From: Bacteroidota bacterium
Lineage (GTDB): Bacteria > Bacteroidota > Bacteroidia > Bacteroidales > UBA1715
NCBI GenBank assembly: GCA_009786075.1
Contig: WQTX01000003.1
Coordinates: 16,308-80,307 of the forward strand
DNA length: 64,000 nt
Direction of reading: 5' to 3'
Under the pieces are notes generated by a model. It ran no database searches. It was not told the DNA's origin and was given only the letters and a program-made list of their open reading frames with translations. Positions 1 to 64,000 of this stretch are shown piece by piece (the stretch's first letter is position 1; every line of letters starts with the position of its first letter). The position numbers and the translations under genes were made by a program.

Positions 1-576
1 GTGTTGGTTGTCATCCGAAATTTGCTATTGATAATAATGTTGCTTATAGTATATAGACAATCAGGCACTTATCAATATTGTTTTACTCTGTGGATTACAG
101 TGGTAATTATTTGTGTAATAAGTATATCCTCATTTTTTATGGGTTATAATTATTATCCGCCTTTCGTTTCATTAAATAATGATGTCGATAGCAACTACGA
201 AGGCAAAATACTTTCCGAAACACCGTTAAGCAACTTTATTACGACTTCCAAAGATTCCACTTATTTGTTGTTTATATTTTCTTACATTTGTCCGCATTGC
301 CTCAATTCCATTGAGAATTTGAAACAATATGAAAATGCAAAAGTTGTAGATAGAGTTATTGGTTTAGTGGCGCAAGATTCTGTATATGAAGTAATTTTTA
401 AACAAAACTTTCAAGTTGAATTTCCTATCAAGCATTATGACCATCAAACTATTTCATCAATAGCAAAAGGTTTGCCTACAACTTATTACATAAAAAACAA
501 TGTTATAAAAAAAGAAATAATAGGTGAATTGCCTTGTGTTTATAACTTTACGAGGTTATACTATAATAATGAATAA
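1..576 (+). CDS. Membrane-anchored thioredoxin-fold-like protein with CPHC motif, probably 5'-truncated by the window edge
   Basis: ORF open from base 1; hydrophobic N-terminus; FSYICPHCLNSIENL resembles a Trx/DsbA active site. Confidence 0.5.
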   Translation: MLVVIRNLLLIIMLLIVYRQSGTYQYCFTLWITVVIICVISISSFFMGYNYYPPFVSLNNDVDSNYEGKILSETPLSNFITTSKDSTYLLFIFSYICPHCLNSIENLKQYENAKVVDRVIGLVAQDSVYEVIFKQNFQVEFPIKHYDHQTISSIAKGLPTTYYIKNNVIKKEIIGELPCVYNFTRLYYNNE

Positions 577-693
577 TTGTCTAATTAAAAAAATGATATT
601 GTTATTGAACGGCAAAGAAAAAACTTTGCCGTTTTTTTTAATTGATAAAACGTGTAAGAAATTTTTATATCTTTGTGAAAAATTATACACAAT

Positions 694-1015
694 ATGTGGT
701 CTGATTGGAAAGAGAATGTCAAGCCGAATGCGCAAATTCCTCGAAAACTCCTTTGGGACGTTGATTGGAACAATTTCGATGTGCAAAAAAACAAAAAAAA
801 TGGTTGTGCAGCGGGTAATTGAATATGGTTTGCCCGAAGATTATAACACAATGTTTAATTTGTATGGCGGCGTTTCGGGAGTTCGGAAAATTGTTAAAGA
901 AATTCCGTATTTCCGCTACCCTCAAGATATTTCCTTTATTTGCATGGCTTTTAATTTAAAAAAAGAAGATTTAGAATGTTACAAACGCAAACAGTTGAGA
1001 AAACAAGGTTTTTGA
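694..1015 (+). pseudogene. DUF6922-like small protein split by a one-base frameshift in an A-rich run
   Basis: Frame 1 from ATG 694 reads MWSDWKENVKPNAQIPRKLLWDVDWNNFDVQKNKK then NGCAAGN*; frame 2 continues as MVVQRVIEYGLPEDYNTMFNLYGGVSGVRKIVKEIPYFRYPQDISFICMAFNLKKEDLECYKRKQLRKQGF*; the switch lies at caaaaaaacaaaaaaaatgg. Confidence 0.6.
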
Positions 1016-1082
1016 AACCGCACCCTGTTGATTTACCCTAATTCCTCGTTTCCTAATACCTATTCCCTAACCCCTAATTTAT

Positions 1083-2642
1083 ATGAAAAAAACCACAATC
1101 CTCTGGGCAGACGACGAAATTGAACTGCTCAAACCGCATATTTTATTTTTAGAAGCAAAAGGCTACGAAGTAATAGCCGTAAATAGCGGCACCGATGCCG
1201 TTGAAAAATGCAATGACCCCAATATTGACATTGTGTTTTTAGACGAGCAAATGCCCGGAATTACGGGTTTGGAGGCGTTGGCGCAAATAAAACGCATTAA
1301 CCCCAACGTGCCGGTGATAATGATTACCAAAAGCGAAGCCGAAGATATTATGGAGGCGGCAATTGGTTCGCAAATCAGCGATTATTTGATAAAACCGGTT
1401 AATCCGAATCAGATTTTGCTTTCAATTAAAAAAAATCTTGACCAAAAAAATATTATCACGCAACAAACCACGCAGAATTACCAAGCGGAATTTTCGCAAT
1501 TGGGAATGAAAATTTCGAGTGCCGACACATGGCAAGATTGGATTGCGGTGCACAAAGAACTCACACATTGGGAAACCAAACTTTCGCAATCGAAAGACCG
1601 CGCAATGAATTCGGTGTTTGTGATGCAGAAAAATGATGCCGATGTGCAATTTGCAAAATTTATAAAACGAAATTACATTGATTGGCTCGACCGCAACAAC
1701 GACGATAAACCGATACTTTCGCCAAATGTGTTCAAAGAAAAAGTGTTCCCAAACATAAAAAAAGGCAAACAAACCTTACTGTTGGTAATTGATAATTTGC
1801 GTTACGACCATTGGTGCAACCTGCGTCCACTGCTGAGCGAATATTATAACATACAGGACGATGCGCAGTATTACAGCATTTTGCCCACCTGCACACAATA
1901 TGCCCGCAACTCGCTATTTGCCGGACTTATGCCTTTGGACATCGAAAAAATTTACCCCGAATTGTGGCGCAACGACGATGATGAAGACGAACTTAAAAAT
2001 CAATACGAAGAAGAATTGCTTGCGGCACAACTCAAACGATTGGGCTATACCGACAAATTTTTCTTTGAAAAAATCACCAGCATCAACCCCGGACGGCGAG
2101 TAACCGATAAATTGCAGGCAATTCAGCAACATCAATTTTCGGTTATTGTCTATAATTTTGTGGACACACTTTCGCACGCGCGCACCGAAATGGACATGAT
2201 AAAAGAACTTGCTGCCGACGAAGCTGCTTACCGTTCGCTTACCTATTCGTGGTTTACGCACTCCACGCTTTTTGAGCTTTTGCAGGAACTTTCGCAAAAA
2301 AATATCGACATAATCATTACCACCGACCACGGTTCGGTACGTGTGCAAAATCCTATAAAAGTGCTTGCCGACAAAACGGTAACATCGAATTTGCGTTACA
2401 AGCAAGGTAAAGCCCTGTCGTACAACCCCAAAGAAGTGTTTGAAATCAAAAAACCGCACACGGCGCATTTACCAATGGTCAATTTGAGTTCAACCTATAT
2501 TTTTGCCACCAATCAAGATTTCTTTGCCTACCCGAATAATTTCAATTATTATGCAAAATATTATCGTGATAGTTTTCAGCATGGCGGTGTATCGTTGGAC
2601 GAAATAATTATTCCTTGTGTGCATTTGCAGCCTAAAAAATAA
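1083..2642 (+). CDS. porX: PorX-like response regulator with C-terminal PglZ/alkaline-phosphatase-like domain (T9SS regulation)
   Basis: N-terminal receiver domain (ILWADDEIELLKPHILFLEAKGYEV, VFLDEQMPG) followed by LLLVIDNLRYDHW and IITTDHGS motifs. Confidence 0.9.
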   Translation: MKKTTILWADDEIELLKPHILFLEAKGYEVIAVNSGTDAVEKCNDPNIDIVFLDEQMPGITGLEALAQIKRINPNVPVIMITKSEAEDIMEAAIGSQISDYLIKPVNPNQILLSIKKNLDQKNIITQQTTQNYQAEFSQLGMKISSADTWQDWIAVHKELTHWETKLSQSKDRAMNSVFVMQKNDADVQFAKFIKRNYIDWLDRNNDDKPILSPNVFKEKVFPNIKKGKQTLLLVIDNLRYDHWCNLRPLLSEYYNIQDDAQYYSILPTCTQYARNSLFAGLMPLDIEKIYPELWRNDDDEDELKNQYEEELLAAQLKRLGYTDKFFFEKITSINPGRRVTDKLQAIQQHQFSVIVYNFVDTLSHARTEMDMIKELAADEAAYRSLTYSWFTHSTLFELLQELSQKNIDIIITTDHGSVRVQNPIKVLADKTVTSNLRYKQGKALSYNPKEVFEIKKPHTAHLPMVNLSSTYIFATNQDFFAYPNNFNYYAKYYRDSFQHGGVSLDEIIIPCVHLQPKK

Positions 2643-2646
2643 TTCC

Positions 2647-3060
2647 ATGCCCAGCATTTGCATATTATCATTGGACGAAATTCAAAAAAGTGCCAAAGAA
2701 TTTCTAAAACTCATTGGCACTCATAAAATTATAGCATTCAACGGACAAATGGCTACCGGAAAAACTACGTTTATAAAAGCGCTATGCACACAACTTGGCG
2801 TACAGGAAAGCACCACAAGTCCAACATTTGCGTTGGTAAACGAATACGAAACCGCTCAAAACGAAATCATTTACCACTTTGATTTATATCGTATAGAACA
2901 ACTCGAAGAATTGCTCGACATAGGTTTTGAAGATTACGTTTACAGCAATAATTTTTGTTTTATAGAATGGGCAGAAATTGCACGACCATTGTTGCCGGAC
3001 GATACGCTTTGGGTAACTTTGAGTATTGACGAAAATAGACAGCGGAAATTGGAGTTTTAA
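2647..3060 (+). CDS. tsaE: tRNA threonylcarbamoyladenosine biosynthesis ATPase TsaE
   Basis: Walker A GQMATGKTTFIKAL, SPTFALVNEY, HFDLYRI, FIEWAE. Confidence 0.9.
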   Translation: MPSICILSLDEIQKSAKEFLKLIGTHKIIAFNGQMATGKTTFIKALCTQLGVQESTTSPTFALVNEYETAQNEIIYHFDLYRIEQLEELLDIGFEDYVYSNNFCFIEWAEIARPLLPDDTLWVTLSIDENRQRKLEF

Positions 3061-3063
3061 TAA

Positions 3064-3236
3064 CAATGTCGTTTAGTTAAGGAATTTTTAAACCTTCGTG
3101 TCTTCGTGCCTTTCTGTCTTCGTGTTTATTTTTTGCGCGCAAGCGCGTTTTAGTAAACACGAAGGCACGAAGACAGAAAGACACGAAGAAAATTTATTAT
3201 CAATTCTTGATTCATATTCTTAACTAAACGACATTG
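3064..3236. repeat. Compound inverted repeat, family D (AATGTCGTTTAGTTAAG outer arms, CTTCGTG-word inner arms)
   Basis: caatgtcgtttagttaag (3064-3081) is the reverse complement of cttaactaaacgacattg (3219-3236); inner arms at about 3094-3128 and 3154-3189 are built from CTTCGTG/TCTTCGTG/CCTTTCTG words. Confidence 0.9.
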
Positions 3237-3282
3237 GTTTTAATAATTTATAATTTACAATTAATAATTTATAATTAATTCG

Positions 3283-3290
3283 TACTTTTG
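3283..3290 (+). promoter_or_regulatory. Candidate Bacteroidota -7 element upstream of rpiB
   Basis: TACTTTTG matches TAnnTTTG, about 24 bp before ATG 3314. Confidence 0.4.
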
Positions 3291-3313
3291 CGCAAAATCA
3301 ATTGAAAATAAAA

Positions 3314-3745
3314 ATGGAACGTCCGAAAATTGCAGTAGCAGCCGACCACGCAGGTTTTTATATGAAAGAACTTGTTTTCAAGTATTTAATTAAAGAAGGA
3401 TATGATGTAAAAGATTTTGGCGCATATTCCGACGACGCGGTTGATTATCCCGATTTTGCCCATGCGCTTGCTTTTGCGGTTAATAATCATGAATACGACT
3501 ATGGTTTTTTATTTTGCGGCTCGGGCAATGGTGTGAATATGGTTGCCAACAAACACAAAAATGTGCGTTCGGCTTTGTGTTGGGAAACTGAAATTGCCGG
3601 ATTAGCGCGAGCGCACAACAATGCCAATGTCTGTGCCATTCCCGCTCGGTTTATCAGTGCTAACGAAACATTGAACGTTGTAACAGCATTTTTGAACACC
3701 CAATTTGAAGGTGGACGGCATGAGCAACGGGTGGCGAAAATCTAA
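3314..3745 (+). CDS. rpiB: Ribose-5-phosphate isomerase B
   Basis: IAVAADHAGFYMKE, DFGAYSDDAVDYPDFA, CGSGNGVNMVANKHKNVRSALCW. Confidence 0.93.
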   Translation: MERPKIAVAADHAGFYMKELVFKYLIKEGYDVKDFGAYSDDAVDYPDFAHALAFAVNNHEYDYGFLFCGSGNGVNMVANKHKNVRSALCWETEIAGLARAHNNANVCAIPARFISANETLNVVTAFLNTQFEGGRHEQRVAKI

Positions 3746-3795
3746 TAATATAATTGCTGGATTGCTTCGTTCCTCGCAATGACGCCCGAATAAAA

Positions 3796-3875
3796 CGTCA
3801 TTCCTGCGAAGGCAGGAATCCCCTCAAAAAAGCAACACTAACCAATGGGAGATTCCTGCCTTCGCAGGAATGACG
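3796..3875. repeat. Palindromic element, family B (CGTCATTCCTGCGAAGGCAGGAAT)
   Basis: cgtcattcctgcgaaggcaggaat...attcctgccttcgcaggaatgacg inverted arms; second copy at 11465-11568. Confidence 0.95.
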
Positions 3876-3908
3876 GAAAAGGTAAATGTACAATAAATAC
3901 TTCCAAAT

Positions 3909-5273
3909 ATGTCCAATAAATCACAATTCCAAAAAGCCGCCGAAGCAATAGCGTTCAACGAAAATCATCGCAAAACTATTCGTTTCAATATGGGTAAATA
4001 TTATGCTGCGGTGAATGCAGGAAAGGCGCGTTACAAAGATTTGGAAGCCGCTCGCAGCAAAGCTGCCGATATAAAACGCCATACGTTGGAAAATTTGGCA
4101 GATTATTTACAAGAATTTGAGAAAAATTTTACAAATAATGGCGGCGAAGTACTGTGGGCTCGCACTGCCGACGATGCTATTCAATTTATTTCAAAAATTT
4201 TGCAAGACCACGGTGTAAAATCAATTGTAAAAAGCAAGTCGATGACCACCGAAGAAATTGAATTGAACCACGAATTGGAAAAAATCGGCATTGCGTCGGT
4301 GGAAACCGATTTGGGCGAATATATAGTGCAGCTTGCGGGCGAAAAACCCTATCATATTGTAACGCCGGCTATGCACAAATCCAAACAAGATGTGGCGGAT
4401 TTGTTCCACAAACATTTTAATTTTCCGTTAGACAGCACCGCCGAAGAAATGACGGCGCTTGCACGTGAAAAATTGCGTGAACAATATTTGTCTGCCGGTG
4501 CCGGAATTACCGGCGCAAATTTTGTAATTGCCAACAAAGGCGCAATTTGCGTTACCGAAAACGAAGGCAATGCAATTATGTCAACAGCTTTTCCCGATAT
4601 TCACATTGCCATTGCCGGCATTGAAAAAGTAATTCCTTCGATGCAGGATTTGGCGTTGTTCTGGCCTCATTTGGCACAGCAGGGCACAGGGCAAGCAATT
4701 TCCTCGTACAGTTCCATGTTTAGCGCAGCGCAAAAAGCCGGCGAAACGCACGGGCCGAAAAAAATGTATGTGATTTTGCTCGACAACGGACGCACGCAAT
4801 TATACAAAAAAGAAAAGTTCAACCTTGCGCTTTCGTGCATTCGCTGCGGAGCGTGTTTGAACGCCTGCCCGATTTACAAAAACATTGGCGGTTATACCTA
4901 TAATACTACTTATCAGGGACCAATCGGCACGGTTATTACGCCGCATTTGAAAGATTTTAAATCCTATGTCCATTTGAGTTCGGCGTGTTCGCTGTGCGGT
5001 GGTTGCACTTCGGTGTGTCCGCAACGAGTGCCGCTACACGAATTGATACTTGAAAACCGCAAATTAGCTGTTGCTCAAAAACTTACACCGACTGTTGAAA
5101 ATGTTGCAATGAAAGGTTTTGAGTTCATAACTTCGAAAGCACGAAGAATGGATTGTGTGGGCGGAACAATGAAAAATACTGCTATTTCTTTATTTGCAAA
5201 AAATGCTTGGGGCAAAAAACGTTCGATGCCGAAGTTTGCAAAACTTTCGTTTCGCAAGCTGAATAGAAAATAA
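3909..5273 (+). CDS. lutB: LutB/LldF-type iron-sulfur protein
   Basis: Two 4Fe-4S motifs (CIRCGACLNACPIYKNIGG; CSLCGGCTSVCPQRVPLHELI) after an LUD-type domain. Confidence 0.85.
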   Translation: MSNKSQFQKAAEAIAFNENHRKTIRFNMGKYYAAVNAGKARYKDLEAARSKAADIKRHTLENLADYLQEFEKNFTNNGGEVLWARTADDAIQFISKILQDHGVKSIVKSKSMTTEEIELNHELEKIGIASVETDLGEYIVQLAGEKPYHIVTPAMHKSKQDVADLFHKHFNFPLDSTAEEMTALAREKLREQYLSAGAGITGANFVIANKGAICVTENEGNAIMSTAFPDIHIAIAGIEKVIPSMQDLALFWPHLAQQGTGQAISSYSSMFSAAQKAGETHGPKKMYVILLDNGRTQLYKKEKFNLALSCIRCGACLNACPIYKNIGGYTYNTTYQGPIGTVITPHLKDFKSYVHLSSACSLCGGCTSVCPQRVPLHELILENRKLAVAQKLTPTVENVAMKGFEFITSKARRMDCVGGTMKNTAISLFAKNAWGKKRSMPKFAKLSFRKLNRK

Positions 5274-5287
5274 TACTTTTCCCCCTT

Positions 5288-5320
5288 AACTTTTCCAAAG
5301 TTTAGAACTTTGGAAAAGTT
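5288..5320. repeat. Short palindrome, family C
   Basis: aacttttccaaagtttagaactttggaaaagtt; further copies at about 30640 and 44106. Confidence 0.9.
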
Positions 5321-5362
5321 TATTTGCCGGAAAAAGTTTATTTGCCGATAAAAATTATCCCG

Positions 5363-6280
5363 TTACCGTAATTTTCTATTCTTATTGCTAATCAACGTTA
5401 TATGATATTCCGTTTTGTTCGGATTTGGCAAATGTTTATCGCGCAACCAAGGGTTTAACGTTTTAAGCATTTTATAATTTGAACCTTGACTGCGGGCAAA
5501 TTCTGCTAAATTAGTTATTGTGCTGTCAACTTTTACAATTTTTGTAGGAATTGTTGGGAACGGTTTTATGTTGTGATAGCCGTAAAGTTCTGGGTTTTCC
5601 ATAATCAATTTCAGCGCAATAATGCGAAACACGTAACGAGCTGTTTCGGAATTGGTATATAAATCGTAATAACTTTCAATTCCTTGAAAATTAACTTGTG
5701 TTTTTAATTCTGATACGCCAATATTGTACGATGCCGCCACCATAGTCCACGAATTGAAGGTTTTACGGGCGTTGTGCAAATATTTACACGCTGCTTCGGT
5801 CGATTTAATTAAATGGTAGCGTTCGTCTATCTGGTCATTTACGGTTAAACCGTATTGTTTGCCGGTCCCCTCCAAAAATTGCCAAAATCCGGCAGCTCCT
5901 TTGGGCGAAATCACAATGCGCAAACCGCTTTCAGCTAAAGCTAAATATTTGAAATCGGCAGGAATTTTGTTTGCTGCGAGTATGCTGTCGATAGTAGGAA
6001 AATAGCGGTGGCAATATTTTAAAAATTGCAAAGTTTGCGATTGCCAAAAAACGTTTACCAAAAGTTCACGTTCCAAACCTTCGACTACATCGAAATAATC
6101 AAGCGGCACTTTTTCGCCGAAAATTGTAACTTCATCGGGAATGGGCATATTGACCGGAAGAACAAGAGAATCAAAATTTTGCATTTGCTGCTCGGAATGA
6201 GAAGTAGAGGTAAAAGCAGCAAGTAAAATAAATGCTATGCTGCTAATTGCCAACGAAATAAAAAGTATTTTTTTTCTCAC
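5363..6280 (-). CDS. Lytic transglycosylase (SLT domain) with LysM-like C-terminus
   Basis: ALAESGLRIVISPKGAAGFWQFLEGTGKQYGL...AASYNIG; GTG start overlaps the TGA of the upstream gene. Confidence 0.85.
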   Translation of the reverse strand: MRKKILFISLAISSIAFILLAAFTSTSHSEQQMQNFDSLVLPVNMPIPDEVTIFGEKVPLDYFDVVEGLERELLVNVFWQSQTLQFLKYCHRYFPTIDSILAANKIPADFKYLALAESGLRIVISPKGAAGFWQFLEGTGKQYGLTVNDQIDERYHLIKSTEAACKYLHNARKTFNSWTMVAASYNIGVSELKTQVNFQGIESYYDLYTNSETARYVFRIIALKLIMENPELYGYHNIKPFPTIPTKIVKVDSTITNLAEFARSQGSNYKMLKTLNPWLRDKHLPNPNKTEYHITLISNKNRKLR

Positions 6281-7338
6281 GATTGTATTTTTTTAAGTTT
6301 ATGTTTTTTCACTAAACGTGAAATTGAGAAAAGTATTGCAAACATGCTTATTTCGCCAATTGCAAGCCGAATAAAAAAATTACTTTCGGGTTGTGCCACA
6401 ATTCCGTATATGGCAAGAAAACAACCGATACTTGTGAGAACAATAAAAAATACCGCTGTCCATCGTTCCGAAAAACCGCAATATACAAAGTTGTGTGTAG
6501 TGTGGTTGGTGTCGCCGGTAAAAGGTGATTTGCGAGCAGCTATGCGATTGATAAATACCGTAGTAGTGTCGCACAAAGGCATAATAAACACTGCACCAAT
6601 AAGTACAACTTCACGATAATTGAAACCAACAAAAGAGCCGCTGTAATTCCATATATATTGTATGCTGAAAATAGCGAGAATAATCCCTAGAAACTGACTG
6701 CCACTATCGCCCATATATATTTTCGATGGATGCCAATTCCAAAATAAATATGCTACAAGGCTTGCCACCACTGCCAATAAAATCGTAGTATCAATTATAT
6801 TGCCGCTTACAAAAGCCAAAAACGCCATTGCCAAACAAATAATTGCCGACACCGACCCCGAAATCGCGTCCATATTGTCGAGCATATTGATAGAATTCAT
6901 AATACCCACTACCCAGAAGAACGTGAGTGCGTAGTTTATAAAAATATTGTCGGACGTTTGAATGTGCATATTGCTTATAATGAGAATGATAGCACACAAA
7001 CATTGAAATAAAAATTTGTGGAAAGGACTCGTGTTGCGAATATCATCGAAAAGTCCGGCAAAAAATGCAATGGTTGAACACAGAAAAAGAACGAGAAACG
7101 ATGTAGTAAAGCAACTTTCCTTGAAAATACAACACGTAAACACAAGCGAAAATAAAAAAATAATATAAAAAATCACGCCGCCAAAAATTGGTTTCGTTTG
7201 ACTTGCCCAGCGTTCGGCATTATAATTTTTCTTTTTCAAAAACGAGAAAATTTTGTTTCTCAAAAGTAAACTGTAACCGGCGCAACTCAAACTGAGTGAG
7301 GCTATAAAAAATATGGGGAAGAGTAGATAGTAGTTCAT
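6277..7338 (-). CDS. MraY/WecA-like glycosyl-1-phosphate transferase (GT family 4 integral membrane)
   Basis: Multi-TM; AGLFDDIRN, NMLDNMDAISG, MGDSGSQFLG motifs. Confidence 0.88.
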   Translation of the reverse strand: MNYYLLFPIFFIASLSLSCAGYSLLLRNKIFSFLKKKNYNAERWASQTKPIFGGVIFYIIFLFSLVFTCCIFKESCFTTSFLVLFLCSTIAFFAGLFDDIRNTSPFHKFLFQCLCAIILIISNMHIQTSDNIFINYALTFFWVVGIMNSINMLDNMDAISGSVSAIICLAMAFLAFVSGNIIDTTILLAVVASLVAYLFWNWHPSKIYMGDSGSQFLGIILAIFSIQYIWNYSGSFVGFNYREVVLIGAVFIMPLCDTTTVFINRIAARKSPFTGDTNHTTHNFVYCGFSERWTAVFFIVLTSIGCFLAIYGIVAQPESNFFIRLAIGEISMFAILFSISRLVKKHKLKKIQS

Positions 7339-7349
7339 GTGTTAGGGAT

Positions 7350-7457
7350 TTACGCTAATGTGCCAATGTGATAATATGCCAATTTGCCAATTTGTTAATG
7401 AATAAATGTGTTAATTATTTTATTGTCGAATTGGCACATTGTTATATTGGCACATTA
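7350..7457. repeat. Palindromic word array, family E (GCCAATNTG words)
   Basis: gctaatgtgccaatgtgataatatgccaatttgcc... mirrored by ...ggcacattgttatattggcacatta; occupies the spacer between two minus-strand genes. Confidence 0.8.
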
Positions 7458-7459
7458 AT

Positions 7460-9853
7460 TTATTTTTTTCTAAATAATCGAAACCGTTTTTTCGTTTTAT
7501 CATCATTATAAGAATAATATCCATACCCAAAACCATACCCGTAGCCGTAACCATATTGCGAATAGCTATACCCTTGATAATTGTAGCCGTAGCGAGCCGT
7601 AATTATTTCAATGGCATTGAGTACAATTGAAAGATTATCAATATTATTTTTGTTTTTTATATAATTCACGTTGTTCAAGAAATTGCGTTTTGAAACATTG
7701 GCACGTACAACGTAAATCGGCAAATCGGCACGTTTAAAACTAAAAATAGCATCGGAAACAATTCCAATTGGCGGTGTGTCGATTATAATTACATCGTATT
7801 CGGTTTTCAAATCGTGTAATAGTTTATCGAAATTTTCGGAATTGGCAAGTTCGGCAGGGTTTGGCGGAACGGGTCCCGAAGTGAGAATATCGAAATTTTC
7901 CAATTCAGTTTTTATAATACAATCTTTGTAATTATCAACACCTATAAGTATGGTACTTAGTCCTTTTTTATTTTCGGCTTTAAACGAAAGATGCACTTTT
8001 GGCTTACGCAAATCCATATCGAGTAGAATTACCCGTTTGTTGTTGAACGATATAACACCTCCTAAATTGATGGCAATAAAAGTTTTTCCTTCTGCCGGAA
8101 TGGTTGAACTTATGGCTATAACTTTGGGGTAGGTGTCGGTTTGTTGTATAAATTCCAAATTGGAGCGTAGCGTGCGAAACGCTTCGGTAATAATCGAATC
8201 GGTTTTATTTTCAACCGTAAAACGCTGAATTTTATTTACATGCGGTGTTGTAGGAATAAGTCCGCTAACCGGAGCATCGGTATATTTTGTAATATCGCTG
8301 AGTGTTGTTATTTCATTGTAAAGTATATAGCGCACAAACGTGAGGAGTCCTATTACAAAAAGACAAATAATAAAACAAATTGCTACAACACTCGATAGAA
8401 TAGGAGCAATGGGTGTTTTGGGAGGATTTGCACGTTGTAAAATCACGCTGTTGCTTATGTTCCCGGCTTTTGAAATCAAATATTCGGCACGTTTTGCAAT
8501 CAATTCGTCGTAGTAATTTTGGTTGATTGAATGTATGCGGGCAAGTTTTGAAAATTCCGTTTCGTCAAAATTGATTTCGCCGGTGTGGTTCAAAGCGTTG
8601 AGGCTTGCCAATTTTTCACGTAATTGGCGGTTATTGTTTTTTATAAATTGTTGCAGCAATTCGCGTTGTTCGACAATTTGCTTGTCTATAATTTTTATTT
8701 TTTGGTTTTCAGGAGTAACGGTCATCAATAGTTCCGAACGTTGTTTTTGCAGTTGGTCTATGCCGTTCAAAAAATTCAAAAGCAACGTTTCGGCGTTTGT
8801 GCCGGCAAGCAAAGCCGTCAGTTCGCTTGTGTTGAGCGTGTTGGTGGAGTTGAGTTCGTTTGTAAGTCGCTGTAACGACGAAAGTTGCGCTTGGTAATTT
8901 TCTATTTCTTGGCGAGTTTTGCTGTCGAAAAGCAGCGACGATTTGTTCAAAGCCGCTGTTCCGGTAATGTTGTGTGCTTTTTTGAAATTCGAAAGTTCCC
9001 TTTCCGATTCGCCGAGTTTGTCGTACACAATTTTAAGTTGTTCTTCTATAAAATCAAGTACTTTGAGCGCACGTTCCTGTTTTTTTTCAACATCGTAAAT
9101 CAAAAACATTTCGCTTATAGTGTTCACAATGTCGGCTGTTTTTTGCGGATTGAAATTTGTGTATGAAATTTGTATGGTATTAGCATCGCTGTTCAAAATT
9201 GAAATCTGCAATTTGGTGTCAATATGCTTTTTAAATGCAGTTTCGTCATCATATCGTATAAAAAAGAAATTGTTTGCCGGTTCAAAAAAAGCGTCTTCAT
9301 TTACTATATTTACATAAATTTTTGCTCCCGAAATTTGTTGCCATGTATTGCGCTCAATTTGTGTGCTAATTTCATTTTTGCCGTCAATTGAGTAAGTTAA
9401 TTCCACCAATTTTGTTTTTTTATTAATGCTTACATAAATAGGCCGGTTGTAAAAACTTGATTGAATTTCGTCGAGTTCTACAAAAAAAGGAGCGCTGTTG
9501 TAGAATTCCGATGTTAAAACATTTCCTTTGGAATAATAGCCGGTGTAAAGATTGAGTTTTGTAAGCGTACGTTTCAAGAATTCTTGCGAACGCAGCAATT
9601 CAATGGTAGTTGAAAGCGAATTTCTACCGTAAAGATTTTCGGTTTTTAAAAAATCGTTAGTCTGCTCATTATTGATTTGAATAACGGTAAATGCTTGATA
9701 CTTGGGCTGTGTATAACGCAAATAAAGAAAAGTGCCGCCAATTCCCAAAAGAATGATAGCAATATAAAAAATAAGATTTAATTTTATAACGTGTATAAAT
9801 TTCCCAAATTCAAAGGTGTCGTTTAAAACCGGTATATGTTTTTGCTTTGCCAT
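7460..9853 (-). CDS. Wzc-like polysaccharide copolymerase / BY-kinase
   Basis: Wzz-type N-terminus; kinase motifs ISSTIPAEGKTFIAINL, LLDMDLRKPKVH, DVIIIDTPPIGIVSDA; Tyr/Gly-rich tail. Confidence 0.92.
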   Translation of the reverse strand: MAKQKHIPVLNDTFEFGKFIHVIKLNLIFYIAIILLGIGGTFLYLRYTQPKYQAFTVIQINNEQTNDFLKTENLYGRNSLSTTIELLRSQEFLKRTLTKLNLYTGYYSKGNVLTSEFYNSAPFFVELDEIQSSFYNRPIYVSINKKTKLVELTYSIDGKNEISTQIERNTWQQISGAKIYVNIVNEDAFFEPANNFFFIRYDDETAFKKHIDTKLQISILNSDANTIQISYTNFNPQKTADIVNTISEMFLIYDVEKKQERALKVLDFIEEQLKIVYDKLGESERELSNFKKAHNITGTAALNKSSLLFDSKTRQEIENYQAQLSSLQRLTNELNSTNTLNTSELTALLAGTNAETLLLNFLNGIDQLQKQRSELLMTVTPENQKIKIIDKQIVEQRELLQQFIKNNNRQLREKLASLNALNHTGEINFDETEFSKLARIHSINQNYYDELIAKRAEYLISKAGNISNSVILQRANPPKTPIAPILSSVVAICFIICLFVIGLLTFVRYILYNEITTLSDITKYTDAPVSGLIPTTPHVNKIQRFTVENKTDSIITEAFRTLRSNLEFIQQTDTYPKVIAISSTIPAEGKTFIAINLGGVISFNNKRVILLDMDLRKPKVHLSFKAENKKGLSTILIGVDNYKDCIIKTELENFDILTSGPVPPNPAELANSENFDKLLHDLKTEYDVIIIDTPPIGIVSDAIFSFKRADLPIYVVRANVSKRNFLNNVNYIKNKNNIDNLSIVLNAIEIITARYGYNYQGYSYSQYGYGYGYGFGYGYYSYNDDKTKKRFRLFRKK

Positions 9854-9865
9854 AGATTAAATTTT

Positions 9866-9974
9866 TACCCCTAATCCCCTAAAGGGGACTTTGGCTTTGT
9901 GGTTTAATTCGTTATTTATCACTTTTTTACAACGTTTATTTCTTCTTTCTCCCCCTTTAGGGGGTGGGGGGTGA
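9866..9974. repeat. Family A-like GC-rich palindromic element (diverged, opposite orientation relative to its genes)
   Basis: acccctaatcccctaaaggggactttgg...ctttctccccctttagggggtggggggt between wza-like and wzc-like genes. Confidence 0.65.
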
Positions 9975-9976
9975 AT

Positions 9977-10747
9977 TTACTTATTTCCAAACACCGAATA
10001 TACAAGTACTGCCGACGAGAATAAAACCACAATGGGCTGAATTTCAGCTAAAATTTTCCTCGTGTATCGCGGACGAGCATCTACATACACAATATCATTT
10101 GCCTGCAATATAAAATTTGCTTTTTTAAATTCTTCCAATTTGCGCACATTATAATTGTACACCGAAGGGTTGGTATTGTCGCCTCGTATGAGTTTTATTT
10201 TGTACGATTTACTGTTTTCGGTAAGTCCGCCCGATTGCGCGATTGCTTCCAAAAGTGTGATGCCATCTTCGGGCACAGCTACACGAACGCCTTTTGTACC
10301 TCCTTCAAAAAACATAATAACCGTACGGTTGACAATATTAATTTTCACAAACGGCTCTTGATAATAGATGCTTAGTTTTTTCTCTAAAATTACTTCGGCA
10401 GAATCTTTGCTCAGTCCGCCAAGTTTGATTAAACCGATAGTTGGAATTTTTACCGTACTGTCTTGGCGTATCATGTAGGTTATGGTATTGTTAGTATTGC
10501 TACTGCCACCTCTCGCAGCATTTTCGGGATTGCTGAAAAATTCCAACAAATTAGTGCCGTTGTTGGTACTCATTATTATTTGCAACTGGTCGAAAGGTTG
10601 CAAAATAGTCGATTTTTTTGTGTGAGTAAACGAGTTGAAAACAAAATCTTTTTCTGTTTCAAACATAACGGTAGGCGTGAGTACTTTACACGAAAACAGT
10701 GCGCTTGCGAGCAGCACAAAAAGAATGCTTTTGTAAAAATGTGTCAT
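9977..10747 (-). CDS. Wza-like polysaccharide export outer membrane lipoprotein
   Basis: Lipobox (LFSCKV); Poly_export and SLBB-like regions (TYMIRQDSTVKIPTIGLIKLGGLS; AVPEDGITLLEAIAQSGGLTENSKSYKIKLIRGD). Confidence 0.87.
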   Translation of the reverse strand: MTHFYKSILFVLLASALFSCKVLTPTVMFETEKDFVFNSFTHTKKSTILQPFDQLQIIMSTNNGTNLLEFFSNPENAARGGSSNTNNTITYMIRQDSTVKIPTIGLIKLGGLSKDSAEVILEKKLSIYYQEPFVKINIVNRTVIMFFEGGTKGVRVAVPEDGITLLEAIAQSGGLTENSKSYKIKLIRGDNTNPSVYNYNVRKLEEFKKANFILQANDIVYVDARPRYTRKILAEIQPIVVLFSSAVLVYSVFGNK

Positions 10748-10817
10748 GTGTGGTTAAAGTTTGCCACAAACATACAAATAATTAGCAATTAACAATAACA
10801 ATTACCGATTATTTTAG

Positions 10818-10925
10818 AGAACGAGTTGACAAGTTGACAAGTTAACAAGTTGACGAGGAAACAAGTTGACGAGGGTGGTAGAGTAGTGCCTTGTCAACTT
10901 GTTTACTCGTTAACTCGTCAACTTT
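10818..10925. repeat. Palindromic word array, family F (GTTGACAA/GTTGACGA words) overlapping a gene 3' end
   Basis: acgagttgacaagttgacaagttaacaagttgacgagg... mirrored by ...ccttgtcaacttgtttactcgttaactcgtcaact. Confidence 0.88.
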
Positions 10926-12178
10926 TTATACAATCTGTCCATATCATTGCACAATCGTTGATATGAAAATTGTTGTATGGAATGATTTTGAGATTCCTGC
11001 GCCATTGTTTTTCGCAGATTTTCATTGTTTATAAGCGATAAAAGTTTTTCGCTAAATTCTTCTGTATCAAGCGAAGAGAGTAGGGCTGTTTTGTTTTCAA
11101 CAACAATATCTTGAATGCCGCCTACGTTGGTGCTTACAATTGGTTTTCCGGCGGCTTGTGCTTCAATTAAACTTACGGGCGTGCCTTCGTTGAACGATGT
11201 AAGGCAAATAATATCAAGTCCGGAAACGGCACGGTCTATATCGTGAATCCATGATGTGAACGTTATTAATTGCTCGGAGATTCCAAGTGATTTGCAATGA
11301 TTTTCCAAATTCTGCCGTTCTTCGCCGTCGCCAATAATAAATGCTCGAATTGGTTGTGAAGTTTTTTGTGCGCAATTGTGAATGGCATCAATGAATAACT
11401 TGTGATTTTTTATAGGAGCTAATCGCCCTATAATTCCAATGGCTATAATATCTTCCAAAAAGCCCGTCATTCCTGCGAAGGCAGGAATCTCCTCGGAAAA
11501 GCACTTTTGTTTATCAGGAGATTGACTTCGTCGAGGGCTTTGCCGTTCCTGCCTTCGCAGGAATGACGCAGAGAGCTGATACTGCTGGCGAAAGTTGGCT
11601 CGTTTTTCGTCTTGATTTTCGGTAAATTTGCGCAAATCGAAACCAAGTGGAATGACGTGAATTTTTTCAGGTTTGCAAATTTTATACACCGTTCCCAAAT
11701 CGTGTTTTTGCGTTTCGGAAATTGCCACGATTGCCGTGCTTAATCGAGCTAAAAATCGTTCAATAAGAATAAAAATTTTTGTTTTTGTTTTTCCAAAATA
11801 GGAGTGAAACACGTGTCCATGAAAGGTGTGCACAATTATTGGTACACCACAATACCATGCCGCCAATCGCCCCAATGCACCGGCTTTGGCAGCGTGTGTG
11901 TGCACAATGTCGGGTTTTTCTTGGCGAATAATTTTTACAATTGCGCGCCATGCGGCAATATCGCCGAAAATGCCAATGCTCCGTTTCATAGAGGGTAGTA
12001 GCGTATAGGGAATGTTCATCTGTTGCAAAAGAAATTCCGAATCGCTTTCGCTTTCGTCTTTTTCGCCGCCAACGAGAATAGTGGTATATTCTTCGGGCAA
12101 ATATTTGCTCAAATACGCAGCATTGTGCATAGGTCCGCCAAGGTTGAAACGGTTGAGTATGCGAAGGATTTTTGGCAT
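10910..12178 (-). CDS. Glycosyltransferase family 4 (GT-B) with an in-frame palindromic insertion
   Basis: MPKILRILNRFNLGGPMHNAAYL, VHTHAAKAGALGR, IIGRLAPIKNHKLFIDA, TSFNEGTPVSLIEAQAAGKPIV; internal SFLRRQERQSPRRSQSPDKQKCFSEEIPAFAGMT is family B DNA. Confidence 0.88.
   Translation of the reverse strand: MPKILRILNRFNLGGPMHNAAYLSKYLPEEYTTILVGGEKDESESDSEFLLQQMNIPYTLLPSMKRSIGIFGDIAAWRAIVKIIRQEKPDIVHTHAAKAGALGRLAAWYCGVPIIVHTFHGHVFHSYFGKTKTKIFILIERFLARLSTAIVAISETQKHDLGTVYKICKPEKIHVIPLGFDLRKFTENQDEKRANFRQQYQLSASFLRRQERQSPRRSQSPDKQKCFSEEIPAFAGMTGFLEDIIAIGIIGRLAPIKNHKLFIDAIHNCAQKTSQPIRAFIIGDGEERQNLENHCKSLGISEQLITFTSWIHDIDRAVSGLDIICLTSFNEGTPVSLIEAQAAGKPIVSTNVGGIQDIVVENKTALLSSLDTEEFSEKLLSLINNENLRKTMAQESQNHSIQQFSYQRLCNDMDRLYKKLTS
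11465..11568. repeat. Palindromic element, family B, translated in frame inside a glycosyltransferase gene
   Basis: 23-bp arms cgtcattcctgcgaaggcaggaa / ttcctgccttcgcaggaatgacg flank a distinct centre. Confidence 0.95.
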
Positions 12179-12185
12179 TTTATTA

Positions 12186-12288
12186 GATAATTTAGAACGC
12201 AGATGACACGGATAACGCGGATTTATACGGATAAAACGATTAGAAATCTGTGTCAATCCGTGTCATCTGCGTTATTCGCGTTCTCATT
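12186..12288. repeat. Inverted repeat, family G (GAACGCAGATGACACGGAT)
   Basis: gaacgcagatgacacggataacgcgga... mirrored by ...tgtcaatccgtgtcatctgcgttattcgcgttc. Confidence 0.88.
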
Positions 12289-12344
12289 TGTTTTGAAAAA
12301 ACATTAAACAGAAAGAGACGTAGCACGCTACGTCTCTACTTTTG

Positions 12345-12417
12345 TGACTCCGGGAAGACTCGAACCCCCAACCTTCTGATCCGTAGTCAGATGCACTATC
12401 CATTATGCTACGGAGCC
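12345..12417 (-). tRNA. tRNA-Arg (anticodon ACG)
   Basis: GGCTCCGTAGCATAATGGATAGTGCATCTGACTACGGATCAGAAGGTTGGGGGTTCGAGTCTTCCCGGAGTCA; acceptor GGCTCCG/CGGAGTC, loop CUACGGA, T arm GGTTCGAGT. Confidence 0.93.
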
Positions 12418-12695
12418 ATTGCTTAAAGCGGTGCAAATATACGGCTTTTTTTTTATATGCAAATTTTTTAGTTAGGTTTTTATTCAAAGTGGTGTTTTCG
12501 GAATTATTTTGTATTGGTATATTGTCTGAACACTTCGATACTTCGACTTCGCTCAGTAACCACTTCGCTCAGCGACCACCGCGATTTTTACAGAATTTGA
12601 AAGGCTTACAGGATTTTGGTAATTGAGCGAAGTCGAAATTTATCTTGCAATTCTTAAAAATTGTGCAAAAATTGTGGTTCAAGACAAAAAATTAA

Positions 12696-12703
12696 TACAT
12701 TTG
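12696..12703 (+). promoter_or_regulatory. Candidate Bacteroidota -7 element upstream of the SIMPL gene
   Basis: TACATTTG matches TAnnTTTG, with a weak upstream ATTG about 20 bp away. Confidence 0.45.
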
Positions 12704-12728
12704 CTCAAATTACTAACACATTATTATT

Positions 12729-13463
12729 ATGAAAAGAACAATTTTTATCGGATTATTACTATTAATTTTTGTAAGTTGTAAAACTACAACGATACAGGAA
12801 ACACAACAAAACACCGTCTCAGTTTCGGGAATCGGCATGGTGCAAGCCACGCCCGATATGGTGCTGCTCAGGGTTAGTTTTTCGCACACTGCGCCTACTA
12901 CAAAAGAGGCAAAAAAAGTGCTCAACCAAACTATGCAACAAATTGTGGAAATTGTAAAAGCCGAGGGTGTTGACGAAAAATACATAAAAACCACATCGCT
13001 CAATTACAGTGAAGCTAATGATTGGCGCAACGGACGCCCTGTGCGAATAGGGCAAAGAGCTTCTCAGTCGCTTGCCATACAAATAACCGATATAATAAAC
13101 AACCCCGAACGTTTTTCGGCAGTAATTGATAAAGTTACCGCCATAGAAAAAGTGGGAATCAATAATATAACGTTCGACATTGAAAATAAAACCGAATTAT
13201 TCCGTCAAAGTAGAGAATTAGCGTTCCAAAAAGCACAGGAAAAAGCTGAACAATATGCCAAACTTTCGGGACAAAAACTTGGCAAAGCTCTTACAATTAC
13301 CGAAACTTCAAATAGTGATGTTGCGCAAATTCATTCATCGGGAAACATTGTAAGAGCAAACTATATGTATGAATCCGATAATGCGACTGATTTTAAATTT
13401 GAACTTCCAAGTGGCGAACAAGGCGTAGCATTAGAAGTGAACGTTACATTTTTGTTAGAATAA
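12729..13463 (+). CDS. SIMPL-domain (DUF541) lipoprotein
   Basis: Lipobox IFVSCKT; VSVSGIGMVQATPDMVLLRVSF; LSGQKLGKALTITE. Confidence 0.87.
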   Translation: MKRTIFIGLLLLIFVSCKTTTIQETQQNTVSVSGIGMVQATPDMVLLRVSFSHTAPTTKEAKKVLNQTMQQIVEIVKAEGVDEKYIKTTSLNYSEANDWRNGRPVRIGQRASQSLAIQITDIINNPERFSAVIDKVTAIEKVGINNITFDIENKTELFRQSRELAFQKAQEKAEQYAKLSGQKLGKALTITETSNSDVAQIHSSGNIVRANYMYESDNATDFKFELPSGEQGVALEVNVTFLLE

Positions 13464-13616
13464 TACGTATGGCTTCGGCTCTGCTTAGCCACCGCCAACC
13501 GGTCGTTGAGCGGAGTCGAACGGCGAAACCCTCAACAAAGTTAAACGACATTTTTAATATATTTCAGTTACCCCATTATTCAATTACTCAATTATTCAGT
13601 TATTCAATTATTCAAC

Positions 13617-14333
13617 ATGATATACCAACAACTCTCCAACCACAAACGCAAGCATTTAGCACTTTTAATCGACCCCGACAAACACACGCCCGATTCGTTG
13701 ATAGCCATTGCCAAGCGAGCCGAAAGTTGCGGAGTGCCGTTTATATTTATAGGTGGCAGTTTAATTCAAAGTGATTTGGCGCAAGCGGTGCGCACTATAA
13801 AAACACAATTTACCCGTCCGGTTATTTTGTTTCCGGGCAGTGTCAATCATGTAACACCCGAAGTCGATGCGTTATTGTTTTTATCGCTTATTTCGGGGCG
13901 TAATGCGGAATTTCTTATTGGAAATCAGGTTATTGCAGCACCGTTGATAAAACAAGCCGGCATTGAAGTTATTCCCACCGGCTATATTTTGGTAGAAGGC
14001 GGCGCGAGCACTTCGGTAGAATATATGAGCAACACGCGCCCCATTCCCGCCGCAAAAACCGATATTGCAGTGGCAACGGCACTTGCCGGTGAAATGTTGG
14101 GTATGAAATTACTCTATTTAGAAGCCGGAAGCGGAGCTGTAAATTCGGTGCCATCGGCTATGATACAAGCTATAAAACTTCAATGCAACATTCCACTGAT
14201 TGTGGGCGGCGGTATTCGCTCGGTCAGCGATTTGCAACGAGTGTTTGCCGCAGGCGCAAATATTGCCGTGGTGGGAACAAGTATTGAGAAAACACCGGAA
14301 CTTCTTGATGAGATGATGAAGGTAGCCCCCTAA
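13617..14333 (+). CDS. pcrB: Geranylgeranylglyceryl phosphate synthase family protein (PcrB-like)
   Basis: LALLIDPDKHTPDSL, LFPGSVNHVTPEVDALLFLSLISGRN, YLEAGSGA, IPLIVGGGIRS, ANIAVVGTSIE. Confidence 0.88.
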   Translation: MIYQQLSNHKRKHLALLIDPDKHTPDSLIAIAKRAESCGVPFIFIGGSLIQSDLAQAVRTIKTQFTRPVILFPGSVNHVTPEVDALLFLSLISGRNAEFLIGNQVIAAPLIKQAGIEVIPTGYILVEGGASTSVEYMSNTRPIPAAKTDIAVATALAGEMLGMKLLYLEAGSGAVNSVPSAMIQAIKLQCNIPLIVGGGIRSVSDLQRVFAAGANIAVVGTSIEKTPELLDEMMKVAP

Positions 14334-14492
14334 ATCCCCCTCAAGGGGGACTTTCTGAAGCAATAGAAAGGAATAGCATGAACATAAAAGATGTAACACT
14401 AAATATTAAACACAGTTCCAAAGTCCCCCCTAAGGGGGATTTAGGGGGCTGTCTTTCTCCTCCCCTTGAGGGGGAGGCTGGGAGGGGGCTTT
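14324..14492. repeat. Family A GC-rich element spanning the end of pcrB and the start of an MFS gene
   Basis: agccccctaaatccccctcaagggggactttctgaagcaa...tttctcctccccttgagggggaggctgggagggggctttct. Confidence 0.92.
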
Positions 14493-15754
14493 CTCGCATA
14501 TTCGACTCCTTCCAATATCGCAATTTCCGCTTGTACTTTATTGGGCAATGCCTTTCGCAAATTGGCACGTGGATGCAGCAAATTGCTATGGGGTGGCTTA
14601 TTTACAGCCTTACCGGCGATGTTTTAATGCTCGGCACGGTTATGTTTCTTACGCAAATTCCTATGATGTTTCTCACGCCGTTTTTGAGCACTTTGGTCGA
14701 TAGGTTTAATAAACGCAGTATTTTGTTGATAGAACAAAGTTGCGCTATGTGTTTGGCGGCAACGCTTGCTATTTTATTTTTTACCGGAGATATTCAAATT
14801 TGGCACATTATGGTTTTGAGCGTATGCAGCGGCTGCATTAATGCCATTGATATGCCCACACGTCAGGCATTTTACATTACACTCGTACCACCCGAAAAAT
14901 TGAGCAATGCCATTGCATTAAATTCGGCAATCATCAACAGTGCACGACTTTTAGGTCCCGCACTTGGCGGTTTGCTTATTCCCATAATCAGTGAAGGCGG
15001 GTGTTTTTTGCTCAATGCTGTGAGTTATGTGTGTGTGCTTATTGCTCTTGCGAAAATTGATTATGCACACGTGGTGCAATCAAATAAAAAATTCTCGATA
15101 TTTTCGGATTTCAAAGAAGGAGTTTCATATATTTCTCATTCGGTACCCATTCGCACTTTGCTGATAACGGTTTCTATTTTTAGTTTTTGTGTTTTCACGT
15201 TTACAACTTTCGTTCCGGCTTATATAAAAGATATTTTGGGTGGCGATAGCCGTTATTTGGGATTTTTTATGAGTTGTTTCGGCATTGGTTCTTTTTCGGC
15301 AGCCATGTTTTTGGCGGCACGCAAAAGCGTACTTGGTTTGGGAAAAGTTGTAACTATTTGTATGTTAATGAGTTCTATTGTTGTTATTCCATTGTTTCAT
15401 GTGCACATTATTTGGGTTGCGCTTATATTTGCCGTATTTCTCGGTTTTGGTTTGATTGGAACGGTAGCATCGTGCAACACTTTGATACAAACCATTTTAA
15501 CCCCCTCTATGCGTGGACGGGTTATGGGTTATTATTCCATGGGATTTCTTGGTTCGGGCGCACTGGGTAGTTTGTGGTGGGGCTGGGTAAGCAAATTCAC
15601 AAGTTTACCGATTGCCATGGGCATAAGCGGCGGAATTTGTATTGTAGTTGCTGTTGTATTTGCCCGTTCGCTCCCTAAAATTCGTAAACACGCTCGTCCT
15701 ATTTATGTTGAAAAAGGCATTATTCCTGAGATTGCCGAAGGAATTAGGGAATAG
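14378..15754 (+). CDS. MFS transporter (EntS/MFS_3-like); N-terminus partly encoded by the repeat
   Basis: 12-TM-like protein, FRLYFIGQCLSQIGTWMQQIAMGWLIYSLT; leader KVPPKGDLGGCLSPPLEGEAGRGLS is repeat-derived. Confidence 0.85.
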   Translation: MNIKDVTLNIKHSSKVPPKGDLGGCLSPPLEGEAGRGLSRIFDSFQYRNFRLYFIGQCLSQIGTWMQQIAMGWLIYSLTGDVLMLGTVMFLTQIPMMFLTPFLSTLVDRFNKRSILLIEQSCAMCLAATLAILFFTGDIQIWHIMVLSVCSGCINAIDMPTRQAFYITLVPPEKLSNAIALNSAIINSARLLGPALGGLLIPIISEGGCFLLNAVSYVCVLIALAKIDYAHVVQSNKKFSIFSDFKEGVSYISHSVPIRTLLITVSIFSFCVFTFTTFVPAYIKDILGGDSRYLGFFMSCFGIGSFSAAMFLAARKSVLGLGKVVTICMLMSSIVVIPLFHVHIIWVALIFAVFLGFGLIGTVASCNTLIQTILTPSMRGRVMGYYSMGFLGSGALGSLWWGWVSKFTSLPIAMGISGGICIVVAVVFARSLPKIRKHARPIYVEKGIIPEIAEGIRE

Positions 15755-15829
15755 GGATTAGGAAACAAGGTTTTAGTTGACGAGGAACGGCGAAGCCCTT
15801 AACGAAGTTAAACAAGGAGTTAACCATTA

Positions 15830-16882
15830 TTAAAACGCCTTAATTTTTTCCACCAACAATACATTTTCTTCATGCGTGCCAATAGTTATGCGCAAGCAAT
15901 CTTCGCACAATTCAATTTTCGAGCGGTCGCGAACAATAATGCCGTTTGCTACCAAGTATAAATATAGCGCATGCGCATCATTTATTTTTACTAACACAAA
16001 ATTTGCATCGCTCGGGTAAATTTTTTGCACTGTTTTTATTTGTTGCAATTGCTCAACAAGCCACGCACGTTCGTGCAAAATATCGCGTACAAAAATATCT
16101 TTTATCGATGCGTGTTGTTCCAAAATTTCTTGTGCCAGGGTTTGCACAATGCCATTCAAATTGTAAGGCAATTTTATTTTGTTGATTACGGCAATTACTT
16201 CTTTTGAGGCAAACATTATTCCCAAACGAATATTGGCAAGTCCCCATGCTTTTGAAAATGTTTGCAACACAATCAAATTCGGGTATTGCGCCAACGAAAG
16301 CGTCCACGAAGGCTCGTCGGCAAAATCTATATAGGCTTCGTCAACAATTACCATTCCCGAAAAATTGTTCAAAATATGTTCAATATCAGCACGTTTTATA
16401 AGATTTCCCGAAGGATTGTTGGGCGAACAAATCCAAATTAACTTTGTATGTTCATCAATTGCTTGCATAATTTTCTCAGTTTGTAACTGAAAATCTTCAG
16501 TCAGCGAAATTGATACACAACGTATATCGTTAATATCTGCCGAAACGCTGTACATTCCGTAGGTTGGCGGACAAATAATAGCCGTATCAACGCCCGGATT
16601 GCAAAATGCTTTGAAAATCAAATCAATACCCTCGTCGCTACCATTGCCAAGAAAAATTTGGTTGGCAGGAACGCCTTTTATTTGTGCAACTACTTGTTTC
16701 AAAGGAGTTTGATACGGGTCGGGGTAACGGTTATTAGCACTGCCGTCAACTGCACCAAAGGGATTTTCGTTAGCATCGAGATTAACCAACGCCACGCCGC
16801 TGTATTCATCACGAGCGGTGGAGTAGGGGCGAATGTTTTTTATGTTTTCACGGAGGAGTGTTGAAAGTGAAAAATTTTTCAT
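15830..16882 (-). CDS. hisC: Histidinol-phosphate aminotransferase
   Basis: LDANENPFG, NRYPDPYQ, LGNGSDEGIDL, CSPNNPSGN, VDEAYIDF, QTFSKAWGLANIRLG. Confidence 0.93.
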   Translation of the reverse strand: MKNFSLSTLLRENIKNIRPYSTARDEYSGVALVNLDANENPFGAVDGSANNRYPDPYQTPLKQVVAQIKGVPANQIFLGNGSDEGIDLIFKAFCNPGVDTAIICPPTYGMYSVSADINDIRCVSISLTEDFQLQTEKIMQAIDEHTKLIWICSPNNPSGNLIKRADIEHILNNFSGMVIVDEAYIDFADEPSWTLSLAQYPNLIVLQTFSKAWGLANIRLGIMFASKEVIAVINKIKLPYNLNGIVQTLAQEILEQHASIKDIFVRDILHERAWLVEQLQQIKTVQKIYPSDANFVLVKINDAHALYLYLVANGIIVRDRSKIELCEDCLRITIGTHEENVLLVEKIKAF

Positions 16883-17066
16883 TTGTTTAGTTTTTTAAGG
16901 TAGGGGCGATGCCTGTGTGCTCGCCCGATTAAGATATTTATTGTTCAAGCAAGGGGTTTATCTCAAATGCCAAAGTTACTATTTTTTCTGTCTCGTTGTT
17001 GTCCTCCTGTACACAAAATTGTCATTTTTTGCAAAACTGTCAGATTGTGCCGAATCAAAACCCAAC

Positions 17067-19304
17067 TCACATATTCAACACCCTCGTCCCCTCATTCGCT
17101 CTAAACGCAGGTTTATAAAGCAAGATATACGACGAACTATACTCCGAATGTCCTTCAACATCAAGAATTACCTCAAAACGGTCGGTCGCTTCCCAGTAAG
17201 GCAGGCGAAAACGGACTGTCGGTCCTGCTACGTTCGTATTGGGTTCGGCTACGGGACTTTCCCATTTCATAATCACTTCTTCTCCTTTGGCTGGTTTTAG
17301 CTTTACCGATATTTTTAGCGATGGAACTTCTTTGAATGTGTCGTTCAACACATAGATGTCTGCAAAAAAGTCTTCTCCTTCATTCCATTGGAACTTGCTG
17401 AAGCGCGCGCTGGCAAGAACGGGACGGCACGATGCCGATATGGTGTCATAAGCCGGTTTTTTGATATTCGGATATGCAAGTATCGAATTATTTACTGCGG
17501 CAGCCCACGGTTCGTTGTAGCACCAGTTTATAGCCATGGCGCAATATGGTTTTTGACGGCGCGCTTCCTCGTAGATAGCTTTATAACCCTGAGATTGTAA
17601 TAACTGGCTTTGTTGCACGAGCGTTTCCAAATTTGGTGCTTTTCCGAAATAACTTTCAATATCATTCAGTGAAAGCCATGTATCGCCCACCCATGCGCCA
17701 TAAGCATGATGGTCGCGCCATGCCGTATGGTCGCGAGGCGGGAAGAGGTCTTTTGCAGGAATAATTTTTTTCAACACCTCTACGGGCGACATTCCCGGCA
17801 TGCCAAATTCGGTGTAAGCCGTAAAACGGGCGTTGTTTATAGTTTTATATACTTCGGTTTTTCCGTCGAAATCTACAAAGAGGTAATGCCCGTGTCCCAT
17901 TCCCATTATAGGTGCGGTGGCGTTGAACGGAATGGTGGGATTCAGTTCGAGGCACAGACTGTTGAGCAAGCGTAGCGGCAGCGATTGGTCAGTCATGCGC
18001 GACCAGTCGTTAAACAGTTCATTACCTCCGCACCAGAGAGCGGTGGAAGGATGTTGCCGCAAGCGTTTGATAATCGAAGTTGCTTCCTGCCTCAATATTT
18101 TTAGGTAATGCGGGTCGTCGGGGTAGTTGTTGCAAGCAAGCGGGAAGTCTTCCCAGACTAATATTCCCCGTTCGTCGCACAATTCATGAAACGATTCTTT
18201 ATTGATAATACTGCCGCCCCATACGCGGAAGATATTGAAATTCAGTCCTATTGCCAAGTCAATTAATTCTTCGTACCGTTCGCGGGTAATGGTTCCGAAA
18301 AATATTTCGGGGTTTACCCAGTTGGAGCCTTTGACAAAAATCCGCTTCCCGTTAATTTCAAACTGTGCGGGAGGCACCGAACGCGTTTTTGGGAAAGTAC
18401 TCGGTTCTTTCCATGCTCCTTCATTCATAACCAAACGCACTCTTTTAAATCCGGTTTTCTGACTTTTCGCGTCTATTACATTGCCCGACCGGTCGTGCAG
18501 TTCGAAGTGAGAGGTGTAGAGATAAGGCATTCCGTGGTCGTGCGGAAACCACAGGGCGGGATTGTCGAAAACAATCGGATTGCCGGTAAATAGGTCGGCG
18601 GCGATTTCGCCTTTTTGTGTCAGTACCGTACTGCCGCTTTGGTCTTTCAGCGTCCATGAATAGGTCAGTCCTTTTACGTTTCTTCCTTCTCCCTGCAATT
18701 GAATGAAGGCTTTATCTAACGAATTATTCAGCTCGTAAGATACATATATATCGGTCAGGTGCGAACGATTCCGAACCATCAGTCCCGTTTCGTCCCAAAT
18801 TCCCAGCGGGACTAACCGCGGATGCCAGTCCCACCCGTAGCTTACGGCAGGTTTAACCACATGAGCCGCCTGCGAACGGTCAGTCGGCTCCTTTACCATT
18901 TTGGGAACAGGGTGTACAATAATTTTCAACACATTTTCTTCCTTCAGAAAATCGGTAATGTCAATGTCCACGTATGTAAACATTCCTTCTTGCTGATGAA
19001 TAAACTTGTCATTGAGATAGATTTCAAACTCGTAATCTATTCCTTTTGAGAAAAAAAACACTCTTTCGAACTCTTCCAGTACCGGTTTTTTGAAAGAAGA
19101 AAGATAGGTATAGAACCGGTCTTCCATCCATAAAAACATTTTGTAATTGTCGGCATATTCGTATGGAGGATATTTTTCCGCCTTAGCAATATCTAATTGC
19201 ACGGCGCCGGGTACCTGCGCGGGTACAAACTTTGAAGGCGCTTTTGATTTATCGGGTGAGTAACCTACTTGCCATTCTAAGGCTTGTGCGAATTTGCAGT
19301 CCAT
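17067..19304 (-). CDS. Glycoside hydrolase family 2, beta-mannosidase-like
   Basis: VSYGWDWHPRLVPLGIWDE, FNIFRVWGGSIINKESFHELCDERGILVWEDFPLACN, HPSTALWCGGNEL. Confidence 0.88.
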   Translation of the reverse strand: MDCKFAQALEWQVGYSPDKSKAPSKFVPAQVPGAVQLDIAKAEKYPPYEYADNYKMFLWMEDRFYTYLSSFKKPVLEEFERVFFFSKGIDYEFEIYLNDKFIHQQEGMFTYVDIDITDFLKEENVLKIIVHPVPKMVKEPTDRSQAAHVVKPAVSYGWDWHPRLVPLGIWDETGLMVRNRSHLTDIYVSYELNNSLDKAFIQLQGEGRNVKGLTYSWTLKDQSGSTVLTQKGEIAADLFTGNPIVFDNPALWFPHDHGMPYLYTSHFELHDRSGNVIDAKSQKTGFKRVRLVMNEGAWKEPSTFPKTRSVPPAQFEINGKRIFVKGSNWVNPEIFFGTITRERYEELIDLAIGLNFNIFRVWGGSIINKESFHELCDERGILVWEDFPLACNNYPDDPHYLKILRQEATSIIKRLRQHPSTALWCGGNELFNDWSRMTDQSLPLRLLNSLCLELNPTIPFNATAPIMGMGHGHYLFVDFDGKTEVYKTINNARFTAYTEFGMPGMSPVEVLKKIIPAKDLFPPRDHTAWRDHHAYGAWVGDTWLSLNDIESYFGKAPNLETLVQQSQLLQSQGYKAIYEEARRQKPYCAMAINWCYNEPWAAAVNNSILAYPNIKKPAYDTISASCRPVLASARFSKFQWNEGEDFFADIYVLNDTFKEVPSLKISVKLKPAKGEEVIMKWESPVAEPNTNVAGPTVRFRLPYWEATDRFEVILDVEGHSEYSSSYILLYKPAFRANEGTRVLNM

Positions 19305-19337
19305 GTGTTGTTTTTTTACCGATACCGCAAAGATATG

Positions 19338-19382
19338 TAAAATTCCTAAAACTTATACATAATTACAAGTTTTAGGAATTTC
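19338..19382. terminator. Hairpin with 14-bp arms (terminator or leader structure)
   Basis: aattcctaaaacttatacataattacaagttttaggaatt, upstream of the GH2 start on the minus strand. Confidence 0.5.
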
Positions 19383-19533
19383 AATAAAAAAAACAGCAAA
19401 ACCATTTTCAGATTTTACTGTTTTTTAAACTACGCCGATGCCTCATTATAAAACTTCCCACTTTAGCTTTGGCACGGAGGCACAAGTTACAAACTGCGCT
19501 AAACGGGGGAAAAGTTTTTCATTTGTTTATTTT

Positions 19534-19938
19534 TCAATTTTTAATTAAACATAGAGTACTTTTCTGCTCACCATTATTTGCTGTAACTCGATATTTACCA
19601 GCAGAAAGTTTACTAACATCAAGTGTTATAGTTTGACCTTCAAAAGATAGGTCAAATAATACTTCCCCTCTCTTATCAGTTATGGTAACAATGTGCAAGT
19701 CTGCTGTTTTAAAATACAAGGTAACCACCCCATAAGTTGGGTTAGGATACATCATAAAATTCAGAACTTCAAGCATTTCATCGCTTATGGCATCACCACC
19801 CATATTTACTCCGGCTTCATCGGTAAGTATACATATACACTCATTATCATTTGGGCGTTTATTATCATCATTGCACGAAATCAATACAGACGATAGTACC
19901 ATCATTGCCACTACTAAATAATTTACACTTTTTTCCAT
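19534..19938 (-). CDS. Small lipoprotein with T9SS type A-like C-terminal sorting domain
   Basis: Lipobox SSVLISCND; C-terminus MMYPNPTYGVVTLYFKTADLHIVTITDKRGEVLFD...LDVSKLSAGKYRVTANNGEQKSTLCLIKN. Confidence 0.7.
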   Translation of the reverse strand: MEKSVNYLVVAMMVLSSVLISCNDDNKRPNDNECICILTDEAGVNMGGDAISDEMLEVLNFMMYPNPTYGVVTLYFKTADLHIVTITDKRGEVLFDLSFEGQTITLDVSKLSAGKYRVTANNGEQKSTLCLIKN

Positions 19939-20007
19939 ATCAAAAATTGTTAAAATTTCATTAATACTCTCACTTGCTGTAAAATAACTTGTGCCCACTC
20001 ATAATTT

Positions 20008-21300
20008 TTAAATTGTAATTGACTTAACATACGCCAACCGCACACTAACAGCATTCCTATGCGCATCAAGCATCTCAGCCTCAGCCATAGTTTCCACAGC
20101 TGCACCAATTCCGAGCAAGCCCTCTTCCGAAATTTCCTGAAAAGTAATTTTTTTCACAAAACTATCAAGCGAAACGCCGCTGTATGCTTTTGCGTGTCCG
20201 TGCGTGGGCAGGGTGTGGTTTGTGCCCGAAGCGTAATCGCCGGTGCTTTCCGATGAGTAATTTCCCAAAAATACTGAGCCGGCATTTATCACTTTGCGGC
20301 TGAATACAAACGGTTCGTTTACGGCAAGAATTAAATGTTCGGGTGCATATTCGTTCATCATTTCTATGGCATCAGCCATAGCATCGAAATAAATAATTTT
20401 GCTGTTGCGAGCCGATGAGGCGGCTAATTCTTTACGTTGCAAAGTTTGCAATTGCAATGCAACTTGTTTCTGCGTTTCGTGTGCAATTTCTAAGGAATTT
20501 GTTAATAAAATTGCTTGGCTGTCCATACCGTGTTCGCACTGCGAAAGTAGGTCAGCGGCAATAAATTCAGGACGAGCGGTTTCGTCGGCAACTACCATTA
20601 CTTCCGAAGGTCCGGCAGGCATATCAATAGCCACGCCTTCGGTATTGACCATCATTTTTGCTTTGGTTACAAATTGATTTCCGGGACCGAAAATTTTATA
20701 TACTTGTGGTACGGTTTCGGTTCCATACGCCATGGCGGCAATTGCCTGTGCGCCGCCGGCTTTGAAAATTTTGGTTACGCCGGCTTGCCCGGCAGCATAT
20801 AAAATTGCAGGGTGTATGCCGTTTTTTCCTTCGGGCGTACACAATATAATTTCTTTACAACCGGCAATTTTCGCCGGAATAGCAAGCATTAAAATAGTAG
20901 AAAACAGCGGCGCTGTTCCCCCCGGAATATATAAACCAACTTTTTCTATTGCCACACTTTTGCGCCAGCATTTCACACCGTACATGGTTTCGGTAACTAC
21001 CGGCGTTTCCTCTTGTTGTTCATGAAACTTGGTAATATTGCGAATAGCAAGTTGAATTGCCTGTTGCAATTCTTGCGAAACGTTGGTATGCGCATTGGTA
21101 ATTTCCTCTTCACTCACAACAAGCGATTGCAAATTAGGATTATCGAATTTACGACCATAGTCGAACAATGCCGCATCGCCCTGTTGTTTTACATCGTTTA
21201 CAATTGAACGCACAATGTGTTCCAATTCGGCATTTTCAAAAACCGGACGGGCAAGTAATTCTTGCCATTGTTCACGCGAGGGATTTGAAATTATTTGCAT
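20008..21300 (-). CDS. hisD: Histidinol dehydrogenase
   Basis: VGLYIPGGTAPLFSTILML, FGPGNQFVTKAKMMV, DMPAGPSEVMVVAD, LLSQCEHG, GDYASGTNHTLPTHGHAKAYSGVSLDSF. Confidence 0.94.
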   Translation of the reverse strand: MQIISNPSREQWQELLARPVFENAELEHIVRSIVNDVKQQGDAALFDYGRKFDNPNLQSLVVSEEEITNAHTNVSQELQQAIQLAIRNITKFHEQQEETPVVTETMYGVKCWRKSVAIEKVGLYIPGGTAPLFSTILMLAIPAKIAGCKEIILCTPEGKNGIHPAILYAAGQAGVTKIFKAGGAQAIAAMAYGTETVPQVYKIFGPGNQFVTKAKMMVNTEGVAIDMPAGPSEVMVVADETARPEFIAADLLSQCEHGMDSQAILLTNSLEIAHETQKQVALQLQTLQRKELAASSARNSKIIYFDAMADAIEMMNEYAPEHLILAVNEPFVFSRKVINAGSVFLGNYSSESTGDYASGTNHTLPTHGHAKAYSGVSLDSFVKKITFQEISEEGLLGIGAAVETMAEAEMLDAHRNAVSVRLAYVKSITI

Positions 21301-21301
21301 A

Positions 21302-21462
21302 AAAAAAGCCCCCTCCCAGCCTCCCCCACAAGGGGAGGAGAAGGAGAGCATTGTGATTAAAGTTAGTATCTCATTATTTATTCAAGTCTTTTCAATTGCG
21401 TCAGCAAGTCCCCCTCGGTTACTGAGCGTAGTCGAAGTATGAGGGGGATTAGGGGGGCTTTA
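21302..21462. repeat. Family A element with another repeat nested in a hairpin loop
   Basis: agccccctcccagcctcccccacaaggggaggag...aagtccccctcggttactgagcgtagtcgaagtatgagggggattaggggggcttta. Confidence 0.92.
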
Positions 21463-22374
21463 CCGCATTAAAACAAAACCACTTTGCGGATTGCCAATTG
21501 TGAGCGTATTTCCATTCAAAGTCATAGTAGTAGTGCGCCAATTTGAAGTGGTGGGACCCACAACCAATTCTTGGACTTGCCAAGTGGTATTGTCTATTTT
21601 GGTAAAATTTCTAAACATTTGGCTACCGATAGAAACTCGTCCTTCATTCAACAAACGCAACCAAAACCCTGATGTAACCTGTGTCAAAACGCCAACATTA
21701 CCGCTAATAGTAACTACCAAACCGTCATTTTCTCTCGACCATCGTCCGGCAATCGCCTTTGTATCAGCAGGTCTTTCTGCAATTTCTTGGCTGTTGGTAG
21801 CAGTATTGTTTGTAATTGTATTATTTGAAGGAGCAGTTGCTTTATTGAAACCGGTATTAGCGGTATATGCCACATCGTTGTCAAATTCAAAATCTATATC
21901 AACATCAAAACTTTCATTTTCAGCAACTGCATTGTTGGAATACGAAGGTACAGTAGTCTGATTTGCCGGTTTTTCCGTGTTGGTATTATTTGTTTTTGCG
22001 ACAGAGGTAGCTCCGGTAAATTCAACCACATACGCCGAAACAGTTACCGTTTTTATTCTACACACCACAAAAAATTTGTCGTTTTCTTCAACCGTTTGAT
22101 TGATTACAGCTCGCGATTTACCAACCAAATCAGCCGATTCGAGCATTTTGCTCCGAGCATTCTCAACCAACGGTTTGAAACTACCGCCAAATCCCAGTAT
22201 TGCTACACCGCTGGCACTGCCTTTAACTTTACTGATAATTGTATAGTTGTTATTTTGTAGCACAACTTTTGTGTTGTTGTTGTTCATATTGCTTGTCAAA
22301 CCGGAGTGCATTGCACACGATGCCATGGAAAAAACAATTGCACCTATTATAATTATGTTTAAAAATCTTTTCAT
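21460..22374 (-). CDS. Lipoprotein, DUF6567-like N-terminal module with extra C-terminal domain
   Basis: Lipobox SMASCAMHSGL; ILGFGGSFKPLVENARSKMLESADLVGKSRAVINQTVE; shared with the next gene. Confidence 0.65.
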   Translation of the reverse strand: MKRFLNIIIIGAIVFSMASCAMHSGLTSNMNNNNTKVVLQNNNYTIISKVKGSASGVAILGFGGSFKPLVENARSKMLESADLVGKSRAVINQTVEENDKFFVVCRIKTVTVSAYVVEFTGATSVAKTNNTNTEKPANQTTVPSYSNNAVAENESFDVDIDFEFDNDVAYTANTGFNKATAPSNNTITNNTATNSQEIAERPADTKAIAGRWSRENDGLVVTISGNVGVLTQVTSGFWLRLLNEGRVSIGSQMFRNFTKIDNTTWQVQELVVGPTTSNWRTTTMTLNGNTLTIGNPQSGFVLMR

Positions 22375-22460
22375 TGTATTTGTTTTTAAAAATCAGTATT
22401 CAGTAGTGAGTAATCAGTATTCAGTATCAAGAATTTACTGTCGGTTACTCTGTACTATAA

Positions 22461-22826
22461 TTATTTAGTAAACTCAATTATATAACCCGAAACCGTTACA
22501 GTTTTTTTTCTACAAAATAAATAGAATTTGTCATTTATTTCAACTGTTTCGTTAATTACAGCTCGTGGTTTGCCAACTAAATCAGCCGATTCGAGCATAT
22601 TACTGCGAGCATTTTCAACCAATGGTTTGAAACTGCCGCCAAATCCCAATATGGCTCTTCCGGTGGCTTCGCCTTTTACTTTGCTTATAACTTTATAATT
22701 GTTGCCTTGCAATACCACATCAGTACTGCTGTTATTCATATTGCTTGTTAAACCTGAGTGCATAGCGCACGACGACATTGAAAAAACAATTGCAATTATT
22801 GTTAGTATGTTTAAATTTTTTTTCAT
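22461..22826 (-). CDS. Lipoprotein, short paralogue of the adjacent DUF6567-like gene
   Basis: CAMHSGLTSNMNNSSTDVVLQGNNYKVISKVKGEATGRAILGFGGSFKPLVENARSNMLESADLVGKPRAVIN. Confidence 0.68.
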   Translation of the reverse strand: MKKNLNILTIIAIVFSMSSCAMHSGLTSNMNNSSTDVVLQGNNYKVISKVKGEATGRAILGFGGSFKPLVENARSNMLESADLVGKPRAVINETVEINDKFYLFCRKKTVTVSGYIIEFTK

Positions 22827-22842
22827 GATATTTATTTTTTTT

Positions 22843-22981
22843 GAGCCCCCTCCCGACCTCCCCCTCAAGGGGAGGAGAAAGAAAACTGTGGTTAAATTTG
22901 TTAATTATTTCATTTTTTATTGTATCTTTTTCAGTTGCTTCAGAAAGTCCCCCCTTGTGGGGGGGATTTAGGGGGGCTTTA
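22843..22981. repeat. Family A element
   Basis: gagccccctcccgacctccccctcaaggggaggagaaag...ttgcttcagaaagtccccccttgtgggggggatttaggggggcttta. Confidence 0.93.
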
Positions 22982-23902
22982 TTGTTTTTTAGTTTTATCA
23001 ATTACCGACATTGCCGTTGCAATTATGCCGCTCACATCAGTCATCGACTGCGGAATAATCATGGTATTGTTGGTTTTTGCCATTTTACCGAATTCTGTTA
23101 AATATTGTTCGGCAATGCGCAAATTCACAGCATCGAGACCATGTTCGCTGCCTATGGCGGTTGCAATATCACGCAAACCGTTAGCCGTAGCTTTGGCAAC
23201 AGCTTCAATTTCCGATGCACGACCTTGCGCTTCGTTAATTCTACGTTGTTTTTCCCCTTCCGAACGGGCAATCAATTCTTGTTTATCACCCTCGGCAACG
23301 TTTATTTTTGCTTGTTTTGCACCTTCCGACTCGGCAATGATTGCTCGTTTTTCACGCTCGGCACGCATTTGTTTTTCCATTGCATCTTTTATGCTTTGCG
23401 GCGGTGTAATGTTTTTTACCTCGTAGCGAGTAACTTTCACGCCCCACGGGTCGCTTGCTTTATCCACAGCGTCCACAATTACCGAATTGATAGAATCGCG
23501 TTCTTCAAACGTTTTGTCTAATTCCAATTTACCAATCACGCTACGCATGGTTGTTTGCGCCAATTGAATAGCTGCAAACACATAATTATCAATACCATAC
23601 GATGCTTTGTGTGGGTCTACCACCTGCAAATACAAAATACCATCGACTTCTACCGAAATATTGTCGCGTGTGATACAGGTTTGCGATGCCACATCAATTG
23701 CGTGTTCTTTCAGTGAATGACGATAGGCAATTTTATCGACAAACGGAATGATAATTTTGAAACCTGCGAGCAGTGTTTCGTGATATTTACCCAATCGTTC
23801 AACGATAAATGCTTGACGTTGTGGTACTACTTTAACTGAGCCGATAAGAGCAAAAAATACTATGATTGCTAAGCCGACCCAAAAAATTGTTAAAAAATCC
23901 AT
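22979..23902 (-). CDS. SPFH/Band 7 membrane protein (stomatin/QmcA-like)
   Basis: VVPQRQAFIVERLGKYHETL, VDGILYLQVVDPHKASYGIDNYVFA, MRAEREKRAIIAESEGAKQ. Confidence 0.92.
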   Translation of the reverse strand: MDFLTIFWVGLAIIVFFALIGSVKVVPQRQAFIVERLGKYHETLLAGFKIIIPFVDKIAYRHSLKEHAIDVASQTCITRDNISVEVDGILYLQVVDPHKASYGIDNYVFAAIQLAQTTMRSVIGKLELDKTFEERDSINSVIVDAVDKASDPWGVKVTRYEVKNITPPQSIKDAMEKQMRAEREKRAIIAESEGAKQAKINVAEGDKQELIARSEGEKQRRINEAQGRASEIEAVAKATANGLRDIATAIGSEHGLDAVNLRIAEQYLTEFGKMAKTNNTMIIPQSMTDVSGIIATAMSVIDKTKKQ

Positions 23903-23904
23903 GT

Positions 23905-24351
23905 TTAATCCTCCTTGTTTTTAGTTACTATTAATGTTAAATTTTCTCGTTTTTGAATAAACACCACATCGCCTTTTGCAAAATTTTCGTTTGCTTCGGC
24001 TTTCCATGAAGTGCCGTTAAATTCTACTTTGCCATTGAGTGCCGCAAAATCTTCGAGCACAACGGCAGTTTTTCCTTTAAATTCGTCTTTCAACTCATCA
24101 AGTTCGCAGTTTTTTAGTTTTTTGTTAAACAATATTTGTTTGAACGATTTGCGAAAAGCTAAGAGTGTACTGCACGAAACAGTTACAAAAATCACAAGCT
24201 GCCATGTTGTGTTAATATCGAAAAAATACGCACACGCAGCGGTAATCAATGCGCCAATACCAAAAAATATAAGCACAAAACCAGGCACAACCAATTCAAG
24301 CAAAATGCCTGTTATGCCACAAATAAGCCAGAATAATTCGTTTATTTCCAT
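23905..24351 (-). CDS. NfeD-like membrane protein
   Basis: Multi-TM plus small C-terminal beta domain (GKTAVVLEDFAALNGKVEFNGTSWKAEANENFAKGDVV); paired with the SPFH gene. Confidence 0.83.
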   Translation of the reverse strand: MEINELFWLICGITGILLELVVPGFVLIFFGIGALITAACAYFFDINTTWQLVIFVTVSCSTLLAFRKSFKQILFNKKLKNCELDELKDEFKGKTAVVLEDFAALNGKVEFNGTSWKAEANENFAKGDVVFIQKRENLTLIVTKNKED

Positions 24352-24487
24352 TTTTTAGGTTTTTAGGGGTTAGGTTTTTAGGTTATAGGGGGTAGGGTTT
24401 TAGGTTGTAGGATATTCGATAGATATTCATTGTTTGTTTTGGTGGTTAATTCCTTGTTTCCTAAAACCTCGTTTCCTTGTCTCCTTC

Positions 24488-25351
24488 TTACAATATCATT
24501 TGTTCAATAGGGCACACCAAAATTCCTTCGGCTCCGGCGGCTTTTACTTGTTCTATTATGTCCCAAAACTTATCTTCGTTGATTACCGAATGTACCGAAC
24601 TCCAGCCTTTTTCCTGCAACGGAATAATTGTAGGGCTTTTCATGCCGGGAAGTAAGGTACACACTTTTTCGACTGCTTCGTTGGGCACATTCATTAAAAT
24701 ATATTTATTGTTTTGCGCTTTTTCTACGGCATCTATGCGCAATTGCCATTTTTCAAGCAAGGCTTGTTTTTCGGGCGAAAGATTTGAATTGCCAATAAGC
24801 GCCGCTTCTGATTTATAAATTTCTTCAACTTCACGCAAACCGTTTATCAGGAGCGTTCCGCCGGTGCTTACCAAATCGCAAATTGCATCAGCCAAACCAA
24901 TCGTAGGCGCAATTTCTACTGAACCGCTTATTTCGTGAATTTCGGCATTTACATTGTTTTGTTTCAAATAATTGCGTAGTAATACAGGGTATGATGTAGC
25001 TATACGTTTGCCTTCCAGCGATTTAATTGATGTATATTCAAAATCATTCGGCACAGCTATCGAAAGACGGCATTTTGAAAAACCAAGTTTTTTAATGATT
25101 GTAACATTTTGTTCCTGTTCTACAATTTCGTTCATACCAAGTATGCCAAAATCGGCAACGCCATCGGCTACATAGCCCGGAATATCGTCATCGCGGAGGA
25201 ATAATATTTCCATTGGGAAATTAAAAGCCTGTGTTTTCAATCTGCTTGAATTCGACACAAATTTAATTCCGCAATTTTTTAGCAATTCAATTGATTTTTC
25301 GCTCAAACGACCACTTTTTTGAATTGCTAATTTAATAATAGGTTGTTCCAT
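24488..25351 (-). CDS. hisG: ATP phosphoribosyltransferase (long form)
   Basis: KLAIQKSGRLSEKSIELLKNCGI, LRDDDIPGYVADGVADFGILG, RIATSYPVLLRNYL, ISGSVEIAPTIGLADAICDLVSTGGTL. Confidence 0.94.
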   Translation of the reverse strand: MEQPIIKLAIQKSGRLSEKSIELLKNCGIKFVSNSSRLKTQAFNFPMEILFLRDDDIPGYVADGVADFGILGMNEIVEQEQNVTIIKKLGFSKCRLSIAVPNDFEYTSIKSLEGKRIATSYPVLLRNYLKQNNVNAEIHEISGSVEIAPTIGLADAICDLVSTGGTLLINGLREVEEIYKSEAALIGNSNLSPEKQALLEKWQLRIDAVEKAQNNKYILMNVPNEAVEKVCTLLPGMKSPTIIPLQEKGWSSVHSVINEDKFWDIIEQVKAAGAEGILVCPIEQMIL

Positions 25352-25462
25352 TGTTGAAAGTTAATTTTTTCGTCCCACAAAAATACAAATTAATTAACAA
25401 TTAACAATTAACAATTAACAATTAATTTCCATAAAACAAAAAGATACACCCCTACGGCGAAT

Positions 25463-26419
25463 TTATTGCATTACAACTTCTGTTTCGCTAAACGAAAAAC
25501 CTCGCATGCAGTCGCTTATGCGCATGCGTTTTTTGCCTTCTATCTGCACATCGGTAGGCACAATAAAACCATCGCTCGTTGCAATTTGAATATTATTATC
25601 ATTTACGATAATTGTTCCGGGTGTGTGGTTGTGTTGTTCTACAATATAATTAACGAAAAATATTTTACACAGTAAATTTTGCCCGTTTTTAAGTAGCGTA
25701 GTCCAAGCTCCGGGGTAGGGCGAAAAACCACGAATGAAGTCGTAAATAGTTTTCGACGGAGCGTTCCAATTAATTTTGCAGGTTTCTTTATTGATTTTTG
25801 GCGCAGGCTTCAATTCCTCGTCTGCAATCATTGCGGATTGTTCAATTCCTATGTTTCCGTTTGTTTGTATGGCATTGAGTGTTTCCACAAGTAGTTCCGA
25901 TGCGGCGCGCATCAAATTATCGTGAACAATTCCGGCGGTATCGGTTGGGGCAATTGCTATTTCTTTTTGTAAAATAACTTTTCCCATGTCGATTTCTTCG
26001 TTTATGAAAAAACTTGTAACGCCCGTTTTTTCTTCGCCATGCACTACAGCCCAATTTATGGGCGCAGCTCCTCTATATTGCGGCAAAAGCGATGCGTGAA
26101 TATTGATAGTGCCTAATCGTGGTAATTGCCACACAATTTTTGGCAGCATACGAAAAGCAATTACAATAATAATATCGGGTTTCAAAGCCGTCAGTTCGCT
26201 GGTAAAATCGGGCGATTTTAAATTTTCGGGTTGTAGTAATGGCAGATTATGCTTCAAAGCGCATTGCTTAACTGCCGATTGCATTAATTTTTGTCCGCGT
26301 CCGGCAGGTTTATCAACAGCCGTAACTACACCCACAACTGAAAAATTGTGTGCAATCAACGTTTCCAATGGCTCCACCGCAAAATCGGGAGTGCCCATGT
26401 ATATAATACGAGGTTTCAT
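25463..26419 (-). CDS. fmt: Methionyl-tRNA formyltransferase
   Basis: RIIYMGTPDFAVEPLETLI, INIHASLLPQYRGAAPINWAVVHGEEKTGVT, IRGFSPYPGAW. Confidence 0.95.
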   Translation of the reverse strand: MKPRIIYMGTPDFAVEPLETLIAHNFSVVGVVTAVDKPAGRGQKLMQSAVKQCALKHNLPLLQPENLKSPDFTSELTALKPDIIIVIAFRMLPKIVWQLPRLGTINIHASLLPQYRGAAPINWAVVHGEEKTGVTSFFINEEIDMGKVILQKEIAIAPTDTAGIVHDNLMRAASELLVETLNAIQTNGNIGIEQSAMIADEELKPAPKINKETCKINWNAPSKTIYDFIRGFSPYPGAWTTLLKNGQNLLCKIFFVNYIVEQHNHTPGTIIVNDNNIQIATSDGFIVPTDVQIEGKKRMRISDCMRGFSFSETEVVMQ

Positions 26420-26421
26420 AT

Positions 26422-26506
26422 ATCTAATATGCTAATAAGTTAATATGCCAATATGCCAATAGTCATTAATTGGTATATTATCTTATTGGCATATTGGCAT
26501 ATATCA
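26422..26506. repeat. Palindromic word array, family E (ATGCCAAT words)
   Basis: taatatgctaataagttaatatgccaatatgccaat... mirrored by ...attggcatattggcatata, filling the gap between two minus-strand genes. Confidence 0.85.
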
Positions 26507-26507
26507 A

Positions 26508-28910
26508 CTACCCTTTAATCGTTCTTAAAAACCGTTGCCAACGCGATTTTGGTTTTTCATCAGTCTCTATGTAATAACTGTGGTCGCGATAATGTGAACT
26601 ATACCGATAGCCATAGCCTTGACCTTCAATATCATTTGCTAAAACACAAAGGTTTGGCAGTTTTTTCTCTTTTTGCACATTTGCCACAAATTCAAGCGCA
26701 GTTTTTGGTGTGTAATTTTGACGAACCACAAACACGTTCAAATCGCTATATCTTGCAATGCTCAGCATGTCGGCAACCAAACCGATAGGCGGTGTATCTA
26801 AAATGATATAATCGTAGCCCATGTGATTTATTTTGTCCATAAAATTGGCGAAATCTTCGCTTTCCAACATTTCCAGAGGATTGGGCGGAATTGTTCCCGA
26901 AAAAATAATATCAAAACCTTTTACCGGTGTTGGATTGACAATATCTTCAAATTCATTTTTCCCTATTAAATAATCGGTCAAACCAATGGTTTTGTTTGTG
27001 TCTAAATATTTATGCAAGGTTGGCTTGCGCAAATCAAGCCCGATAACAAGCACCCGTTTGTTGTTCATGGCTATAATTCCTGCCAAATTGAGTGCGCAGA
27101 ATGATTTTCCTTCACCGCTGATTGTCGATGTAAACGCAATAGTGTTGGTACTTGCTTTCTTTTTCAAGAAAAACGAAAGGTTTGTTCGTGCTGTGCGGAA
27201 CGATTCTACCACTGCTGATTTGGGGTGTTTTTTTACAATAATTCCGCCTTCGTATTTACTGTGAATAATTGACGCCAAAAGTGGAATACCTGTTTTAGTT
27301 TTTACGTCATCAATATCGGAGATACTATCTTTGAAAAAACCTACAATAAGAATAATAACAACCGGAATACACAGAGCTAAAAAGAAGGCAACAAGTAATA
27401 TCAGCAATTTGCGGGGTGCAGTTTGTTTTACATTGTCAATAAGAGCGTGGTCAACAAATCGGAGGTCGGGAACGTTTGCGGCTTTTGTTATGCCCACTTC
27501 GGCACGTTTTTGCAACAAAAAGTTGAACAAATTATCGTTCAATTGAAACTGCCGTTGTATTGCAATCATTTGACGTTCTGTGTTTGGCAGGCGTTCAATT
27601 TCACTCTCTATACGAGCAATTTCACGGTCTACCTCACGCAATTCTATGCGTGTAGATTCTATCATATTTTTCACATTATCGTTGAGCTGCTGAATAGCGG
27701 TAGTAATTTGTGAATTAATGATTTGCAAACTTGGGTGGTTTGCTTTTGCGCTAAATTCTATCACTTGTCGTTCGCTGTACAGTTTGCTCAATTGATTGAC
27801 CAAATTGTTGAGCAATTGGTCTTGAATACCCACTACCGAAGGAATTATAACATCATTGAAATCAGTGTCTTTAATGCTTTTTTGCAAATAATCGTAGTAT
27901 TTCAATTTAGTTTTTATGAGCGTTTGTTTCGAGCGTTGTTCCTCCAATTTTTGGAGTGCTGCAGTGCCTTCTTGCGAAATGTTTACAATCCGGTTGTCGG
28001 AGCGGAATGTTTCAAGATTTGTTTCGGCAAACGAGAGCGAATCGGTAATAGAACCAAGTTGTTCGTCGATAAACCGGATTGTATTCAACGACGTTTTGGC
28101 TTTTTCGCCCAATTCATTTTCTATAGCTATTTGTATGTGCGTATTCAAAAAATCAACTATTTTTTCGGGAACCGTTCCGATAATTGAAAGGTCTATAATC
28201 GAACCTCGTTTGGAATTTGCGCCTACACTTAAATTTTTCACATATCTGTTTGTCAAGTCGTTGTAATTGTTGAGCACTATCACATATCTTCTACCAATGT
28301 GAATACTGTCGGCAAAATTTTCTCGTTTTGTGAGTATAAATTTATAATCGGGTGTTTCAAACAATTCGCCAAACGATAGTTTTGTAAGTTTTACTGCGCC
28401 CGTATCACGGGGAATTTCAAGTGAAAATTGAGTGTTCGACAGAATGTGAATAAGTATTCTTTCGTTCAATCCTCTATTTAGTATTTCACTACCGGTGGTA
28501 TCGACTTGTAATTCAACTCTAAAAGGGCTGGCATTGTAAATTTCCACGTCGCGTACATAACCATCAATGAAATACGAAACTTGATAATTCAACCTTTCAA
28601 GCGTTTGACGCACTAAATTATATGAACGTAAAATAACGGTTTGATTATCAAGATTGCTTGTTTTGCTGCCCATTGAACCAAATTCCCGCATAATTCCACT
28701 CATGGAGCCAAGCGCATCTTCTTTTTCCAAAAGCACAACCGAATTGTTGGTGCTATATATTTTTGTAGCATAGCGCACATACAAAAATGCCACAGACACG
28801 CAGATACACATCGAAAGTGCAAACCAACGCCAATGTGATAGAAATAAATAGATATATTTTTTTATATCAATAGCGTCTTCGTTAGAATTATCTTGTTGTA
28901 GTGTAGTCAT
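26508..28910 (-). CDS. Second Wzc-like polysaccharide copolymerase / BY-kinase
   Basis: FTSTISGEGKSFCALNLAGI, VIGLDLRKPTLHKYL, YIILDTPPIGLVADM; Tyr-containing C-terminus. Confidence 0.92.
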   Translation of the reverse strand: MTTLQQDNSNEDAIDIKKYIYLFLSHWRWFALSMCICVSVAFLYVRYATKIYSTNNSVVLLEKEDALGSMSGIMREFGSMGSKTSNLDNQTVILRSYNLVRQTLERLNYQVSYFIDGYVRDVEIYNASPFRVELQVDTTGSEILNRGLNERILIHILSNTQFSLEIPRDTGAVKLTKLSFGELFETPDYKFILTKRENFADSIHIGRRYVIVLNNYNDLTNRYVKNLSVGANSKRGSIIDLSIIGTVPEKIVDFLNTHIQIAIENELGEKAKTSLNTIRFIDEQLGSITDSLSFAETNLETFRSDNRIVNISQEGTAALQKLEEQRSKQTLIKTKLKYYDYLQKSIKDTDFNDVIIPSVVGIQDQLLNNLVNQLSKLYSERQVIEFSAKANHPSLQIINSQITTAIQQLNDNVKNMIESTRIELREVDREIARIESEIERLPNTERQMIAIQRQFQLNDNLFNFLLQKRAEVGITKAANVPDLRFVDHALIDNVKQTAPRKLLILLVAFFLALCIPVVIILIVGFFKDSISDIDDVKTKTGIPLLASIIHSKYEGGIIVKKHPKSAVVESFRTARTNLSFFLKKKASTNTIAFTSTISGEGKSFCALNLAGIIAMNNKRVLVIGLDLRKPTLHKYLDTNKTIGLTDYLIGKNEFEDIVNPTPVKGFDIIFSGTIPPNPLEMLESEDFANFMDKINHMGYDYIILDTPPIGLVADMLSIARYSDLNVFVVRQNYTPKTALEFVANVQKEKKLPNLCVLANDIEGQGYGYRYSSHYRDHSYYIETDEKPKSRWQRFLRTIKG

Positions 28911-28919
28911 AAAAATTGA

Positions 28920-29717
28920 TTATTTGTAAATGGTATATAAGAGAGATACTGTACCTACCAATGCAGTAAGACCGGCAAAAAACAGTGAGAATGTTGGCGA
29001 ACTCATGCGGAACGCTTTCATTGACAAAGGGTTTATGATTACCACATCGTTGGGGTACAAATAAAATTCTTTGCTTTTCAAAATATTTTTATCGGTAAGG
29101 TCTATGGTATAAGTAACATTATTGCCACCAATGCTACGAATAATTGTAACATTGCGTTTGTCGCCAAATTGATTAACATCGCCAGCCATGGCAAGGGCTT
29201 CGAGTACATTGATTTCGGATTTTGCCAATACAAAACTTCCGGGGCGATTGACCTCTCCAAGCACCGAAACTTTGGTATTCAACGATTTGAGAATTACCGT
29301 TGCATTTTTAAAATATGTATCTACCCGTTCTTGTATTACTCTTTCGGCGTTGGTTATGGTCAAACCGGCTACAAGCACTGTGTCTATTACCGGTAGGCGT
29401 ATGTACCCTTCGCTATTGATGGTAAATCCTTTGAGCGAAATTGAAGCATCGCTTGCATTCGACAAATTGTTGTTGTTATCAAGATTAAACAAATCGTTGA
29501 TTTCTTTGTTGATACTCACTATGCGCACATACAACACTTCGCCAATTTGCAGCAACGGTTCTGCATTTTGCTTAGGGAACACCAAAGAATCACGGTTACC
29601 AAGGTTACGCAAATAAACCAAATTTTTATTGGACGTGCAACTGAAAAAACTAAGTGCACTCATAATTATGAGGCTGCAAATTAAGAATTTGGGTGCCAAA
29701 CGAGTAATTTTATACAT
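28920..29717 (-). CDS. Second Wza-like polysaccharide export lipoprotein
   Basis: Lipobox LSFFSCTSNK; FTINSEGYIRLPVIDTVLVAGLTITNAERVIQERV; VSVLGEVNRPGSFVLAKSEINVLEALAMAGDVNQFGDKRNV. Confidence 0.87.
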   Translation of the reverse strand: MYKITRLAPKFLICSLIIMSALSFFSCTSNKNLVYLRNLGNRDSLVFPKQNAEPLLQIGEVLYVRIVSINKEINDLFNLDNNNNLSNASDASISLKGFTINSEGYIRLPVIDTVLVAGLTITNAERVIQERVDTYFKNATVILKSLNTKVSVLGEVNRPGSFVLAKSEINVLEALAMAGDVNQFGDKRNVTIIRSIGGNNVTYTIDLTDKNILKSKEFYLYPNDVVIINPLSMKAFRMSSPTFSLFFAGLTALVGTVSLLYTIYK

Positions 29718-29794
29718 AATATAATTGTGTGTGTCAAGTGAAACATATTTTCATGTTCAAGCGGCAAAAATATAAAATAATTATGAATTACAAA

Positions 29795-30622
29795 CTATAA
29801 AAATGCCGAAATTGATAAAATATTTGAAATGCCTATATATGAATGAAATTCGCAGGCTACGCCCAAACGTATATTTTTGATGCGAGCATCAATACCGAAT
29901 GAAATAGGCGTGTAACTATTGGAAAAACCAACCTGTGCCACGAGTATGTTAAATACGCTGTATTCCACGCCTGCGTGAACGCTTATCGGCTCTGTTTCAG
30001 TTTTTTGCAACAGAGTGCTTATGTTCAAATTGGTAATGCCATTGTATGCGCCGCCTATTTTATACGTCGATTTATTGTATAAACTTGAATTTCTATTGGG
30101 CAAAGGATTGATAATATGAAATGCGTAAGAAAATTTATTTTTCGTACGTCCCAAAAATGCAATATCGGGCGCAATTGTTGGTTTTTCGGAGTATTCTTCC
30201 ATTTCTTTGTAGGCGAAAAAAACAGTGCCGCCAATGGCAAAGGCAAATCGTTCGCCAAGTTGTTTGGCAAGTTTCACGCTTGCTGCGCCAATTTGGTAAA
30301 ATTCATTGCCAAACAATTGGTAGGAACCTCCAATTGCAGCAAATGTTGTATTTCCTACAACATTTGCTTGCAACATATTCAGCCCTTTTATGGAGTAATA
30401 ATTTTTGTGGGCAAATCCGGCATTTATGCGAGGTGCAAATGCCAAAGCTGCAGGATTGTTTTGCACAGCCCACAAATTGGTGTCGGTCATGGCAGCGTAC
30501 GATTTTGCAGCAGAAGGTAGGGCTAAAAAACTGTGGTTTTGTTGTGCGAAAAGAGCCCCTCCCAACCTCCCCAAAGGGGAGGAGAAGAGAAGGATTAAAA
30601 AAATAAGTTTTGATTTTTTCAT
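29795..30622 (-). CDS. PorV/PorQ-like outer membrane protein; signal-peptide region contains repeat-derived sequence
   Basis: FLALPSAAKSYAAMTDTNLWAVQNNPAALAFAPRINAGFAHKNYY; leader LILLFSSPLGRLGGALFAQQ encoded over a half family A element. Confidence 0.6.
   Translation of the reverse strand: MKKSKLIFLILLFSSPLGRLGGALFAQQNHSFLALPSAAKSYAAMTDTNLWAVQNNPAALAFAPRINAGFAHKNYYSIKGLNMLQANVVGNTTFAAIGGSYQLFGNEFYQIGAASVKLAKQLGERFAFAIGGTVFFAYKEMEEYSEKPTIAPDIAFLGRTKNKFSYAFHIINPLPNRNSSLYNKSTYKIGGAYNGITNLNISTLLQKTETEPISVHAGVEYSVFNILVAQVGFSNSYTPISFGIDARIKNIRLGVACEFHSYIGISNILSISAFL
30551..30597. repeat. Half-copy of family A inside a signal-peptide coding region
   Basis: agagcccctcccaacctccccaaaggggaggagaagagaagg. 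Confidence 0.82.
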
Positions 30623-30639
30623 CTATTTTTATCGTGTAT

Positions 30640-30672
30640 AACTTTTCCAAAGTTTTAAACTTTGGAAAAGTT
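30640..30672. repeat. Short palindrome, family C
   Basis: aacttttccaaagttttaaactttggaaaagtt. Confidence 0.9.
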
Positions 30673-30675
30673 TGC

Positions 30676-31473
30676 TTAGGGAACTATTATCAATCGAACC
30701 GGACAATGGTCACTCATGGTAATGTGGTCTAAAATTTCGGTTGATTGTATGTGTGGCAAAAAAATTTGCGAACACAAAAAATAATCAATACGCCAGCCAA
30801 TATTTTTTGCACGTGCTCCCGAACGTATGCTCCACCATGTGTACTGCACTTTTGTGGGATTTTGCCGGCGGAAAATATCAATCAAGCCATGCGCCATAAA
30901 ATTATTGAACCCCTCACGTTCTTCATTGGTAAAGCCGGCATTTTTTGTGTTTTGTTTCGGATTGGCAAGGTCTATTTCGTTGTGCGCCACATTCAAATCG
31001 CCGCAGAGTACCACAGGTTTTTGCTGTTCGAGCGCAGCTATATATTCGAGTAATTTTTTGTCCCACACCGAGTGGCGTAGCGCAAGGCGTGACAGGTCAT
31101 TTTTCGCATTGGGTACGTAGGTTGTGAGCAAGAAAAAACCGGTAAATTCCATAGTGATAATTCGCCCTTCGTTCAGCGTATTACCGTATTCATCAATAAA
31201 TTCATTATTGGGAAACATTTTTCCAAAATTACGCTCCACACTCAATGGTTGGATTTTCGTAAAAATAGCTGTCCCGCTATACCCTTTTTTTTGCGCCGAA
31301 TTGATGTAGGCATCGTAACCAAGTTCTTTAAATCTTAGTATATCAATTTGTTCGGGCTGCGCTTTGGTTTCTTGCAGGCAAATCACATCGGGATTTTCTT
31401 GTTCCAACCATTCGTAAAAACCTTTTGTTATAGCGGCTCGTATGCCGTTGACGTTGTAGGAGATGATTTTCAT
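30676..31473 (-). CDS. xth: Exodeoxyribonuclease III
   Basis: MKIISYNVNGIRAAITKGFYEWL, DVICLQETKAQ, CGDLNVAHNEIDLANPK, WRIDYFLCS, SDHCPV. Confidence 0.95.
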   Translation of the reverse strand: MKIISYNVNGIRAAITKGFYEWLEQENPDVICLQETKAQPEQIDILRFKELGYDAYINSAQKKGYSGTAIFTKIQPLSVERNFGKMFPNNEFIDEYGNTLNEGRIITMEFTGFFLLTTYVPNAKNDLSRLALRHSVWDKKLLEYIAALEQQKPVVLCGDLNVAHNEIDLANPKQNTKNAGFTNEEREGFNNFMAHGLIDIFRRQNPTKVQYTWWSIRSGARAKNIGWRIDYFLCSQIFLPHIQSTEILDHITMSDHCPVRLIIVP

Positions 31474-31491
31474 TTTTTTAGATATTCAGTT

Positions 31492-31650
31492 GATATTTAT
31501 TGTTGATTTGGTTATTTGTTGATTTGGTTATTTGTTGATTTGGTTATTTGTTGATATTCATTGTCTTATGTCTAAAAGTCTTGTGTCTTGTGTCTTGTGT
31601 CTCGTATCTTGTATCTCGTACCTAAATTCTCAATTCCTCAATTATTCAAT
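31492..31650. repeat. Tandem-word spacer between dprA and xth
   Basis: (gatttggttatttgtt)x3, then gtcttgtgtcttgtgtcttgtgtctcgtatcttgtatctcgtacc, then ctcaattcctcaattattcaatt. Confidence 0.75.
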
Positions 31651-32750
31651 TACACCAACATATACTGTTTCCCCGGCAGCGTAGCCACCATTCCGTTAAA
31701 TTCAAGATTTAACAAAATCGACGAAATTTTGCTCATCGGCACGTTGATTTCATTGGCAATGCTGTCGATTGGCAGTTTTGCATTTTTTGTCAAAAGGTCA
31801 ACAATTTGTTTTTCGTCGGTGGTCAATTCCACAAATAATTGTTTTTGAATTGCTTTCTTTTTTTTGTTTGTATCCCAATTGAGCAAACGTTCTACATCGG
31901 CGGCGTTTTCAATTAACGTAGCCTTGTTTTGTTTTATAAGTGCATTGCACCCTTCGGAACTTTTGCTTCCCACATTTCCGGGGAAAGTGCATACTTCTCT
32001 ATTGTATTGATTGGCAAATTCGGCAGTGATAAGCGCCCCGCCTTTTTTCTTGCTTTCTACCACAATTGTGGCATCGCTTAAACCGGCAATCACTCTATTG
32101 CGGCGCACATACAGTCCCGGGTCGTATTTTTGCTGCGTGTGAATTTCGGTAATTGCAGCTCCTTGTTGCACAATTTCTTGCAAATAATTAAGGTGTTGCG
32201 GTGGAGTAATTTGTGTAAATTGCGTGGGCAACACGGCAATGGTGTGCAAACCGGCATCTAAGGCAGCTTTGTGCGCACAAATATCAACGCCAAATGCCAA
32301 ACCGCTCACAATTACAGGATTGTGCGGAGCTATTTGTTGTACCAATTCTTTGCACAATCGTTTGCCATAATCGCTCATATTGCGAGTACCTACAATGCTC
32401 AACATTTTAGGCGCATTGAAATCTACCGAGCCTTTCGAGAAAAAGAATAGGGGAGCATCTTCGCAGTTTTTCAAGCGTTGCGGGTATATTTCGTCGGAAT
32501 ATAGTAAAATTGCAATATTATTTTTTTGAGCAAACTGCAATTCATATTCAGCTTGTTTCAACGTTTGTGCATGAGCAATTTCATGGGCGAGAATTTCGCC
32601 TATTTTGGGAATTTTCTCTAAATTCTGCGGTTTTTCTTTGAAAATTTGCTCCACACTACCCACGTAGGCTATCAATTGACGGGCAAGTAAAGGACCAATT
32701 CCTGGAATCATTGACAATGCTACGTAATACAATGTTTTTTCGGAATACAT
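31650..32750 (-). CDS. dprA: DNA processing protein DprA
   Basis: SIVGTRNMSDYGKRL, VSGLAFGVDICAHKAALDAGLHTIAVLPTQ, RNRVIAGLSDATIVVESKKKGGALITAEFANQYNREVCTFPGNV. Confidence 0.94.
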   Translation of the reverse strand: MYSEKTLYYVALSMIPGIGPLLARQLIAYVGSVEQIFKEKPQNLEKIPKIGEILAHEIAHAQTLKQAEYELQFAQKNNIAILLYSDEIYPQRLKNCEDAPLFFFSKGSVDFNAPKMLSIVGTRNMSDYGKRLCKELVQQIAPHNPVIVSGLAFGVDICAHKAALDAGLHTIAVLPTQFTQITPPQHLNYLQEIVQQGAAITEIHTQQKYDPGLYVRRNRVIAGLSDATIVVESKKKGGALITAEFANQYNREVCTFPGNVGSKSSEGCNALIKQNKATLIENAADVERLLNWDTNKKKKAIQKQLFVELTTDEKQIVDLLTKNAKLPIDSIANEINVPMSKISSILLNLEFNGMVATLPGKQYMLV

Positions 32751-32762
32751 AGCACGCAGGAA

Positions 32763-33740
32763 TTATTTTCCTTCTTTGTGGTTAGAAAAATACAAGAGAA
32801 ACGGAACCGAGCGCGTTGTTTCGTAATCGCCGATATTCAACATTTTTTGATATACACGTATCGGTGCAATTCCTTTTACATCTTTATATATGCGCATGGT
32901 AGCTCTGTCGTAATACCAATCTTCGATAAATGCAAATCCTACAAATTCGTTTATATTAATGGGATTAATGGGGTGGTTTACAGCAGCGCTATCAACTGTT
33001 TCGCCCAAGTCATCGTAGTCCAGTACGTAAATTGTTTCTTCGCCCAAACGTTGTCTTACTTCGTCAAGCGAAAGCGGTTCTAAAGTTTCACGAAATACAA
33101 AACTATATGCTTGCTGTCCGTTCAGCGCTTTGTCTATAATTAATTGTACGACACGTTTGCGCGGCATATTTTCTACCCAATCGGGACTTCTCTCATTTAC
33201 AAGAGACACTTCGTAGGCAACGTTGCGGGCAAGCAGCGTTAAATTTTCAAACGGCATATCTACTGAGTCGGGAGCGTTGAAAGTTGCCACTCGAGATTCT
33301 ATAGTATCGGTATTGTGCACATATTTCCGTACCAAAGTATAGGAACGTACGTATTTTTTCATCTCAAATTTTGCCGTGTCTAATTGCCACTCTTCATCGA
33401 AAACCATGTGTGAAATTTCATTTTTCACGCTCAACAATTGTTCCTTCACTTCTTCGGGCGTGAATGCTACCGTTGAAGACGGGTAACAAACTTTCAGCGT
33501 ACCTTTTATGCTTTGCGCCACAAGAGTTTCAATAAACATTTGCCCGCCAAACCCTTTGAAATAGGGGTATTCTTTTGGTACTTCAAGTGCATGCTCATAC
33601 ATAATGCTTACCGATGTAGGCAGCAAATCATTCCGGAATACCGAACTTTGAGTTTGCTTATCTCGTTCTTCGCCTTGATTGCACGAAAACATAGCGAATG
33701 CACATGCAAGAGATATGAGATGAGAAATTTTACTATTCAT
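32763..33740 (-). CDS. Hypothetical lipoprotein
   Basis: LACAFAMFSCNQGEERDK lipobox; full-length ORF. Confidence 0.7.
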   Translation of the reverse strand: MNSKISHLISLACAFAMFSCNQGEERDKQTQSSVFRNDLLPTSVSIMYEHALEVPKEYPYFKGFGGQMFIETLVAQSIKGTLKVCYPSSTVAFTPEEVKEQLLSVKNEISHMVFDEEWQLDTAKFEMKKYVRSYTLVRKYVHNTDTIESRVATFNAPDSVDMPFENLTLLARNVAYEVSLVNERSPDWVENMPRKRVVQLIIDKALNGQQAYSFVFRETLEPLSLDEVRQRLGEETIYVLDYDDLGETVDSAAVNHPINPININEFVGFAFIEDWYYDRATMRIYKDVKGIAPIRVYQKMLNIGDYETTRSVPFLLYFSNHKEGK

Positions 33741-33744
33741 AATT

Positions 33745-34296
33745 TTAAAAAACATTATTATTAAAAGTTCTGAATTTCATTACGTAACGAAACGTTATCC
33801 CGAGTTTTTCGGGATTGAACCGTTGCCCCCAATCATTAACTTTTTTTGGTGCTTTCGTGAATAAATCAATTTGAGGTCGCCAATCGATAGAAATTCCAAG
33901 AGGAACTTTGTAAAACACAAATCCCACACCGGCAATTGCGTCAATGCCGAACACAAACGGAGCGTAGTCTTCCGGTTTTGCATTGAACCACGAAGCCACG
34001 TGCGCTCCGCCGCCAATATACCAACGAAATTGCGGCGACAATCCGGGAAATGTTGAGGTATATTTATAAAATCCGGCAAATTCTACCCCTTCGGCAAAAT
34101 ACCAGCCTCCCATTACTTCCCACGAATTATGTCTCGTCCAAAATCGCTCGTAACTCGCGCCGCACATTCCGGCATGCAACAATTCGTAACGAAAGCCTAT
34201 GGCATGCTTGAACCACATTTCATTTTCTCGTCGTTGAGCCATTGCCGCTGTAGCAAGCGTAATAACACTCAGTAAAATCAGTACAACTTTCTTCAT
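33745..34296 (-). CDS. Hypothetical outer membrane / exported protein
   Basis: Signal peptide VVLILLSVITLATAAMAQ; aromatic beta-barrel-like pattern. Confidence 0.65.
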   Translation of the reverse strand: MKKVVLILLSVITLATAAMAQRRENEMWFKHAIGFRYELLHAGMCGASYERFWTRHNSWEVMGGWYFAEGVEFAGFYKYTSTFPGLSPQFRWYIGGGAHVASWFNAKPEDYAPFVFGIDAIAGVGFVFYKVPLGISIDWRPQIDLFTKAPKKVNDWGQRFNPEKLGITFRYVMKFRTFNNNVF

Positions 34297-34302
34297 AATT
34301 TT

Positions 34303-34391
34303 TAGGGTTTAATGGTTAGGGATTAGTGGTTAATGGTTAGTGATTAGTGAGTCATTATAATTAACCGTTAACCACTAATCACTAACCACTA
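34303..34391. repeat. Palindromic word array, family H (GGTTAGT/GATTAGT/GGTTAAT words)
   Basis: ttagggtttaatggttagggattagtggttaatggttagtgattagtga... mirrored by ...ttaaccgttaaccactaatcactaaccacta. Confidence 0.88.
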
Positions 34392-34880
34392 TTTCCTATA
34401 GGTATCAAGTGTTTCTGTTAAAGTTTTCAGTTCTTCTTTATTCAAGGCAGTAAGACTTATTGGCGGGTATTTTGCAATTTTTCCGCCTTGTGCTTTTTGG
34501 TAAAGCACCAATTCCGGAAGTTTGTTGGTATATTCTATTTCATATTTTGCATACAATTGCATAGGAATTTTGTATGTCGTAAATTTTTTTCCTATCAATC
34601 TTATGTGATAAAAACGAAAAACCAAATGCTCTTTATCGTCGTCGGTAAAATAAATAAAACAATATTTTTGGCGAAACCGGTGCCAATTGTAAAAGGCATA
34701 CGCTGCACCTGCAATAAACACCAGGATAGTTTTTGGCGTTGTACCTAATTCAGCCCAGCCAAATTCAACAGCTAAACTATTCCACAAAAGTACAAGCACA
34801 AACACTACCATGAGAGTGATAAGCGCTATCATGCGTTGGATTTTCGATTTACCGGCGAAGGTGTTGTTTTGAAGTACCAC
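34389..34880 (-). CDS. Hypothetical membrane protein with PH/YcxB-like C-terminus
   Basis: Two TM segments then FIYFTDDDKEHLVFRFYHIRLIGKKFTTYKIP. Confidence 0.55.
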   Translation of the reverse strand: MVLQNNTFAGKSKIQRMIALITLMVVFVLVLLWNSLAVEFGWAELGTTPKTILVFIAGAAYAFYNWHRFRQKYCFIYFTDDDKEHLVFRFYHIRLIGKKFTTYKIPMQLYAKYEIEYTNKLPELVLYQKAQGGKIAKYPPISLTALNKEELKTLTETLDTYRK

Positions 34881-34904
34881 AGGTTAGGGGGATTAAAATT
34901 AAAA

Positions 34905-35588
34905 CTAATCTATGCTTATTAATTCTATACGGAAAATAAGTGTTGAATATGGTTCAATTGGACCTGCTCCATGGTCGCCATACGCCAAATTTTGTGGAAT
35001 GTAGGCTATAATAGTTGTGCCGACATTCATTAATTGAATGGCTTCGCTAAAACCGGGAATTACTTGTGAAACGCCAAATGTAGCCGGAGTGCCTCGCTCA
35101 ATTGATGAGTCGAAAATTGTACCGTCTATTAATTTACCTTCGTAGTGTAACGTTACAACATCATTGGCTTGTGGTCGTGCTCCGGTGCCTTGTTTTACAA
35201 CTTCATATTGCAAACCACTTGCCGTTGTTACCACTCCGGGGCGTTTTGCATTTTGAGCAAGAAAAGCATTGCCTGCCTCTAAATTCCCCTCGAATTGTTT
35301 TAACTCTGCTCTACGCATTTCTTCTTGTTTTACCATAAAAAATGTTTGCGCTACACGTTGTGCATCTTCTTGTGTCATACGAGGATTTCCCGCAAACACA
35401 TCTTGCATTGCAGCAGAAAAGAGCGTTACATTAATGTCGTTTTGCAATTGCATTTGTTTTAAATTACTTGCAATGTCCATACCTAAGGCGTATGACACAC
35501 TGTCTTTTTGCGTTTTTAACTGATTTTTTTGTGCCGATACGTTGAACGCAATCAAACACGCTACGGCTGCGATTGAAATCTTTTTCAT
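34905..35588 (-). CDS. FKBP-type peptidyl-prolyl cis-trans isomerase
   Basis: FKBP N-terminal domain plus GTGARPQANDVVTLHYEGKLIDGTIFDSSIERGTPATFGVSQVIPGFSEAIQLM. Confidence 0.92.
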   Translation of the reverse strand: MKKISIAAVACLIAFNVSAQKNQLKTQKDSVSYALGMDIASNLKQMQLQNDINVTLFSAAMQDVFAGNPRMTQEDAQRVAQTFFMVKQEEMRRAELKQFEGNLEAGNAFLAQNAKRPGVVTTASGLQYEVVKQGTGARPQANDVVTLHYEGKLIDGTIFDSSIERGTPATFGVSQVIPGFSEAIQLMNVGTTIIAYIPQNLAYGDHGAGPIEPYSTLIFRIELISID

Positions 35589-35713
35589 AATAGTATTTTT
35601 AGATTTGGTTTAAAATTTATGAAAACAAAGATACAGTTTTATTTTTATATGCAACATTTTCGACTAAGAATTTACATGATTGTCGGCATAAGAAAAAATG
35701 CCGTAGGACATTT

Positions 35714-36313
35714 TTACAACAAAAAAAACACTACACCCATCCCCAATGCAAAGCCCGTAGCCACTTGCGCCGGTGTGTGCGCCTGTAAATACAATCGGGA
35801 ACTGAGCACCAAACCTGCAATGGTTAATGCCGCCGGTATAAGTAAATAAGCAAAAAAATGTTGGTGTAAACTTAATTGCACTACAAGCGCCAAAAATCCG
35901 CCCACACCTATGGCATGTAAACTTATTTTCCAAAATATGGTAATACAAAAACTAAGCGCCATAAGTAAACTGCACGCTAAAATATACATATTGACAAGCG
36001 TTAGAGAATTATGTACAATTAAATTATAGGACGTAAAAAGATACACCACCGATGTGGAAAACAATAATGCCAGCCGTTGATGCTTTTCTGAAAATTCTTT
36101 TCGCGTTAAATATGTATAAATCCAATAAAGCGGCACAAACGCAAGCGGCACTACAAAAAGCATAAGCACCAGCGTTTTAGAAAAAGCATATAATTGCGCC
36201 GTGGAAATATAAGGCGTAAGCGCAACTGTTAGAATACAGCCTGCGAGTACCATATTTAATGGGTGGAATAAGATGGAAATAATCCATGCGGCTATTTTTA
36301 GGGGTTTTAACAT
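35714..36313 (-). CDS. PAP2-like integral membrane phosphatase
   Basis: Multi-TM; C-terminal LSSRLYLQAHTPAQVATGFALGMGVVFF. Confidence 0.65.
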   Translation of the reverse strand: MLKPLKIAAWIISILFHPLNMVLAGCILTVALTPYISTAQLYAFSKTLVLMLFVVPLAFVPLYWIYTYLTRKEFSEKHQRLALLFSTSVVYLFTSYNLIVHNSLTLVNMYILACSLLMALSFCITIFWKISLHAIGVGGFLALVVQLSLHQHFFAYLLIPAALTIAGLVLSSRLYLQAHTPAQVATGFALGMGVVFFLL

Positions 36314-36371
36314 AATCAATTTTTTGAGTGCAAAACAGCGTGTTAAACGCCGCCCTTTTCATTTCATTATT

Positions 36372-36812
36372 TTATTTCCGTCTCTCAAACACAACTTCCC
36401 TATTCTGCTCCCCTCGAAAAATCAATTTATTCTTGGTGTAAGAATAAGTCATTGCACCGTTAAACAATAACAGTAATTGTTCATCAAAATTTCTTTGGAA
36501 CTCGTTTGTATTACCTACCATTGTCCATTCCCCAGAATTTATAATGATATTCCCTTCTGAAATAATTTGATATTCCCCACCACCATAATTAACACTTGTA
36601 TTCATATTAAAAATTGAATCATTGACAAATTTTAAAATATATGCTTCCTCTCGAAACATTTTGCCCGAAGGCACTAAATACTTACTTCCATTCGTAACTG
36701 ATTTTACCTTCCATTCTTTGTGTAAAAAATCAGTACCTATTTGTTCTTTTTTACAGTTGCTTAGCAAAAACAATGATGAAAAAAGTAATAGTATTAATTG
36801 ATTTGTTTTCAT
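36372..36812 (-). CDS. Hypothetical lipocalin-like lipoprotein
   Basis: Lipobox LFLLSNCKKE; HKEWKVKSVTNGSKYL. Confidence 0.55.
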   Translation of the reverse strand: MKTNQLILLLFSSLFLLSNCKKEQIGTDFLHKEWKVKSVTNGSKYLVPSGKMFREEAYILKFVNDSIFNMNTSVNYGGGEYQIISEGNIIINSGEWTMVGNTNEFQRNFDEQLLLLFNGAMTYSYTKNKLIFRGEQNREVVFERRK

Positions 36813-36828
36813 TTTTGTGATTTTTTGA

Positions 36829-38718
36829 TTATTGAACAATAATTTTTTTAACAACAATTTTCTCATTCATTGTTATTTTGACATAATAAATTCCCGCTTT
36901 TAAATCAGTACGATTTATATTCACAGTTTCATCATTACAGTTGACGTAGCCAAGCAAGCCTCCCAAATTGTTAAAAATTTCTACCGTATAAGGTTGTATC
37001 TCTCCTGTAATTTTTACTTTAAAATTTCCGTCATTTGGATTTGGATAAACAATAAAATCCACATTGCTAATTTCTGTCGTTTCTACTGCCAATTCTAAAC
37101 TTTTTAGCATAGAAGCGGCATCTTCATTGTCGTTTTCTGTGTCCGTGCCTCTTGTTGCTATTCCCCCTCCGGCTGTTATTCTTACATTCGACCCTGCTTT
37201 TGCATGAAAACCGGGTTTGAGAACTACCGATTGTTGACCATGTATTCTAACCGTTGTATTTGATTCTATTGTTGTGTTGGAAATTTCAATAGTACAACCT
37301 GCTAATAAGTGCGAACCTAAATTATAGGTTCTATTATTGAGTGTTATATCACAATTTTTACCAATTAAAGAGGTTTGATTTGTACCTAATGGGTCTAACC
37401 AATCACTTAGTCTTGCGCTACTACTATTGCCACTCCAAGAAACATCAAAGCGACCATAGTAAAAAACACCTTTTGGAGGGCACGCAACAGTACCGCCGCA
37501 TAGCGACCCAATAACTCGGTTGTTTTGATTTAATAATGACGAACCAGACGACCCTCCTTCTAAAGCACCACTATGAAAACCAACTTTCCAATACTTATTC
37601 GCAGGTAATGTTTCACCTGACATAGGAAAGGAGGTAGATTGATTCACAATAGAATTCGTGAGAGAGATTTTTTTCTGAGCTCCACTGGGGTGATGAATAA
37701 CGGCTCCACCTGTAGGAGAGGTTGTTCTATCCCAACCCAAAAAGTAAAGAGATATATTAGGGTTCATTGCAGGATGCTCAATTAAATTTAATAACAAAAA
37801 ATCTGTATCTGCACTTCTTGCCAATACATTAGCTCCTGTTGTAGAATTATTGCTATTTATATTAACCACACCGCCACATGGTGCTTCATAATTCCAATAA
37901 AAAATCCATTGCGCAGTACTTATTGATGCATCTTCAAAACAATGATTTGCAGAAAAGAATACAGGACGGTTATCATTAGCAGTTGTGTTGAGAAGAGTTC
38001 CTGTACAAATCAAGTCCCACATTACCATATAAGCGACAGCATCTTTTTCGTTTTCGTAACCATTACCTGCCAGACAATTAACATCATTATGACAATTTAA
38101 AAATGTAAGATTGTGCCTTAGTTGTTTTTCTTCTTTTACAATATCATAAACATACCGGTATCCGCTAACTACATGAGATATTGAAATAATGCCACTATCT
38201 TTAATTCCTTTCGGCTCGTAATATTCCAAAACAATACTGTTTGTAAATAAAAAACCGGTAGCAAATCCCATGATGCTATCTTTATTTCCTTTATTGTTTT
38301 CTGAAGTAAAGGCACCTATATGTTGTTGCATATCTTCGGAATAAATGAAAAATTTTGCTCCTTCGGGTAGCCAAAATTTATCGTACAATAAATTTAAAGA
38401 AAGTGCATCGGGACTATATATTCTTAAATTCCACAAACGCCCGCTGTCGGCTGTTGTTGTCCAAACTCCCGAATTTTCTAAGTTGAAATTAACATCATGG
38501 GAAAAACCAAACCGATACGGTCTAACTAAACCTTCATTTGCCAAATCTTCTCTGTTTAAGGTTTCCATATCAAGATTCGACATTCTAACTTCGGGTACCG
38601 ATTGAATTGTTGTTTCATTACCTCTTACCCAGCTATATGGAATTTCGCCGGTGCTAAGTTGTGCTTTTACTGTAAAACAGAAAAATCCTAAAAACATAAT
38701 TAATGTTGTACGTCTCAT
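36829..38718 (-). CDS. Secreted trypsin-like (lysyl endopeptidase-like) protease with T9SS sorting domain
   Basis: CTGTLLNTTANDNRPVFFSANHCF, DTDFLLLNL, GALEGGSSGSSLLNQNNRVIGSLCGG; C-terminus FIVYPNPNDGNFKVKI...LKAGIYYVKITMNEKIVVKKIIVQ. Confidence 0.88.
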   Translation of the reverse strand: MRRTTLIMFLGFFCFTVKAQLSTGEIPYSWVRGNETTIQSVPEVRMSNLDMETLNREDLANEGLVRPYRFGFSHDVNFNLENSGVWTTTADSGRLWNLRIYSPDALSLNLLYDKFWLPEGAKFFIYSEDMQQHIGAFTSENNKGNKDSIMGFATGFLFTNSIVLEYYEPKGIKDSGIISISHVVSGYRYVYDIVKEEKQLRHNLTFLNCHNDVNCLAGNGYENEKDAVAYMVMWDLICTGTLLNTTANDNRPVFFSANHCFEDASISTAQWIFYWNYEAPCGGVVNINSNNSTTGANVLARSADTDFLLLNLIEHPAMNPNISLYFLGWDRTTSPTGGAVIHHPSGAQKKISLTNSIVNQSTSFPMSGETLPANKYWKVGFHSGALEGGSSGSSLLNQNNRVIGSLCGGTVACPPKGVFYYGRFDVSWSGNSSSARLSDWLDPLGTNQTSLIGKNCDITLNNRTYNLGSHLLAGCTIEISNTTIESNTTVRIHGQQSVVLKPGFHAKAGSNVRITAGGGIATRGTDTENDNEDAASMLKSLELAVETTEISNVDFIVYPNPNDGNFKVKITGEIQPYTVEIFNNLGGLLGYVNCNDETVNINRTDLKAGIYYVKITMNEKIVVKKIIVQ

Positions 38719-38730
38719 AGTCTCTATTTT

Positions 38731-39204
38731 TTATTTAATTTCAAACTCTGTATATAAATCAAAACAAATAACATCAGCTACAGAAGGATTATAAGATACA
38801 CTAAAATCTTTAACATATCTGTATTTTCCTTTCTTTTTCCCGTACGATAAATAATTAGGCATTCTTTTGTCGATTTCACCAGCCGAAAGACCAAGTAGCA
38901 TCTGTGAAAATTGTATATCTAATTTAACTTCCGTCCAATTTCCCTTATCAAAATATTCTAAAGAAAATTCGGTACCATAATGTAAAACACCATTTGTATG
39001 GTTTTCAATTATAAACTCCACAGGCGAATCTAAAAAACCACTTTCAGGCGAATAATACATTCTTACAAACTCGGTTTCATTTATATCAAATCTTCCTTCT
39101 TTTGACGAATATGTTTTTCTTATATCTTCTTTTTCTTTACAGGCAGAAAAAATTCCTGTAAAAATCAGCAAAAATGCTGAAATGATAAAAATATTCTTTT
39201 TCAT
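38731..39204 (-). CDS. Lipoprotein with Ig-like fold (tandem paralogue 1)
   Basis: FTGIFSACKEKEDIRKTYSSKEGRFDINETEFVRM; paralogous to the next gene. Confidence 0.65.
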   Translation of the reverse strand: MKKNIFIISAFLLIFTGIFSACKEKEDIRKTYSSKEGRFDINETEFVRMYYSPESGFLDSPVEFIIENHTNGVLHYGTEFSLEYFDKGNWTEVKLDIQFSQMLLGLSAGEIDKRMPNYLSYGKKKGKYRYVKDFSVSYNPSVADVICFDLYTEFEIK

Positions 39205-39213
39205 AATCATTTT

Positions 39214-39702
39214 TTATTTAATTTCAAATTCTGTACTCAATTTAATATCACCACTCACATCTTCGAAATGAAAATCACCATATAAAGTAAAATTTTTAGT
39301 TAGTCGATATTGACCTTTTTTATTGCTATTATATTCTTTAATTAATGGGAGTAAATAAATCTTTTCTTCGGTCGTTTTACCGGAAAACAAAATATGTCCA
39401 ACAAGGTTCCAACCAGGCAATTGTATTGAATCCCATTTGTTTTTATTTAAATATTCCAGTGAAAACCCGTAACCGTGCAATAAATCTTTTTCAGAATGGT
39501 TTTCAATTCTCAATATGTGCGATGAATTATTAGTTCCTTCCTCAGGCAATATCTGCATCGTTACAAATTCGTTTTCATTTAAATAAAATCTTCCTTCTTT
39601 TATTGAATATACTTTTCTTATATCTTCTTTTTCTTTACAGGCAGAAAAACTTCCTGCAAAAATCAGCAAAAATGCTGAAATGATAAAAATATTTGTTTTC
39701 AT
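39214..39702 (-). CDS. Lipoprotein with Ig-like fold (tandem paralogue 2)
   Basis: FAGSFSACKEKEDIRKVYSIKEGRFYLNENEFVTM. Confidence 0.65.
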   Translation of the reverse strand: MKTNIFIISAFLLIFAGSFSACKEKEDIRKVYSIKEGRFYLNENEFVTMQILPEEGTNNSSHILRIENHSEKDLLHGYGFSLEYLNKNKWDSIQLPGWNLVGHILFSGKTTEEKIYLLPLIKEYNSNKKGQYRLTKNFTLYGDFHFEDVSGDIKLSTEFEIK

Positions 39703-39715
39703 ACTTACCCTCCTC

Positions 39716-40762
39716 TTATTTATTTTCCACTTCCGAAAGTCGTTGTTCTATTTCTATAATATACAAAGTCAATTCCTCAATTTTTTTCAACAACAACGCA
39801 TTCATTTCGCTCAAGTTTATGCCTTCGCTTTCCATTTCGGCAGCAGGTGCTACTTCGGGTAGGTGTTTGTTGGTTTTTACAAATGTGCTTAATTCGCTCA
39901 AAGGCATAAGTTTGTAATCTTTTTCAAATACGTAATCGCAGCCTTGGGTAAGGCATACTTTTACTTCGTGGGCGCGAATAATTCCGTTTACATCAAGTTT
40001 TACAGTAGGGTTAGAGTAGCCGATGCCGACGTTGTCGGTAAAATAAGATTTACCTACAACGTGTAATTTTTGGCTTGGAGTTTCTGTGCCGAGTCCGAAA
40101 TCGCCGTTCATCACTACCACTTTGCCGCCGGTAAAATAACCTGCGTAGCGTGTTGTTACATGTGCACCCGTAACTTCTGAATATAAGCCATATACATTAT
40201 TGTAAGAGGAAGTTCCCGTTGCATTAACTAATAAATACGCTCCATAAGCACTACCTCCAAACGAAGTATTCAATGCATTGTCTGAATAAATTCCATACAT
40301 ATTACTGCTATATCCTGAACTTGTATTTTTTGAATAAATTCCATATACATTTCCAGAAAAAGGATTGTATTCATTATCAACATACAAACCATATAACGGC
40401 AAACCACTTGTATAACCTGAATATCCTTGCTGTGTATTTTTAATGTATGCTCCATATAACGATGCAAACCTTGAAAGGTTTGTGTTTTTTGCATATAAGC
40501 CATACAAAGGTTTTGCTAAATTAGCATTTGAATTATACAGTGTGCTATGCAAGCCAAATGTGGTATCGGTTGCTGATATTGTATTGTTCAATAGTAATTT
40601 TGCTTTGGGGTTTACCGTTGTGCCAATAGCTGCATTTGCCGTTGTGGGAGTGAGTATGGCTGAGTTTGTACCAAAACTCCAACCTCCAGTTTGTGCAAAA
40701 ACCGTAGCAGTTATAAAACTAAGGAATAAAAAAATTGCTGATTGTTTTAAATGTTTTTTCAT
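39716..40762 (-). CDS. Exported YGxY-repeat protein with tail-fibre-like C-terminal module
   Basis: LYGLYAKN, LYGAYIKN, LYGLYVDN, VYGIYSKN, MYGIYSDN, AYGAYLL, VYGLYSEV repeats; C-terminus LMPLSELSTFVKTNKHLPEVAPAAEMESEGINLSEMNALLLKKIEELTLYIIE. Confidence 0.75.
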   Translation of the reverse strand: MKKHLKQSAIFLFLSFITATVFAQTGGWSFGTNSAILTPTTANAAIGTTVNPKAKLLLNNTISATDTTFGLHSTLYNSNANLAKPLYGLYAKNTNLSRFASLYGAYIKNTQQGYSGYTSGLPLYGLYVDNEYNPFSGNVYGIYSKNTSSGYSSNMYGIYSDNALNTSFGGSAYGAYLLVNATGTSSYNNVYGLYSEVTGAHVTTRYAGYFTGGKVVVMNGDFGLGTETPSQKLHVVGKSYFTDNVGIGYSNPTVKLDVNGIIRAHEVKVCLTQGCDYVFEKDYKLMPLSELSTFVKTNKHLPEVAPAAEMESEGINLSEMNALLLKKIEELTLYIIEIEQRLSEVENK

Positions 40763-41088
40763 AAGATTTTGGGTTTTAAAATTTGTATAAGAGAATTTGC
40801 TTTGTGTTAATTGGAAATTACTACAATGATAATAAATATTTTAAATTTTTACAATCATTTGCTTTTTTATTTTGTCATAAACAATTGTTTTGCTTGTAAG
40901 TTATTTATTTTCAGGGTTTTTCATTTTGCGCTATCGCTCCCAAATGGTAGCTAACCCGTAAATATGTGCATTTGTACAGTTTGTAAAGAAACAACATTAA
41001 TTCATTACTCATTGTTACTTTTTCGAGAAAATAAATACTATTCCGGAAATAATTGTTACTTTTACGGAAAATTTAATCACACAAAACT

Positions 41089-41472
41089 ATGGAAGAGATA
41101 TTGCAACAAATCAAAGACATACGAAACGTAAAAGGTTTTTCGCATGAATACATGGCAAATGAATTGAAAATGTCAACTTCTGCCTATCGAAAAATAGAAA
41201 GCAACGAAACCAAGTTAACGGTTGAACGCTTATTTCAACTTGCGGAAATTTTACAAACTCCCGTAAATAAAATTCTTGGTGATAAACATTCCAATGTTTT
41301 CTACAATAACAATTATAATGATAGCGGAACATTTAATACTTTTGCTGAAGTTGAACATTACTATCATCAAGAAAATAAAGAAACCACGCAAAAATTAATT
41401 CAAACTATGGAGCAAGAAATAGGGCATTTGCGGGAAGAGATTATTTTTTTGCGGGAAATGGCAAGGAAATAA
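41089..41472 (+). CDS. XRE-family HTH regulator
   Basis: IRNVKGFSHEYMANELKMSTSAYRKIESNETKLTVERLFQLAEIL; coiled-coil C-terminus. Confidence 0.85.
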   Translation: MEEILQQIKDIRNVKGFSHEYMANELKMSTSAYRKIESNETKLTVERLFQLAEILQTPVNKILGDKHSNVFYNNNYNDSGTFNTFAEVEHYYHQENKETTQKLIQTMEQEIGHLREEIIFLREMARK

Positions 41473-41524
41473 ATGGTAAATTATACTATATTTGCAATTG
41501 TAAAATAGTAATTGAATATTGGTT

Positions 41525-43093
41525 ATGAATACAATAAGAAAACTGCCTATTGGCGTACAAGATTTTGAGTATCTGCGTACAAATAACTTTTTGTATGTAG
41601 ATAAAACGCAATATATTTATCAATTACTGCAAGGGAAACCTTACTTTCTCGGTCGCCCGCGCAGGTTTGGCAAAAGTTTGTTTCTTTCAACGCTCAAAGC
41701 CTATTTTGAAGGCAAAAAAGAACTTTTTGAAGGTCTGAAAATTGCCGAATTGGAGACTGATTGGACAAAATATCCTGTTATTTATATTGATTTTAATGTT
41801 GGATTGTTTATCAACGCCGAAAATGTGTCGGAACGCATCGAAGAAATGATGGACGAACTAAAAGTGCTGTGGAGTCTAAACAAAGAAAGTGGCACCATAC
41901 CTTCGCTCTTTCAAAAAATTATTAGAGCAGCACACGAGCAAACAGGCAAGCCGGTAGTGGTACTTATTGATGAATACGACAAACCACTAATAAACACAAT
42001 GGATAATGAAGAGGAAAATGAAAAAATCAAACTCATTTTAAAATCATTCTATGGCGTTTTGAAAAGTAATGATGCTTACCTGCGTTTTGTTTTCCTCACC
42101 GGCGTAACAAAATTCTCAAAAGTCAGCATTTTTAGCGATTTAAACCACCTGACCGATATTAGTTTAGACGAAAAATTCGCCGAGATTTGTGGAATTTCAG
42201 AAGCCGAATTATTGCAAAATTTCCAACCCGAAATTCAAGCATTGGCAGAACGCCGAAAATTGACATACGAACAAGCAACCGCAAAACTAAAACAACTGTA
42301 TGACGGTTATCATTTTGCCAAAGAAAGTGCTGATATGTACAACCCTTTTAGCTTGTTAAATACCTTTGCAAAATTAGATTTTGCCTATTATTGGTTTGCC
42401 ACAGGTACGCCTACTTTTTTGGCAAAAACATTACGTTATCAAAATTTTGATATTCGCAAATTTGACAACGATGTTTTAATTTCAGCAAATTCAATAATGG
42501 ATTATCGTGCAGAGGGCGGAAATCTTATACCGTTGCTTTATCAGAGCGGATATTTGACAATAAAATCCTATAACCAAAAATTTAATTCTTATGTATTAGG
42601 TTTTCCCAACGAAGAAGTAAAATATGGTTTTTTAAATGAACTTTTGCCGGCGTTTGTGCAAACACCCATTACAACAGGGAATTTTTCTGTTGTGGAATTT
42701 TCACAACAAATAGAAAATAATGATATTGAGGGTTTTATGACCTCTCTAAAAGCATTTTTTGCAGCAATTCCTTACGATGCCATAAAACAAGAACACCGAG
42801 ATGAACAATATTATCAACACGTTTTTTATTTGCTTTTTACTTTGATTGGCGAATTTGTACAAACCGAAGTAAAAAACAATAAAGGCAGAGCCGATGCTGT
42901 TGTAAAAACAGCCGATAGTATTTATGTTTTCGAGTTCAAAATGGACGACAACGCCACTGCCGAAGATGCCCTCGCACAAATTAACAGCAAAGATTACGCA
43001 ATTCCCTACACCGCAGACAATAGAAAAATTGTAAAAATTGGAGTGGAATTTTCGCAAACGGAAAGAGGTGTAATACGTTGGTTAATAGAGTAA
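41525..43093 (+). CDS. AAA-ATPase-like / PD-(D/E)XK nuclease superfamily protein (DUF1703-type)
   Basis: LPIGVQDFEYLRTNNFLYVDKTQYIYQLL, FLGRPRRFGKSLFLSTLKAYFEGKKELF, VVLIDEYDKPLI; C-terminal GRADAVVKTADSIYVFEFKMD. Confidence 0.92.
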   Translation: MNTIRKLPIGVQDFEYLRTNNFLYVDKTQYIYQLLQGKPYFLGRPRRFGKSLFLSTLKAYFEGKKELFEGLKIAELETDWTKYPVIYIDFNVGLFINAENVSERIEEMMDELKVLWSLNKESGTIPSLFQKIIRAAHEQTGKPVVVLIDEYDKPLINTMDNEEENEKIKLILKSFYGVLKSNDAYLRFVFLTGVTKFSKVSIFSDLNHLTDISLDEKFAEICGISEAELLQNFQPEIQALAERRKLTYEQATAKLKQLYDGYHFAKESADMYNPFSLLNTFAKLDFAYYWFATGTPTFLAKTLRYQNFDIRKFDNDVLISANSIMDYRAEGGNLIPLLYQSGYLTIKSYNQKFNSYVLGFPNEEVKYGFLNELLPAFVQTPITTGNFSVVEFSQQIENNDIEGFMTSLKAFFAAIPYDAIKQEHRDEQYYQHVFYLLFTLIGEFVQTEVKNNKGRADAVVKTADSIYVFEFKMDDNATAEDALAQINSKDYAIPYTADNRKIVKIGVEFSQTERGVIRWLIE

Positions 43094-43126
43094 AAAGATA
43101 AGAAACGAACAGAAAAACGACATATC

Positions 43127-44068
43127 ATGCAAATTTCAGTTGTAATACCATTGCTGAACGAAGAAGAATCAATTCCCGAATTGTGTTCGTGGATTGACGA
43201 GGTAATGAAAAAGCATTCATTTTCGTACGAAATAATTCTTGTGGACGACGGCAGCACCGACAATTCGTGGCACGCAATAGAACAATGCGCCGTAAAAAAT
43301 GCCAACATAAAAGGTATTAAATTCCAACGGAATTACGGAAAATCGGGCGGCTTATACAAGGGTTTCGAGGCAGCGCAGGGCGATGTGGTTATTACCATGG
43401 ACGCCGACCTGCAAGACAGCCCCGAAGAAATTCCCGAACTCTACCGCATGATAACAGAGGAAGGCTACGATTTGGTGTCGGGCTGGAAAAAGAAACGCTA
43501 CGACCCGCTGCTTACCAAAAATTTGCCGAGTAAATTTTATAACGCCACCGTACGTTTGTTTACCGGTATACGCCTGCACGATTTTAATTGCGGACTGAAA
43601 GCCTACAAACGCCAAGTGGTAAAAAGCGTGGAAGTGTACGGCGAAATGCACCGCTATATGCCGGTGCTGGCAAAATGGGCAGGTTTCAAAAAAATAGGCG
43701 AAAAAGTGGTGCAGCACCAAGAACGCAAGTACGGCACAAGTAAATTCGGTATGGAACGTTTTATTCGAGGTCCGCTCGACTTACTGTCGGTGCTGTTTAT
43801 TGCAAAATTCAGCAAACGCCCCATGCACTTGTTTGGCGGTATGGGTGTGATTTGTTTCGTTGCCGGAGCTATTATTCTGGCATATTTATCGTATATGAAA
43901 ATAGCCCTGTCGGTGTATAATATGACTCAACGACCATTGTTTTACTTGGGAATTGTGTGTTTGATTGTTGGCTTCCAATTGTTCCTGACCGGATTTTTGG
44001 CGGAATTGATTTCGCGGTCGGCGGCGAGTAAAAATGAGTATTTGTGTGAAAAAAAACTGAATACATAA
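43127..44068 (+). CDS. Glycosyltransferase family 2 (DPM1/ArnC-like) with two TM helices
   Basis: VVIPLLNEEESIPEL, LVDDGSTDNSW, MDADLQDSPEEIPEL, RKYGTSKFGMERFIRGPLDLL. Confidence 0.92.
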   Translation: MQISVVIPLLNEEESIPELCSWIDEVMKKHSFSYEIILVDDGSTDNSWHAIEQCAVKNANIKGIKFQRNYGKSGGLYKGFEAAQGDVVITMDADLQDSPEEIPELYRMITEEGYDLVSGWKKKRYDPLLTKNLPSKFYNATVRLFTGIRLHDFNCGLKAYKRQVVKSVEVYGEMHRYMPVLAKWAGFKKIGEKVVQHQERKYGTSKFGMERFIRGPLDLLSVLFIAKFSKRPMHLFGGMGVICFVAGAIILAYLSYMKIALSVYNMTQRPLFYLGIVCLIVGFQLFLTGFLAELISRSAASKNEYLCEKKLNT

Positions 44069-44243
44069 AAAGCCCCCTAAATCCCCCTCAAGGGGGACTT
44101 AAACAAACTTTTCCAAAGTTTAGAACTTTGGAAAAGTTACAGTTGCGAAACAAAGAAAACAAGTAAATAAGATGACAAATAAACAAGATAAAAACAACTC
44201 TGTTCCTTCTCCTCCCCTTGAGGGGGAGGCTGGGAGGGGGCTT
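44069..44243. repeat. Family A element with family C palindrome nested inside
   Basis: aaagccccctaaatccccctcaagggggactt[aaacaaacttttccaaagtttagaactttggaaaagttac]...ccttctcctccccttgagggggaggctgggagggggcttt. Confidence 0.93.
44106..44138. repeat. Short palindrome, family C, nested in family A
   Basis: aacttttccaaagtttagaactttggaaaagtt identical to 5288-5320. Confidence 0.93.
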
Positions 44244-45371
44244 TCTTTCCTCAGCATAGCTCCCGCATACCCCCTACGCGGCGGCATAGCCGATTTCAAC
44301 GAAGCACTTACCCGCAGTTTGTGCGCACAAGGTTTCGATGCTTCTATAATTTCGTATGGTAAGCAATACCCCTCGTTGCTTTTTCCGGGTAGAACGCAGT
44401 TTTCCACATCGACTGCGCCAACAGATTTACGTATTGCAACACTGCTTCATTCCTACAATCCGTTCAATTGGCGGAAGGTTGCAAATTACATTGTGAACGA
44501 AAATCCTAATGTTCTGTTACTGCATTTTTGGATGCCGTTTTTTGCGCCTGCGCTTGGATCTATTGCCAAACGAGTAAAAAAATGTCTTCCGCAGGTTACA
44601 ATTTGCGCTGTGTGCCACAATTTTTTGCCGCACGAACGTTCACGGTTCGATGCTGCTCTTGCAACATATTTTGCCAAACGTTGCGATTGTTTTGTAGCAA
44701 TGTCGCAATCGGTATTGTCTGATATACAGGAATTTGCCCCCGACAAAAAAGCGATTTATACACCGCACCCCATGTACGATAATTTTGGCGAAGCCGTAAG
44801 CAAAACCGAAGCTGCCGAAGCATTGAATTTGCCTGCCGATAAAAATTATGTGCTATTTTTCGGTTTGGTGCGCAAATACAAAGGGCTTGATTTACTCTTG
44901 CAAGCATTTGCCAAAAAAGCATTAAACGATAAAAATATAATGCTGCTCGTAGCCGGCGAATTTTACGAAAACCCCGAAATTTACACCAAACAAATCGAAG
45001 AACTCGGCATTGCCGACAGGGTAATTATTCACAATGAATTTATTGTCCACGACCGTGTACGCCTGTATTTTTCGCTTGCCGATATTGTGGCGCAAACTTA
45101 CCACACGGCTACGCAAAGCGGCATTACGCAAATAGCCTTTCATTTCAATTTGCCCATGCTTGTAACCAATGTTGGCGGACTTTCGGAAATTGTGAAATAC
45201 CGCGAAATGGGCTATGTGTGTGAAAAAAATCCACAGGAAATAGCCGAAGCGCTTGCCGATTTTTATGAAAATAACCGTGCGGAAGATTTTAGAAAAGTGG
45301 TAATTGCCGAAAAACAAAAATACTCGTGGGAGCGGTTTGTGGAAATGTTGGAAAAAGTAATAAGTCGCTAA
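44172..45371 (+). CDS. Glycosyltransferase (GT-B, family 4-like); N-terminus encoded by repeat
   Basis: FLSIAPAYPLRGGIADFNEALTRSL, LFFGLVRKYKGLDLLLQAFAKK, leader MTNKQDKNNSVPSPPLEGEAGRGLS repeat-derived. Confidence 0.87.
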   Translation: MTNKQDKNNSVPSPPLEGEAGRGLSFLSIAPAYPLRGGIADFNEALTRSLCAQGFDASIISYGKQYPSLLFPGRTQFSTSTAPTDLRIATLLHSYNPFNWRKVANYIVNENPNVLLLHFWMPFFAPALGSIAKRVKKCLPQVTICAVCHNFLPHERSRFDAALATYFAKRCDCFVAMSQSVLSDIQEFAPDKKAIYTPHPMYDNFGEAVSKTEAAEALNLPADKNYVLFFGLVRKYKGLDLLLQAFAKKALNDKNIMLLVAGEFYENPEIYTKQIEELGIADRVIIHNEFIVHDRVRLYFSLADIVAQTYHTATQSGITQIAFHFNLPMLVTNVGGLSEIVKYREMGYVCEKNPQEIAEALADFYENNRAEDFRKVVIAEKQKYSWERFVEMLEKVISR

Positions 45372-45378
45372 AAAAATT

Positions 45379-47706
45379 ATGCAAAAAAATCCCACCCTCA
45401 TCAAACTCCTTTTCGTAAGCTTTGTAAGCCTACTCGGATTTTCGCAGTGTGTGATTACCAATAAAATTCCGGCAGACAAAAAATTACTCGTCAAAAATTC
45501 CATTTCGATTGATAACAGGAATATCTCGAGAGATGAATTGAGTACACATTTGTCGCAAAAACCTAACCGGCGGACGCTGTTTCTGCGTGCGGGCGCATGG
45601 GTGTATTTGAAAACCGAACATTCGCAAAAACGATTTCCTGTGTGGTTGAACAAAACGTTTGGCGAAGCGCCCGTGTACTACGATTCGCTTGCTACCCAAA
45701 AAAGCAAAGAACAGTTTCGCATTTTTTTAAACGAACGGGGTTTTTATGCTGCCGACATACAAGCGAGTTCGCGCCCACGAGGGCGGCACAATAAGAAAGT
45801 TGTTGTGCATTACGATATTTCCGCAGGCAATAAATATATGATTAGCTCAATTACGTATGCCATTGCCGACACAAATTTGCTCAAAATTGTAAAACAGCGG
45901 CGAAATGCAAATTCCACAATACTGACACCACCGGTTGCCTTCGATATTCAACTTTTGCAAAATGAGCAACGGCGTATGACACGCCAAATAACCGCTGCCG
46001 GTTATTTCGGATTTACCACCGACAATATTTTTTACACCGCCGACACGTCAAGGGGATTCAACGATGTACACCTCGAAATTAGCATAAAACCAAACGAAAA
46101 CGATGAGCAGGGTTTGTTTCGCAAGTACAAAATCGGCAACGTGCTGGTGTTTCCCGATTTCAATCCGAATGATGCCGTACGCCGCTCTGTGCGTTACGAT
46201 ACGCTCCGTTTGCGCGATTCGGTGTATTTTCTTTTTCACAATCCTCGTTTTTTGCGTCCGGTAGTGATTGATAGAATTAACACTATTCGTCCGGGTAATT
46301 TCTATAATAGTATAACCGTTGAACGTATGCAACGGCAATTAAGCCAAAATAAACTGTTTAAACTCACCACTATTTCGTTTGCCGAAACGCAAAAACCCGA
46401 CAGCACACAATTTGGCGAAATTGATTGCCGCATACAACTTACGCCTTTTGCCAAACAATCGGTAAGTGTTGAAATTGAAGGACTGACCACCAGCGGTGAT
46501 TGGGGGGCGGAACTTACGCTTAACTATACACATAGAAATATTTTCCGGGGTGCTGAAAATTTATTTGTTCGTACCCATACCAGAGGCGGACACAATCGAG
46601 CACTGCGTAGCGATAACGGAAAACGTCCGCTTTTCAACACCTACGAATTAGGATTTGAGGTAGGACTTGAAATTCCCAATTTTATTTCGCCCATAAAACC
46701 GCCCCACATGGACACACGCTACACGCCAAGTACAACCATTCGGGCGGCGTACAATATGAGCCAAACCGTAGATTACACCCGCCCCACATTTCAGGTAGGT
46801 TTTGGGTACCGGTGGAACGTTGACCGCAACACGCAGCATGTGCTCAATCCTATCGATATCAGCTATATCAAATACTCCAACAAATCGCAGCGGTTTTTGG
46901 ATTTTTTGAACAACAAAAGTTACTATAAATACAGTTTCGAGGATTATTTGATTTACAGCTCAAATTATTCTTATACATTTTATAATAAACCACAGTATGG
47001 CAATAGTTTACGTAATTTCCGCTACTTCAAACTATATGCCGAAACGGCTGGAAATCTCGTGTATGGAGTTTATAAACTTGCCGGAGCAACTACCAACGAA
47101 ACAGGTCGTTACGAAATGTTTGGGACGAATTTTGCGCAATATGTGAAAACCGAATTTGATTATCGTTACAATCAAACGCTCACACCGAAAGCTTCGAATG
47201 TGTACCGCATATATGCAGGTTTTGGTATTCCCTACGGAAATTCCGAAGCACTGCCAAGTGTGAAAAAATTCTATTCCGGCGGAGCAAGCAGTATGCGGGC
47301 GTGGGCAAGTCGCACGCTTGGTCCGGGCTCTTTTAACGACACCACGGGGCAACTGAAATTTTATTTGGGTGATGTGAAATTAGAGGCAAATTTTGAAACT
47401 CGTTTTCCGCTGTTTTGGATTTTCAACGGCGCATTCTTCGTTGATGCCGGTAATATTTGGGATTGGAAAAACACGGCAATGGACGGTGCCGAATTTTTCG
47501 TAAAATCGTTTTACAAACAAATAGCCATAGGCTCCGGCGTGGGGTTACGTTTAGATTTATCATTCCTGATGTTGCGTTTCGATTGGGGTTTGAAAGTAAA
47601 AGAGGCGTATAAAATTCCCGATACAAATTCGTCGTTTATTTGGGGCAATCGTCCAATGACCGGCAATGATTGGAATTTGACTTTTGCTATTGGGTATCCG
47701 TTTTAG
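45379..47706 (+). CDS. BamA/TamA-type outer membrane protein (surface antigen D15 family)
   Basis: POTRA-like N-terminal region, C-terminal barrel with FYSGGASSMRAWASRTLGPG and FFVDAGNIWD. Confidence 0.87.
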   Translation: MQKNPTLIKLLFVSFVSLLGFSQCVITNKIPADKKLLVKNSISIDNRNISRDELSTHLSQKPNRRTLFLRAGAWVYLKTEHSQKRFPVWLNKTFGEAPVYYDSLATQKSKEQFRIFLNERGFYAADIQASSRPRGRHNKKVVVHYDISAGNKYMISSITYAIADTNLLKIVKQRRNANSTILTPPVAFDIQLLQNEQRRMTRQITAAGYFGFTTDNIFYTADTSRGFNDVHLEISIKPNENDEQGLFRKYKIGNVLVFPDFNPNDAVRRSVRYDTLRLRDSVYFLFHNPRFLRPVVIDRINTIRPGNFYNSITVERMQRQLSQNKLFKLTTISFAETQKPDSTQFGEIDCRIQLTPFAKQSVSVEIEGLTTSGDWGAELTLNYTHRNIFRGAENLFVRTHTRGGHNRALRSDNGKRPLFNTYELGFEVGLEIPNFISPIKPPHMDTRYTPSTTIRAAYNMSQTVDYTRPTFQVGFGYRWNVDRNTQHVLNPIDISYIKYSNKSQRFLDFLNNKSYYKYSFEDYLIYSSNYSYTFYNKPQYGNSLRNFRYFKLYAETAGNLVYGVYKLAGATTNETGRYEMFGTNFAQYVKTEFDYRYNQTLTPKASNVYRIYAGFGIPYGNSEALPSVKKFYSGGASSMRAWASRTLGPGSFNDTTGQLKFYLGDVKLEANFETRFPLFWIFNGAFFVDAGNIWDWKNTAMDGAEFFVKSFYKQIAIGSGVGLRLDLSFLMLRFDWGLKVKEAYKIPDTNSSFIWGNRPMTGNDWNLTFAIGYPF

Positions 47707-47777
47707 TTAGGTACGAGGTTTTTAGATACGAGATACAAGGGTTTTAGATACAAAATAGATAAAACGCTACGCTGATA

Positions 47778-47803
47778 AAATTTATCGCCATAGGCATTTA
47801 TCT
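47778..47803. repeat. Left 26-bp inverted repeat flanking a GT2 gene
   Basis: aaatttatcgccataggcatttatct, exact reverse complement at 48820-48845. Confidence 0.92.
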
Positions 47804-47825
47804 TTTTTTGTTTCTAATTTATTAC

Positions 47826-47833
47826 TACTTTTG
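47826..47833 (+). promoter_or_regulatory. Candidate Bacteroidota -7 element upstream of a GT2 gene
   Basis: TACTTTTG, 16 bp before ATG 47850. Confidence 0.35.
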
Positions 47834-47849
47834 CAAAAAAATTACCCTA

Positions 47850-48791
47850 ATGGAAACAAATTCAAATCCGATTGATTGCTCAATTGTAGCTTCGGTTTAC
47901 AACGAAGAAGCCGGTATACAACTGTTTTACAACGCATTGAGCGAAGCAATGCAAAGTTTGAAAATAAGTTACGAAATTATTTTCGTAAACGACGGTAGTC
48001 GCGATAATAGTTTGCAGTTTTTGCAACAATTCGCCCGTACCGACAAAGCGATGCGAGTAATTGATTTTTCACGCAATTTCGGGCACGAAGCCGCCATGCT
48101 CGCCGGTGTAGACCACGCCAAGGGCAATGCAATTATTTGTATGGACAGCGACCTGCAACACCCGCCTGCGCTCATAGCCGAAATGTTACAAAAACACGCC
48201 GAAGGTTTCGATGTGGTAAATATGGTGCGCACCGATAGAAAAGATAGCAGCATGTTGCACAAAATGCGTTCAAAATTGTTTTATAAATTCATGAATGGTA
48301 TTTCTTCGGTAAAACTTGCCGAAAATGCTTCGGATTTTTTCTTGATTTCCCGTAAAGTGAGCAGTATTTTGCGTAGCGATTTTAGAGAACGAACACGGTT
48401 TTTGCGTGGAATTATTCAATTGGTGGGTTTTAACAAAACTACTATTGCCTACGTTGCACCTCCGCGAATTGCAGGCGAAAGTCATTATTCATTCATGAAA
48501 TTGCTTAAATTATCATTTACTGCGGTGTCGTCGTTTTCAAATGTTCCATTGCGTTTAGGTATTTTTGTTGGGTTGTTGTTTATTGGCGTAAGCGTGGCGT
48601 TGATTGTATATTCTATCGTAATGTGGTTGCTCGGCGAAACTATTCCCGGTTACACCACATTGATTACATTTATGAGCGCATTTGCCGGCATACAATTGTT
48701 TATAACCGGTTTGATTGGGCAATATATGAGTTATATTTTTGATGAAATAAAGGGGCGACCGATTTATATTGTGAATGAGATAATTGAGTAA
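47850..48791 (+). CDS. Glycosyltransferase family 2 (bactoprenol glucosyltransferase-like)
   Basis: CSIVASVYNEEAGIQLFYNAL, FVNDGSRDNSL, MDSDLQHPPALIAEML, two C-terminal TM helices. Confidence 0.92.
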   Translation: METNSNPIDCSIVASVYNEEAGIQLFYNALSEAMQSLKISYEIIFVNDGSRDNSLQFLQQFARTDKAMRVIDFSRNFGHEAAMLAGVDHAKGNAIICMDSDLQHPPALIAEMLQKHAEGFDVVNMVRTDRKDSSMLHKMRSKLFYKFMNGISSVKLAENASDFFLISRKVSSILRSDFRERTRFLRGIIQLVGFNKTTIAYVAPPRIAGESHYSFMKLLKLSFTAVSSFSNVPLRLGIFVGLLFIGVSVALIVYSIVMWLLGETIPGYTTLITFMSAFAGIQLFITGLIGQYMSYIFDEIKGRPIYIVNEIIE

Positions 48792-48819
48792 TTGAAAAGA
48801 TAAACGCTTCGCGATAAAG

Positions 48820-48845
48820 AGATAAATGCCTATGGCGATAAATTT
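48820..48845. repeat. Right 26-bp inverted repeat flanking a GT2 gene
   Basis: agataaatgcctatggcgataaattt. Confidence 0.92.
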
Positions 48846-50277
48846 ACCGGCGAAGCATAAATTCTTCCAACGTTTGGCTGTCGTCTGCCAGTACGCTTTT
48901 ACCGAAATATGTGGAAACAATCCAATGAACCCACGTCTTTTTTTCTGTTGGAACTTCAAACCAATAGAGGGTCTTTGTGGTGGCATTTACTCGCGGCACA
49001 CGCACGGGGTCGTCGGTGCTTTTTTCAATATAATTGTACAACCACAAAATTTCCGTCGATTCTTTTTTGGCGCGTCCGGTAAAAATATCTCCGGCAGCGT
49101 TTTTCAAATTGGTGGAAGTTGCAATTCCTAAAAACAAGCCCACGAGCAGGCAAGAATACGACAGTGATTTCGGAAAAATGGTTTTTCTCGCAAATCCGGA
49201 ATTTTTAATCATGTAAACAATTGACATAATACATACAATTGCCACAAAATAATTTGGCATTATTCCTCTAATTCTAAAATTATTTCCAAAAGAATACAAA
49301 ACAATTAAGCAACCGGAAAATAGTACTACCAATAATACAACTACTTTGACGTTCAGTAATTTTTCCGAGAAATAGCACATTCCAGCTTTTAAATTTTTAT
49401 AGAAAAACATGCCAAGCAACAAGAATAAAAACGGCAGATTGAAAATATGTTGCAATATGCCCGACCAAGAATATTGAAAACTGTAATACATACTCGACAA
49501 TAAACTGCTGTCCTCATGTATTGCCCTTTCGGCAGTGAGCCTGCCCAATGTGCCGGGCGAAAAAATTACGGCAAGCATTAAAACAAGCGAAGCGATTAAA
49601 AGAATTTTCGATGTTTTGCTGATTTTTTGTTTTTTCAGAACAGAATTTATAAAAAACACCAACACGGTAAGAAATGTTATTATAGCCCAATTTTCGTGCG
49701 AACCAGTAACAAGAAACAACAAAATGGGACTTGCAACGAGAAACAAAATATTTCTTTTTGCATTGAAATGCCTGAAAAACAGCCCCAACAGCAAGAAATA
49801 AAAAATTAAAGGAATGGTATATACAGTTGCCCCCGAATACCAATAAAATTGCCTAATATCCGGTGAAAAAAGGTAGAAAAAACTAATAAGAACTAACGAA
49901 AAAACAAAATTTTCCACTTTGTTTTTATTAAATGCATTGAAAAAATAATGTGCGCTTGCCAGCAAAAAAGTAACAATTGCAACGGGAAAGATTTTGGAAA
50001 AATATATGTTCATAAATGGTCGTCCGGGAAAAAGCATAAATAGCGGATTGGCAAAACGACCATTGTAGCCATCAAAATACCAATGCCAAATGCCTGCAAT
50101 ATAATTGTGGTGGGTGTAAAAAAACGAGTGGTGCATGTCGTCGCTTGCACCCGGAAGGTTGTAAAAAGAAATTATGATAAAAGGAAGTAGTATAATAATT
50201 CCCAAAATTGCTGTTGCAATTAATAGCGGTTTTTCGCCCGACAAGTGGGAAATAGATTTTTTGAATAATTGTAACAT
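48844..50277 (-). CDS. Multi-TM protein, DUF6056-like putative glycosyltransferase
   Basis: FYNLPGASDDMHHSFFYTHHNYIAGIWHWYFDGYNGRFANPLFMLF; about 10 hydrophobic segments. Confidence 0.65.
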   Translation of the reverse strand: MLQLFKKSISHLSGEKPLLIATAILGIIILLPFIIISFYNLPGASDDMHHSFFYTHHNYIAGIWHWYFDGYNGRFANPLFMLFPGRPFMNIYFSKIFPVAIVTFLLASAHYFFNAFNKNKVENFVFSLVLISFFYLFSPDIRQFYWYSGATVYTIPLIFYFLLLGLFFRHFNAKRNILFLVASPILLFLVTGSHENWAIITFLTVLVFFINSVLKKQKISKTSKILLIASLVLMLAVIFSPGTLGRLTAERAIHEDSSLLSSMYYSFQYSWSGILQHIFNLPFLFLLLGMFFYKNLKAGMCYFSEKLLNVKVVVLLVVLFSGCLIVLYSFGNNFRIRGIMPNYFVAIVCIMSIVYMIKNSGFARKTIFPKSLSYSCLLVGLFLGIATSTNLKNAAGDIFTGRAKKESTEILWLYNYIEKSTDDPVRVPRVNATTKTLYWFEVPTEKKTWVHWIVSTYFGKSVLADDSQTLEEFMLRR

Positions 50278-50343
50278 GATTATGTTCCGTTTTAAATTAC
50301 GGCAAAATTCGATTTTTTTTCCAACAAAACAAAATTTAATGTG

Positions 50344-50351
50344 TAAGTTTG
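50344..50351 (+). promoter_or_regulatory. Candidate Bacteroidota -7 element for the rsmF-like gene
   Basis: TAAGTTTG matches TAnnTTTG, only 7 bp before ATG 50359. Confidence 0.4.
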
Positions 50352-50358
50352 CAAGCAA

Positions 50359-51750
50359 ATGAATCTCGATTTACAAACATATTTTACCAACGAACTCCAA
50401 GGAATTACTTCGGGAGAGGAATTGTGCGCATCGTTGCAAACAACAAGCCCAACAAGTATTCGAGTAAATCCAAATAAAATAACACAAACGTTGTCTTTAG
50501 AGCAGGTGGCATGGTGCGAACAAGGCTACTATTTACCACAACGCCCAAAATTCACGCTCGACCCTGCGTTTCATGCCGGAGCATATTATGTGCAAGAGGC
50601 TTCTTCCATGTTTTTGGAGCAGATTGTAAAACCGTTGGCTGTTCGTCCGCTTAAAGTGCTCGATTTGTGTGCCGCTCCGGGTGGAAAATCAACGCAATTG
50701 ATTTCGCTTATGCAGCGTGGCAGCGTGCTTGTGGCAAATGAAGTGATTCAATCGAGGGCGCAGATTTTGTCGGAAAATCTCATCAAATGGGGGAAATCGA
50801 ATTGCGTAGTAACCAACAACGACCCCAAAGATTTCGGGTTTTTAGAAGGATTTTTCGATATTGTGGCGGTTGATGCGCCTTGTTCGGGTGAAGGAATGTT
50901 TCGCAAAGACCCTGCTGCTATCGGTGAATGGAGCGAGACACATGTGGATTTGTGCAGCAAACGCCAAACTCGCATTTTGTACGACATTTGGAATTGTGTG
51001 GCTCCGGGTGGAACTTTGATTTACAGCACCTGTACGTTCAATCAGAAAGAAAACGAAGATGTGATTGCCAATTTCCTGCAACAAACCGGAGCAGAATGTA
51101 AGCATATTCCGTTGCAAAAAGAATGGAATGTGGTAGAACACGAAAAAAACGGAGCCGTGTGTTACCGGTTTTTTCCACACAAAGTGCAGGGCGAGGGTTT
51201 TTGCGTAAGCGTTATACAAAAACTTGCCGGTAAAGAATTTGAACCGCCGCGTAAACAGGCGCAAAGCAAGGCAATATCTATTATTCCACAAAAAAACAGA
51301 CTTCATTATTCCAATTTGGTAAACGACGAAAGTGTGGTATATGAACGGCACGCGGGAATAATATGGTCGTTTTCAAAAGAATATCGCAAATTTTTGCTCG
51401 ATATTTTTGCACATTGCCGAGTGGTGCATGCCGGTATTCCGCTGGTAGAAACTATTGGGCACAAACTCAATCCCCTGCCCGGATTGGCATTTGCAAGCAG
51501 TTTCAATCAAACTATTTTACCAAAATACGAGATTGATTTACCAATCGCCCTACGTTATTTTAAAAAAGAAGCATTGACACTCGAAAATTTGCCGTCGAAA
51601 GGCTGGATACATCTTGTATATAAAGGTATTTCAATAGGCTTTGTTAAAAACATTGGGAATAGAGCGAATAATCCCTACCCTGCGGCGTGGGCTATTAAAA
51701 TGAATTTGCAGGAGGAATTGATGTGGTCGGTTGTCAATATGCCAATGTGA
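50359..51750 (+). CDS. RsmF/NOL1-NOP2-Sun family rRNA cytosine-C5 methyltransferase
   Basis: VLDLCAAPGGKSTQLISLM, VDAPCSGEGMFRKDPAAIGEW, LIYSTCTFNQKENEDVI. Confidence 0.92.
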   Translation: MNLDLQTYFTNELQGITSGEELCASLQTTSPTSIRVNPNKITQTLSLEQVAWCEQGYYLPQRPKFTLDPAFHAGAYYVQEASSMFLEQIVKPLAVRPLKVLDLCAAPGGKSTQLISLMQRGSVLVANEVIQSRAQILSENLIKWGKSNCVVTNNDPKDFGFLEGFFDIVAVDAPCSGEGMFRKDPAAIGEWSETHVDLCSKRQTRILYDIWNCVAPGGTLIYSTCTFNQKENEDVIANFLQQTGAECKHIPLQKEWNVVEHEKNGAVCYRFFPHKVQGEGFCVSVIQKLAGKEFEPPRKQAQSKAISIIPQKNRLHYSNLVNDESVVYERHAGIIWSFSKEYRKFLLDIFAHCRVVHAGIPLVETIGHKLNPLPGLAFASSFNQTILPKYEIDLPIALRYFKKEALTLENLPSKGWIHLVYKGISIGFVKNIGNRANNPYPAAWAIKMNLQEELMWSVVNMPM

Positions 51751-51873
51751 TAATGTGCCAATAAGTTAATGTGCCAATGTGCCAATAAGTCAATTGGCTG
51801 ACGCACAAATTTATTTTATTGGCACATTGGCATATTATCACATTGGCATATTGGCACATTGGCATATTCAAAA
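51737..51873. repeat. Palindromic word array, family E, overlapping the 3' end of the rsmF-like gene
   Basis: caatatgccaatgtgataatgtgccaataagttaatgtgccaatgtgccaataag... mirrored by ...ttattggcacattggcatattatcacattggcatattggcacattggcatattc. Confidence 0.92.
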
Positions 51874-51958
51874 ACATTTTCCAAAAACCCTATTTCATTA
51901 CAAAAAAAAATGTTTCTTTGCAAAATTATTGTAACCATCAGAGATATACGTAAGCACT

Positions 51959-53377
51959 ATGAAAAACACCTATTTTAATTTGATTGAACAAAGTTTTTAC
52001 TTTCCCCAAGAAGGTTTCGACCTCCGCGACGGTTTTTTATCGTTTCAAGGCGTGTCGTTAAAATATTTGATTGACAAATATGAAACTCCGTTCAGGTTTA
52101 TTTATTTGCCGAAAATTGGCGAACAAATTAAAAAGGCGCGCAATCTTTTCAATAAAGCTATAAAATATTATAACTACAAAGGGTCGTATCAATATTGCTA
52201 TTGCACCAAATGCAATCACTTTTATCACGTGATAAACGAAGCATTGAAACACAATGTGAATTTGGAAACCTCGTCGTCGTTCGACATTGATTTGATACTG
52301 AAATTGTATCAAGAAAAAAAGGTTGATAAATCGTTGATTGTTATTCACAACGGTTACAAAACCGAAGATTATTTGAAAAAAATAATCCTTTTGCGTGATT
52401 TGGGTTTCAAAAACACCACCACTATTTTAGATAGCACCGAAGAATTGAACCGTTTGGAAAAAGTGCTGGGACGCAAAAAAATTCAAATCGGTTTGCGCAT
52501 GGCAATCGACGAGGAATCGCAATCGGCATATTATACTTCACGATTAGGCATTCGCCACAACGAAATTGTGCATTTTTACAACAAACGCATAAAAAACAAA
52601 AAGAATTTGGAACTCAAAATGTTGCATTTCTTTGTAGATTCGGGCATAAAAGACAGTTTGTACTATTGGGGCGAATTTCAAAAAGCATTGAAATTGTACA
52701 TTAATTTGAAAAAACAATGCGAAAGTTTGGATTCATTCGATTTGGGCGGCGGTTTTCCTATTCGCAACCATTTGGGATTTGAGTACGATTACGAATATAT
52801 GATAGGCGAAATTATTAAGAACATAAAAGAAGCCTGCGCCAAAGAAAAAATAAGCGACCCGCACATTTACACCGAATTTGGTAAATATACCGTGGGCGAA
52901 AGCGGTGCAATCATATTCAAAGTACTCGAACAAAAGCAACAAAACGATACCGAAAGTTGGTACATCATAAACAATAGTTTGATGAACACCATTCCCGATG
53001 CGTGGTCAATTCACGAGAAATTTATTTTGCTGCCTATCAACAAATGGGACAACGAATACAAACGGGTAAACATTGGCGGCATTAGCTGCGACCACTCCGA
53101 TTATTACAATTCCGAAGATTTAAACCAAGAAGTAATGCTCCCGGCATATTCCGAACGGGAAAAAGACCCCCTTTATATTGGCTTTTTCCACACCGGCGCA
53201 TATCAAGATTCCATAAGCGGTTATGGCGGTATAAAACACTGCTTAATTCCTTCGCCCAAACACATTATAATCGACCGTGATGAAACCGGTAATATTATAG
53301 ATTATGTGTATCGTGAGGAGCAGTCGGCTGATGCTATGTTTAAGATTTTGGGGTATAATCGGGAGGAGAATAATTAA
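51959..53377 (+). CDS. Fold-type III PLP decarboxylase, arginine decarboxylase-like
   Basis: YQYCYCTKCNHFYHVINEALKHNVNLETSSSFDIDLI, DLGGGFPIRNHLGFEYDYEYM, YTEFGKYTVGESG, GFFHTGAYQDSISGYGGIKHCL. Confidence 0.8.
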   Translation: MKNTYFNLIEQSFYFPQEGFDLRDGFLSFQGVSLKYLIDKYETPFRFIYLPKIGEQIKKARNLFNKAIKYYNYKGSYQYCYCTKCNHFYHVINEALKHNVNLETSSSFDIDLILKLYQEKKVDKSLIVIHNGYKTEDYLKKIILLRDLGFKNTTTILDSTEELNRLEKVLGRKKIQIGLRMAIDEESQSAYYTSRLGIRHNEIVHFYNKRIKNKKNLELKMLHFFVDSGIKDSLYYWGEFQKALKLYINLKKQCESLDSFDLGGGFPIRNHLGFEYDYEYMIGEIIKNIKEACAKEKISDPHIYTEFGKYTVGESGAIIFKVLEQKQQNDTESWYIINNSLMNTIPDAWSIHEKFILLPINKWDNEYKRVNIGGISCDHSDYYNSEDLNQEVMLPAYSEREKDPLYIGFFHTGAYQDSISGYGGIKHCLIPSPKHIIIDRDETGNIIDYVYREEQSADAMFKILGYNREENN

Positions 53378-53379
53378 TA

Positions 53380-54390
53380 TTATTTTACAACCCCTTCATT
53401 AATCAAATACTCCGCAATCTGCACCGCATTTAGCGCAGCACCTTTACGAATTTGGTCGCTTACGCACCAGAATGTAATACCATTGGGATTAGCCAAATCT
53501 TTACGAATACGCCCCACATACACATCGTCTTTTCCGGCAAGGTTAAACGGCATTGGGTATTCTTTTCCGGCAGGATTGTCAATCACGGTAATTCCTTGCA
53601 TTTTTTCGCACTCGGCGCGGAAGGCTTCGGGCGATACGGGTTCTACGGTTTCTGCCCAAATTGATTCGCTATGTGCACGCATTACCGGTACACGCACGGT
53701 GGTTGCGCTCACTTGAATGTCGGAGTGCATAATTTTGCGCGTTTCGTTAAACATTTTCATTTCTTCTTTGGTGTAGCCGTTGTCGGTAAACACATCGATA
53801 TGCGGAATTACATTGAACAAAATTTGGTGTGCAAATTTTTCAACGGTCAATTCTTTTCCGGCAACAAAATCTTTCACTTGTTGTTCCAATTCTGCCATAC
53901 CCATAGCTCCTGCACCGCTCGCCGATTGGTACGAAGAAACGTGAACACGGGTAATGTGCGATAAATTTTCAAGAGCTTTTAACGCTACCACCATTTGAAT
54001 TGTGGTGCAATTTGGGTTGGCAATAATGCGGCGAGGCGCATTTTTTGCATCGGCGGCATTTACTTCGGGCACTACAAGCGGTACATCTTCGTCCATACGG
54101 AATGCGCTTGAGTTGTCAATCATAATTGCGCCGTATTTTGTAATTGTGTCGGCAAACTCTTTTGAAGTGCTTGCGCCTGCCGATGTTAGGGCTATATCTA
54201 CATCTTTAAAATCGTCGTTGTGTTGTAATTCCTTCACGGTGTAGGTTTTGCCTTTTACCGTGTAGGTTTTGCCAGCACTCCGTGCCGAACCAAATAATAC
54301 TAACTCATCATAAGCAAGATTGCGAGTTTCGAATATTCGCAAAAATTCTTGTCCTACGGCGCCACTTACGCCAACGATTGCAATTTTCAT
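53380..54390 (-). CDS. asd: Aspartate-semialdehyde dehydrogenase
   Basis: [70 protein letters not shown]. Confidence 0.95.
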
Positions 54391-54448
54391 TTTCAATTTA
54401 TTTTTTAATTTTACAAAAAATTTTACACCACAAAAATATACTTTTCTT

Positions 54449-56884
54449 ATGAAAATAAAAATCGTTCTTACATTTTCTCTTTGTTTTTTTATATATCATG
54501 CTTCGGCGCAGTTTTTTTGCGAAGATTTTTCATTGTCGAAAATTCCCACAGCCTATTCCACCGGCTCGTTTGAGGGCAACAATAAACTTGTGTGGAATTA
54601 CGTAAACGCGCGAGGCAATCAAAAAACCACAGCGAGCAACAATGCCGCCATAAGCCTGAACAAAGCCGCTAATGCTTGTGTGTTTTCCGATACCATTCGC
54701 AACGGTATTCGCTCGCTTTCGTTTGAATGGGAGCAGACTTTAACCACCAATTGCGCAGCCAATGTGTATATCAACGATAGTTGCGTGGGGGTTTTGGTTT
54801 CTACGGCTCAACAAAAAATTACACAATATTTTGAACTCGACGGCATCAATATTCCTGGCGACTGCGTGATACGAATTGCGCAACAAAAATCCACTTCGGG
54901 GCAAATAACTATTGATAATATTTGCTTTGAATATGCCGAAAAACCTCTTTTCCCGTTTGAATTAAAACAAGTGGAACAAACGGAAGAACAAATAAAACTT
55001 ACCTATAATTATGCTGTTTCGCAAGCAACTATTTACACGCAACCAGTGGAGTTTTTATCTTCACTATTTATTGATAGCACAGATATTTCCATACAATTGA
55101 ATAGTGCGCTTTGCGGCGAATTTTCAATTTATATTACCAATGTGTGCGATACAAGCGTAATTGCACGTTGCGCGCCCGACACTTCGTGGACAATCACGCA
55201 ATTTGCCCCAATTCAGGCAAACGATATTGTGTTCAGCGAAATTATGATTGCGCCTTCCGCCGAATATGGACTGCCCAATTATGAATATATTGAACTGTAT
55301 AATAGGAGTAATTGCATTGTGCAACTTGCAGATTTAGAGCTGATTGTAGGGTTAAATGCCTATTCGTTGCCGGATTATATTTTACAGCCGCAGTCGTTTG
55401 TGTATATTATTTCAAATAATGCTGCGGTGCACATTTCCTCGCCCGAAAATGTGTGTTTTATACGCTCATTTCCTGCATTGCACAACACTTCGCAAACGCT
55501 TGCGTTGCGAAGCCCCCTCCCGACCTCCCCCTCAATGGGAGGAGAAATACAAGACAAACAACTGATAACCTCACTCACGTATAGCAACGAATGGTACGGC
55601 TCGGCGTTTAAAAAGCAACAGGGCGGTTGGAGTATCGAAAAAATCGACCTCAACAATCTTTCGGAATTACCCACAAATTGGCGGGCAAGCGAAAGTTACA
55701 AAGGCGGCACGCCGGGGGCGGCAAATTCCGTTGCGGCGCATAATCCCGACAGAACAGAGCCACGCATAGAAACGGTTTTTGTGCTGAACGACACAACTTT
55801 GTACATTACCGTCAACAAAGCTCTTCCTATCGAAAAAGTATTCGAAAGCTGTTCGTTTTCAGACGGTAATTTCTTTCGCAGCATGGAACATACCGATTAC
55901 AAAGCAACAAAATTTACGGCAAAACTTGCCAATCCGTTGGAACGAGGCGTGTTGTATCGATTATTTATTGATTTAAGTGATTTTGCAGGAAATTTTGGAA
56001 CACAAGAGTATATTGATTTTGCCTTTGCCGATAGTTTATTCAAACGCAATGCCGTGATTTTCACAGAAATACTCTTTCACACTTCGGTGCAGAACGAAAA
56101 ATTTATAGAATTGTACAACAACTCCAATTCTTATTTTAATTTCGCCGAAATGTATTTAACCAACATTGACACAGCCAACAACGATTTGAAAACCATGTAT
56201 AAATTAAGCAATGAGCCGCTTTTATTTCCACCGCATACATACGCCGTTGTCAGCCGTAACGCTGCACTGTTGCAGGCGCAAAGCGATTGTTTCGGCAAAG
56301 CGCTATTTATACAGCCGGCAAATATGCCAAGTTTGGCGCAAACGAAAGGAACCTTGCTTTTGGCAAATAAATGGGGGCAAACGATTGACTCGCTGTGTTA
56401 TTTTGCAACGTGGCATTCGCCTTATTTGGCATCAAAAATTGATGTCTCGCTTGAACGGTTGGATTTTCAAAAACCGGCTCATTCGGCAAGCAATTGGCAT
56501 TCGGCAGCATTGAATTCTGAACGGAATCACAGCGCAGGTTGCGAAAATTCGCATACTCTGAGCGGAGCAAGTTCAAACGGTTTCTCGCTCGAAAAACCAA
56601 ACGTGCACCCCGCCGAACCTTTGTATGAACAAGCAATTATCAATTATTCGCTGCCTTTCGACGAAACGCACACACTTACAATCCGTATATTTTCGTCATC
56701 GGGGCAATTGATAAAAACCCTCGCCAACAATCAAATTCCGGCTTCCGAAGGCAGTATTACATGGGATTGCACAAACAACAACAATGAACTTGTTGATGCA
56801 GGTATTTATATTGTTGCTATTGAATTGTTTCGCAATGGGAAAAAACACACGAGCGAAAGACTTGTGTGTACGGTGCTGCGGTAA
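54449..56884 (+). CDS. Exported protein with lamin-tail-like domains and FlgD-like C-terminus; carries an in-frame repeat
   Basis: Signal peptide; [57 protein letters not shown]-terminus [42 protein letters not shown]. Confidence 0.8.
55507..55549. repeat. Half-copy of family A read in frame inside the lamin-tail-like protein
   Basis: cgaagccccctcccgacctccccctcaatgggaggagaaata encodes [14 protein letters not shown]. Confidence 0.85.
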
Positions 56885-56955
56885 CAAGCACCGTAGCCTT
56901 AGCTCAACGGGGGAAAATTTATACAATATTCAAAATAGTACCAACCGTGTACTCC

Positions 56956-57876
56956 CTATTTCAATGTCTCAATTTCTTTCAGCGAAAGTCCGGTTATTTG
57001 AGAAATGGTTTCTACCGATAAACCAGCTCGTAAACTGTTGCGGACAACTTCAAAACGTTCTTCAACTCGCCCAATAGCTTCGCCCTCCGCCTTTGCCGTA
57101 TCTATACTATTCTGCAAATCTCGAAGTCCTTCCGCACGTCCCTCCGCCTTAGCCGTATCTATACTATTCTGCAAATCTCTGTACGAATTTAAACTGTCAA
57201 TATAATCTTGATATTCATCTTCGGTTAATTTCGCTATCTCGGCTACCGAAAACATCTTCTCGAAAATGCGTTCGCGTAGTTTGTCGGGAATATTCTCTAA
57301 TCGTTTCAGATTTTTCAATACATACATCCACTTTTCAAAACGTGTTTCCAACTCTTCGGCACTCTTGGTAAATTTCGGCATTTCCAAGTAGATAAAGGTC
57401 AACTTATCGTAAAAAATCTTGTGCGTTTCAATATCTGTCAGCATTACATCGTAACGGTACTTTTCTGTATTATGCTTGTCTTCATCAAATACAAAATTCA
57501 AAATCGCAATCGTATATATTGCCTTCAATTCAAAACTCCAATCGCCCGGAATAGCTTGTTGAACTATCGGGAATGTGCTGTAATACAACGTTCGGTCTTT
57601 AAAAAATGTCTGTTTCGTTTTTTGAAGTTCTACGATAAATTTCTCACCTTTTTCGTTTTCACAATAAAGGTCAAAAACTGCTTTACGCGATTCTTCCGAA
57701 ATACCTAATCGCTCTGTTTTTAAATACGATAACGATACAATTTTACCTTCTTCCGTATGAAGAAGTTCATTCAAAAAATCCAACAACAATTCTTTATTAC
57801 ACTCTTCTCCGAATAATTTCTTAAAACCAAAATCGGTAAAAGGGTCTATGTATCTGTCTTTCAATCTTTCTTGCAT
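56956..57876 (-). CDS. Rpn-family recombination-promoting nuclease / PD-(D/E)XK transposase-like protein
   Basis: YIDPFTDFGFKKLFGEECNKELLLDFLNELL, RKAVFDLYCENEKGEKFIVELQKTKQTFFKDRTLYYST. Confidence 0.9.
   Translation of the reverse strand: MQERLKDRYIDPFTDFGFKKLFGEECNKELLLDFLNELLHTEEGKIVSLSYLKTERLGISEESRKAVFDLYCENEKGEKFIVELQKTKQTFFKDRTLYYSTFPIVQQAIPGDWSFELKAIYTIAILNFVFDEDKHNTEKYRYDVMLTDIETHKIFYDKLTFIYLEMPKFTKSAEELETRFEKWMYVLKNLKRLENIPDKLRERIFEKMFSVAEIAKLTEDEYQDYIDSLNSYRDLQNSIDTAKAEGRAEGLRDLQNSIDTAKAEGEAIGRVEERFEVVRNSLRAGLSVETISQITGLSLKEIETLK
57083..57178. repeat. 57-bp-period coding tandem repeat in the Rpn-family gene
   Basis: ccctccgcctttgccgtatctatactattctgcaaatct recurs 57 bp later with one substitution; encodes DLQNSIDTAKAEG. 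Confidence 0.92.
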
Positions 57877-57982
57877 GGTCGGTATGTTTTATTGTACGAT
57901 GCAAATATACAATATTTTTATTTGTGCGAAAGCGCGAAAAGCACGAAAGGGCGAATTTTTGCTGCAAAGGTAAATTTTTAAT

Positions 57983-58015
57983 CCCCGTTCAGCGGCGATG
58001 CAACCGCGCCGTTGC
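57983..58015. repeat. Short palindromic element related to the outer arms at 59802-59980
   Basis: ccccgttcagcggcgatgcaaccgcgccgttgc. Confidence 0.6.
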
Positions 58016-58037
58016 TTTATCATTACAGGTTTTACTA

Positions 58038-58916
58038 TTATTTGTTAAACCGTAAACCAACAGACAATTTTACTGTTCCAAGCCCTTCAAAATTATTGTC
58101 GGGTATTGTTTCATTTGTTGTTATTCCATCTCTTGTTTGTGTAAAATTGTTGAAACTACCTCCCATTAATGAAAGTTTAAACCCAATACCAAAATTTTCA
58201 GAAAGTCCAATATCATAACCTATTGCCGTATTAACACCTACTGTGTTTGCGGTTAGTTTCATGCGTTCAACATTGTTGAAAAACAGTCTATCATTAAAAC
58301 CCATATAACCAAATCCAAATGCAAACAACCAACTATTTTTTTTCTGTGAATCAAAAAGTCGAATTATATAATTTGCTCCTATGTAATTGAATACTATTTT
58401 TTCGTGTAATCTGCCGTAATCCGTCACATTTCCGTCCGCATCTGTTATATAGCTACTTAAAGTATTTCCAAAAAATTGTTGTGAAAACATTGCCTCAATT
58501 CCCATACTTTCAGTAAAAAAATATGCTGCTTGCAGGTCGTAATGAAAACCCGGTCTCATTTTTCTGTAATGTTCCAGCCATGTCGCATTCAATCCGGGTG
58601 CCGGCTTTGCCGTTCGATAGTGCCAACCGCCGTCGATTGCAACTCGAAAGTGCGGAAAAATATCTTTAAGAGTATAATTAGCAGGCACTTCCGACACGGA
58701 AAAATAATCCTTTTGCTGCGTAGCAATTTGATTAGCAGGTAATAGCGTGTTTCTTATTTCCTCATTGTGTTTAAATGTGAAATAAATGTACTCTTTTGTT
58801 GTTTTTGTAATTTTACAGTTTATAGAATCGCCACTATGTGTTACGATTAAGTCTTGTGCTTGTACATTGCAGATAATTAAAAATATACCTGTTGAAATTA
58901 AAAATACTTTCTTCAT
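58038..58916 (-). CDS. Exported outer-membrane beta-barrel-like protein
   Basis: Signal peptide FLISTGIFLIICNVQAQ; aromatic barrel-like C-terminal half ending VKLSVGLRFNK. Confidence 0.65.
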   Translation of the reverse strand: MKKVFLISTGIFLIICNVQAQDLIVTHSGDSINCKITKTTKEYIYFTFKHNEEIRNTLLPANQIATQQKDYFSVSEVPANYTLKDIFPHFRVAIDGGWHYRTAKPAPGLNATWLEHYRKMRPGFHYDLQAAYFFTESMGIEAMFSQQFFGNTLSSYITDADGNVTDYGRLHEKIVFNYIGANYIIRLFDSQKKNSWLFAFGFGYMGFNDRLFFNNVERMKLTANTVGVNTAIGYDIGLSENFGIGFKLSLMGGSFNNFTQTRDGITTNETIPDNNFEGLGTVKLSVGLRFNK

Positions 58917-58920
58917 AATC

Positions 58921-59661
58921 TTATTTATTTTTCTTGTCTTTCTTTTGTTGAATAGCGTTAAATCCGGCTTTGCCTGTTGTGTTATCAACCATTTCGATAC
59001 TTGGACGACCAACAGCTACACCCATTTTTAGTCCACAAAGCACATAATATGTTTTTCCAAATTCAACATTGATTGGAATTTCCGCTTTAGTTTCCGTTCT
59101 TGCCCATAGAGTATTTAGTCCGCTTTTGTAAATTTTTATTGATTCACAAAAATTATTTGTAACCCGACAAATTACCGAATCGCCCAAATACAAATCATAA
59201 TTTACCAACGCTCCCTGCCCGCTTGGTCGGTAAACATTAATAATTGCATAATCTGCGCCAATCAAAGCACTGTCAATATCTGCCGTTTTTGCAATAGCCA
59301 TATAATTTTCAATATCGTCAACTTTCAATACGTCTGCCGTTATTCTATGGCAGGTACTCATAACATCGGGCAATTTATACTCCGTTATTTTCAAAGCATT
59401 CCCGCCAACTTTTCGTGCTTCTGTCTTTGCTTTATCAATCACAACAGCGTAATTACAATTTGTAGAAAAACCCGAATCGCCGACTTTAACTGTTCCTAAT
59501 TTTTCTGCGTTGGGCGGCGTTTCTTCGCCAAGATTAAAAACTCTTACTTCTTCCTTATAATCAAGCGGAGCGTATGTTTTCTGTATAGACGAAGTCAACC
59601 TTGCAGAACAGGAAGTCAAAAATAGAATACTTCCGATAATCAAAAAAACATTAATCTTCAT
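58921..59661 (-). CDS. Hypothetical lipoprotein
   Basis: Lipobox LFLTSCSARL; intact ORF adjacent to an exported-protein gene. Confidence 0.62.
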   Translation of the reverse strand: MKINVFLIIGSILFLTSCSARLTSSIQKTYAPLDYKEEVRVFNLGEETPPNAEKLGTVKVGDSGFSTNCNYAVVIDKAKTEARKVGGNALKITEYKLPDVMSTCHRITADVLKVDDIENYMAIAKTADIDSALIGADYAIINVYRPSGQGALVNYDLYLGDSVICRVTNNFCESIKIYKSGLNTLWARTETKAEIPINVEFGKTYYVLCGLKMGVAVGRPSIEMVDNTTGKAGFNAIQQKKDKKNK

Positions 59662-59784
59662 AAAAATTTCTATATTTCAGTTTATTATTCATTTATTTTT
59701 TTGTTCTGAATAGGAGGTGATTGAAAATTTACCAAAAATAGGAAATATTTTTTAGTGTACAACAAAAATCACATCTGTATTTCG

Positions 59785-59792
59785 TATGTTTG
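59785..59792 (+). promoter_or_regulatory. Orphan TAnnTTTG motif pointing into a compound palindrome
   Basis: TATGTTTG on the plus strand; no plus-strand CDS follows. Confidence 0.25.
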
Positions 59793-59801
59793 CGCAACAT
59801 T

Positions 59802-59980
59802 CCCCGTTCAACGGCGGTGCAACCCAATGTCATTAAGTTAAGAGATTTTTGAATACTGAGTCGCCAAATCTCATAGTATTTTTCTTGTTTTCTTCGTGTC
59901 TTTGTGTCTTCGTGTTTATAAAATATTTTGTTTGAATTCCTTAACTTAATGACATTGGGTGCAACCGCCGTCGAACGGGG
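59802..59980. repeat. Compound nested palindrome: family D-like element inside CCCCGTTCAACGGCGGTGCAACCC arms
   Basis: ccccgttcaacggcggtgcaaccc / gggtgcaaccgccgtcgaacgggg enclose cccaatgtcattaagttaag / cttaacttaatgacattggg. Confidence 0.92.
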
Positions 59981-60017
59981 GTGTTGCGTCTCTTTTTCTT
60001 AACAATTATTTGTGTCT

Positions 60018-60497
60018 TCAAAACTCATACCCAATTATAAAACCTATACGAGGTATTAAAGCTTTTTCTCTTTTTTCTTTGGGTATAGATGATAAATAAT
60101 CAGAAGTTGCACCAAGATACCCCATGCCGTAAAGATGTTTGTAAATAATATGTTTATACCCGACAGAAAATGTGAAACCATAATAATCTTTCTTATCAGG
60201 GTCTAAAAGCAATCCGTCTGTTCTAACAAACCCATAATTAACTCCCCCAAAAAACTTGTATTTTGAATATAGCTTTATTCCCACATCGTAGAGAAAGACA
60301 CGTTCGGTAAGGATACCCGGACCTGCGGCAACATTAAAAGATACCCAATTATAGTTTATTTCAGTGCCAATGCCACAAAAACTGCCCAAATTGGTAAACG
60401 TTCCAACTCCTGTATAAAGCGAAGGCTTAATTTGTGAAAAGATTTTTGTGTTAGAGAATAAACACAAAACCATTGTAATAACTTTTATGTATCTCAT
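60018..60497 (-). CDS. Hypothetical exported beta-barrel-like protein
   Basis: Signal peptide; NWVSFNVAAGPGILTERVFLYDVGIKLYSKYKFFGGVNYGF; ends RIGFIIGYEF. Confidence 0.6.
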   Translation of the reverse strand: MRYIKVITMVLCLFSNTKIFSQIKPSLYTGVGTFTNLGSFCGIGTEINYNWVSFNVAAGPGILTERVFLYDVGIKLYSKYKFFGGVNYGFVRTDGLLLDPDKKDYYGFTFSVGYKHIIYKHLYGMGYLGATSDYLSSIPKEKREKALIPRIGFIIGYEF

Positions 60498-60509
60498 GTT
60501 TAATAATTT

Positions 60510-60854
60510 TTATTCTTCCTCTCTTTCCATTATAATATCAAGATGTTGTTTCTCTTTCTTCTTGTCAACAAGATGAACTTTATTTATATAGCCTTCCTTT
60601 TTAAAATGTAAACGATAATTCCACCCATCCTTGGGCACAAATTCAATTTTAAAAACACCTACTTTACTATAGTCTTTATCAACATATACTTCCCCATACA
60701 TTATAGTACTCTTATATAATTTAACCTCAACGCCATCAAGTAAATTATTATTCACATCAGAAACGGTTCCGTTTAGTGTTATCTTTTCAACAGGTTTCTC
60801 TTTTCCACAAGAAATAAAAAGACTTAGTAGTAATGCATACAATATTGTTCTCAT
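60510..60854 (-). CDS. Small lipoprotein with carboxypeptidase-regulatory-like fold
   Basis: Lipobox LSLFISCGKEK; LNGTVSDVNNNLLDGVEVKLYKS. Confidence 0.6.
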   Translation of the reverse strand: MRTILYALLLSLFISCGKEKPVEKITLNGTVSDVNNNLLDGVEVKLYKSTIMYGEVYVDKDYSKVGVFKIEFVPKDGWNYRLHFKKEGYINKVHLVDKKKEKQHLDIIMEREEE

Positions 60855-60905
60855 AATTTTTTATTTTGATTCAAAATTAGCTAAGCAAAGATAATCATTA
60901 TTTAA

Positions 60906-63461
60906 CTAATCTTGAACATTATTTTTAATAATTTTTGTAGTGTGAATTTTCCCATTCAACGAAACATTTACCAAATATATTCCATTGGGTCGATTTGTTA
61001 TATCAATAAATATTTCATTGTACGGTTCATTACCGCTTGTTTTGTAAACTGTTATACCTTGAATATTTTTGACTTCTATGCCGTCTATATTTTCTGCGTT
61101 CTTAATTTGAATACTAAATCTGCCATTGTTTGGATTTGGAAAGGCTAATATTGAAACCTCGTTGTTATTTTCAATTTTTAAATCTGATAAAAAATCTTGT
61201 TGATTACTGATTGAATTATTATCGTCTACAATTTCTGTTGATTTTAGTGCTGATTTAGCACATGGTTGTAACGGGTTTATGTAAGCATGAAAAGTTTTTC
61301 CCGGAACTGTACTAAACCCCGGCTTGAGACTAATACTGTTTCCTGCTCTAACAACTCCGGTATTCCAATTATCATTCACTCCATTCAATACCACATTTTG
61401 CGGAACTAATTCATTCATAATCCATGAGACACAAGCCTCGGAAATATAAACATGTTCCTCGTTCGTATTTATAGGGTAATATATTGCATCAAATGGCGTT
61501 TTCGATAAAATGTTAGGGTCAGAATTAATGTTGTAAAACAAATTGGACGTGTTTATTGCTAAAGAACTTGTGGTTGGAATAAAACAATGATTATTTATAT
61601 TTGTTGTTATGTTCCCATATCCTCCAGTGTTACTTGCTGCCATTTCTTCCATTGTATTAGTGGTACCTCCGGGAGCATTATCATAAGGATATGTTCCTGA
61701 AACGTGTACGGTCATGGATTTATCGTTAGGTTTCCAGAAAGCAAACCACACTATATCAATATTCCCATCAAATATTTTTGTATAAGGAGAAATGTTCGGT
61801 ACAGCCCATGAATTTCCATCTATATCTACCCTAAAACTTCTATACCTCCAATTAACTATTTGGTCTGTAGAATTAAATATGGTTCCATCGTTCCTGCGTT
61901 GTCCATAAGCATTTCCCGAACCATTCGCTATAGCTATTTTGCGCAAATTAGATGGATAACCTACATTATTTAAGTTTTGCACAAAACTTGCTCTTAACGA
62001 ATTCGTAGAAGGAAAAGATGTTGCGTGATATGTTAACATTTGGCGCGCTGCGATGGAACATAATAAGTTATCATACATACCCTCAACTGTAGGACTCATG
62101 AAGGAGAAAAATTGGAACCAATACTGAACACCTAACGGAATATTCGCGCCTTGTTGAGGCGAATCAAATGAGATAAAAAGCCTTGTATTATGATTTAAAC
62201 CATTTTTTTCCATATATGCAAGAGCATACCTTGATACAAGACCTCCCATACTTGCTCCAACAACTACTAATTTATTCTGTGTAACTTTTCTTGCATTAAT
62301 GTTTTCTATAAGTCCCTTTAGTAGATATGCATTTCTTTCAATGTATGTTGCACCTTGAGCAAAATCCAAAATAATAAAATCATAACCATTTGATTTTAAG
62401 CATTCAATGAAATTTTGACGATTTAATAAATCATACAATTCATTCCAACCTCGCTCATTCAAGGGGTCAAATCCTTCACAAATAATGATAGGGTTTCTGA
62501 TATTTTGTGAACCGTCCGAAGTATATACATAACCAGTGCCTTTTACATTAACTCCTCCATGTGGGTAATTTGAAGGTATAGCAATGTTTAAAGGTATTGT
62601 AAATGTTGGACTTGGCGTTGTTAACGCTTTTACTACGATTGAGAAAGTTGCAATTAAAGGCTCTTCTATTGTTGTATTTTTCAAATTGCTTTCATAAGTT
62701 TTTATCAGTTTTATAGTTTTTTCCCCAATAAAAGAATAACTAACATTTAATGTTTGCCCCCAATCTATATCTCTTAATCCTAATCCATCATCAAAATCAA
62801 TGCTATACTGCACATTGTTTTGGGCTTTATTAGTAAAATAAAAAGCATCATCAAATAAAAAATTCACATTACTTCCTTGATATATTGTATTTTTTAGAGC
62901 GGTTGCGACATACAGATTTTCAATTATGTATGGTGATTCTCTCCTTTGTGGGGTTTCTTTGATTTTTTCGTCAGATACATTTAACAGATTTCTTTCAAAG
63001 GCATCTTTTTTAATCGTATTATAATTAATATCTATGACAGAAATAGGAATAAAATCCTCATTATTAATGTTTTCTTTTACATTTCTAATGTCATCGTCAT
63101 TATCATACTGCGTTATTGCTTTAGACTTCTGTGAATATCTGTAATAGATACTATCAAGAATTGGCAATCTATGCCCTATTTGACTTGCCTCAACTTGAGC
63201 ATAAAGTTGTTGCCATCTGGAATAAGTAATTGTTTTTGCACTATCTGAACCATCGTAATCCACAAAAGATATAAGTTGAAAAGATTTATCAGATAAAAAA
63301 CCTGTAGATATTGAACTCGTATCAATATCAGAAAAAATTTGCTTATATCTTTGATAATCAAATTTTTGACCGCTTTTTTCAACGAAAGGCGTTATTTCTG
63401 TTTGAGAAAATAAATTAATACTTATTAATATAAGTGATTGAATAATAATTACTCGTCTCAT
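60906..63461 (-). CDS. Secreted alpha/beta-hydrolase-like (PGAP1/lipase-like) protein with T9SS sorting domain
   Basis: NPIIICEGFDPLNERGWNELYDLL, VVGASMGGLVSRYALAYMEKNG; C-terminus ILAFPNPNNGRFSIQIKNAE...NGIYLVNVSLNGKIHTTKIIKNNVQD. Confidence 0.85.
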   Translation of the reverse strand: MRRVIIIQSLILISINLFSQTEITPFVEKSGQKFDYQRYKQIFSDIDTSSISTGFLSDKSFQLISFVDYDGSDSAKTITYSRWQQLYAQVEASQIGHRLPILDSIYYRYSQKSKAITQYDNDDDIRNVKENINNEDFIPISVIDINYNTIKKDAFERNLLNVSDEKIKETPQRRESPYIIENLYVATALKNTIYQGSNVNFLFDDAFYFTNKAQNNVQYSIDFDDGLGLRDIDWGQTLNVSYSFIGEKTIKLIKTYESNLKNTTIEEPLIATFSIVVKALTTPSPTFTIPLNIAIPSNYPHGGVNVKGTGYVYTSDGSQNIRNPIIICEGFDPLNERGWNELYDLLNRQNFIECLKSNGYDFIILDFAQGATYIERNAYLLKGLIENINARKVTQNKLVVVGASMGGLVSRYALAYMEKNGLNHNTRLFISFDSPQQGANIPLGVQYWFQFFSFMSPTVEGMYDNLLCSIAARQMLTYHATSFPSTNSLRASFVQNLNNVGYPSNLRKIAIANGSGNAYGQRRNDGTIFNSTDQIVNWRYRSFRVDIDGNSWAVPNISPYTKIFDGNIDIVWFAFWKPNDKSMTVHVSGTYPYDNAPGGTTNTMEEMAASNTGGYGNITTNINNHCFIPTTSSLAINTSNLFYNINSDPNILSKTPFDAIYYPINTNEEHVYISEACVSWIMNELVPQNVVLNGVNDNWNTGVVRAGNSISLKPGFSTVPGKTFHAYINPLQPCAKSALKSTEIVDDNNSISNQQDFLSDLKIENNNEVSILAFPNPNNGRFSIQIKNAENIDGIEVKNIQGITVYKTSGNEPYNEIFIDITNRPNGIYLVNVSLNGKIHTTKIIKNNVQD

Positions 63462-63488
63462 AGCTCTTACATTTTAATATTCCTATTT

Positions 63489-64000
63489 CTATTGATTTTC
63501 CAACTTTTCAACCTTGACATTCAAAGTTTGTATCATTTCTTGCTGTTGAATAATATACAAAGTCAATTCCTCAACTTTTTTCAATAACAGCGCATTCATT
63601 TCGCTCAGGTTTATACCTTCGCTTTCCATTACGGCAGCAGGTGCAACTTCGGGCAGGTGTTTTTTTGTTTTTACGAATGTGCTTAATTCGCTCAAAGGCA
63701 TGAGTTTGTAATCGGGTTCAAACACATAATCGCAGCCTTGGTTGAGGCATACTTTTACTTCGTGGGCGCGCACTACACCGGCTACATCGAGTTTAACGGT
63801 GGGGTTGGTAATACCGATGCCGATGTTGCCCGAAACATACATGTCGCCACCGGTAAAATAACCTGCCCATCTTTTGTTTCCATTCACACCCGTAACTTTA
63901 GAATATACACCATAAACCGTATTACTGTTTGAAGCATTGGTCTTAATTTCTGAGAAAACTCCGTATGTACCGACTGTTGTTGACGTATTGTGGTTTTCAA
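63489..64000 (-). CDS. YGxY/tail-fibre-like exported protein, 5' end beyond the window
   Basis: Frame is open to base 64000 (ENHNTSTTVGTYGVFSEIKTNASNSNTVYGVYSKVTGVNGNKRWAGYFTGG); C-terminal module matches 39716..40762. Confidence 0.75.
   Translation of the reverse strand, partial: ENHNTSTTVGTYGVFSEIKTNASNSNTVYGVYSKVTGVNGNKRWAGYFTGGDMYVSGNIGIGITNPTVKLDVAGVVRAHEVKVCLNQGCDYVFEPDYKLMPLSELSTFVKTKKHLPEVAPAAVMESEGINLSEMNALLLKKVEELTLYIIQQQEMIQTLNVKVEKLENQ

Follow-up and report, generated by a model that had tools for sequence, protein, structure and literature searches.

An in-frame CGTC-1 REP dimer within a glycosyltransferase gene of a Bacteroidales genome

The palindrome at positions 11465-11568 of the window (the whole stretch of DNA analyzed, 64,000 nucleotides long) is composed of two inverted CGTC-1 REPs that form a head-to-head dimer with the CGTC tags outermost, like a REPIN, and it lies in frame within a glycosyltransferase gene. 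The element is of a known kind, the CGTC REPs, and represents a clear new example rather than a new system. The interpretation preferred here, with a probability of about 0.88, is that the CGTC-1 dimer is a non-autonomous, MITE-like mobile palindrome, the glycosyltransferase copy of which has persisted at a place where frame and fold tolerate it. The features considered are the following.

10910..12178, minus strand: GT-B family 4 glycosyltransferase gene with the insert, 422 aa, ATG at 12178 (Pfam, fold matches).
11456..11569, minus strand: stretch of 38 codons (114 bp) that homologues lack, its ends placed to within a few codons (six-frame search, pairwise and multiple alignment).
11465..11568: CGTC-1 REP head-to-head dimer, REPIN-like palindrome (sequence, genome family, folding).
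11465..11490, plus strand: left REP (sequence; fits the CGTC-1 definition, PMC3733652).
11465-11468, plus strand: CGTC tag of the left REP (sequence).
11469-11476, plus strand: stem ATTCCTGC of the left REP (sequence).
11477-11480, plus strand: loop GAAG of the left REP (sequence).
11481-11488, plus strand: stem GCAGGAAT of the left REP, then tail CT (sequence).
11545..11568, minus strand: right REP, inverted (sequence).
11568-11565 and 11564-11557, minus strand: CGTC tag and stem, respectively, of the right REP (sequence).
11556-11553 and 11552-11545, minus strand: loop and stem, respectively, of the right REP, final pair mismatched (GCAGGAAC) (sequence).
11491..11544: spacer, which holds the GACTTCGTCGAGGGCTTTGCCGTT module (listing of all copies).
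3796..3875: second CGTC-1 dimer of the window, intergenic, 80 bp (sequence).

The palindrome measures 104 bp, with CGTC and GACG at its exact ends. Its 23-bp arms, CGTCATTCCTGCGAAGGCAGGAA (11465-11487) and TTCCTGCCTTCGCAGGAATGACG (11546-11568), are perfectly complementary, as the preliminary description had indicated, and each of them is itself a hairpin with the structure CGTC-ATTCCTGC-GAAG-GCAGGAAT. Defining traits of CGTC-1 REPs are a terminal, unpaired tag (CGTC, TGTC or CCTC), a 4-nt loop and a stem of 8 bp whose first pairs are AT; they have a short unpaired tail, mostly CCA, and are chiefly found as head-to-head dimers repeated in the genome (PMC3733652). The spacer module GACTTCGTCGAGGGCTTTGCCGTT is common to most copies of the 87-102-bp class. 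When folded as single-stranded DNA, the palindrome gave -37.4 kcal/mol, compared to -14.3 ± 2.5 for shuffled sequences (z = -9.1), and when folded as RNA it gave -56.2 (z = -7.7). The related intergenic element at 3796-3875 was also recovered from the sequence, and the reading-frame listing contained no ORF of 60 aa or longer across it.

Concerning the glycosyltransferase, its Pfam domains were Glycos_transf_1 and Glyco_transf_4, its fold matches were GT4 structures, and its best named match in another collection (56% identity) was in a MAG of Bacteroidales obtained from horse faeces, which suggests that the genome belongs with that order. On the minus strand the frame has no stop in the palindrome and reads SFLRRQERQSPRRSQSPDKQKCFSEEIPAFAGMT within the 422-residue GT-B protein. 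In a six-frame search of 60 related genomes, the best homologues matched residues 1-204 and 243-421 only, with none matching in between, and in several of them the two halves abut exactly (e.g., G005, 16324-16932 and 16933-17466). Two genomes of the same genus, G001 and G002, encode homologues that are about 74-85% identical on either side of the insert, and pairwise alignments with them yielded a net gain of exactly 38 codons; of these 114 bp, 102 bp are the dimer core and 12 bp are additional. The insert residues were absent from the glycosyltransferase homologues of 13 out of 13 family relatives and from 19 more distant proteins shown in the multiple alignment, other phyla included; no homologue aligned across the site has them, contrary to the first refuting condition set in the preliminary description. 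The earlier claim of a palindrome translated in frame within the gene is thus sustained concerning the open frame and the inserted nature of the residues, translation itself being predicted. A target-site duplication was looked for at the insertion and none was seen. An AlphaFold2 model of the protein (mean pLDDT 91.2) showed both Rossmann domains intact and placed residues 223-240, with pLDDT below 50, between the last N-domain-side helices and the first C-domain strand (245-250). The insert is predicted by this model to lie in a disordered linker between the two Rossmann domains.

The repeat family was surveyed in the whole genome (3.18 Mb, 176 contigs, estimated contamination 5.76%). With up to 2 mismatches, the 20-nt hairpin was found in 91 copies, versus 0 for a reversed-pattern control, so the copies are not due to chance. 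A looser pattern, applied to the family, returned mostly chance matches and was left out of the results. The 91 hairpins group into about 51 elements, 34 of which are inverted dimers of 65-102 bp with the tags outermost, while no tail-to-tail dimers were seen among them. The other elements look like single REPs, but several prove to be hybrid dimers of a CGTC-1 hairpin with a different hairpin, e.g., GCGGGTCAAGCCCGC or CCGCATCAAGTGCGG, within a GTCATT...AATGAC frame. The hairpin variants differ mainly in the loop (GAAG, GAAA, GTAG or GCAG), and a tail is present, mostly with the sequence CTC or CCC. The copies are for the most part intergenic, with a minority in genes. The outward flanks of the dimers are not random: the first outward position (the C of CGTC) is G in 92% of the arms, and motifs that are A-rich or read CTTTTT are found repeatedly outside the dimers, to a distance of about 13 nt. 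This points to a mobile unit slightly larger than the dimer.

Reading frames were listed through all copies, and the search for repeat-encoded peptides within other proteins, proposed in the preliminary description, was productive in at least three further genes. A LuxE-like gene has gained 28 codons in frame, a cysteine-rich protein resembling YkgJ about 35 residues, and an esterase resembling BioG about 18-29 residues; the relatives lack these three insertions and, in the BioG-like case, differ among themselves in the region concerned. Repeat-encoded residues in MurE (N-terminus), AsnB, RibD, an OmpA-like protein and a gamma-carbonic-anhydrase-like protein (C-terminus) are candidate insertions; for RibD, comparison with PDB relatives did not show an insertion, as the residues encoded by the repeat stand in place of a variable loop. 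The LuxE, YkgJ, BioG, OmpA and gamma-carbonic anhydrase names come from reading the sequences, without a family search. The left arm is read in all three frames (SFLRRQE, RHSCEGRN and VIPAKAG), so there is no single favored peptide. Selection for stop-free frames was considered and rejected: dimers have 1.7 open frames out of 6 and dinucleotide shuffles have more (2.15), which speaks against any special coding character of the sequence. Nor does the divisibility by 3 of 23 of the 34 dimer lengths count as evidence of selection, because the copies share descent. In annotated proteins, the peptides SFLRRQE, PAFAGMT and RHSCEGRN become recognizable as translated repeats; no paper on the literal peptide PAFAGMT was found in the literature searched. 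The LuxE-like gene (L191, G000:C60:6098-7186) shows a second small in-frame gain, FLPVAERSR, of about 8-9 residues and absent in G001, which seems to be the translation of a further repeat family.

The parallel with Rickettsia palindromic elements (RPEs) drawn earlier is right in kind and goes beyond analogy, while the earlier interpretation as a whole was borne out in part. The parallel holds for RPE-6 of Rickettsia conorii, which Di Nocera et al. (2013) assigned to CGTC-1 together with dRS3 of Neisseria (PMC3733652), and not for the longer RPE-1 type. With CGTC-1 REPs, including dRS3 and RPE-6, the elements described here share the CGTC tag, the 8-bp AT-starting stem, the 4-nt loop, the head-to-head dimers, the intragenic in-frame copies and the lack of a dedicated transposase; they differ in the tails, mostly CTC or CCC instead of the usual CCA, in the Bacteroidales host lineage, and in that some copies are hybrid dimers with other hairpins. 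With the RPE-1 type they have in common the in-frame insertion of short palindromes into genes unrelated to each other, where the protein structure is predicted to tolerate them, and with RPEs generally the absence of the in-frame palindromes from homologues, seen here in the glycosyltransferase, LuxE-like, YkgJ-like and BioG-like genes. However, according to figures of Ogata et al. (2000, 2002) as quoted in passages of PMC10969869 and PMC3733652, RPEs are about 150 bp long and nearly half of them are in ORFs, whereas the present elements have 65-102 bp and only a minority are in genes. The surprise implied earlier at a Bacteroidota host is not warranted, since CGTC REPs have been known in Bacteroidetes, with intragenic copies in several other species, since the work of Di Nocera et al. 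(2013) (PMC3733652), and the same 24-mer was found here in 29 of 297 sampled Bacteroidota genomes, in up to 221 copies (reversed control, 0). Closer to the host, the CGTC-1 REP was found in 10 copies in G001, not in G002 (a genome 79% complete) nor in the other 11 family genomes, and it was rare in a sample of the order. This patchy spread is typical of mobile DNA. By comparison with insert-free homologues, in-frame entry of CGTC REPs into Bacteroidales proteins, as known from Rickettsia, is documented for a minimum of four genes in a single genome, and a genus with 91, 10 and 0 found copies, the third genome being 79% complete, offers a tractable setting to study CGTC REP mobilization.

An inverted pair of hairpin REPs as a non-autonomous unit is also characteristic of the REPIN/RAYT (TnpAREP) system, which differs in having GTAG-type tags and a linked RAYT: the present elements carry CGTC tags, and no RAYT flanked by REPs was found. 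The latter was looked for with the Y1_Tnp profile (PF01797), which covers Y1 enzymes only, in this genome and in a set of 24 genomes, with inspection of flanks. The genome has six stand-alone Y1_Tnp genes (one of them short) plus one embedded Y1 domain; no CGTC-1 REP occurred within about 1.5 kb of these seven loci (where flanks were that long), and no cognate RAYT flanked by the same REP was found in the assembly with PF01797. Across the 24 genomes the Y1 count does not track the REP count, e.g., G002 has 4 Y1 and 0 REPs, and G001 has 1 embedded Y1 and 10 REPs. A RAYT link was therefore rejected. The REP-free Y1 loci and the lack of correlation agree with the published view that CGTC REPs have no dedicated transposase (PMC3733652), so the mechanism of movement is something we infer. 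That the family is actively moving by means of an unrecognized dedicated enzyme, that the moving unit extends past the dimer into about 12-15 nt of conserved outward flank, and that proteins of this lineage repeatedly gain new linkers by in-frame insertion, is a combined reading that appears unlikely. As a separate observation, the embedded Y1_Tnp (HUH) domain of locus L225 (G000:C51:1-6000; 1-3378, plus strand) is in frame within a 1125-aa ORF resembling type IIG/MmeI-Eco57I methylases, with repeated TTREQAPLS/TTRVLAPLS peptides before the NPPY motif. Y1 matches also occur in ORFs of similar length (about 1,000-1,270 aa) of G001, G077, G097 (three), G039 and G059; the reading as a methylase applies to the G000 copy alone.

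Returning to the preferred reading of a non-autonomous mobile palindrome, CGTC-1 REP dimers would have spread through this Bacteroidales lineage, possibly by way of a single-stranded hairpin intermediate and with an HUH-type or other transposase acting in trans, and one copy would have inserted into the glycosyltransferase gene, where it probably persists as about 38 translated, disordered residues. Three features would have saved the enzyme from destruction: the net gain of 114 bp is divisible by 3, the palindrome can be read through in one frame with no stop codon, and the insertion falls in a flexible linker between the Rossmann domains. The insert may be near neutral for the glycosyltransferase. 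Most copies hitting genes would presumably have been lost by selection, leaving mainly intergenic copies and an in-frame minority. It could be argued instead that the inserted peptide is adaptive and was positively selected for a new property of the glycosyltransferase, such as regulation or partner binding. The frame is open, the host domain sequences are well conserved, and Di Nocera et al. (2013) raised an adaptive idea of this kind for REP-tagged DNA repair genes (PMC3733652); but the proteins hit are unrelated, the left arm is translated in each of its three frames, the insert is predicted to be disordered, and no second genome carries it against which conservation of the peptide could be measured, all of which makes adaptation highly improbable. 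A main role as an mRNA hairpin (pausing, decay or attenuation of a polysaccharide operon), with the residues as a by-product, would suit the very stable RNA fold and the view of REPs as RNA elements near gene ends (PMC3733652). However, a translating ribosome would melt a hairpin in this mid-gene position, most copies are intergenic, and the relatives have no palindrome in the glycosyltransferase gene, so that such a role has very little probability. Finally, an assembly chimera or contamination joining two genes through the repeat, conceivable with 176 contigs, 5.76% estimated contamination and arms of repeated sequence, is extremely unlikely, because the flanks follow each other as the two halves of a single conserved gene, collinear with gap-free homologues, and independent genes have the same kind of insert.

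Other palindromic repeats are present in the window. Two of other families bracket the glycosyltransferase gene (10830-10925 and 12187-12285), a GTTGACAAGTT-type repeat overlapping its 3′ end and a GATGACACGGAT-type repeat lying immediately before its start. A different hairpin repeat, GGATTGCTTCGTTCCTCGCAATGACG (3759-3784), is separated from the intergenic CGTC-1 dimer by about 12 bp; in locus L150 the same sequence is paired with an arm of CGTC-1. The 8-bp-periodic arrays AATGTGCC/AATATGCC face their own inverted copies, forming long palindromes at 7349-7464, 26424-26502 and 51712-51875, and the palindrome AACTTTTCCAAAGTTTAGAACTTTGGAAAAGTT occurs in three near-identical copies, at 5287-5321, 30639-30673 and 44105-44139.
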